Positions 1 to 31,092 of a DNA stretch of 31,092 bases are shown here, in pieces. Origin of the DNA: a virus. The notes beneath the pieces were generated by a model. It worked only from the letters and a program-made list of their open reading frames with translations. It had not been told where the DNA came from and did no database searches. The DNA lies in the IMG/VR virus record IMGVR_UViG_3300047499_000213, positions 1 to 31,092 of that record. The stretch is one strand, 5' to 3'. Both the position numbers and the translations under genes were made by a program. Within the stretch, counting starts at the first letter, position 1, and every line of letters starts with the position of its first letter.

Positions 1-10
1 GAGAGGTCCT

Positions 11-1123
11 CTATAAGTAGATAAACTTCACGATTGCCGGAGCCATCGGGGTATATCTAACAGTTATCTTGAAGTTCAGGCGAGCGAACTCTCGCCTCCA
101 GAACTCCGCGACGCGGGGATCGCTAAAGTGCCATTCTATCTTTCGACTTCCTGATGCGATTATCTGCCTCCCAGCTTGCTCGATAATATCTCGATACGCA
201 CTGAATGTCCGGAATATCGAACCAGGTATGTCAACGAACCACGGGCTGATGTTTTTTGCCTCGAGCATGGTGCCGTCGCTTTCCCGGCAGCCGTCAAACT
301 GGACGCCGTTGAGATTGACGCCCATGCCGATGGGTAGCCCGCTGATCTGCGCCTGGTAAAGAAGTTGTCCTGGTGTTCGGTGTTCATAACCTGCCTCGAA
401 ACTCGGATCGGGGCACGTGACAGGGTCGTTCTCGGTGGTCGCGCGAGCGCGGGCCGTAGCGACGTCGTTTGCCCCCTGCCCCGCGCTCGTCTCGGGGATA
501 GGCGGCGGCGGAAAGACGTAATCGTCGTCGTCCTTAGATTTCGGCGATCCGGCCGCGCCTCCAACAATCGGCGGAGGAAACAGCGGCAGCGGTATGGCTT
601 GCGCCGGCACGATATTCGGACTGTCCCGGTGAGTATCGGGCCACCGCCCTGCCAAGCGAACCCGGGCTCCTTGAACGGTATTTGTATTCGGCAGGGATTT
701 GGGGGCCGTCGTCGCTTCTGGATTTCCCACATCTCCGCTTGTCCATCGCCCATGCCGATCGCGTGGCTGGTCCGGGTCGTATTTACTGATCCAGTCATCG
801 ATCTCTGCGACGCGTGCGGCTTCCTCCCAGCTCAGCTCTGGGGGTTGTGTCAGCACCGCGGCAGTCATCGCGTGGGCGAGGTCGCCGCGATTGAGCGCTC
901 GCGCGATAAGGTCGAGGCTCGGCAGCAGCAGGGTTGGGTCGGCGTTCGACCTGTAGGCGGTCCCGATCAGAGCGCTGATCTCATCCGCCGGGCGCGGGGC
1001 GAAGCCGGCCTCGGTCTTGCGAAGCAGCGGGATACCCGCAAGCGACAGGCCCGCGGCGGTGCAGCTCAGCCCCATGCCGCCCGGCTCATTGGTCAGGCGG
1101 AAGCTTCGCTCGATGTTACGCAT
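11..1123 (-). CDS. Tox-REase-5 nuclease-toxin protein (prophage cargo)
   Basis: This is a 370-aa modular protein. Residues 65-110 are helical and lead into a KYDPDQPRDRHGRWTSG linker (114-130). A proline-rich, acidic low-complexity region follows (about 165-235). Residues 255-365 match what I know of the restriction-endonuclease-fold toxin family Tox-REase-5: YQAQISGLP, then NGVQFDG with Asp277, then LEAK with Glu288 and Lys290, then the WHFSDP segment. These are the expected PD-(D/E)xK metal and catalytic residues, so DNA is the likely substrate. No signal peptide is visible. The gene follows the intrinsic terminator of the lysis genes by about 60 nt, so it may have its own promoter. After the stop codon the minus strand reads TAGAGGACC, a good ribosome-binding site for a gene starting beyond the window edge, where a cognate immunity gene would be expected. 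Family call is fairly sure; a role as antibacterial effector or virion cargo is inference. Confidence 0.8.
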   Translation of the reverse strand: MRNIERSFRLTNEPGGMGLSCTAAGLSLAGIPLLRKTEAGFAPRPADEISALIGTAYRSNADPTLLLPSLDLIARALNRGDLAHAMTAAVLTQPPELSWEEAARVAEIDDWISKYDPDQPRDRHGRWTSGDVGNPEATTAPKSLPNTNTVQGARVRLAGRWPDTHRDSPNIVPAQAIPLPLFPPPIVGGAAGSPKSKDDDDYVFPPPPIPETSAGQGANDVATARARATTENDPVTCPDPSFEAGYEHRTPGQLLYQAQISGLPIGMGVNLNGVQFDGCRESDGTMLEAKNISPWFVDIPGSIFRTFSAYRDIIEQAGRQIIASGSRKIEWHFSDPRVAEFWRREFARLNFKITVRYTPMAPAIVKFIYL

Positions 1124-1181
1124 GGTCTTCTCGCGGGGTGATGGCGTCGTCGGCCAAGACGGCGGATCGGCGGCGCTTCGG

Positions 1182-1218
1182 GCAAAAAGAAAGCCGCCTG
1201 CTTGCGCGAGGCGGCTTT
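1182..1218 (-). terminator. Intrinsic terminator of the lysis/late operon
   Basis: On the minus strand AAAGCCGCCT (1218-1209) and AGGCGGCTTT (1199-1190) form a perfect 10-bp stem with a 9-nt loop, followed by CTTTTT. It lies just past the holin stop codon, so it should end the leftward late transcript and separate it from the toxin gene at 11-1123. Confidence 0.85.
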
Positions 1219-1236
1219 GAATGGATCGTGAGGAGA

Positions 1237-1779
1237 CTACCCGAGCTTCGAGGCTCCCGGCGGCGAACCGCCCATCAGGTTGGTGAGCTGCTCGGTCTTC
1301 GCCTCGCTGCCGCGCGACGAGCCGAATTCGAAGCCGTAGACGTCCTTGACGATGGCGACGAGGGCGCCGGAGAGGATCAGGAGGATGTCGCGGGTCGGGC
1401 CCTCGGGGATCGAGTGGACCAGCAGGACCCAGATCAGGCTGATCAGGCCGCCGATGGCGGCGTAGGCCAGGATGTCGGCGCGGATGTTGCGGCGGCCGGC
1501 CTGGACGAAGGCGGTGTCGCGAGCGCGGGCGCTGGCGCGGTCGGCGAGATAGGCTTTCTCCAGATCTTCGGTCTGGGCGGCCATTGCCTGCTGGAAGGCG
1601 AGTTGGGCGGCGGGATCGGCCTTGATGCTGTCCAACGCGGCTTGCCCGGTCTTACCGGTGACGGTCTCCGCAACGTTGACAACCTTCTGGGCAGTATCTC
1701 CAGCGCTGTCGCCGCCCAGCCAGCGGACGATCGACGGGACATATTGGGCAAGGCCCAGCGCAAGCGAGATCGGGTCCAT
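1237..1779 (-). CDS. Holin of the 3TM (GTA-holin) family
   Basis: A 180-aa membrane protein that resembles the three-helix holins of gene transfer agents and alphaproteobacterial phages. A hydrophobic N-terminal segment (ISLALGLAQYVPSIVRWL) is followed by a charged helical middle (about 45-100) and two strong C-terminal membrane segments (about 103-124 and 130-147), then a hydrophilic tail. It would permeabilise the inner membrane at the end of the lytic cycle so that the endolysin encoded just upstream reaches the cell wall. It begins one base after the hydrolase stop codon, so the two are probably translationally coupled, and it is the last gene before the terminator. The lysis-cassette context supports the call. 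Confidence 0.8.
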   Translation of the reverse strand: MDPISLALGLAQYVPSIVRWLGGDSAGDTAQKVVNVAETVTGKTGQAALDSIKADPAAQLAFQQAMAAQTEDLEKAYLADRASARARDTAFVQAGRRNIRADILAYAAIGGLISLIWVLLVHSIPEGPTRDILLILSGALVAIVKDVYGFEFGSSRGSEAKTEQLTNLMGGSPPGASKLG

Positions 1780-1780
1780 G

Positions 1781-2230
1781 TCAGGGCTCCACGAGAAGGT
1801 TGTAGAAGGCGTGATTGCCGATTGTGATCAGCCGCTGACGGGGCCGGCCCCAGGCTTGGGGCCAGGGCAGCGAGGCGACCTTGTAAGAGGTCGCGCCGAA
1901 GGTTGGGTCCTGGATGCGGCCGGCGATCGCGTCGGCAGCGACCTGCTTCGCCAGGCTAAAGGCGACGTCGCTGTCGTCGACGGCTTGCAGCTTCGGCCGG
2001 TTCGGATCGCCGGGGTTCCAGCAGGAAAACTGGGCCTTGGCGCGGCAGACCGAAATCCAGTCATTGCCCCACCAATAGCGGCCGTCATGCGCGGCGCTGA
2101 CGTCGATGCGGTTGCGGATCACCGCGGCGACCGCGGCCATACCCACCTCGCCCTCGCCGCGCGCCTCTCCCCACAGCGTGCGGGCGAGCGTGTCGAGCGC
2201 GTTGTCATCGCTGAGGGCTGGGCCGCTCAT
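1781..2230 (-). CDS. Phage endolysin, SleB-type cell wall hydrolase
   Basis: A 149-aa protein of the cell-wall hydrolase (Hydrolase_2, SleB-like) family. The hallmark is ARTLWGEARGEG near residues 17-28, with the conserved Glu22 expected to be catalytic, followed by GMAAVAAVIRNR. The family cleaves the glycan backbone of peptidoglycan. No signal peptide is seen, consistent with release through the neighbouring holin. The start overlaps the upstream two-TM gene by four bases (ATGA), a sign of coupling. Length is typical of the single-domain phage form. Function as endolysin follows from family and position between membrane proteins. Confidence 0.85.
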   Translation of the reverse strand: MSGPALSDDNALDTLARTLWGEARGEGEVGMAAVAAVIRNRIDVSAAHDGRYWWGNDWISVCRAKAQFSCWNPGDPNRPKLQAVDDSDVAFSLAKQVAADAIAGRIQDPTFGATSYKVASLPWPQAWGRPRQRLITIGNHAFYNLLVEP

Positions 2231-2433
2231 GGCTGGCCTCGCCTATGGCGAAGGATGCGCCAGAGGCCGATCAGCCCGACGACGGCGCCGCAGAGCGAGG
2301 CGACGGTCGCGGCGATGGCGTTGATCGTGTAAAGCAGCTCCGCCCAGTATGGCGTCGTGAGCAGGACGGCGCCGGCCGCGGTTTGGGCATAGGCGGCCGT
2401 ATCGGCGCCGCCGGTCAGGGTCGGGTCGGTCAT
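2227..2433 (-). CDS. Small two-TM phage membrane protein
   Basis: A 68-aa protein. I chose the ATG at 2433 because a GAGG motif lies six bases upstream; longer forms extend into an unrelated frame. Two hydrophobic segments are visible (about 19-32 and 36-58, the latter VASLCGAVVGLIGLW), ending in a basic tail RHRRGQP. Together with its overlap with the endolysin gene this suggests a lysis accessory, such as a second holin or antiholin. I do not recognise a specific family. Confidence 0.65.
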   Translation of the reverse strand: MTDPTLTGGADTAAYAQTAAGAVLLTTPYWAELLYTINAIAATVASLCGAVVGLIGLWRILRHRRGQP

Positions 2434-2492
2434 GGAATCCTCGGGGATGTATGGAGGCGAAGAAGCCGCCCGCGTCGCGCAGGGCGGCGGTG

Positions 2493-2921
2493 CTACGATG
2501 CCGTTACGGCGGTTTGGAAGTCCGTCGCCGGAAAGGCATCGACATAGAGCCGGTATAGGCCGGCGGCGGTGGCCGTGAGCGCGAAAGTGCCTGCGGTAAC
2601 CGGCGAGCGGGAAATCGATCCGTCCGGATTGATCACCGTCACCGTGGACGGGTTCGGCAGCCCGGAGAGCGTCGCCGCGTCCGTGCCGTTTGCGGAAATC
2701 GCAGTCTTGTCGATCGCCGCGGCGGAAGCCGGACGTTGCGCGGGAGCGGGCGGCGATCTCGTGACGTCGATATACCAGCCCTTCGGAAAGATCGGCTGGG
2801 TCAGCTGCAGGAGCGTACAGCCGCTTTCGACGGCCTGACTCTGAAGCATCCCCGGATCGCAATTGCCGATCACATGGATGGCGCCCGTTGCCGTGTCATA
2901 TGTGCAGTACGAGACGTTCAT
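2493..2921 (-). CDS. Tail-associated protein of unknown function
   Basis: A 142-aa protein. The ATG at 2921 overlaps the stop of the tail tip gene by four bases (ATGA), which fixes the start. The N-terminus (MNVSYCTYDTATGAIHVIG) and a middle YIDV/P-rich segment are followed by a C-terminal beta-rich part (about 70-140) that looks like a single bacterial Ig-like domain, with TVTVINPDGS and TAAGLYRLYVDAFP. It probably belongs to the tail tip or fibre complex, because such small genes commonly follow the J-like protein. I cannot assign a precise role. Confidence 0.6.
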   Translation of the reverse strand: MNVSYCTYDTATGAIHVIGNCDPGMLQSQAVESGCTLLQLTQPIFPKGWYIDVTRSPPAPAQRPASAAAIDKTAISANGTDAATLSGLPNPSTVTVINPDGSISRSPVTAGTFALTATAAGLYRLYVDAFPATDFQTAVTAS

Positions 2922-5900
2922 CGCTTCTGCTCGATCGTCTGGATCATCACGTTGGTGATCGGGAAGGTGAAAGTGGCTGAAGACGAATAGGTCCCGTAGC
3001 CGCTGAATTGCGCGCTGTAGGTGTGTTGGCCGGCCGGCGCGCTGTCGATCAGGTTCAGCGTCGCGCGGCCGCTGGTCCCCTGGTCGCCGACGAGATCCAT
3101 CTGGAATTCGCCGCCACCCAGCGGGCATGGCTGGCTGGCGATCAGCGTGTAGCTGCTCGTTGCATAGTCGAAGCGATAGACGTCGATCAGGATGCTTGCG
3201 GGCGCCCGATAGGGATAGGCGTTGATGCCGCCCGACGGCATCCCGCCCGGACTGATCGCATTTCCCGCCGTCACGGAGACCGTCACAGCGACGGGGTATC
3301 CGGCGGTCGTTATCGTCGGGCCGGTATAGTCGTAATTTCCGGTCGGCAGAATCCACTGATCGCTGTTGAAGACGGCGCTGAAACCGGTCGTGGTGACCGC
3401 GTTGCTGTTGATATTGCCGGTATCGACCAGGAGCGCCGCTGCGCTTGCCGGGCCGATCGCGCCGGATGGATTGCCGGAGGTGTCCAGGGCCTGGGCCCAA
3501 TAATAATAAGTCGTCCCCGGCGTCGCAGTGTGATCGGGATAACCCGTCGTCAGCGACTTATCGAGCAGCGATGCCGACCCGAATGTCGACGTCGCGCCGC
3601 GATAGATCAGGTAGACCGCGATGTCGTTGTCGGGCGATGCCGTCCAGCCCAGTGTGTTCAGCAGCACGCCGGCTGTCGCGGTCAGGCCGCTGGGCGCCGT
3701 CGGCGTGGCCGTCTTCCCGACGGTGGTCTGGTTGTCGATCTCATCCCAGGCCGAGAAGAACGGGCCGCCGGCAGGGCCAGCGCTTCGCACCGCGCGGACC
3801 CGGATGTCGTAGGCGATGCCGGTCTGGAGCGGCTTGATCTCCCATGCTGTCGTGCCGCTCTTCATGACGATGCTGGTGACGGTGCTGAGCGTCGACCATG
3901 AGGCGGCGTGCAGCTTGTATTGCAGCTCGTACTCGTCGAACAGGAGTTCGGGCGATGCCGTCCATGTCACCAGCGCCCAGCTCTGGATCGTGCCGTCGGA
4001 TTGCTGGTCATAGGACATCGTCACGCCGATGCCGGTCGGGGGCGCCACAGCCACGCCCGCGCCGGTGGGCGTGTAGGTATAGACCGGTATGCCGGCCAGC
4101 GATTCTTCGCCGCCGCCCCACGGGTTGAAGCTGGTGAACTTCAGGTAGAGCAGCTTGCCGACATAGGAGATCGGCGTGGTCGGCAGGTCGATCTTCAGGA
4201 TCGCGTCGTCCAGCCGGCAGAAGGTGGCGCCCGTGGCATGGGCGGCGCGGATCGAACCCAACTGGCCGCGGCGGAGGTATGTGCCGAGATTGTACTTGTA
4301 GGGCGCGGTCAGGGTCACAGCGCTGTAGCTGATGAGTTCTCCGTCGACACAGCAGAGCGTGCGGCCGTCGTCGGCATCGCCGGTCGTGCCGGCAGTCAGC
4401 GCGGCGAGGCTTTCGCTCAGATCGACGCTCAGCGTGTCGCTGGTGTCGGGGTCGCTGCCGGCGGGCAGGGCGGCGGTGAGGAAGCCCTGGCGGCACGGCG
4501 CGTCGATCGTGCCCATCAGGTCATAGGTCGAGCCGTCCAGCGACAGCCAGACATGGCAGCCGCCCCAGTTCGCCCCACCCGAGGCGCCGATCCAGATCTG
4601 CGGGTTCTGGTCGACGCCTTGCGCCAGCAAGGGCGGCGGCGGCTCATAAAAGAAGGGCGTGTTGATGCTGCCCGGCGCGGAGTTGTAGTTGACGGTGAAG
4701 GGCGCGCCGGCGGCGTAGCTGTAGAGCGGCGCCGCGCCGGTGCCGTCGATATACTCCTCGGCCGTGACCTTGATGTTGCCGCTGTCGTCCTCTTCGAGCG
4801 AGAGGATGCGAACCCACTGGTTGGCGAGGCCGAGGCCCGGATCGGAGATCTCGACGATATCCATCGGGTCGAGCAGGCAATACCGCCAGCCGAGCGTGAA
4901 GGTATACTGGTTGCGGACCGCCTGGCGCTGCAGCCGAAGCGTCGCCGCCATCGTCGCGGCGGACAGCACGCAGAAATGGTGCGATTGGGACGGCTGGTCG
5001 CCGCGCAGGCCGTAGGCCTCGATGGAGGCTTGGTCGCGCGATTCGACGATCTCGGCGTTGTACTGGTTGGTGCGGTTCAGCCACTCGACCTTGACCGAGT
5101 TCCAGGCGTCGGACGGCCGCTTGCGCGAGCACTGAACGGGATCGCCGTCGCCGGTGTCGATAAAATCGTTGTCGGCCAGGCTGTAGAGCGGCGCCGAGGG
5201 CGCGGTGTAGGTGGCGCCGTTGGCGCTGAGATTCTGGTCGCCGTAGGGGACGATCGTGAGCTCCGTCCCCGACCAGACGAATTCGGCGTTGCAGTCCTGG
5301 ACGATCTGGTTGAGCTGCGAGGCGGCGTCCTGCTGGGTGCTGAACAGCGGCGACACGACGAGACCCGCGGCGCGGCAGTAGCCCGAGAAGACCGACAGGT
5401 CGCCTAGCCGCGCAGACGGGAAGCCGACGCCGTAGCGCGGGTTGGTCAGGACATCGGTCACGACATCCTTGGGGTCCGCATCCGGCAGGCCCGCGATGGC
5501 GTTCGGGAACAGGCCGGTGACCTCGAACGAGAAGTTCGGGAGCTGGGCCGAATCCCCGAGATCGTAGCTCGCGGCGTAAACATAGGCGGTGCCGGCATAG
5601 GCCAGCGCCTTGGCCGGATGCTTGGTGGTCCAGGCGCCCCAGGGCGTTTGGGTCAAGCTGCCCGTCGCGAGGCCGAGGCCGGAGGACGAAAACAGGTTCT
5701 GCGACTTGGAGGAATAGTAGGTGTAGATGCCGCTGACCGGCCCTTCGCAGAGCGCGAAGATGAAGCTGGCCTTGTAGTCGGTGGTCGTGCCGCCGCTCTT
5801 GCCCCCGCCTCCGCCACCCTTGCCGCTGCTCGATGATTTCTGCTGGATGGCCTGGAAATCGTCATAGTCGGCCAGGTTGCCGACCATCCGGGTTTCGCCA

Positions 5901-6001
5901 TAGACGACCGGAACGACGCCGCCGTAGCAGGAGGTCTGGATATCGACCCCCGAGACCACGTTCTGCGTCGCGGCCTGGGTGGGTGTGCCGGACAGGCTCA
6001 T
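2918..6001 (-). CDS. Tail tip protein, J-like / Phage-tail_3 with FN3 domains
   Basis: A 1027-aa central tail tip protein. The N-terminal part (about 1-130) carries a VPVVYGETRMVGNLADYDDF segment and a Gly/Ser-rich, low-complexity stretch. Residues about 160-450 resemble the baseplate-hub region of the Phage-tail_3 family: NPRYGVGFP, CNAEFVWSGTELTIVPYGD and a WRYCLLDPMDIVEISD motif. Beyond about 650 there are fibronectin-III-like repeats (ALVTWTASPELLFDEYELQY; LNTLGWTASPDNDIAVYLIYRG), and the C-terminus is beta-rich and probably surface-exposed. In GTA-like clusters this slot holds the host-contact protein. It starts nine bases after the NlpC/P60 gene. The C-terminal half is the most likely receptor-binding part. 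Confidence 0.85.
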   Translation of the reverse strand: MSLSGTPTQAATQNVVSGVDIQTSCYGGVVPVVYGETRMVGNLADYDDFQAIQQKSSSSGKGGGGGGKSGGTTTDYKASFIFALCEGPVSGIYTYYSSKSQNLFSSSGLGLATGSLTQTPWGAWTTKHPAKALAYAGTAYVYAASYDLGDSAQLPNFSFEVTGLFPNAIAGLPDADPKDVVTDVLTNPRYGVGFPSARLGDLSVFSGYCRAAGLVVSPLFSTQQDAASQLNQIVQDCNAEFVWSGTELTIVPYGDQNLSANGATYTAPSAPLYSLADNDFIDTGDGDPVQCSRKRPSDAWNSVKVEWLNRTNQYNAEIVESRDQASIEAYGLRGDQPSQSHHFCVLSAATMAATLRLQRQAVRNQYTFTLGWRYCLLDPMDIVEISDPGLGLANQWVRILSLEEDDSGNIKVTAEEYIDGTGAAPLYSYAAGAPFTVNYNSAPGSINTPFFYEPPPPLLAQGVDQNPQIWIGASGGANWGGCHVWLSLDGSTYDLMGTIDAPCRQGFLTAALPAGSDPDTSDTLSVDLSESLAALTAGTTGDADDGRTLCCVDGELISYSAVTLTAPYKYNLGTYLRRGQLGSIRAAHATGATFCRLDDAILKIDLPTTPISYVGKLLYLKFTSFNPWGGGEESLAGIPVYTYTPTGAGVAVAPPTGIGVTMSYDQQSDGTIQSWALVTWTASPELLFDEYELQYKLHAASWSTLSTVTSIVMKSGTTAWEIKPLQTGIAYDIRVRAVRSAGPAGGPFFSAWDEIDNQTTVGKTATPTAPSGLTATAGVLLNTLGWTASPDNDIAVYLIYRGATSTFGSASLLDKSLTTGYPDHTATPGTTYYYWAQALDTSGNPSGAIGPASAAALLVDTGNINSNAVTTTGFSAVFNSDQWILPTGNYDYTGPTITTAGYPVAVTVSVTAGNAISPGGMPSGGINAYPYRAPASILIDVYRFDYATSSYTLIASQPCPLGGGEFQMDLVGDQGTSGRATLNLIDSAPAGQHTYSAQFSGYGTYSSSATFTFPITNVMIQTIEQKR

Positions 6002-6010
6002 GCCGATGCC

Positions 6011-6445
6011 TCAGGGCCAAAGGGTGAAAAAGCGCCGCGGCCGATCCCGAAGGCGACCGGACGTGCCGTCGTCCAGCACCACGCCGACATCGATCACGGC
6101 GTGGATCACGGTCGGCCAATCGACGATCAGCGCGCCGTGCGCGAAGGCGCGGCCCCACCGATAGAGCACGAAATCGCCCGGCCCGGTCGGCGCCGGAACC
6201 TCGGCGGCGTGAGCGGCCACGATGTCGAGATAGCGTTCCGTATCGCGGTGCAGATGCCAGTCGGGCGGGTAGTGATCGATGGCGATTTCGGGGATTAAGC
6301 CGACGGCCGAGTACACCGCGAGCGGCAGCATCGCGCAGTCGACACCCGCTTGCTTCACGCGAGCCTGGTGATGATAGGGCGTATTGAGCCAGGTCCGCGC
6401 CTCGGCCACTACGGCGGCGCGTTGTGAAGCTTCGTTTTTTTGCAT
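6011..6445 (-). CDS. NlpC/P60 tail peptidase (GTA gp14-like)
   Basis: A 144-aa NlpC/P60 cysteine peptidase that would open peptidoglycan during DNA entry. The catalytic Cys is in VDCAML (Cys37) and the His in FAHGALIVDW (His103); TWLNTPYHHQ near the N-terminus is typical of the phage group. It sits between the DUF2163 hub and the tail tip protein, the order seen in gene transfer agents. The GAGGGA ribosome-binding site, four bases before the ATG, is supplied by the end of a palindromic repeat that fills the upstream gap (6446-6632). Confidence 0.87.
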   Translation of the reverse strand: MQKNEASQRAAVVAEARTWLNTPYHHQARVKQAGVDCAMLPLAVYSAVGLIPEIAIDHYPPDWHLHRDTERYLDIVAAHAAEVPAPTGPGDFVLYRWGRAFAHGALIVDWPTVIHAVIDVGVVLDDGTSGRLRDRPRRFFTLWP

Positions 6446-6632
6446 GTTCCCTCAGGCGCCGGGCGCGGCCGTCCGGCCGCTTGGCTTACGCGCCAACGGC
6501 TGGGGCGAGCGGATGAAACGAGATAGCGCGCTGCCGCTATTCGCGGCGAAATCGCCCGCGACTGCGGGCGCGGCGCTTTATTTGCGCCGTAAGCCAAGGC
6601 CGCGGAGGCGGCCGCCCGGCGCTCGAGGGAAC
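6446..6632. repeat. Palindromic repeat family C, copy 1
   Basis: This fills almost the whole gap between the DUF2163 and NlpC/P60 genes. The left end reads GTTCCCTCAGGCGCCGGGCG and the right end GCCCGGCGCTCGAGGGAAC, near-perfect inverted arms; inner parts also pair (GCTTGGCTTACGCGCC near 6480 with GCGCCGTAAGCCAAGGC near 6590). The left arm recurs at 8134 and the CGCTCGAGGGAA end recurs at 30126. It looks like a REP/MITE-type chromosomal element. Read on the minus strand its end provides GAGGGAAC just before the NlpC/P60 start. Confidence 0.8.
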
Positions 6633-6642
6633 AACGAAATCA

Positions 6643-7500
6643 TCAAACCGCCGTCTCCGGCACTGGGACGAAGGGGAAGCCTTCGAAGTGCTGGAGGTTG
6701 TTGAACTTGGTCTGGCAGGTGGACTGGGTCTTGTCGCAGCCGGGATAGACGGTGAGCGCGTCGCCGATCGCGGGTTGGGCGCCGAAGATGGTCAGGATGT
6801 TGATCGAGCCGCCGGTGTTGGAGCGGATCGAATAGGATTTTCCGGCGAGCGCGCCCGAGGTGAAGGTGAGCGTGCCGAGATCGGCGTAGCCGGTGCCGAG
6901 GCCGTAATCGGTGTTGACGACATTGATCGTGCCGCCGGCGGTGACGTGACAGGGCTGGCCGAAGCCGGACTTGGTCAGCGTACAGCCGGTGTCGAAAAGC
7001 GAGCGCGAACAGCCCGGCTGGAACAGCCGCCAGGGCCATTGCAGGTTCAGAAGCTCCAGATGGGTATTGACCTTAATCGCGGCCTGGGTGCGACCGGGAT
7101 CGACCTCGGCGACGCGGCCCAGGAACAGCGTGACCAGGCCGGCCGAGGTGTCGCCAAAATTCGCCATGAAGGCGCGGTCGAGCTGGACTTCCGCCCCGTC
7201 GAGAATGCCCTCGCGCAGCGCCGCGAGCCAGGGCGTGCCGTCCAGGAGATCGTTAGGACCGGCCGTGATGGTGATGTCGAGCTCATCGACCTGCACGCCG
7301 ACCTGGAACTTGACCTTAGAGCGCTGGAAGAACGGACCGCGCGATGAGAAGACGTTGCCGGTTGCGTGATCGGTGATGTCCTGATCGGCTGAGGTATAGC
7401 GGGCCTGCGTCCCGTCGATCAGCGAGAAAGTGTAGCAATCGGCCATATAGAACTGGGATGACCCCAGGATGGCCTGGAGCGCGGATGAAACGGTTTTCAT
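6643..7500 (-). CDS. Tail hub protein, DUF2163 (GTA gp13-like), Fe-S type
   Basis: A 285-aa member of the DUF2163/GTA hub family. The N-terminal half contains YTSADQDITDHATGNVFSSRG and the DITITAG motif. The C-terminal half has the conserved Cys set: PGCSRSLFDTGC, GQPC, then YPGCDKTQSTCQTKFNN and the ending FEGFPFVPVPE. In the R. capsulatus GTA the equivalent hub is described as binding an iron-sulfur cluster through such cysteines, as lambda gpL does. It connects the distal tail ring to the tip. It starts three bases after the DUF2460 gene, so the pair is coupled. Confidence 0.88.
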   Translation of the reverse strand: MKTVSSALQAILGSSQFYMADCYTFSLIDGTQARYTSADQDITDHATGNVFSSRGPFFQRSKVKFQVGVQVDELDITITAGPNDLLDGTPWLAALREGILDGAEVQLDRAFMANFGDTSAGLVTLFLGRVAEVDPGRTQAAIKVNTHLELLNLQWPWRLFQPGCSRSLFDTGCTLTKSGFGQPCHVTAGGTINVVNTDYGLGTGYADLGTLTFTSGALAGKSYSIRSNTGGSINILTIFGAQPAIGDALTVYPGCDKTQSTCQTKFNNLQHFEGFPFVPVPETAV

Positions 7501-7503
7501 GGA

Positions 7504-8127
7504 TCACCCGTTCTTCAGGCTTATGAAATCCAGCTTCTTCTGCTCCCACAGCCGGTTCATGAATTTCGCGAAGTCGTATTGGTCGGCCAGGAAGCGGACT
7601 GGCCAGTAGTAGGAGAAGCTGGCGACGATCGGCACGCCGGAAGGCGGGGCGCCGGTGAAGAAGTTGATTGTGCCGTTCGGCGTGACGCCATTTTCCCAGT
7701 TGCCGACGCCATAGTCGGTCCCCTGAATCTTGGCGACGCTGCCCACCGTCAGCGACGAGACAGAGAGCGGCGCCAGAACCGGTTCGTCGAAGCCGCCGAA
7801 GCTGCGGACGAGCTGGAACTGGGTCTGCGATCCGTTGCCGGTCCCGATCTCCTGGTTGGTGACGGCGTTGTCGTCGGGATCGAGAAAGAGGAAGGAATCG
7901 TAAGAGCCCTGGCGCTCGAGGAAGAAAGCCAAGAGCTGCCGGAATTCGTCGGTCGCGTCGTCGCGCAGGAAGTTGAAGGACAGAGTCCATTGCCAGCGCG
8001 GATAGACTTGCAGCGCGGCGCGGTTTTCCTCGCCGGACACCGATTGCTGGACCAGCGTCTTGAACGCCGGTGTGCGGACGACCGGGTATTCGAGGCCCGC
8101 GAGGGTGGGGAAGACTTGGGTGGACAT
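7504..8127 (-). CDS. Distal tail protein, DUF2460 (GTA gp12-like)
   Basis: A 207-aa DUF2460 family protein. Typical features are the opening FPTLAGLEYPVVRTPAFKT, the WTLSFNFLRDD segment, LAFFLERQGSYDSFLFLDPDD and the ending FAKFMNRLWEQKKLDFISLKNG. It forms the ring joining the tail tube to the hub. The ribosome-binding site GAGGGA, about 13 bases before the ATG, comes from the end of a family C palindromic repeat (8134-8240). It is followed immediately by the DUF2163 gene. Confidence 0.88.
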   Translation of the reverse strand: MSTQVFPTLAGLEYPVVRTPAFKTLVQQSVSGEENRAALQVYPRWQWTLSFNFLRDDATDEFRQLLAFFLERQGSYDSFLFLDPDDNAVTNQEIGTGNGSQTQFQLVRSFGGFDEPVLAPLSVSSLTVGSVAKIQGTDYGVGNWENGVTPNGTINFFTGAPPSGVPIVASFSYYWPVRFLADQYDFAKFMNRLWEQKKLDFISLKNG

Positions 8128-8133
8128 TATTGG

Positions 8134-8240
8134 GTGTTCCCTCAGGCGGCGGGCGCGCCCGTCCGGGCGCTTGCCTCACGCGCCAAGTAAAGGCGCGGCC
8201 CGCGGTCGCGGGCTTGGCCGTTGGCCGGGCGGAAGTTGCG
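8134..8240. repeat. Palindromic repeat family C, copy 2 (partial)
   Basis: It lies between the tape measure and DUF2460 genes. GTTCCCTCAGGCGGCGGGCG and the following GCGCTTGCCTCACGCGCCAA match the left arm of the 6446-6632 element; the right part diverges (GCGCGGCCCGCGGTCGCGGG). Only half of the full element seems to be present. Confidence 0.65.
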
Positions 8241-8241
8241 T

Positions 8242-9396
8242 TTACGCCAGCGCGGTATCGAAGCCGCGATGGGCGCCGCGTAAAGCGCGAGCCAGCGCGC
8301 CTTTGTTGTTCGACAGCAGGCGCTGGAAGCTCTGGGCGTCGACCGCGTGGATGTGGATATCCCCACCTCCGCCGCCGGCACCCGACAGGTTTGCGCGCAG
8401 CGGCTCGGCGATGTCGGCCGGCAGGACCATCTCGCGCTCGTGCAGCTGGGTGACGGGGTTGAGGCCGGCCGGGATGTCGAATCCGCCCTCGGCTGAGAAT
8501 ACGTCATAGGCCATGACGGCGGTGAAGGCCGCGGCCGCGGCGGCGGGCGCCAGGACCGGGCCGACGACGGGGATATCCGCAGTCGCGGCATAGGCGCCGG
8601 CAGCGGCCTTGTTGGCGTCGCCGAAGACGGAGACCGAGCCGGCGGCGTCGCTGGCGGCCTTGCCCTCGACGTCGCCGGCGGCCTGCGCCGCCTTGCGCGC
8701 GGCCACGCCCGCCTCGGTCCCCGACGTCATGGTAAGCTCAGATGCCAGCCAGTCGGTGGCGCGCTTGATCGCCATGTTGGTGAAATCGGAGACGATGGAA
8801 TCGCCGATCTTGGCGATCGCCTGGCGCATCGTCTCGTGGCCCTGGATGATGCCGTTCAGTGAGGATTGGAAAGCGCTGCCGATCGGCGCGATGATCTGCT
8901 GCCAGGACTGCACCGACTCCGCGACCGCCTTCTGGTCGAGCGCGCGCATCTTGGCGTCGTGCTGTGACTGCAGGGATTCGAGTTGGCTTTGCAGCCGCTG
9001 CTGCAGGGCGACGTTGTCCGCAGCGGCCGCAGTCTGGTCCTGAAGCTGCTGCTTTAGGCTTGCGAACCTGGCGTCCTCGATCCGCATTTCCTGGGCGATC
9101 GCATCGTCGGCGGAGATCAGATGGAGGGTCTTCTCCATCTCCACCTCGGACTGCTCGGCGGCGTACTTGTCGTCGATCGCCTTCTTCCAGCTATTATCCT
9201 GGGCCGGCCGTGCCGATGCCGCGCGCTGAAAGCTCTTGAGCTGCGGCGCGGTCTTCTCCGCGCCCGCCCCGATCTCCCCGAGGGATTGCAGGATCGACGC
9301 GCTGGTCTGAGCGAAATCCTGCGCGGCTTCCGCCAGGTCGGCCTTCAGCGCGTCGCTTTCGACGGTGAAGCCGATATCGATGGACGTGTCGGCCAT
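8242..9396 (-). CDS. Short tail tape measure protein
   Basis: A 384-aa protein in the tape-measure slot between the tail chaperones and DUF2460. The N-terminal 200 residues are long heptad-like helix (EMRIEDARFASLKQQLQDQ; ALQQRLQSQLESLQSQH). Then come SAFQSSLNGIIQGHETMRQAIAKIGDSIVSDFTNMAIKR and an Ala-rich hydrophobic stretch (about 275-300, PVVGPVLAPAAAAAAFTAVMAY). The C-terminus (FDIPAGLNPVTQLHEREMVLPADIAEPLR and GGGGGDIHIHAVD) is typical of tape-measure tails. By the usual 0.15 nm per residue this would set a tail of only about 58 nm. An intrinsic terminator-like hairpin lies just upstream. Confidence 0.8.
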   Translation of the reverse strand: MADTSIDIGFTVESDALKADLAEAAQDFAQTSASILQSLGEIGAGAEKTAPQLKSFQRAASARPAQDNSWKKAIDDKYAAEQSEVEMEKTLHLISADDAIAQEMRIEDARFASLKQQLQDQTAAAADNVALQQRLQSQLESLQSQHDAKMRALDQKAVAESVQSWQQIIAPIGSAFQSSLNGIIQGHETMRQAIAKIGDSIVSDFTNMAIKRATDWLASELTMTSGTEAGVAARKAAQAAGDVEGKAASDAAGSVSVFGDANKAAAGAYAATADIPVVGPVLAPAAAAAAFTAVMAYDVFSAEGGFDIPAGLNPVTQLHEREMVLPADIAEPLRANLSGAGGGGGDIHIHAVDAQSFQRLLSNNKGALARALRGAHRGFDTALA

Positions 9397-9412
9397 GAGT
9401 CCTCAACAAGAA

Positions 9413-9433
9413 AAGCGCCCGCAAGGGGCGCTT
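9413..9433 (-). terminator. Terminator-like hairpin after the effector/immunity cassette
   Basis: On the minus strand AAGCGCCC (9433-9426) pairs with GGGCGCTT (9420-9413) in a perfect 8-bp stem with a 5-nt loop, followed by TTCTTGTTG. It stands between the candidate immunity gene and the tape measure start, and would attenuate read-through into the tail genes. Confidence 0.65.
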
Positions 9434-9460
9434 GGATAAAAGACGCTTGGGTGGACCGCG

Positions 9461-10150
9461 TTACCTGGAGATGACTTTGTAATGCGACCAATTGTGGTTC
9501 ATCGTCGCGATCAGTTCCTTGCGAAGCTGATCGGGGTCTTCGTTCAGCTTGGATAGATAGCTTTCCGCGAGGGGACCGAAGCCCGTGTAGGATTCACGGC
9601 CCTTTCGGTCGGCGTACCTCAGGGCATCCAGAATCAGTTGCTCGGCTTCATCGTCCTTACCGAGATAAACCGCACAGAGTGCTAGGCGGAGACTCGGCCA
9701 TGGCACCTCCAATCGCGGTCTTTCGGCCAGGATGCGTTCGATAGTGCCTGCGGCCACAATCGACTTGTAATCGGCCTCGATAAGCCTGTCGTGGAGCGTG
9801 CGAGCGATGGCCTCCGGTCCTGTTTCGAGTGGGACCGTCATCGTGATCCGGGGGCCTGAGAAGGTTTGTCCCCCCATTAAGTTTGGGTCCATGATCATCA
9901 GGCTTTCAACCATGTAGGCGGAGACCCTCGTGAAATAGGGCGGATTATGCCAGAGCATCAGCTCCGGCACGATCGGCCCGTGGTCCGCGAAGCATACGTC
10001 AACGTCCCATCCGCCGAAGCATGGATCGGGAAGATCGAATCGGCGGGCCGTGCATCCCGGCAGCATTTCCGCCAGAAGGATTTTCGCTTGAGCGCTGATC
10101 GAGAACGCCGTGTCCTGATCGTAGGACGTTAAAAGGTAGTTCGAGGTCAT
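9461..10150 (-). CDS. Candidate immunity protein for the adjacent nuclease
   Basis: A 229-aa soluble protein that I do not recognise. I prefer the ATG at 10150, five bases after the upstream nuclease stop; an in-frame ATG at 10195 would give 244 aa and overlap that gene. The sequence is acidic, with a beta-rich N-terminal half (FDLPDPCFGGWDVDVCFADHGP; ITMTVPLE) and a C-terminal half that looks like TPR-type helices (LRLALCAVYLGKDDEAEQLILDALRYADRKG). Nothing suggests a structural role. Base composition is richer in A+T than that of neighbouring tail genes. Direct succession to a PD-(D/E)xK protein, followed by a terminator, makes an immunity role the best guess; this is inference from arrangement. 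Confidence 0.6.
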   Translation of the reverse strand: MTSNYLLTSYDQDTAFSISAQAKILLAEMLPGCTARRFDLPDPCFGGWDVDVCFADHGPIVPELMLWHNPPYFTRVSAYMVESLMIMDPNLMGGQTFSGPRITMTVPLETGPEAIARTLHDRLIEADYKSIVAAGTIERILAERPRLEVPWPSLRLALCAVYLGKDDEAEQLILDALRYADRKGRESYTGFGPLAESYLSKLNEDPDQLRKELIATMNHNWSHYKVISR

Positions 10151-10154
10151 GATC

Positions 10155-11009
10155 TTATTGATCGTACACTTGGAAATACTGATAAACTGGATCATCGGGC
10201 GCGTTCATCAATGTTCGTCTCTTCTGCTCCGCGATTTCCGCATCGCTGATGTTTCTCGCCGCCCGGCCAGTTTTCAGCTCGAAAATTATAAGCGGGTGGT
10301 CCTTAGGGCCGTAAACGAGATCGGGCACAGACGATCCCGGAGGATAACCAGGACCTTTATATAGCTCTCTACCAAGATATACGGGCTTAACGAAGAAATT
10401 GGGGAAATGGAGATCCTCGACCAGATTCGCTAGCGTTTGGTCCAATATCTGACCGTAACCGGGCATGCCGGGCCTGAAGTCGATCTTTCCCACAATAGCG
10501 GTCGCTACACGTACGAGCATCAGTGCATCTGCGTGCGCCTTATCCATCTCAGGGCCGTAAATGCCGTTCACCCACGTCGAGTTGACGGCTACGTGGAGAC
10601 TTTGTGCAACCTCCTGGAGGTGGGATGATTGAGTCGGTAAACCGGCGGCTCCCAGCGCATTCGTGAACTGTCCCCCACCCGGACCGGACGGCTTGTGGAA
10701 CGGGTTGTATTTGGCGACTAGATTGGCGGGGTCGATTTGCAGATGGAGCAGCACGAGGGGCGCGCGAACGAAGTCCCGGGCATCCAGGGCGCGGGCGAGC
10801 GCTTCTAAGCCCCGTCGTCGCTCGGCTAAGCCCAGAATGCCGCCTGAGGATGTAGCCTTGCTTAAAGAGAGAGTTCCCCATGCCGGCACTACGCGCCCTA
10901 GACGGTCCCTTTCCGTCAGAGGCGTACCGTCGGCGAGATATGCATGGCCGTCCAAGAGGTATGGATAGCCCTCGGCATTGGCGCCTTCGGCGAGGCGATA
11001 TAAACGCAT
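10155..11009 (-). CDS. PD-(D/E)xK nuclease-like effector in the tail operon
   Basis: A 284-aa modular protein. Residues 60-98 (LAERRRGLEALARALDARDF...) and the linker AKYNPFHKPSGPGGGQFTN (99-117) resemble the pre-toxin region of the protein at 11-1123. A helical middle (125-205) precedes SSVPDLVYGPKDHPLIIFELKTGR, in which Asp230, Glu244 and Lys246 form a clear PD-(D/E)xK nuclease signature. It ends in an Arg/Gln-rich helix and YQYFQVYDQ. The start is supported by GGAG eight bases before the ATG. It lies between tail chaperone G-T and the tape measure, where structural modules are normally uninterrupted, and is followed by a candidate immunity gene. I infer a DNA-targeting toxin or virion-delivered effector; the exact family is not recognised. 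Confidence 0.72.
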   Translation of the reverse strand: MRLYRLAEGANAEGYPYLLDGHAYLADGTPLTERDRLGRVVPAWGTLSLSKATSSGGILGLAERRRGLEALARALDARDFVRAPLVLLHLQIDPANLVAKYNPFHKPSGPGGGQFTNALGAAGLPTQSSHLQEVAQSLHVAVNSTWVNGIYGPEMDKAHADALMLVRVATAIVGKIDFRPGMPGYGQILDQTLANLVEDLHFPNFFVKPVYLGRELYKGPGYPPGSSVPDLVYGPKDHPLIIFELKTGRAARNISDAEIAEQKRRTLMNAPDDPVYQYFQVYDQ

Positions 11010-11042
11010 CGCGATTCTCCGATCGGGTTTTCTCGCCGTCTG

Positions 11043-11279
11043 TCAGGGCCGCCCGAAATGGGCGAACAGGTCGGCTAGGTCGCCCCTCTTTTCGCGTTTC
11101 GGTTTGAAGAGCGCGCCGAGCAGCAGGTGGGGCGGCGGGTGGTGGCGCCAGTAGGCGGCGAGGTCCTGGAATTCGGGGAGTGTCATCTCGTCGATCTCGT
11201 GCCGGCGGTAGCCGCAGGCGGTCGCGATCAGGCCGTAGACGTCGCCCCATCGGAAGGGCTCGCCGCGCCGGCTTCCCCC
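11043..11279 (-). CDS. Tail assembly chaperone T extension (-1 frame)
   Basis: There is an open frame, without a good start of its own, that continues from gene G after a -1 shift. It encodes RWGDVYGLIATACGYRRHEI, then DEMTLPEFQDLAAYWRHHPP and LLLGALFKPKREKRGDLADLF, ending at 11043. This Trp-rich, His-rich, basic C-terminus is typical of phage tail chaperone extensions and is clearly coding, although an internal ATG at 11186 would give only 47 aa. The overlap with gene G runs from about 11228 to 11279. It should be made as a minor G-T fusion (frame set 11043-11557) that binds tape measure and tail tube protein during assembly. Confidence 0.75.
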   Translation of the reverse strand, partial: GGSRRGEPFRWGDVYGLIATACGYRRHEIDEMTLPEFQDLAAYWRHHPPPHLLLGALFKPKREKRGDLADLFAHFGRP

Positions 11280-11557
11280 GGCTGGGCGCTCCGCCGCTGG
11301 AGGCCGGAGAGCGCGGCGACCGCGACGACGGCGTCGTGCAGCTCGGCCAGGGTTGGCGAGAGATCGTCGAAGGCGGCGCGGGTGAAGTTCGGGTCGGCGG
11401 TGCGGATCGCCGCGCTGACGATCTCGCCCTGGGCGTCGAGCTTGGCCTCGGTGTCGATGCCGAGCTCCAGGAACAGCGGGAGGATGCGTTTAAGATCGCG
11501 GAATCTGAGCGGTGCGATCGGATAGTCGCGACCGGCGAGTTTAATGGTCTCGGTCAT
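11228..11557 (-). CDS. Tail assembly chaperone G
   Basis: A 109-aa protein beginning MTETIKLAGRDYPIAPLRFRDLKRILPLFLELG, the usual form of phage tail assembly chaperones that sit between major tail protein and tape measure. The body is helical and acidic; the last 25 residues (QRRSAQPGEAGAASPSDGA) look unconstrained, as expected where the frame overlaps the T extension. It is separated from the major tail protein gene by a palindromic repeat. The role in tail assembly is established for the family and is supported here by position. Confidence 0.8.
   Translation of the reverse strand: MTETIKLAGRDYPIAPLRFRDLKRILPLFLELGIDTEAKLDAQGEIVSAAIRTADPNFTRAAFDDLSPTLAELHDAVVAVAALSGLQRRSAQPGEAGAASPSDGATSTA
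11273..11279 (-). promoter_or_regulatory. Candidate -1 slippery site for G-T fusion
   Basis: On the minus strand GGGGGAA lies in the G/T overlap, read CCG GGG GAA in frame G. A GGG codon in the P site could re-pair one base back on GGG. It is not a perfect canonical heptamer. The GC-rich sequence just downstream (GCCGGCGCGGCGAGCC) could provide a stimulatory structure. Confidence 0.45.
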
Positions 11558-11573
11558 TTGATGCCTTGTTTTT

Positions 11574-11682
11574 CGTCATTCCCGCGCAGGCGGGCATCCA
11601 GTCCTACCCGCGTCTGCGCGTACAGGACTCATATCGCCGCGGACGCGGCTCTCGCTGGATTCCCGCCTGCGCGGGAATGACG
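11574..11682. repeat. Palindromic repeat family A, copy 1 (109 bp)
   Basis: The left arm is GTCATTCCCGCGCAGG...CATCCAG and the right arm CTGGATTCCCGCCTGCGCGG..ATGAC, inverted copies about 28 bases long, around a 53-base centre. The centre shares GGACGC and GCTCT with the copy at 28656-28764, and both elements are exactly 109 bp. It separates the major tail protein from the tail chaperone genes, where a hairpin would reduce expression downstream of the abundant tube protein. Confidence 0.85.
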
Positions 11683-11702
11683 GGTTAAAATGGCGTGGCC
11701 CG

Positions 11703-12437
11703 TTATTCCGACAACCAAATGCTGCCAATATTCCCCGCGGCGTCGGCGGCGGCCTGGAAGTCGAATTCGGGGATCATGAAGTCTTCGTTCTTGAAGCTGA
11801 GCGACAGCTTGGGGGCGATCACCGAGTTGAGCTGCAGGTTGAGCAGCTTGCCCTGGTATTGCTCGTTCAGGACCAGCTTGAAGGTCGGCCCGGAACCCAT
11901 GAGCTGGTTGGTCAGCGCGAGGCTGGTGCCGCTCGTGGTCGTGTAGCTGTAGGTGAAGAGCAGGGCGGCGTTGGCGTCGCCGGCGCTGAAGGTATAGACG
12001 CCGCCCGACACGGTATACTGGCCGGTCGTGGGCGAGCTGGCGACCGGGGTCAGCATCGCGCCGGTCGCCGCGTAGGCGACGCCGAGATCGGCGACGAAGG
12101 TCGTGTGGTTGGCGACCGTGACCGTATAGGCCGAACTGCCGGGCACGGTGCCCGCCTCGTTCAGCTGGGTGAGCGTATTGCCGGTCGACAGCGTCTGGCC
12201 GAAGAAGATGTTGTTGAAGTTGGACGCGCTGATGCGGGCCGCCGTCGCCTTGCCGGTGATCCTGAGCGCGCTGCGGGCGAGCGCGGCCGGCGCCTGGAAC
12301 TGGCCGGTCAGCTCCTTGATGGTGAAGCTGAGGTCGAGCTGGACCTGCTGGAGCGTACCGAACTGGGCCGGCGTGGCGGTCGCGGTGTCGGTCCTGAGCG
12401 CGATCAGCGCCCCTACCCCGAAAGCATACTGGGTCAT
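11703..12437 (-). CDS. Major tail (tube) protein
   Basis: A 244-aa, beta-rich protein in the tube-protein slot. It begins MTQYAFGVGALIALRTD and contains QLDLSFTIKELTGQFQAP and ALRITGKATAARIS, the usual core of tail tube subunits in this phage type. A Thr/Ser/Gly-rich middle (about 95-175) looks like a surface loop or small added domain. It ends FEFQAAAD-like (EFDFQAAADAAGNIGSIWLSE). It would polymerise into the tail tube around the tape measure. Position between the small 67-aa gene and the tail chaperones agrees. Confidence 0.82.
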   Translation of the reverse strand: MTQYAFGVGALIALRTDTATATPAQFGTLQQVQLDLSFTIKELTGQFQAPAALARSALRITGKATAARISASNFNNIFFGQTLSTGNTLTQLNEAGTVPGSSAYTVTVANHTTFVADLGVAYAATGAMLTPVASSPTTGQYTVSGGVYTFSAGDANAALLFTYSYTTTSGTSLALTNQLMGSGPTFKLVLNEQYQGKLLNLQLNSVIAPKLSLSFKNEDFMIPEFDFQAAADAAGNIGSIWLSE

Positions 12438-12440
12438 GGC

Positions 12441-12644
12441 TTAAATCTCCTTGTCGATTTCGGTGGCGATCGCGGCGCCGAGATGGCCCAGGACCGAGCG
12501 CAGGTGGTTCCAGGCCTCGACCGAGCGGGCGACGGGCGATCCGGCGATATGGGTGTTGAACCAGGCGTCGATGGCGGCGCGGATTTTGGGCGCGATTTGT
12601 GGTTCGGCGGCCGGCTGGGCGGCCGTTTCGGGCGTATCGGGCAT
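12441..12644 (-). CDS. Small phage protein of unknown function
   Basis: A 67-aa protein, MPDTPETAAQPAAEPQIAPK at the start, followed by an amphipathic helical part IRAAIDAWFNTHIAGSPVARSVEAWNHLR and an acidic end EIDKEI. It lies tightly between tail terminator and major tail protein (stop three bases before the next ATG). An AAGGA-type ribosome-binding site precedes it. Similar short genes occur in this slot in related phages; I cannot assign a role. Confidence 0.65.
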   Translation of the reverse strand: MPDTPETAAQPAAEPQIAPKIRAAIDAWFNTHIAGSPVARSVEAWNHLRSVLGHLGAAIATEIDKEI

Positions 12645-12654
12645 GGGATTTTCC

Positions 12655-13089
12655 TTAGGGGATGAGGATTTCGACCGGGACGACGGCGTAGGCGTATTCG
12701 CCCAAAAGGCCCTCGTCGGTTTCGATCCGGCCGTTGATGGTGACGCGGCGGGCGAGGCCGCCGAGCGTCAGCACCTGGGCGGGGTCGGCGGCGCCGAACG
12801 AGGCCTCGATCGCATCCAGCATGGGGTTGAGGAGCGACGAGGTGGGGAAGCTCTTGTCGCCGGAATGAACGTAGAGGACGAGATCGAGATGCATGAGCCG
12901 CTTCAGCGGCTGCATGCCGGTCCACTCGACCGTCTCGCCCTTGTAGATCTGAAACAAGGCCGGGCAATTGCCGGCGCCGACATCCTGCGGCGACTTCAGC
13001 CGCCGGCTGGCGGTCTTGAGATCGGTCAGGCCGGTGAGGTTGCCGGTCAGATGGGCGAACAGGGCGGCCTGGATGGCTTCGCGATTCAT
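12655..13089 (-). CDS. Tail terminator / tail completion protein
   Basis: A 144-aa protein with the look of phage tail completion proteins: MNREAIQAALFAHLTG at the start, CPALFQIYKGE, a Leu/Val-rich strand LMHLDLVLYVHSGD, PMLDAIEASFG, then TLGGLARRVTINGRIETDEG and VVPVEILIP at the end. It caps the tail and joins it to the head. The start overlaps the upstream gp10-like gene by four bases. Assignment rests on these motifs and on gene order. Confidence 0.75.
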   Translation of the reverse strand: MNREAIQAALFAHLTGNLTGLTDLKTASRRLKSPQDVGAGNCPALFQIYKGETVEWTGMQPLKRLMHLDLVLYVHSGDKSFPTSSLLNPMLDAIEASFGAADPAQVLTLGGLARRVTINGRIETDEGLLGEYAYAVVPVEILIP

Positions 13090-13577
13090 GGCCCAAACCC
13101 TCCGGAGCTGAGCGCTCCAGCAAGGGCCGACGCGACGGCGGCGCGGATGTCGGGGGCGAGCTCGGCCAAGGCGCTGCGTAGGTAGGAATGCGCGGGATAG
13201 TCGACGTGGCGGTCGTGCGCCTTCACCGCGACCTGCACGGGTCGGATCGTGCGACCGAAGACCTGGCTTTGCTGCCGGAGGTAGGCACGGACGGATTCCG
13301 CGCCCTGGAAGCCATATTCCTGGAAGGCGGCGTAGGGCGTGTCAGCGGTTACGGTCGCTGTCAACGGGCCGGCGAGGTCGACATTGGCCGCGAGCGAGTC
13401 GCGCAACCGGCCGGAGCGGGCATTCAAGACATCGCCCGACAGGTTGCGCTGGGCGATTGCGAGAAGCCGGTCGGCGAGATCGGCGGAGACGGCTTCGAGC
13501 GCTGCCTCAGCCGCGGCCGTCAGGGCGGCGAGCCGGTCGGCGCCTTCGTCCGCGTTGGTCATGGTCGCGGCGATCAT
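13086..13577 (-). CDS. HK97 gp10-like neck protein
   Basis: A 163-aa protein. The helical N-terminus is followed by SGRLRDSLAANVDLAGPLTATVTADTPYAAFQEYG, the diagnostic region of the HK97 gp10-like family, and a C-terminal HSYLRSALAELAPDIRAAVASAL helix. It acts in head-tail joining. It overlaps the connector gene upstream and the tail terminator downstream by four bases each. MTNAD at 13562 is an alternative start five codons in. Confidence 0.82.
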   Translation of the reverse strand: MIAATMTNADEGADRLAALTAAAEAALEAVSADLADRLLAIAQRNLSGDVLNARSGRLRDSLAANVDLAGPLTATVTADTPYAAFQEYGFQGAESVRAYLRQQSQVFGRTIRPVQVAVKAHDRHVDYPAHSYLRSALAELAPDIRAAVASALAGALSSGGFGP

Positions 13578-14134
13578 GCGAGGGTGGCCCTGGCGTAGCG
13601 GGCGATAACGCTGGCGACGAAGGGGCTGACATCCTTCTGCGCGTAGGCGGTGGTGGCCATGCCGCCCATGCTTTCCGATACCTTGCCCAACCGGTCACGG
13701 CCGCGATAGCGCAGGCCGACCAGCTCCATCACTGCCTCGGCCACATCGGCGGGCGGGGCGGCATAGCCGGCGACATAGGTCACGGCGACGTTAGCCAGCG
13801 CCCGGTTGAACCAGTGGCCGAACAGCAGAACGATGTTGTTGTTGAGCCGCCAGCCGGATTGGCCGGGCGCGGTCGCCTGGGGTACCGTGATGCTGTCGAT
13901 GCTGAGCGACGTGACCGAGACGACCGGCGTGTTGCGCAGGTAGAGCCGGCCGTTGCCCTTGCCGTCATACAGCTCGCTGTAGGTTTGCTGGAGGATCGGC
14001 CGGGCGCAGGCGGTGACGAAGAAGGCGCTGGCGGCGGAGATCAGCCGCGACAGCACCGCGTCGTCGTTGGATTGCAGGTCGCCCCCGAGATAGGCTTTGA
14101 CGTCGGCGATGGAGACGAGATCGTTGGCGGCCAT
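13574..14134 (-). CDS. Head-tail connector protein (gp6-like)
   Basis: A 186-aa connector. MAANDLVSIADVKAYLGGDLQSNDDAVLSRLISAASAFFVTA is the typical helical start of the gp6-like connector family, and VSVTSLSIDSITVPQA with VAVTYVAGYAAPPADVAEAVMELVGLRYR is the conserved core. It attaches beneath the portal. GGAGA eight bases before the ATG supports the start. The normal neighbour, the capsid gene, is displaced by 1.7 kb because hipBA lies between them on the other strand. Confidence 0.82.
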   Translation of the reverse strand: MAANDLVSIADVKAYLGGDLQSNDDAVLSRLISAASAFFVTACARPILQQTYSELYDGKGNGRLYLRNTPVVSVTSLSIDSITVPQATAPGQSGWRLNNNIVLLFGHWFNRALANVAVTYVAGYAAPPADVAEAVMELVGLRYRGRDRLGKVSESMGGMATTAYAQKDVSPFVASVIARYARATLA

Positions 14135-14156
14135 GACGGTTCTCCAGTCTCTAAAT

Positions 14157-14255
14157 TATACGGATAAGAGTTTATTCCGGAATTATACGGATATTCGTAT
14201 AAAGATAAATTATGCGGATATTCGTATATTGAGATTTTATGCGGATAAGCGTATG
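14157..14255. promoter_or_regulatory. Four-copy 27-bp operator-like array upstream of hipBA
   Basis: Four 18-bp sites start at 14157, 14184, 14211 and 14238, exactly 27 bp apart. The second, TATACGGATATTCGTATA, is a dyad with arms TATACG/CGTATA. The third is TATGCGGATATTCGTATA, the fourth TATGCGGATAAGCGTATG, and the first retains only the left half (TATACGGATAAGAG). HipB-type regulators bind multiple GGATA-containing palindromes upstream of their own operon, so autoregulation by the product of 14279-14524 is likely. The array also covers the 5' leader region of the leftward connector gene. It is strikingly A+T-rich in a GC-rich setting. Confidence 0.8.
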
Positions 14256-14278
14256 CCGGTATCGAAGGAGCGCCCAAC

Positions 14279-14524
14279 TTGGAACAGCTCGTCCGCACCA
14301 TCGATCAGATCGGCAACGCCGTGCGGCGCCGCCGGAAAAGCCTGAAGCTGACCCAGCATCAGCTTTGCGAGATGTCCGGCCTCAGGCAAGCCACGATCTC
14401 CAGCCTTGAGGCTGGAGACAGCGGCGCGCGGCTGAAGACGCTACTGGACGTACTCAGCGCTCTCGACCTCGAACTGGTGGTCAGGGAGCGCACGAAGGGT
14501 CCCAGGATCGAAGACATCTTTTGA
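14279..14524 (+). CDS. hipB: HipB-like antitoxin / XRE regulator
   Basis: An 81-aa helix-turn-helix protein. Residues about 12-65 form an XRE domain (IGNAVRRRRKSLKLTQHQLCEMSGLRQATISSLEAGDSG...LKTLLDVLSALDLEL). The start is a TTG at 14279 with AAGGAG eight bases upstream; there is no in-frame ATG. As antitoxin it should bind the HipA-like kinase and repress the operon through the palindromes at 14157-14255. The stop overlaps the hipA ATG (TGATG), so translation is coupled. It lies opposite to the phage structural genes, as a cargo pair. Confidence 0.88.
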   Translation: MEQLVRTIDQIGNAVRRRRKSLKLTQHQLCEMSGLRQATISSLEAGDSGARLKTLLDVLSALDLELVVRERTKGPRIEDIF

Positions 14525-15813
14525 TGGCCAGGAGACACGACGCGCTGCATGTCCTGCTGAACGGGCGGGTTACGGGGCGGCTCATGCGCGAGAAGAGCGG
14601 GGCCGTCACCTTCCGGTACGATCCGTCCTGGTTGGACTGGCAATACACTATGCCGGTGTCGCTTTCGCTGCCGTTGCGCGCGGACCCGTATACGGGCGCC
14701 ATCGTCAGCACGGTGTTCGACAATCTGCTGCCCGACAGTACCGAGATCAGACGGCATATCGCCGAACGGACCGGGGCGGCGGGAACGGATGCCTATAGCC
14801 TCTTGGACGCTATCGGGCGGGACTGCGTCGGGGCGCTCCAGTTCATTCCGGACGGAATCAGCCCCGGCGACAGCACAGCCATCCGCGGCCGACCGATCGA
14901 CGATGCGAAGATCGAAGAGATTATCCTCAATCTCGGTCGGGCGCCCTTGGGCACCGACCTTGCGGATTTTCGCATCTCGATCGCCGGCGTCCAGGAGAAG
15001 ACCGCGCTTCTGAGACGCGGCGGGCGCTGGGAAATCCCGGAGCAGGCGACGCCGACGACGCATATCCTGAAACCGGCGATTGGCCGGTTGGCCAATGGGC
15101 TCGATCTGACACGGAGTGTGGAGAACGAGCATTTCTGCCTCACCTTCCTAGCCAATCTGGGCATTCCGGCGGCGCGGAGCGAGATCGCGACATTCGGCAA
15201 GACGCGCGTCCTGGTGGTGGATCGCTTCGACCGAATCCTTTCCGGCGACCGGCTGGTCCGTCGCCCGCAAGAGGATATGTGCCAAGCGCTGGGCGTACCC
15301 TGGACCCGCAAATACGAGAATGAAGGCGGCCCCGGCATCGTTCGCATTCTCGACTTGCTGCGGGCAAGCGACGAGGCGGCTGCCGACCGGAAACGCTTCC
15401 TCATGGCCCAGATCCTGTTCTGGCTTCTGGGCGCGACGGATGGGCACGCCAAGAATTTCAGCATTCACCTGTCCCCGGCGGGACGATTCACCCTGACGCC
15501 GCTCTACGACGTTCTATCGGCGCAGCCTAATGTCGATGCGCGGCAGATTCGGGATAACCGCTTCACGCTGGCGATGGCTGTCGGCGACAATCGGCATTAC
15601 GCGGTGAACGGCATCACGCCGCGCCATTACCGCCAGGTTGCCGATGCGGCCGGGATGCCGGGCAGCACCGTCGACGAAATTTTTGCCGATCTCGTCGACG
15701 CCGTGCCCGGCGCCCTGCATCGAACGATCGCGGCGATGCCGGCGGACTTCCCGGCTTCCATAGCCGAATCAATCGCGGCCGGCGTCGCCAGGCGTCTCAG
15801 CCTGGCGACGTGA
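14524..15813 (+). CDS. hipA: HipA-like serine/threonine kinase toxin
   Basis: A 429-aa protein, close to full length for HipA. The N-terminal subdomain (LHVLLNGRVTGRLMREKSG...FDNLLPD) is followed by the P-loop-like RISIAGVQEKTALLR, whose Ser152 matches the autophosphorylated Ser of E. coli HipA, then THILKP. The catalytic segment is LLGATDGHAKNFSIHL and the metal segment LTPLYDVLSA. E. coli HipA inactivates glutamyl-tRNA synthetase by phosphorylation and causes growth arrest; the target here is unknown. I chose the ATG that overlaps the hipB stop; a TTG one codon earlier also fits. No inactivating lesion is seen. It ends 17 bases before the end of the convergent capsid gene. Confidence 0.9.
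   Translation: MARRHDALHVLLNGRVTGRLMREKSGAVTFRYDPSWLDWQYTMPVSLSLPLRADPYTGAIVSTVFDNLLPDSTEIRRHIAERTGAAGTDAYSLLDAIGRDCVGALQFIPDGISPGDSTAIRGRPIDDAKIEEIILNLGRAPLGTDLADFRISIAGVQEKTALLRRGGRWEIPEQATPTTHILKPAIGRLANGLDLTRSVENEHFCLTFLANLGIPAARSEIATFGKTRVLVVDRFDRILSGDRLVRRPQEDMCQALGVPWTRKYENEGGPGIVRILDLLRASDEAAADRKRFLMAQILFWLLGATDGHAKNFSIHLSPAGRFTLTPLYDVLSAQPNVDARQIRDNRFTLAMAVGDNRHYAVNGITPRHYRQVADAAGMPGSTVDEIFADLVDAVPGALHRTIAAMPADFPASIAESIAAGVARRLSLAT
15783..15810. terminator. Perfect hairpin between convergent hipA and capsid genes
   Basis: CGTCGCCAGGC (15783-15793) and GCCTGGCGACG (15800-15810) are perfect 11-bp inverted arms around a 6-nt loop, inside the last codons of hipA. There is no clear U-tract in either direction. 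It could act as a transcript-end stem or barrier between the convergent genes. Confidence 0.5.
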
Positions 15814-15829
15814 CGGTCGGCCTCTACGG

Positions 15830-17317
15830 TCAGCCGTTGGCGATGTTGGAGATGACGCCCATGGCGAAGGGGGCGTAGACCGCGAGGACTTCCTCGGCGT
15901 AGACGCCGAATTCGTAGGCGCGGGTCTTGAGCGGCCAGTCCATCCGGTAATAATCGCGGCGGGTTTTCACCTCGGCGACGTTTGGCACGTTGGAGGACTG
16001 GTACTGCGCCGGCAGGTTTTCGGCCCAGCCGATGACGGTGCCCGGCGGGACGAAGGGGTGGATCTTGACCGGGATCTTGTAGCCGCCGTCGAGCGCGAAC
16101 GGGTTGTAGTAATATTCGACCACGCCGTTGGCGACGATGGCGAACGGATCTTGCCCGTCTGTGGTGTAGCGCAGCAGCGGCGCGGACGCGGCGTTCAGCA
16201 CCTTGTTGGTGATGTTCCGCTGCTCCTGGCTATTGACGTAGAGCACGGTCGGGCTGACCTGGTAGTTGTCCCACATCTTTTCCAGCATCTGGTCGATCTC
16301 GTTGACCGAGCCGCGACCCGACGCCGTGAGTGCCGTACCCGTGCCGGCCGCGCCGGTGGCGAGATAGTTCACATAGGCGCCGGCGCTGGGCTTGAGCGCG
16401 GAGGTGAGCAACCCGTCATAGGCGAGGCCGGGATTGGCCGAGCAGTCGGCGGTGACGGCGGTCGCCGCCTGGGTGGAGGAGCTGAGCGGGGCCGAGAAGG
16501 CGGCGCTGTTGATCGTGGTGATCGCCTGCAGCTTTTCCGAGCCCGCCGTGCCGACGAACCAGGCATAGCCGACCGCCCCTGTCACCGCCGGGACCGTGGC
16601 CGACAGCGTCTGGCCGAGCGTCACCGCCTGGATGGCGTTGGCAGAGGGGGCGGACGAACCGCCGTTGAGCGTGAAGCTGTTGCCGTCGGCGCCGGAGATC
16701 GATTTGGAGGTGGCGACGCCGGCGGCGAGGCTGGAGTTGCGGTAGCCCTCATAGGTCAGCGCCACGACGATGACGGAGTAGGTCGCGGCCGGCAGGGTGG
16801 CGCCCGAACCGGCGGCGGCGAGCGTGGGCGTGGCGGGCGTGCCGAGCTGGAGGCTGCCGTTGCCGCCCAGGAAGGCGTTTTCCTCCTTCAGCATCATTTT
16901 CTGCAGCAGGCGCATGGTGGCGGTGGCCTGGATATCCTCGAAGCCCTGCGCGGCGGAGACCGCTTCGAAGGTCACCGAATCCTCCTCGCCCACCGTGGCG
17001 TAGGAGGCCGAGCGGGTGGAAGTGGCGTAGCTCATGCGGCCGGAGCGCTGGCCTTCCGGCACCCAGCCCATCGCATCCCAGCCGGAGCCGATAATGGCGT
17101 TCACCTGCCGCCAGTTAGTGGCGGTGCCGGTGCCGCCGCCGACGCGCGGCAGCACGTTGCGGATCGGCGTCGCCGCCGGGTAGAGGTTCTTGGCCGAGGC
17201 CTGCAGGTCATAGGCGACGAGGCCGGTCGCGGTGTTGACCGATTTGCTCATCGGTTCGCCGCGGGACAGCTCATCCTTGAGCAGCGCCAGGGTTTCGGCG
17301 GTTGTCGGTCCATTCAT
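15830..17317 (-). CDS. Major capsid protein (HK97 fold) with Ig-like insertion
   Basis: A 495-aa capsid protein. I chose the ATG at 17317 because GGAG lies nine bases upstream; a longer form at 17332 overlaps that site. The N-terminal arm and spine (NLYPAATPIRNVLPRVGG...WRQVNAI) and the C-terminal part (MWDNYQVSPTVLYVNSQEQRNITNKVL; VEVKTRRDYYRMDWPLKTRAYEFGVYAEEVLAVYAP-like end) are typical of HK97-fold capsids. Between about residues 160 and 285 a beta-rich insert reads as a fibronectin/Ig-like domain (TYSVIVVALTYEGYRNSS; ATVPAVTGAVGYAWFVGTAGSEKL). It probably projects from the capsid surface. Unlike related phages, the following connector gene is separated from it by hipBA. Confidence 0.85.
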   Translation of the reverse strand: MNGPTTAETLALLKDELSRGEPMSKSVNTATGLVAYDLQASAKNLYPAATPIRNVLPRVGGGTGTATNWRQVNAIIGSGWDAMGWVPEGQRSGRMSYATSTRSASYATVGEEDSVTFEAVSAAQGFEDIQATATMRLLQKMMLKEENAFLGGNGSLQLGTPATPTLAAAGSGATLPAATYSVIVVALTYEGYRNSSLAAGVATSKSISGADGNSFTLNGGSSAPSANAIQAVTLGQTLSATVPAVTGAVGYAWFVGTAGSEKLQAITTINSAAFSAPLSSSTQAATAVTADCSANPGLAYDGLLTSALKPSAGAYVNYLATGAAGTGTALTASGRGSVNEIDQMLEKMWDNYQVSPTVLYVNSQEQRNITNKVLNAASAPLLRYTTDGQDPFAIVANGVVEYYYNPFALDGGYKIPVKIHPFVPPGTVIGWAENLPAQYQSSNVPNVAEVKTRRDYYRMDWPLKTRAYEFGVYAEEVLAVYAPFAMGVISNIANG

Positions 17318-17394
17318 GTTCGAAGGCTCCATCTAAAAAGGGACGGGACGCCGTCGCGGCGTTCCATTCGCCTTGCCCAAGGGCGCGTTGAATG

Positions 17395-17421
17395 TTCCGC
17401 GCGGCGGGCCGCGGCGCGGAA
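17395..17421. repeat. Inverted repeat in the capsid / plus-strand gene spacer
   Basis: TTCCGCGC (17395-17402) and GCGCGGAA (17414-17421) flank a GC-rich loop. The 146-base spacer 17333-17478 separates the leftward capsid gene from the rightward 17479 gene and must hold the latter's promoter; I see no convincing consensus hexamers in it. Confidence 0.45.
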
Positions 17422-17478
17422 TGGGGTAGCGATCCGTGATTACATACCGGCCGCAACTGTGCTTAAGCTTTCGGCGCC

Positions 17479-18036
17479 ATGCCGCTCGACGCCAACAGAC
17501 TCGCCGATGGATTCGAGCGCTATAACGCAGCGCTGGAGGAGCAGGCGCACGGGCTGATGACGCAGGTCGTCGCCGACCAGTCGTTGCATGCGCGGTTGGC
17601 GAACACACTGGCGATGCTAGGCCATCTGGGTGGCCACCACGACGAGGCGGTTAAGCTGTTGGCCGGGCACGCAGTGCGGGATTACGTCCAAGGGCTGGAA
17701 GCGGCCGTCGCCGAGGCGATGCCGCATTCCGAGCATAAAAGTGCGCACGACCTCGCCGTGGCGATGGTGACCCAGTTTCGTGCCGGCTGGACGCATCGGC
17801 TGCACCGTCGGGCGCTAGGCGACGCGGGGCACGCGTCGGCCGAGGGTCATGGGTATGCGGCCGGCTTGGCGGGGCGGCTCCGTGCCATCAAGGCGAAGGA
17901 GCATCACATCCACCAGCTCGGCGAGATCGAGAGCCGGCTTTACGAGAAGCTGCTCGCGGCCTTCGTCAACGCCGCCGCGACCATGCCATCATCGGTCGAA
18001 ACCGGGCTGACGGCGCTGGGGCGGATGGTGCAGTAG
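17479..18036 (+). CDS. Helical protein of unknown function, antisense to late operon
   Basis: A 185-aa protein, almost entirely helical and rich in His and Ala (LARLANTLAMLGHLGGHHDEAVKLLAGHA-type composition; EHHIHQLGEIESRLYEKLLAAFVNAA). No signal peptide, membrane segment or known motif is visible. It lies between capsid and prohead protease but on the opposite strand, where phages of this type normally have no gene, so it is probably cargo like hipBA. The protein sequence looks natural, while the opposite-strand readings are low-complexity. It could be a defence or stress gene; I do not recognise it. Confidence 0.6.
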   Translation: MPLDANRLADGFERYNAALEEQAHGLMTQVVADQSLHARLANTLAMLGHLGGHHDEAVKLLAGHAVRDYVQGLEAAVAEAMPHSEHKSAHDLAVAMVTQFRAGWTHRLHRRALGDAGHASAEGHGYAAGLAGRLRAIKAKEHHIHQLGEIESRLYEKLLAAFVNAAATMPSSVETGLTALGRMVQ

Positions 18037-18062
18037 GAATCGACGCGGGTCGAAGATCACCC

Positions 18063-18096
18063 CCACCCTGTCCTTCCCCATCGAGGGGGAGGGTAA
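18063..18096. terminator. Imperfect hairpin between convergent genes
   Basis: CCTTCCCC, then ATCGA, then GGGGGAGG form a 7-of-8-bp stem between the rightward 17479 gene and the leftward prohead protease. It lies where a bidirectional stop would be expected. No long U-tract is present. Confidence 0.35.
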
Positions 18097-18111
18097 TGAA
18101 AGGGAAGGATT

Positions 18112-18945
18112 TCACCCATTCGCCAGCCGCTCGATCTGGCCCAGCGTCAGCGGTCTGCGCAGTGCGCGCTTGGTCAGTTCCAGCGGGTCGGTGGTTTCGG
18201 GCGCGTGGGTGAGGCCGCCCAGGCGGTCGGCGGATTTTTCGAGCGGGATGGCGCGGAGCGCGGCTTTGCGGTCGGCGGGGAGGCGGTCGAGGGCTTTTCT
18301 GAGCGCGTCGCGCTCGGCGATCAGGCCGGCGATCTTGTCGGCCAGGTCGTCGGACTCGTCCTCGTCGTTCATGTCGTCGCCGCCGTCGGCGGCGGGAGCG
18401 CAGCCGGGGCATGAGGCGCCGAGCGAGACCGTGTGGTCGTGGATGGCCTGGATCATGGCGAGGTCGGCCTGGGAGTTGCGGGCGCCGACCTTGCGCAGGC
18501 GCTGTCTTGGCGTTCCCTGGGGCTCCTCGGACTTGAACATGGTGAAGACGGCCTCGGGGTTGGCGGGGCGGTCGACCAGGCTGATCTCTGACAGCTTCAC
18601 GCCGGTGATGACGTGTTTTTCGGCCCGGTCGCGGGAGACGACGCTGCCGCCGATCGAGAAGCCCTTGTAGACGCCGGAGGTCACTTTCTCCCACGCCGTC
18701 GGATCGACGATGTGGGCGGCGAGGAAGAGCCCGCGCTCGTCCAATTCGGCTTCGGTCGCGACGCCGACAGCCGACGGCTGGTGCATCTCGCGGATATTGG
18801 CGAAGCGCATATAATCGGGCAGCGCCGCCTCAAGCGCCTCGCGCTTCACGATCTCGCCCTGGCTGTCGAGCGCCTCGGTCGAGGCGTAGCCGAAGACCAT
18901 GCGCTGCTCGGCGTCGATCTTGGTGATGGTGGCGTAGAGTTTCAT
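18112..18945 (-). CDS. Prohead protease (HK97 family, S78)
   Basis: A 277-aa maturation protease. I chose the ATG giving MKLYATITKIDAEQRMVFGYAST, with CGGAGA nine bases upstream. The catalytic residues fit the S78 pattern: His55 in NIREMHQPSAVG and Ser97 in GVYKGFSIGGSV, followed by ISLVDRPANPEAVF. The C-terminal 130 residues, with an acidic GDDMNDEDESDDLADKI stretch and helical charged sequence, look like a scaffold domain fused to the protease. It lies between portal and capsid as in HK97. Confidence 0.87.
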   Translation of the reverse strand: MKLYATITKIDAEQRMVFGYASTEALDSQGEIVKREALEAALPDYMRFANIREMHQPSAVGVATEAELDERGLFLAAHIVDPTAWEKVTSGVYKGFSIGGSVVSRDRAEKHVITGVKLSEISLVDRPANPEAVFTMFKSEEPQGTPRQRLRKVGARNSQADLAMIQAIHDHTVSLGASCPGCAPAADGGDDMNDEDESDDLADKIAGLIAERDALRKALDRLPADRKAALRAIPLEKSADRLGGLTHAPETTDPLELTKRALRRPLTLGQIERLANG

Positions 18946-18974
18946 GCGGGTGGTCTCCGGAGTGAGAAGAGTTT

Positions 18975-19122
18975 TTGAACCACCAAGACACCAAGACACA
19001 AAGTTATGAATTTACCGCAGAGGACGCAGAGAAACGCAGAGTGAAGTATTGCCTGCGGCGCTTTTAAGACCGTGAAGCGGCTAATCCGGCTTTCCTTGGT
19101 GTCTTTGTGTCTTGGTGGTTCG
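18975..19122. repeat. Palindromic repeat family B, copy 1 (about 148 bp)
   Basis: The ends are TTGAACCACCAAGACACC and GGTGTCTTTGTGTCTTGGTGG, inverted arms of a type found widely between genes in unrelated bacteria. An inner GCAGAGGACGCAGAG stretch is also typical of such repeats. It fills the gap between portal and prohead protease. A shorter relative lies at 26649-26740. Confidence 0.8.
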
Positions 19123-19125
19123 ATT

Positions 19126-20502
19126 TCATTGTGCCGTCGCACCGCCCTGGCCGCTCAAGACGCTGGCGAGGGTGACGGCGCCGGTGCCGGTGTAGATGAG
19201 GGGCGTGTCGCCGTCCGGGATCGGGTCCTGGCCGGCTTCGGCGCGGGCTTCGTTGATGGTCTTCAGGCCCGATTTCACCTTCAGGTCGGTGATCTGGGCC
19301 TGGCGCATCAGGTCGTCGGATTTCTCGTCGACCCATTCGAATTCGAGGTCGGGGAAGCCGAAATCCTCCTCGATCACCTGGTCGACCAGCGACTTGATCC
19401 ACAGCATGATCGGGCCGAGGCCCTCGGCCTCAGCCATCTCCTGCGCGTTGTCGGCGGTGGCGCGGTTCATCTGCCTGGTGAAGGGCGCCGGTGAGGTCGA
19501 AAAAGCGTAGCAGACGATCCGCGCCAGCCATTCGTCGAAATCGTCCTTCAGCGGCGGGTCGCGCATCGGCTGGTAGCGGAAATCGGCGGGCACGAAGCGG
19601 GCGTGGCGGCGTTCGGCGATATTGCCGGCCAGGATCGTGTCCCAATAGTCCTGGAACTGGCTGATCTGGTCCATCGTCCAGCCCTGCGGCACGCCGATCA
19701 GCGCCTCGGGCATGTTGCCCTCGGTGAAGTATTGCAGCTGCACGAGCTGGCGGCGGAGCGCGATGTTTACGGTGGTGACGATCTGCTCCACCGGGGAGCA
19801 GCCATAGACCTTGGCGGTGCGCGGGTTGCGCGGCAGGTAGATCAGCTCGTCGCGCGAGAAGTCGGCCTTGGGCACGCCGTGCAGCACCTGCTGATAGGCG
19901 GGATCGGGCGGCGCGGGGGCGCGGCCCTGGTCGTCGATGAGCACCTTGATGGTGGCGCCGTCCACCGGTTCCAGCGCCAGCAGCGCGCCCGAGACGCTCT
20001 TCGCCTTGTAGAGAGTGGGCGCATCGATGACGAACAGGTCCTCCAGCAGCATCCTGAGCCACGGCCCCCAGCGATGGACGCCGTCGGGCTTGCGGAAGAA
20101 GGATTCGAGCCGGGCAACGCGCGGGTCGGCGGCGGCCGAGATCGCGGCGCCCCCTGGCTCGACCTTGGGCCGGATATTCCAGCGCATGCGCTCGACCTGG
20201 TCCTTGCGGGTCTCGATGACCAGGCGGAGCAGGTCGTAGCCGTCGGCCAGCGCGCGGAGCTGGGCGAAGGACACGCCCTCCTCGCCCCGCGGCTGGTACT
20301 GGATGTTGATGCCGGAGCGGTAGTCGAACCGGCGCGGCTCGACGAAGACCGGCGCCACCGGCTCCATCGGCTGGAGCGGGCCGAACCAGTCCTCGGGCGA
20401 GACGCCGCGGATGACGTAGCGCAGGCCGGTGGCGACCCGCGCCAAGAAGCCGGGCTGGGCGACGAGCGCGGTCAGCGGGGTGAGTTTTCCCTCAGGCGGC
20501 AT
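19126..20502 (-). CDS. Portal protein
   Basis: A 458-aa portal of the HK97/GTA type. The ATG at 20502 (MPPEGKLTPLTALVAQPG) is preferred; the longer reading frame runs into the upstream gene in another frame. Typical segments include FDYRSGINIQYQPRGEEGVSFAQLRALADGYDLLRLVIETRKDQV, LLEDLFVIDAPTLYK, RDELIYLPRNPRTAKVYGCSPVEQIV, the FTEGNMPEALIGVPQGWT stretch and FSTSPAPFTRQMNRATADNAQE. It forms the dodecameric channel at the head vertex. The start overlaps the end of the SGNH gene by 11 bases. Confidence 0.88.
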   Translation of the reverse strand: MPPEGKLTPLTALVAQPGFLARVATGLRYVIRGVSPEDWFGPLQPMEPVAPVFVEPRRFDYRSGINIQYQPRGEEGVSFAQLRALADGYDLLRLVIETRKDQVERMRWNIRPKVEPGGAAISAAADPRVARLESFFRKPDGVHRWGPWLRMLLEDLFVIDAPTLYKAKSVSGALLALEPVDGATIKVLIDDQGRAPAPPDPAYQQVLHGVPKADFSRDELIYLPRNPRTAKVYGCSPVEQIVTTVNIALRRQLVQLQYFTEGNMPEALIGVPQGWTMDQISQFQDYWDTILAGNIAERRHARFVPADFRYQPMRDPPLKDDFDEWLARIVCYAFSTSPAPFTRQMNRATADNAQEMAEAEGLGPIMLWIKSLVDQVIEEDFGFPDLEFEWVDEKSDDLMRQAQITDLKVKSGLKTINEARAEAGQDPIPDGDTPLIYTGTGAVTLASVLSGQGGATAQ

Positions 20503-23500
20503 CGGGCAACCCCACGGCGTTGAAGAAGGAATGGACATGGACGGTGCGCCCGGCCAGCGTGCGGCAGGTGAAGCCCAGCGCATAGCGGCCGGTCGGCGGC
20601 TGCCCGATCGCCTGGACGGCGATTGTGCCGGTCAACAGCGGCGGACCGTCGAGCGCCGTGGCGAAGCCGTCGACCGCCACGTCGACCGGGAAGAAGACGG
20701 TGGCGAGCGTGGCGGCGTCGAGCTGGTCGCCGCTATCGAGCGCGGGGGCGAGGTCGATGGCGAAGACGTCGTCGGCCAGGGTCGAGAGCGGCTGGAAATC
20801 GCGGCCAGCATAGCCCGAGATGAAGATCGGGACCAGCGTGCGGAGCGGGTTCGGCACCGGCGGTACAGCCTGCGCGGCGGGCGACTCCAGATCGCTCGCG
20901 ATCGCGGTCGCATAGAGCGACGCCAGGACGCCGCTGCCGAACTGGTTGAAATGCGTGCCGTCGGTCGTGTAGTCGCTGCCGCCGCCCATCGAGCCGTTGA
21001 ACAGGGCCGCGGGGGGCGCCAGGGCGGAAATGTCGACATAGGCGACCTTGGCGTCGGACGGGTTCGCCGCCCGGTAGGCGGCGACGGCGGCGGCGAAGTT
21101 CGCGTCGTAGAAGCCGGACGGATCGTAGAGCCAGAAGATCCAGGTTTCGGCGCCGTAAAGCGCGCGCAGGTTGCCGATCAGCGCCTGCGCCGCCGCCTGC
21201 ACCGTCGCGGGCCCGACGCTGTTGTTGTTGTCGTTGTACCCCTGCAGGACGCAGACATAGGTGACGCCGCTGGGCGCGCGATCGCGGCCGGCGCTGTATA
21301 GGTTATAGGCGGACGCCATCGCGGGGACGCCGCCCATCCCGCCGACCGTGATGCCCTGGCTGTCATAGCCGATATTGCCCCATTCGGCCGCCAGCGCGCG
21401 CGCAAGCAGCGCGGCGTAGCCGTTGACGGGATAATCGATGCCGTTCGTGCCTTCGAGATTGTAACCCTCGGTGCGGCTGTCGCCGTAGACGACGAGCGAC
21501 TTGGCGAAGGTGGCGGGCGCGACCATGGCTCCGCCGCCGTCGAGGACGATCCCGGTCACGCGCAAAGCGTTGGTCGGGCTGACGCCCACCGATCCCCAGC
21601 GCGTGCCCTGGCCGCCCGAAGTGTGCCGGAGCCAGACCTGGACCTGATGCGCCGCGGTGGAGAGCGACGAGGAGATGACCAGGCTGGTCTCGGACTGCCC
21701 GAGCTGCGTGTCGACGCGGTCGCCGCCGTCTATGGCGTAGCTGACGATCGGCATGTTGCCGGACGGGAAGCCGCCGGTGGTCGAGTTGTCGATGGCCAGC
21801 GCCAGGTTGACGGTGCCGGTCACGCCGAACTTCAGATAGGCGCCGGGCGCCGTGGTCTGCATCGTGTCGGTGGCGACGCCGAAGGTGCCGGCGGTCAGAT
21901 GGTCCCAGTTCGCCGGCGACCAGAAGATGTTCGCGCTGGTGACCGGGATCGTCTGAGGACCGGCCGAGACGACGCAATTGGCCGAGTGCGCCTTGTTGCC
22001 AACGTACCCGCTAACCCCGACCTGGAGAGCAATCGTACCCGACGACGCCCCGCTCGGCGGCGCATAGGTAAAATTGAACGGGCCAGAGCTGTTGACGCCG
22101 AGGGTGCCGAGGGTCGGCGTAAACGTACCGCCGACCCCGAAGTCCGTCATATCGACGGACAGATTGGATGTCGGCCAACCGTTCAGATTAACGGCGTAAT
22201 TGCCTGTCGCCACCCCAGGAGCCGTCGTCTGGCTCGCCGGGGTGACTGTGAAGTCCGAAGCGACGGCGTTGATCGTCAGGTTCGCCGTCGCACCGGAACC
22301 GGGATCGGCGATGGTTACCGTCTGCGCCGTCGACGGCGCGTTGTAATGGATGGTCGCGCCGGTCGCGCTGCTGACGGTCTGGCTGGTAATCGTCCCGGCA
22401 GACGCAGTGAAGGTCGGGCTGCCCGGCGTTCCGCCGGTCCAGCTCGTCCCGGTTCCCGTCAGCGTGAGCGCGGCGGCGGTCTGGGTCGCAACCAGCCCGG
22501 TGGGGGAAACGCTTAGGCCCGTTCCTGAGGACGTTGTGGCCGACGCCGTACCAGTCCAGCAGACGTTGCCAGCGGCGTCGGTTACGATCTGCCGGTAATA
22601 ATAGGTCGTGCTGGTGGAAAGCCCATTGTCGTTCAATATGAGCCCGGTCGCGCCGGATACGAGAGTCGTGGTCGATGGCACGAAATTGGCGTTCGTCGAC
22701 CGATGATATTGTGTCGTATAGGGTGCCGTGCTGCCGCTTGGGCTCGTTGCCGTGACGGTAATCGCGGACGAGGTGATACCTGACGTCGAAAGCGTTCCCG
22801 CCTGAAGGGACGAGTCACCGAACACCTGCACGTTGTCGACCGCGAAGCCGCCGCTATTCCCCTCGTGGAAAAAGCCGGCATAGCCAGCTGCGGTGACGGC
22901 GCTGCCGGAAGTGTCCTGATAGGATGCCTGCCACGACATCGGCTGCGAGCTGCCGTCGACCCAGCACATCGCGAAAAGCCAATTCCCAACAGCCGCCACC
23001 TGGACATGCATCGCTTGGCCCGAGACAAAGGTGATGCCGGTCCTCTGGGCGGTCCCGAGCTGGGTAAGCGAGCCGCTGTTGGAGCGATAGAGCTGAAACG
23101 CGTAATTGCCACCGCTTACCTCAAGCAGCCAAGTGTAATAGTTCTGACCATTGGAACTGGATCGGACGAGTGGCTGTATGCCGTTCGTCGAGGTACTGAC
23201 CGTCTTGGTGATGTACTTTAGGATCATGTCGGCTTGTGCCGGCACGGTTAGTCCGCCACCGCCGAGGATGAGAAGGATATCAGCGTTCGCTGCGCTGATA
23301 TTCTGAAGATCGTTCGGTGCGCTAAAGGCGCTGGCGTCAGCGACGACCAGCCAAGTGCCCTGCGTAGCCGTAAACCACGCTGGCAGCGAGCCAGCCGTAT
23401 CGGCGTCGAAGTTATCCGAGAAATATAGGTTGGGCGGCGCGAGCGTAAGCGGTGCACTGACGCTCGTGGTAGGATCGCCGATATTGAGGCTGGAGCCGGA

Positions 23501-24295
23501 CGCTGGCGTATTCAGCGCGATCGTCGCAGAGGAAGCCGACAGAACCGTCTGCGTCGAGATCGATCCGGCCGACGCGGTGAAGGTTGGGCTGCCAGGTGTG
23601 CCCGACGTCCATGAAGTGCCAGATTCCGTTAGCGATAACGGGAAAGCTGGGAAGCCAAGCGGCGCGTTTGCCGGAGAGACCACCATCGGGACTAGGTTGT
23701 CCAGGATGATATTATCGAAGCTGCAGCCAGCGCCACTCCCCGGGTTCTGGTTTCGGAAGCCGAAGTAACCCGTGGCAGTGATAGATAAGTCCGCCCAGGT
23801 GCAGTTCCAACTACTGGGTTCGCTGGTGCCGAACTGCCAAACCTTGAGATAGATATTCGCGCCTTGGATACGGGCCCGATAGCTGAGCTGCGTCCCGTTC
23901 GTGACACTGCCTGAATAGCCCTGACCGGTGAAGGTGTTGAGGCTGACCGCGCCGCCGGTAGCCGTGACCTTAAACAGACTGGGGTTATTATACTGGGAGC
24001 CGCTGGTAACGACCCAGAGATAGTAATTCTGCGCGGATGCGTCGCTGCGAAGGATGATTGCCGGCGCCGTACTGCTCTCTATCGTAACGTCAAACCGTAG
24101 ATCCATATCTGCGAGCGCAGAGGGCGCGGTGCAAATGACGATATTGCCATCTACGGCTGGGTTTGTAGCCAAAGCGTTCGGCGATGATGGCGCGCCGGTT
24201 GTTATTGTGATCCAGTTCCCGACAACCTGGGTCCAGCCACTTGGAAGCGCCGGCGGCGTGGTGCCGTCGAAATTCTGAGAATAAACGACGGTCAT
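20492..24295 (-). CDS. Virion-type chimera: lectin-like, Ig/FN3 and SGNH esterase domains
   Basis: A 1267-aa multidomain protein. Two concanavalin-like jelly rolls are visible (about 1-205, SQNFDGTTPPALPSGW...; about 290-500, FSDNFDADTAGSLPAWF...), separated by an Ig-like repeat (GTSWTSGTPGSPTFTASAG) that recurs near 610. FN3-like and further beta domains follow to about 800. A CE2-like beta domain leads into an SGNH/GDSL hydrolase: VVYGDSRTEG with Ser940, GMGG, QGYNDNN, and DGTHFNQFG with Asp1112 and His1115. The last 110 residues (DDVFAIDLAPALDSGD...RTLAGRTVHVHSFFNA) resemble phage fibre-tail adaptor domains, which suggests attachment to the virion. Likely substrate: acetyl groups on surface glycans (inference). 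Placement between terminase and portal is odd for a fibre gene. Confidence 0.75.
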   Translation of the reverse strand: MTVVYSQNFDGTTPPALPSGWTQVVGNWITITTGAPSSPNALATNPAVDGNIVICTAPSALADMDLRFDVTIESSTAPAIILRSDASAQNYYLWVVTSGSQYNNPSLFKVTATGGAVSLNTFTGQGYSGSVTNGTQLSYRARIQGANIYLKVWQFGTSEPSSWNCTWADLSITATGYFGFRNQNPGSGAGCSFDNIILDNLVPMVVSPANAPLGFPAFPLSLTESGTSWTSGTPGSPTFTASAGSISTQTVLSASSATIALNTPASGSSLNIGDPTTSVSAPLTLAPPNLYFSDNFDADTAGSLPAWFTATQGTWLVVADASAFSAPNDLQNISAANADILLILGGGGLTVPAQADMILKYITKTVSTSTNGIQPLVRSSSNGQNYYTWLLEVSGGNYAFQLYRSNSGSLTQLGTAQRTGITFVSGQAMHVQVAAVGNWLFAMCWVDGSSQPMSWQASYQDTSGSAVTAAGYAGFFHEGNSGGFAVDNVQVFGDSSLQAGTLSTSGITSSAITVTATSPSGSTAPYTTQYHRSTNANFVPSTTTLVSGATGLILNDNGLSTSTTYYYRQIVTDAAGNVCWTGTASATTSSGTGLSVSPTGLVATQTAAALTLTGTGTSWTGGTPGSPTFTASAGTITSQTVSSATGATIHYNAPSTAQTVTIADPGSGATANLTINAVASDFTVTPASQTTAPGVATGNYAVNLNGWPTSNLSVDMTDFGVGGTFTPTLGTLGVNSSGPFNFTYAPPSGASSGTIALQVGVSGYVGNKAHSANCVVSAGPQTIPVTSANIFWSPANWDHLTAGTFGVATDTMQTTAPGAYLKFGVTGTVNLALAIDNSTTGGFPSGNMPIVSYAIDGGDRVDTQLGQSETSLVISSSLSTAAHQVQVWLRHTSGGQGTRWGSVGVSPTNALRVTGIVLDGGGAMVAPATFAKSLVVYGDSRTEGYNLEGTNGIDYPVNGYAALLARALAAEWGNIGYDSQGITVGGMGGVPAMASAYNLYSAGRDRAPSGVTYVCVLQGYNDNNNSVGPATVQAAAQALIGNLRALYGAETWIFWLYDPSGFYDANFAAAVAAYRAANPSDAKVAYVDISALAPPAALFNGSMGGGSDYTTDGTHFNQFGSGVLASLYATAIASDLESPAAQAVPPVPNPLRTLVPIFISGYAGRDFQPLSTLADDVFAIDLAPALDSGDQLDAATLATVFFPVDVAVDGFATALDGPPLLTGTIAVQAIGQPPTGRYALGFTCRTLAGRTVHVHSFFNAVGLPDAA

Positions 24296-24542
24296 TATCG
24301 CTCCCGGAATTCCGTGTTAAAGGGCAGAATGCTTGGCTATCAGCATATTGCTGAAGCACTGGTGCCGGCGATTGAGCACGGTCTGCGGGACGCCTTTAAG
24401 CGGCGGCCGTGATCGGCAAATTTGCTGCGATCGTCTGGGCGAATCTTCCCTGCCTCGGATTGACTTGATATCCGGCGCGCCGGAATGACCATCGATCAGC
24501 GATGGGAAGAAAAGGCCGAAGAGGACAAGAACGATATGAGCG
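24296..24542. other. Spacer without recognised gene
   Basis: A 247-base gap between the acyltransferase stop and the SGNH gene start. A leftward 94-codon frame crosses it, but its sequence is not convincing and it overlaps the acyltransferase end. I see no repeat of the three families and no clear promoter. Confidence 0.5.
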
Positions 24543-25415
24543 CTAGGTTGGCAGTGATGCGATAATAATGTGCCGGCCGATTGACCGCGCTGGTTTCTCA
24601 ATTATCCGATAGGTCAACGAAGATACGACAATCACAAATATGATCGCGATCATTATCCACCCGGGGTTGGCGATTGATTTTGTTGCCCGCGACATTTCTC
24701 TTACAGCTAGAATGCATGGAATCTGTACCAAATAGATTGAGTAAGATACTTCTCCAAGCCAATGTAACATGCGGTTAGATAGAGCGTCGGCCCAACGACC
24801 TACGACAAGGACACGAGGTATTGGCCTTTTGGCTAGAAGAACGCCTATGCCAAATTCACCCATACAGCGCAGTAACGGCAGCCAGCTTCGCGCTTCGACC
24901 GCATCGATGCTCCAGTTATGTCGCCAGAAGACCAAGCCGATCAGCGAGAGGAAAAAAACGGACGCGGACCTCCGTACAGTGACTCCGCGCCAGTAAATCC
25001 ACATGAACACTGGAAAAGCGATGTTGGCCGCCCACTCAGTCGAGATCGACCAATCCGGCGGGTTCATCGTCGTTCCTGACGCGGGCCAAACGTTCCAGCG
25101 ATGAATAAGAAGCAAATCGCCGACCACATACCGCCACCACGGAACCGGTAAACCGTATAACGGCAAGAAAACGAGAGTCGCTGTGACGATCGCCCAATGC
25201 AGTGGAAATAGGCGCCAGACACGTCGCCAAAGGAAGCCGAAATAGGTGTTCCAGTCGAAGCCGTCACGGAACGCCGAGCCGTGCGCAGTCGTCAGAATGT
25301 AGCCGCTGAGCAAGAAGAAAAAATCGACCGCTAGATAGCCATGCGAAATTAAAGGCACATTTCCAAGGCCACTCTGCGGCATCCAAAGTGCGATATGATA
25401 CCCCAGCACCCACAT
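24543..25415 (-). CDS. Acyltransferase-3 (O-antigen acetylase type), 5' end uncertain
   Basis: A multi-pass membrane protein of the acyltransferase-3 (OafA-like) family: WVLGYHIALW with the family His, HGYLAVDFFFLLSGYIL, RRVWRLFPLHW, PPDWSISTEWAANIAFPVF, LGEVSYSIYLVQIP and the end YRIIEKPARSIGRH. Such enzymes acetylate O-antigen or other surface sugars and are a known form of phage serotype conversion. The first in-frame ATG (25415) has no ribosome-binding site and cuts off the conserved start of the family: the same frame upstream reads IKPLTSLRGIFA. That frame is open to 25571 but contains no ATG, GTG, TTG or CTG. The gene may therefore be damaged, start at a rare codon, or be joined by frameshift to the gene at 25507-25860. 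A+T content is higher than in the phage genes. Confidence 0.75.
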   Translation of the reverse strand: MWVLGYHIALWMPQSGLGNVPLISHGYLAVDFFFLLSGYILTTAHGSAFRDGFDWNTYFGFLWRRVWRLFPLHWAIVTATLVFLPLYGLPVPWWRYVVGDLLLIHRWNVWPASGTTMNPPDWSISTEWAANIAFPVFMWIYWRGVTVRRSASVFFLSLIGLVFWRHNWSIDAVEARSWLPLLRCMGEFGIGVLLAKRPIPRVLVVGRWADALSNRMLHWLGEVSYSIYLVQIPCILAVREMSRATKSIANPGWIMIAIIFVIVVSSLTYRIIEKPARSIGRHIIIASLPT

Positions 25416-25506
25416 CGCGAAGATGCCGCGGAGGGAGGTGAGGGGTTTGATTTCCTGGTTGCCGGGGCGTCCGCTCGGTTGGGCGGCGGTGTCGGGGTCT
25501 CGCGGA

Positions 25507-25860
25507 CTAGCCTTCGGAACCGGCGCTCTCCTTCGCCTTGCGCTGTTCCAGCAGATCCCGCAGGGCTTCCTTCAGCATGGCGGCTTCGGGTGGGGTGACG
25601 TGGATGTCGGCGCCGTCCATCTTGACCCAGACGCGGGCGCGGGTTCCGGCGAGCGCGCCTTTCCAGCCGACCTCCATGCCCTTGCGGGAGACGGAATTCG
25701 CGCCGATCTGCCATTCCTCGGCATGCCGATGCAGCGTGTCGGCCAGATGCACCATCGCGTTGCCGGAGGCGCGCATCGCCACCGGCGACGCCGGCACGCT
25801 GGGGGCCAGCCATCCACGCAGCCTGTCCGGTATCGATGTCAAACTTTTTAGTAAGTTCAT
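25507..25860 (-). CDS. Unrecognised phage protein, 117 aa
   Basis: A 117-aa protein with a basic start (MNLLKSLTSIPDRLRGWL), a helical region with NAMVHLADTLHRHAEEW, a beta-rich middle (VGWKGALAGTRARVWVKMDGADIHVTPPEA) and a charged helix at the end (LKEALRDLLEQRKAKESAG). GGAGTAGG lies about 12 bases upstream of the ATG. It is followed in the +1 frame by the start-less acyltransferase. I do not recognise a family; its place between terminase and portal gives no clear role. Confidence 0.6.
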   Translation of the reverse strand: MNLLKSLTSIPDRLRGWLAPSVPASPVAMRASGNAMVHLADTLHRHAEEWQIGANSVSRKGMEVGWKGALAGTRARVWVKMDGADIHVTPPEAAMLKEALRDLLEQRKAKESAGSEG

Positions 25861-25938
25861 GCGAGAATTTTACCTACTCCCGCTAAAGTTGCACAGGCGT
25901 CGCGACGAGGGCCACAGAAAATTTGCACGGTTTTCCGA

Positions 25939-26628
25939 TTACCGCGTCAGCATTTCGGCTTTTCGGCGCCATGTACCAATAAAATATTGGACGCCGTCAA
26001 GACCGTTGCACGCGGCATCGACGGCGCGGGCCTGGGCCGAGGCGGATTGCCTGTCCGGCGAGACCCATTCGACGATGGCGCGGCCGGTCGGCGCATGGGT
26101 CAGGGGAAAATCGGTCAGCAGGACCTGATCGAGCGCCGCCAGTTCCCGCCGCACCAATTCCAGGTCGGCGTGGCGGCGCCAATATTCGGCGACGAGCCAG
26201 TCGCCCTCCTCGCGCAAGGCGGCGGCGACCGCGGGCTTGACCCGGCCGGTCGCCTCGCCCAGCCGCCGGTCGGCCTCGGCGAGACCGGATTCAAGCGCCG
26301 CCAAGGCATTGCGCGCCGCCTGCCCCTTCAGCCGGGCCGCGTCCAGCGCCGCCTGGGCCTGCCGGCGCGCCTCCACGGCGGGGGCGGGCGGATCGCCCCG
26401 ACCCTGCTCCGCCCAGACGGCCATGCGCCGGGCATAGTCGGCGTCGAGCCGTTCCAGCGCGCCCAGCGCGGCGGCTTCGGCGGCAAGCTCAGCCTCGAGC
26501 CTGGGCACCGGCGCGCGCGCCGTCTCGACCGCCCGCTCGGCGGCGCGGAGTTCGGCGAGCGCGTCGGCGAGCGCGCGCCGGGCGGGGGAGACGGGCGGCT
26601 GGAGCTCGGGGCGGATGGTTTTGGACAT
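25939..26628 (-). CDS. Coiled-coil phage protein of unknown function
   Basis: A 229-aa protein. Residues 15-130 are one long Ala/Arg/Glu-rich helix with heptad character (LADALAELRAAERAVETARA; AALESGLAEADRRLGEATG), followed by a more globular end (VAEYWRRHADLELVRRELAALDQVLLTD; GLDGVQYFIGTWRRKAEML). GAGAGA precedes the ATG. It is the first gene after terL, separated from it by a palindromic repeat. I do not recognise it; a scaffold-like or packaging accessory role would be a guess. Confidence 0.6.
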   Translation of the reverse strand: MSKTIRPELQPPVSPARRALADALAELRAAERAVETARAPVPRLEAELAAEAAALGALERLDADYARRMAVWAEQGRGDPPAPAVEARRQAQAALDAARLKGQAARNALAALESGLAEADRRLGEATGRVKPAVAAALREEGDWLVAEYWRRHADLELVRRELAALDQVLLTDFPLTHAPTGRAIVEWVSPDRQSASAQARAVDAACNGLDGVQYFIGTWRRKAEMLTR

Positions 26629-26648
26629 GGGGTCTCTCTGCTAGGATT

Positions 26649-26740
26649 TTGAACCACCAAGGCGCCAAGACGCCAAGGTAAGAAAATCCACCCGGGGACG
26701 ACCCGGATTTTCTTGGCGTCTTTGCGTCTTGGCGGTTCAA
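26649..26740. repeat. Palindromic repeat family B, copy 2 (92 bp)
   Basis: TTGAACCACCAAGGCGCC at the left pairs with GGCGTCTTTGCGTCTTGGCGG at the right; inner AGAAAATCC pairs with GGATTTTCT. The outer sequence matches the element at 18975-19122. It lies five bases beyond the terL stop codon and would form a long stem at that point in the late transcript. Confidence 0.82.
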
Positions 26741-26744
26741 TGAA

Positions 26745-28175
26745 TTATTCAGCGTCGGCGCGGCCTTCGCGGATGCGGCGGGCGACGGATGCGTAGTGGT
26801 CGAGGAGGCCGGTGGTGCGTTCTTCCAGCATCAGCTCGGTCAGCGCCCAGACCAGCGCGTCGAGGCGGTCGGGTGAGGCGAGGCCGATGCCGGGTTCCCA
26901 GTTGCACATCTGGTCCTCCAGCGCCGGAAAGGGACCGACATGGCTGACGCGGCCCTGCTCGTAGAGCGCGGCCACGGGCTCGGCCCTGGCGTGCTTGCCG
27001 CGGCTGGCGGACACGCCCTTATACGGCGCCTCGGGCATCACCGTGCGCAGCGTCGCCTCGATCATGTCGCCGCCCATATTGGTCTCGGCGACAATGCGGT
27101 CGGCGTTGAACCGGCGGTAAAGCGCGATGGCGCGGCGGGCCCAGAGGTTGGGCGACATGCGGCCCGAGGCGTCGGCCAGGATATAGGCGCGGCCATCCGC
27201 GCCCAGCGCCGCCACCACGATGCCGGTCTCGTCGGAGCCGGGCCGGGCGCTGCCGGCCGGGTCGATCGCGACCACGATGCGGCGGCGCTGAGGCTCGGCG
27301 GATGGATCGATGCGCGCCGCCTCGATCATGGCGCGGGTCCACAGCGCGCCGTCGGCCTGATCCAGCAGCTCGGCGTCGAGTTCCTGCCGGCCCAGCCGCG
27401 TGCCTTCGTACCGCTTGACGATGCTGGCGATGAAGGACGGGGCGAGGTTTTTCTCGTTGTCTTTCGTCTTGCCGCGCGTGACGCGGGTGGTGGGCTGGGC
27501 CACTAGGTCGCGCAGCAGCCGGATGGGCTTGGGCGTCGTGGTGACGACGGCGCGCGGCCGGTCGCCGAGCCTGAGGCCCAGCATCAGCATATCCCAGGCG
27601 CCCTGCGGATCGCGCCACGCGCAGACCTCGTCGAGCCAGGCGAGGTCGTGCTGCGGACCGCGCAGCCGGCGGGGCTCGTCGGCGGAATAGCAGGTGGCGA
27701 TCGCACCGTTCGGCCAGCGCAGTCGCCGGTTGGCGGGTTCGTAGACCGGGCCTTGGAAGCCGTCCTCAGCGCAGACGGCGAGAAGGCCGCTCTCGCCCTC
27801 GACCATGACGGCGCGGACGTCGTTCGCGGTCGGGCCGACCAGCGCTATGCGGCGGGCCAGGCCGTCGCGCGCCATCAGACGGATGAACTCGGCGCCGGTG
27901 CGGGTCTTGCCGAAGCCGCGGCCGGCGAGCAGGAGCCAGACGATCCAGTCGTCGTCAGTGGGCGGGCGCTGTTCGGGCCGGGCCTTGTTGCGCCAGCCTA
28001 CGTTGAAGGTGAGCTTTCGGCCGGTGTCGTCGCCGACGGCGGCTTCGTATGCCTCACGCTCCTGCGCGGGGGTTGCAGATGCGGTCGAGCTCTTCGCGGT
28101 AACGGCGGTCGAGGTCGGCTTCGTCGATTCTGGGGTAGGCGGCGACGCCTTCGGTCGCTTGGTCAAGGACTTCAC
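26745..28175 (-). CDS. terL: Terminase large subunit
   Basis: A 476-aa packaging motor. The ATPase has Walker A AGRGFGKT (84-91) and Walker B LAWLDE (178-183), followed by TTTPKP. The nuclease has AIDPAG (Asp305), VAETNMGGD (Glu364) and PDRLDALVWAL (Asp436, Asp439). The start is a GTG at 28175, or a TTG three codons on that has AAGGAG at a better distance (ten bases). Either start overlaps the upstream gene by more than 110 bases, and the first 40 residues are low-complexity Thr/Ser/Pro. No nearer start exists before the conserved region. Confidence 0.92.
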   Translation of the reverse strand: MKSLTKRPKASPPTPESTKPTSTAVTAKSSTASATPAQEREAYEAAVGDDTGRKLTFNVGWRNKARPEQRPPTDDDWIVWLLLAGRGFGKTRTGAEFIRLMARDGLARRIALVGPTANDVRAVMVEGESGLLAVCAEDGFQGPVYEPANRRLRWPNGAIATCYSADEPRRLRGPQHDLAWLDEVCAWRDPQGAWDMLMLGLRLGDRPRAVVTTTPKPIRLLRDLVAQPTTRVTRGKTKDNEKNLAPSFIASIVKRYEGTRLGRQELDAELLDQADGALWTRAMIEAARIDPSAEPQRRRIVVAIDPAGSARPGSDETGIVVAALGADGRAYILADASGRMSPNLWARRAIALYRRFNADRIVAETNMGGDMIEATLRTVMPEAPYKGVSASRGKHARAEPVAALYEQGRVSHVGPFPALEDQMCNWEPGIGLASPDRLDALVWALTELMLEERTTGLLDHYASVARRIREGRADAE

Positions 28176-28521
28176 GCTCCTTGTCGATCAGGCGGACGAC
28201 CAGCAGGCCAAGGGTTTCGAAGGCGTCGATCACGCCCTGGCCCTTGGAGAGCAGCCGTTCGTATTCGGGAGCCAGCGGCTCGGCCCGGCCGGGCCCCGCG
28301 CGGCGCGATGCCTTCCGTTCGGGCGGCATCATCTCGGTGAGGTGCTTCATCAGCCGCAGAGCCGCGCCGCGACATTGGGCATAGGGCTGGGCCAATGGCG
28401 CCGTCGGAGTCCGCGGCGCCTTGGCGTGCTTGCGCCGCTTCGGCGGCTTGGCCGGATCCGACACGTATCGGCCCTTCGCGTCACGGCAACGGCCGGACGC
28501 GGTCAAAACCGTATCTGTCAT
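28054..28521 (-). CDS. Candidate terminase small subunit
   Basis: A 155-aa protein directly before terL. It begins MTDTVLTASGRCRDAKGRYVSDPAKPPKRRKH, a basic segment, followed by helices (CRGAALRLMKHLTEMMPPERK; YERLLSKGQGVIDAFETLGLLVVRLIDKEREVL) and an acidic-basic C-terminus. I see no clear helix-turn-helix. Starts at 28572 and 28548 are also possible, none with a good ribosome-binding site; the ATG at 28623 is excluded because it lies in the -35 box. Position argues for TerS; sequence alone does not prove it. Confidence 0.6.
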   Translation of the reverse strand: MTDTVLTASGRCRDAKGRYVSDPAKPPKRRKHAKAPRTPTAPLAQPYAQCRGAALRLMKHLTEMMPPERKASRRAGPGRAEPLAPEYERLLSKGQGVIDAFETLGLLVVRLIDKEREVLDQATEGVAAYPRIDEADLDRRYREELDRICNPRAGA

Positions 28522-28594
28522 TGGGAGGCTCGATGTTCGGGGCATCGACGGGAGCGGCCGGGGCCGCGTCATCCACTGTGTCGACGATGCATTA

Positions 28595-28644
28595 CGTGTA
28601 CATCGGGCCGGGGCGTTTGTCAAGCGCTATTTGTGATAAATCAC
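28595..28644 (-). promoter_or_regulatory. Late (packaging operon) promoter with operator-like dyad
   Basis: On the minus strand TTGACA (28623-28618), a 17-base spacer and TACACG (28600-28595) form a promoter. The dyad GTGATAAATCAC (28633-28644; outer arms TGTGAT/ATCACA) lies nine bases upstream of the -35. The same GTGA-N4-TCAC dyad stands in the repressor switch (29455-29466), where the leftward promoter has the same TACACG -10 box and 17-base spacing. This suggests that the S24 repressor also controls the late operon. Confidence 0.6.
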
Positions 28645-28655
28645 ATTTTCTATTT

Positions 28656-28764
28656 CGTCATTCCCGCGCAGGCGGGAATCCAGTGATTTACGCGGTTGCA
28701 CAGGAAAGACCCATGTCGCTGCGGACGCAGCTCTAGCTGGATTCCCGCCTGCGCGGGAATGACG
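28656..28764. repeat. Palindromic repeat family A, copy 2 (109 bp)
   Basis: Inverted arms of about 28 bases (GTCATTCCCGCGCAGG... and its complement ...CCTGCGCGGGAATGAC) enclose a centre related to that of 11574-11682; both copies are 109 bp. It lies between the repressor stop codon and the late promoter, where its stem could keep repressor transcripts out of the packaging genes. Confidence 0.87.
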
Positions 28765-28771
28765 AAGGCAA

Positions 28772-29419
28772 CTACCGGGCGTTGTAGCGGCCGATGACGG
28801 TTTGGATTTCGCGCCATTCGGCGCGGGAGAGCGCGTAGTCGCTGGGCGGGTTGTACTGGCGGACGCGCCATTCGGTGTCGGTCCAGTCGACCAGGTGCTT
28901 GATCAGCGCGTGCTGCGTGCCGTCGGGCTCGTAGCGGATCAGGATCGCGTCCGCGCCGCGCCGCGGCATGCTGGGGCGCACCAGCGCGATGTCGCCGTGA
29001 TTATAGGCCGGGCTCATCGATTCGCCGACGACGTAGATGCCGTAGCCGGAGTGGACGGTTTGCAGCGGATCTGGCGCGCCGATGCGCTCGATCGGGTCGG
29101 ACGACATGCTCATGGCGCCGGACGGACCGCCTTCGGCCGCGCCAAAGACCGGGAAGTTGCGTGCGACGGCGGCAGGCGACGGGGCCGTGAGAGGAGCCTC
29201 GTGCGCCGCCCCCGCCTCCCCGCCGACCAGGTAGTCGACCGAGACCCCGAGCACCTTGGCCAGCGCCTTGAGCGTGACGTAGCGCGGGCTGGCGCTGCGC
29301 TCTTCTAGGATGTCGCGCACGGCGGTGACGCCCAGATCGGCGGCGAGCGACAGGCTGCGCGGATTGTAGCCCGCGTCGCGCATCGCCCGATTGAGGCGGG
29401 ATGAGAGAGTCTCGCTCAT
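28772..29419 (-). CDS. Phage repressor, XRE helix-turn-helix plus S24 peptidase domain
   Basis: A 215-aa C1/LexA-like repressor. Residues 1-65 form the DNA-binding domain (LSSRLNRAMRDAGYNPRSLSLAADLGVTAVRDILEERSASPRYVTLKALAKVLGVSVDYL). A linker precedes an S24 domain with Ser134 in VGESMSPAYNHGD and Lys174 in ALIKHL. The usual Ala-Gly or Cys-Gly cleavage site is replaced by AEGG (95-98 in VFGAAEGGPSG), so RecA-stimulated self-cleavage is uncertain. The start is the ATG at 29419; the predicted promoter places transcription start at or next to that codon, so the message is probably leaderless. It should maintain lysogeny by binding the GTGA-N4-TCAC sites. Confidence 0.87.
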   Translation of the reverse strand: MSETLSSRLNRAMRDAGYNPRSLSLAADLGVTAVRDILEERSASPRYVTLKALAKVLGVSVDYLVGGEAGAAHEAPLTAPSPAAVARNFPVFGAAEGGPSGAMSMSSDPIERIGAPDPLQTVHSGYGIYVVGESMSPAYNHGDIALVRPSMPRRGADAILIRYEPDGTQHALIKHLVDWTDTEWRVRQYNPPSDYALSRAEWREIQTVIGRYNAR

Positions 29420-29425
29420 GACAGT

Positions 29426-29496
29426 CGTGTAGCATTTTTCATACGCGAAGACAAGTGATTTTTCACATTGACCCCGCCGGGCGTCCGCGCTATCCA
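29426..29496. promoter_or_regulatory. Compact divergent switch: two promoters around one dyad
   Basis: Leftward promoter for the repressor: TTGTCT (29454-29449), 17 bases, TACACG (29431-29426). Rightward promoter for the 29531 gene: TTGACC (29468-29473), 17 bases, TATCCA (29491-29496). The dyad GTGATTTTTCAC (29455-29466) fits exactly between the two back-to-back -35 boxes. A protein bound there would touch both. A related dyad precedes the packaging operon. Confidence 0.65.
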
Positions 29497-29530
29497 ATGT
29501 TCCTCTTTTGTTCATTTCAGGGAGGCGCAA

Positions 29531-30118
29531 ATGGGACGGGCAGGACGCAAGGGATCGGGCGGGTCGAAGCGGCGGCAGACGACGCGTGCGGGACAGGGCC
29601 GCGTCGAGACCGACTTGGGCACGGCGGAGCTGAGGGCGCGCAAGCTTTGGGCGACGAAGCGGATCGACATCGATGTCGAGCCGCTGGGCATCCTCTACGG
29701 CCACGGCAAGATCGACCGCGAACTCTATCTGGCCGGGCAGCGGCTGGAGGTGGCCAGGCGCGCCTGCTTCGGCGCCGACGCGGCGGCCGAGCGCGACATC
29801 TATGGCGACCGGATGGCCTTGGGCGCGATCGGTGGCCGGCGTGCGCCGATCCGGCCGGGCCCGGTCGCGGAAGACATGGCGCGGCGCGAAGCCCGGGCGG
29901 AGGACGAGTACGACCGGTTGCTCCGGGCGCTGCACCGCGCTGGGGCGGCGGTGACGGCGGCGACGCTCGGCATCGCCACCCGCCCCTATAGCGGCGCCTG
30001 GGTAGCGTCCGCGCTGGTCGAGAGGGGCCGGCCTTGGACCGCCCGGCACGACACAAGGCTGGCGCTGATCCGCGAGGGGTTGACCGCTATCGCCAAGCTG
30101 GGCTCGCGGCCGCTCTAG
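29531..30118 (+). CDS. Unrecognised protein divergent from the repressor
   Basis: A 195-aa basic protein, start supported by GGGAGG seven bases before the ATG. It opens MGRAGRKGSGGSKRRQTTRAG, a disordered basic stretch. It continues with FGADAAAERDIYGDRMALGAIGG, a helical EDEYDRLLRALHRAGAAVTAATLG and a C-terminal RHDTRLALIREGLTAIAKL. No helix-turn-helix or enzyme motif is clear. By position it is the first rightward gene under repressor control, so a regulator of the lytic switch or a late activator is possible; that is inference only. Confidence 0.7.
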   Translation: MGRAGRKGSGGSKRRQTTRAGQGRVETDLGTAELRARKLWATKRIDIDVEPLGILYGHGKIDRELYLAGQRLEVARRACFGADAAAERDIYGDRMALGAIGGRRAPIRPGPVAEDMARREARAEDEYDRLLRALHRAGAAVTAATLGIATRPYSGAWVASALVERGRPWTARHDTRLALIREGLTAIAKLGSRPL

Positions 30119-30312
30119 GGCCCGCGCTCGAGGGAAAAGCGATCGATCCCCCTCGGGCGAGTGTCCGAAACTTTTACAGAGTCGCGCGGGTCTTGGTGCA
30201 AGATTCATCGCTCGGGCTTGATTCAGCTATGATATATCATCCTGGCATGACGTTTGCTTACGATTGCGTGAAGCGGCGTATGGCCGTGTTGGTCTCGGCA
30301 CCGGAGCATTGG
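30119..30312. promoter_or_regulatory. Spacer with palindrome and repeat remnant
   Basis: CGCTCGAGGGAA near 30126 equals the end of the family C repeats. ATGATATATCAT (30229-30240) is a perfect 12-bp palindrome about 72 bases before the PEP-CTERM start and may be an operator. I see no clear consensus promoter. The prophage end may lie here, but no att repeat can be identified within the window. Confidence 0.4.
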
Positions 30313-31092
30313 ATGCGGTTCTTCGCACTCTTCACGATTGTTTTGGCGCTGCTGGCCTCGCGGCCGGCAGATGCGCTGACGATCAGCTCGAGCATGGATG
30401 TCGGGGCGGTTCCGGCAAACGGCGGGACCGGCCTAGCCACGAAATATTATCAATTCTCCAGCGAGCCAACGAGCCTTTCGCAGGCGGCGACGATGATCGC
30501 CTCGTCCAGCGGCCCGATTGCGACCTTCATCACCTCCGCGATCTGCTATCCGGACTGCGCCGGCAACACGGTCAACGATTCGCCTGAGACGATGACGCAG
30601 TATGTAGGCTCCAACGTCAGCAACTTTACCTATACCGTCCCGCAGTCGCAGATCCCGACCAACATCGCCAACACCGCGATGGTGATCACGGGCTATATCG
30701 CGATCACTCAGGCGGGCACCTATACGTTCAATCTGGGATCGGATGACGGTTCCTCGCTGACCATCGGCGGCCAGCAGATCATCGACAACGACAGCCAGCA
30801 CAGCTTCCAGGTCGATACCGCCACGGCCACCTTCACGCAGGCCGGGCTATACGCGATCTCGATCAACGATTTCGAAGCGAGCGGCTCGGCGGGGCTGGAT
30901 TTCTACGTCAGCAATCCTTCGGGCACCTGCATCATCGGGCGCGCCGCCAACTGCGCGGCCGGCACCGCCTCGACCGGCCTGCTATATTCGACCCTGCCTG
31001 CCGGCTCCGTCCCGGAACCGGCCTCGCTATGGGTGATGGGAAGCGGGCTGGCGGGCCTGTTCTTCGTTCTGCGCAGGCGGCGTCTGGCCTGA
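30313..31092 (+). CDS. Secreted PA14-like protein with PEP-CTERM sorting signal
   Basis: A 259-aa protein. I chose the ATG at 30313, with GGAG six bases upstream; it starts directly with a signal peptide, MRFFALFTIVLALLASRPADA. The mature part contains a PA14-like beta domain with GYIAITQAGTYTFNLGSDDGSSLTIGGQQIIDND, a fold that often binds sugars. The end VPEPASLWVMGSGLAGLFFVLRRRR is a clear PEP-CTERM signal: VPEP, a membrane helix and an Arg cluster, recognised by exosortase in Gram-negative bacteria. Two pairs of Cys are present (CYPDC; CIIGRAANC). It is probably a host gene flanking the prophage, involved in the cell surface or extracellular matrix. It ends on the last base of the window. 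Confidence 0.85.
   Translation: MRFFALFTIVLALLASRPADALTISSSMDVGAVPANGGTGLATKYYQFSSEPTSLSQAATMIASSSGPIATFITSAICYPDCAGNTVNDSPETMTQYVGSNVSNFTYTVPQSQIPTNIANTAMVITGYIAITQAGTYTFNLGSDDGSSLTIGGQQIIDNDSQHSFQVDTATATFTQAGLYAISINDFEASGSAGLDFYVSNPSGTCIIGRAANCAAGTASTGLLYSTLPAGSVPEPASLWVMGSGLAGLFFVLRRRRLA

Follow-up and report, generated by a model that had tools for sequence, protein, structure and literature searches.

An array of four 18-bp dyads, placed at steps of exactly 27 bp in front of a hipB-hipA operon, is very probably the autoregulatory operator of a phage-borne hipBA cassette, in which contact between HipBA complexes would set the spacing. The array was found in the window, which here means the whole 31,092-nucleotide stretch of viral DNA that was analysed. 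This reading is based on the array itself, its exact period, its conservation before other hipBA operons, the covariation of its half-sites with the HipB recognition helix, and its movement together with hipBA. The array widens the picture of HipB autoregulation to a geometry of 27-28 bp that hardly varies among several phyla, and dyad pairs of the same geometry were also uncovered in unrelated viral contigs without hipA, where they may serve as decoys for the HipBA of the host.

The probable operator array and the hipBA cassette of the window

The array occupies AT-rich DNA that separates a leftward head-tail adaptor gene from the rightward hipB-hipA operon, and forms a 29% GC island in surrounding DNA of ~65% GC (Table 1). 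Scanning of the 31-kb window with the consensus TATACG-N6-CGTATA at ≤3 mismatches gave six matches, all of them in the array, where shuffled sequences expect 0.02; a chance origin was ruled out by the shuffles together with the control motifs given below. The coordinates agree with the original prediction of four 18-bp sites with an exact 27-bp period, all carrying CGGATA, and with its choice of the inner two as the best dyads.

Table 1. Features of the hipBA cassette and its flanks (positions in the window)
Feature	Position	Strand	Description
Head-tail adaptor gene	13574..14134	-	phrog_442 3.3e-30; phage backbone, outside the module
Operator site 1, distal	14157-14174		TATACGGATAAGAGTTTA; 10/12, right arm degraded
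Operator site 2	14184-14201		TATACGGATATTCGTATA; 12/12, full dyad, matched on both strands
Operator site 3	14211-14228		TATGCGGATATTCGTATA; 11/12
Operator site 4, proximal to hipB	14238-14255		TATGCGGATAAGCGTATG; 10/12
Candidate -35 hexamer for hipBA	14229..14234	+	TTGAGA; between sites 3 and 4
Candidate -10, weak	14252-14257	+	TATGCC; overlaps right arm, site 4
Probable hipB ribosome-binding site	14265..14270	+	AAGGAG; 8 bases 5' of the TTG start
hipB	14279..14524	+	81 aa, TTG start; Pfam HTH_3 5.6e-11; recognition helix LRQATISSLE
hipA	14524..15813	+	429 aa; Pfam Couple_hipA 1.4e-26, HipA_C 2.8e-50
Backbone gene (phrog_13692)	15830..17332	-	phrog_13692 5e-108; function not assigned; far side of hipBA

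The viral contigs L006, L007/L008 and L009, whose HipA is 68-70% identical, carry the hipBA operon with four sites at exactly 27 bp as well, in which nearly all half-site letters are intact and the cores and spacers are different. The conserved unit is therefore the dyad and not CGGATA: the latter is indeed present in all four window sites, but its last letters fall in the variable core, and it was ruled out as a conserved element as the letters after CG differ among the relatives. The homologues of sites 1 and 4 are 12/12 in L006, L007 and L009, and the sequences indicate that the outer sites of the window are weakened copies of these.

The operon fits the hipBA type II toxin-antitoxin module, with a small HTH gene directly 5' of a HipA kinase gene and, in front of hipB, palindromic operators whose spacing is conserved; the hipA ATG overlaps the hipB stop codon. 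L006, L007 and L009 have a similar GGAAAGGAG and a TTG start for hipB. Of 34 TATACG-type hipBA arrays, 17 have a proximal spacer that opens with TTGA, vs 0/45 other spacers, and the window spacer before the last site is TTGAGATTT. A strict sigma-70 consensus scan of 13900-14600 on both strands found no promoter, so the position of the hipBA promoter is one that we infer; with its -35 in the last spacer and its -10 in the last dyad, repression by occupancy would be explained.

The adaptor gene and the phrog_13692 gene together bracket the hipBA insertion, and the insertion point was compared in 80 viral relatives of the latter. In the closest phage relatives, 66 bp lie between these two genes, with neither hipBA nor the array, and among all 80 the array is present only together with hipBA; the two therefore make up, on the evidence of these sequences, one inserted cassette. 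At the same insertion point, L433 has a 917-bp gap (4372-5289) with a partial HipA match (42%), which is perhaps a decaying hipBA cassette.

Conserved spacing and changing half-sites among hipBA operons

Comparison of the upstream regions of homologous hipBA operons, named beforehand as a test that might refute the original prediction, found both motif and spacing present, and so bore out the view of the array as an operator for the adjacent HipB, whose binding is predicted. A motif scan of 80 genome loci with HipA 51-60% identical gave 27-bp steps, with a few at 26, 54 and 53. In a motif-free survey, pairs of like-armed dyads were sought upstream of hipA at lags of 18 to 60 in 91 hipBA operons (HipA <80% identical), and the best lag was 27 in 56, 54 in nine and 28 in eight. 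A score of >=22, which 1/273 shuffles reach, was obtained by 62 operons, with 44 at 27, six at 54 and six at 28. TATACG pairs occur in only 3/385 alphaproteobacterial genomes in a search that ignored hipA, and all precede hipA with a spacing of 27 or 26 bp; among 41 Caulobacter-genus genomes they occur in five, with sites at 27 bp, and every stretch checked encodes HipA. As far as sequence comparison can tell, the 27-bp spacing is clearly under selection. It is not universal, since the E. coli K-12 hipBA operators are spaced 28/39/28 bp and a gammaproteobacterial HipA group (L234, L237, L240, L241, L242, L256, L262) has dyads of TTCCCG/CGGGAA type 47-50 bp apart.

The half-sites themselves vary widely among hipBA operons, including TATACG, TATGAT, TATGCG, TATACC, TAGGCG, TATCC and AACAGC, in simple correspondence with residues of the HipB helix: RQ[A/G]T goes with TATACG, KQ[A/S]T with TATCC, WQET with TATGAT, and RQET with TATGCG or TATGTG. 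The association of helix A/G/S vs E with a fourth half-site letter A vs G gave a Fisher p of 3e-7, with counts taken by hand from the helix table and kinship ignored. As the half-site letters change with the HipB helix, the geometry is more conserved than the sequence. The window helix LRQATIS agrees with TATACG half-sites. That the dyad differs from the E. coli operator TATCC-N8-GGATA, as had been proposed, was confirmed: the window sites do not qualify as E. coli-type HipB operators, and the helix is of the RQAT rather than the KQAT kind. A phage cI/Cro operator region was likewise ruled out, as the HTH gene next to the array encodes HipB and leads into hipA, and the site class follows HipB.

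In the proposed mechanism, HipB dimers, normally as HipB2HipA2, would occupy each 18-bp dyad, and their presence on the promoter, which would be contained in the proximal spacer, would repress hipBA. The 27-28 bp step would be accounted for because contact between neighbouring complexes would require a fixed distance. At 10.5 bp per turn, a 27-bp step sets neighbours ~206 degrees apart, and HipBA complexes next to one another, bound to almost opposite faces of the DNA, most likely must touch, which would lead to cooperative binding with HipA kept inactive on the DNA. This contact is extrapolated from E. coli, in which HipB binds the 28-bp O1O2 pair with a Kd of 0.6 nM and the operator is bent 70 degrees by HipBA (PMC3376134), in which HipA dimerises in operator complexes (PMC7029023), and for which HipA-HipA contacts on the promoter are proposed. 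G22S, the hipA7 change, is believed to interfere with HipA dimerisation inside the HipA/HipB/operator complexes (PMC7029023). The original prediction had counted 27 bp as about 2.6 turns and expected wrapping or bending; the placement of neighbours on different faces held, but wrapping seems less likely, as with an offset of ~206 degrees the bends would alternate and a zig-zag would fit better. Against the autoregulatory reading stand the degraded sites 1 and 4, the hipBA promoter that is weak by consensus, and the different spacings in K-12 and the gammaproteobacterial group.

Two other readings of the window array were considered. The array directly adjoins the adaptor gene, and the original prediction suggested that the antitoxin might influence late phage genes; the array could then be older than hipBA and serve the phage in controlling its leftward head genes. 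This is very unlikely, as the closest phages lack hipBA and the array alike and keep just the 66 bp between the flanking genes, no promoter was found in 13900-14600, and chromosomal and plasmid hipBA loci have the same comb in front; a late-gene role is thus unsupported, and the array may at most affect the adaptor gene incidentally. The dyads could also be recombination sites or RNA hairpins instead of protein operators, since they are palindromic, lie at mosaic junctions in lambdoid phages, and form between neighbours a CGTATA-N9-TATACG that is faintly loxP-like in its inner part. The change of half-sites with the HipB helix at constant spacing, the TATCC and TATGAT classes that share the spacing with no loxP likeness, and a window stretch in which no terminator was found leave this reading scarcely credible.

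Dyad pairs in viral contigs without hipA

Scanning of IMG/VR for two TATACG dyads at any gap of 0-30 returned 56 stretches, 55 of them with exactly 27 bp, each holding one pair or triple. They fall in about 29 unrelated clusters, whose independence was assessed by blastn of 2 kb, and 28 unrelated viral clusters carry, without hipA, orphan pairs of TATACG-N6-CGTATA spaced exactly 27 bp (L096, L104, L106, L107, L110, L113-L117, L124, L132, L141, L149, L159, L166, L169, L171, L173, L174, L178, L181, L191, L193-L195, L199, L201). Pairs of the E. coli type TATCC-N8-GGATA were found in at least 120 stretches (L264-L383; at least 125 pairs), and among the matches listed 90/125 are spaced 28 and 28/125 are spaced 27, together 118/125; one of the stretches listed has a detected hipA, and a further one, L300, carries the K-12 hipBA operators themselves. 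A TATGAT class, which the HipB helix WQET in Rhodobacteraceae-type operons had led us to predict, gave nine stretches, none with hipA, of which eight have TATGAT-N6-ATCATA pairs at 27 bp (L497-L503, L505). Of the permuted-motif controls, TACGAT yielded one pair, at 24, with no peak at 27/28, and TCATC yielded nine pairs spread over 18-47 with none at 27 or 28. Rare pairs with other spacings (38, 35, 30 and 31 bp) were seen in L504 (7278-7333), L263 (556-608), L272, L291 and L379, and the spacers of the last three hold TTGAC-like letters and may be promoters.

HipA_C is missing from 28/29 TATACG representative records and from another 29/29 records, many of the records in both sets being fragments. 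The TTGA spacer is found in 0/28 orphan pairs on either strand vs 17/34 hipBA arrays (p 5e-6, phylogeny ignored), so the orphan pairs do not represent hipBA-type promoters. They are also unlikely to be remnants of hipBA operons, having no TTGA spacer and lying in unrelated contexts. Although the search imposed neither letter, their cores favour C first and G last, like those of hipBA arrays. HTH_3 was detected in 7/31 orphan records, many of which are fragments, and no phage-encoded HipB reader was seen among these matches; the RQ[A/G]T helix occurs in the hit loci only in the hipBA-bearing L158.

Most orphan pairs lie outside plausible genes, between phage tRNA genes, after terminators, near lysis genes or in tmRNA genes, with a few in long open frames (L181, L201, L303). 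In permuted tmRNA genes the pair sits inside the intervening segment, at 2213-2257 of L115, 6591-6635 of L141, 2087-2131 of L142 and 111-155 of L145. Among named phages, HK97 (NC_002167) has a TATCC-type pair at 38898-38943 with one mismatch, and mEp460, mEp237, HK620, Sf6, YDC107_1, 2B8, PhiR55_1 and PhiR49_1 are carriers as well. Across lambdoid phages and related prophages, NC_019716 (43966-44011) and NC_019704 (42830-42875) among them, such pairs are spaced 28 (or 27) bp and occur without hipA. In the HK97 family the array marks a mosaic junction, and the sequence to its right switches between two contexts at the array end. Lambda, phi80, HK225, N15, P22, P1, T4, N4 and P2 contain no 28-bp TATCC pair at <=3 mismatches. 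The Caulobacter phage carriers are CcrBL9, CcrSC, RB23, BL47 and J4. In the giant Caulobacter phages CcrBL9 (NC_048047, ~89285-89359) and RB23 (MZ574433), the pair lies between the tRNA-Ile and tRNA-Val genes, and in both CcrBL9 and CcrSC a third site follows 30 bp further on. Between CcrBL9 and RB23, the latter found by flank similarity, 0/24 half-site letters differ vs 9/21 other positions (p 3e-4, phylogeny likewise ignored). For two of the carriers, the pair can be set beside a host: the HK97 class fits the TATCC at 28 bp of E. coli K-12 and the CcrBL9 class the TATACG at 27 bp of the Caulobacter genus. Both of these phages propagate on laboratory strains.

The preferred function of the orphan pairs, with roughly even chances of being correct, is that of DNA decoys which dock host HipBA and keep the toxin quiet during infection, in unrelated phages that include HK97 and the giant Caulobacter phages. 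Multiplying phage DNA would offer many copies of a two-site docking unit and capture host HipB2HipA2, and docking would shield HipB from Lon and park inactive HipA on DNA, whereby the phage would be protected from HipA-driven translation arrest. Exact geometry, class-specific half-sites, the lack of a toxin gene and promoter, and scattered, mostly non-coding placement would fit such a unit, as would a TATGAT class found at the predicted spacing, permuted controls with no pair there, and half-sites kept between CcrBL9 and RB23 while core and spacer diverge. Operator DNA is reported to slow the Lon degradation of HipB (PMC3376134), and phage defence involving HipA-family kinases has been reported (PMC13092281). 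Titration could equally derepress hipBA and give more HipA, however, and the nine phages without a 28-bp TATCC pair, the fragmentary state of many carrier records and the mostly unnamed hosts also weigh against decoys. The main rival, a distinctly less probable one, is that the pairs are genuine operators that place a nearby phage gene under the control of host HipB, so that the phage senses HipBA status. Some pairs do lie just upstream of genes, as in L104 and in HK97, where a DUF2560-type frame begins a few bases on. Against regulation of this kind, the neighbour genes differ between clusters, many pairs follow terminators or sit in tRNA arrays or within permuted tmRNA genes, the spacer has no -35, and the downstream sequence of the HK97 family switches at the array end.

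A search of the literature available found no paper linking HipB operators to phage decoys or describing such elements. If they are decoys, they would represent a DNA-based counter-defence of 45 bp, invisible to gene-centred annotation. Deletion of hipBA in E. coli has little phenotype, which is an old puzzle, and a conflict with phages would help to explain it if the decoy function is right.

Comparison with known systems

Phage decoys against toxin-antitoxin defence have a precedent in the pseudo-ToxI RNA of phage phiTE. In that case, too, the antitoxin side of a host module is imitated by the phage, but phiTE does so with an RNA antitoxin mimic, whereas the orphan pairs would act as a DNA operator decoy.

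The window array resembles O1-O4 of E. coli K-12 in its 18-bp dyads, its multi-site arrangement before hipB and its Q-x-T helix, and the pair spacing of 28 bp there is close in kind, while K-12 differs in its TATCC half-site, its KQAT helix and its 28/39/28 arrangement rather than an even 27-bp comb. Legionella hipBST likewise has a HipB-type antitoxin and three upstream operators, with larger spacing and conserved cores (PMC10653801), and differs further in its split kinase. The hipBA1 and hipBA2 promoters of C. crescentus are similar to the window in their three reported palindromic operators (PMC8545095) and in identical inverted repeats whose intervals agree with the E. coli complex (PMC7029023). 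The likeness in letters, TATACG at 27 bp, comes from Caulobacter-genus genomes, the CB15 operators being known here by description, and hipBA1 and hipBA2 are chromosomal, unlike the phage-borne cassette of the window.
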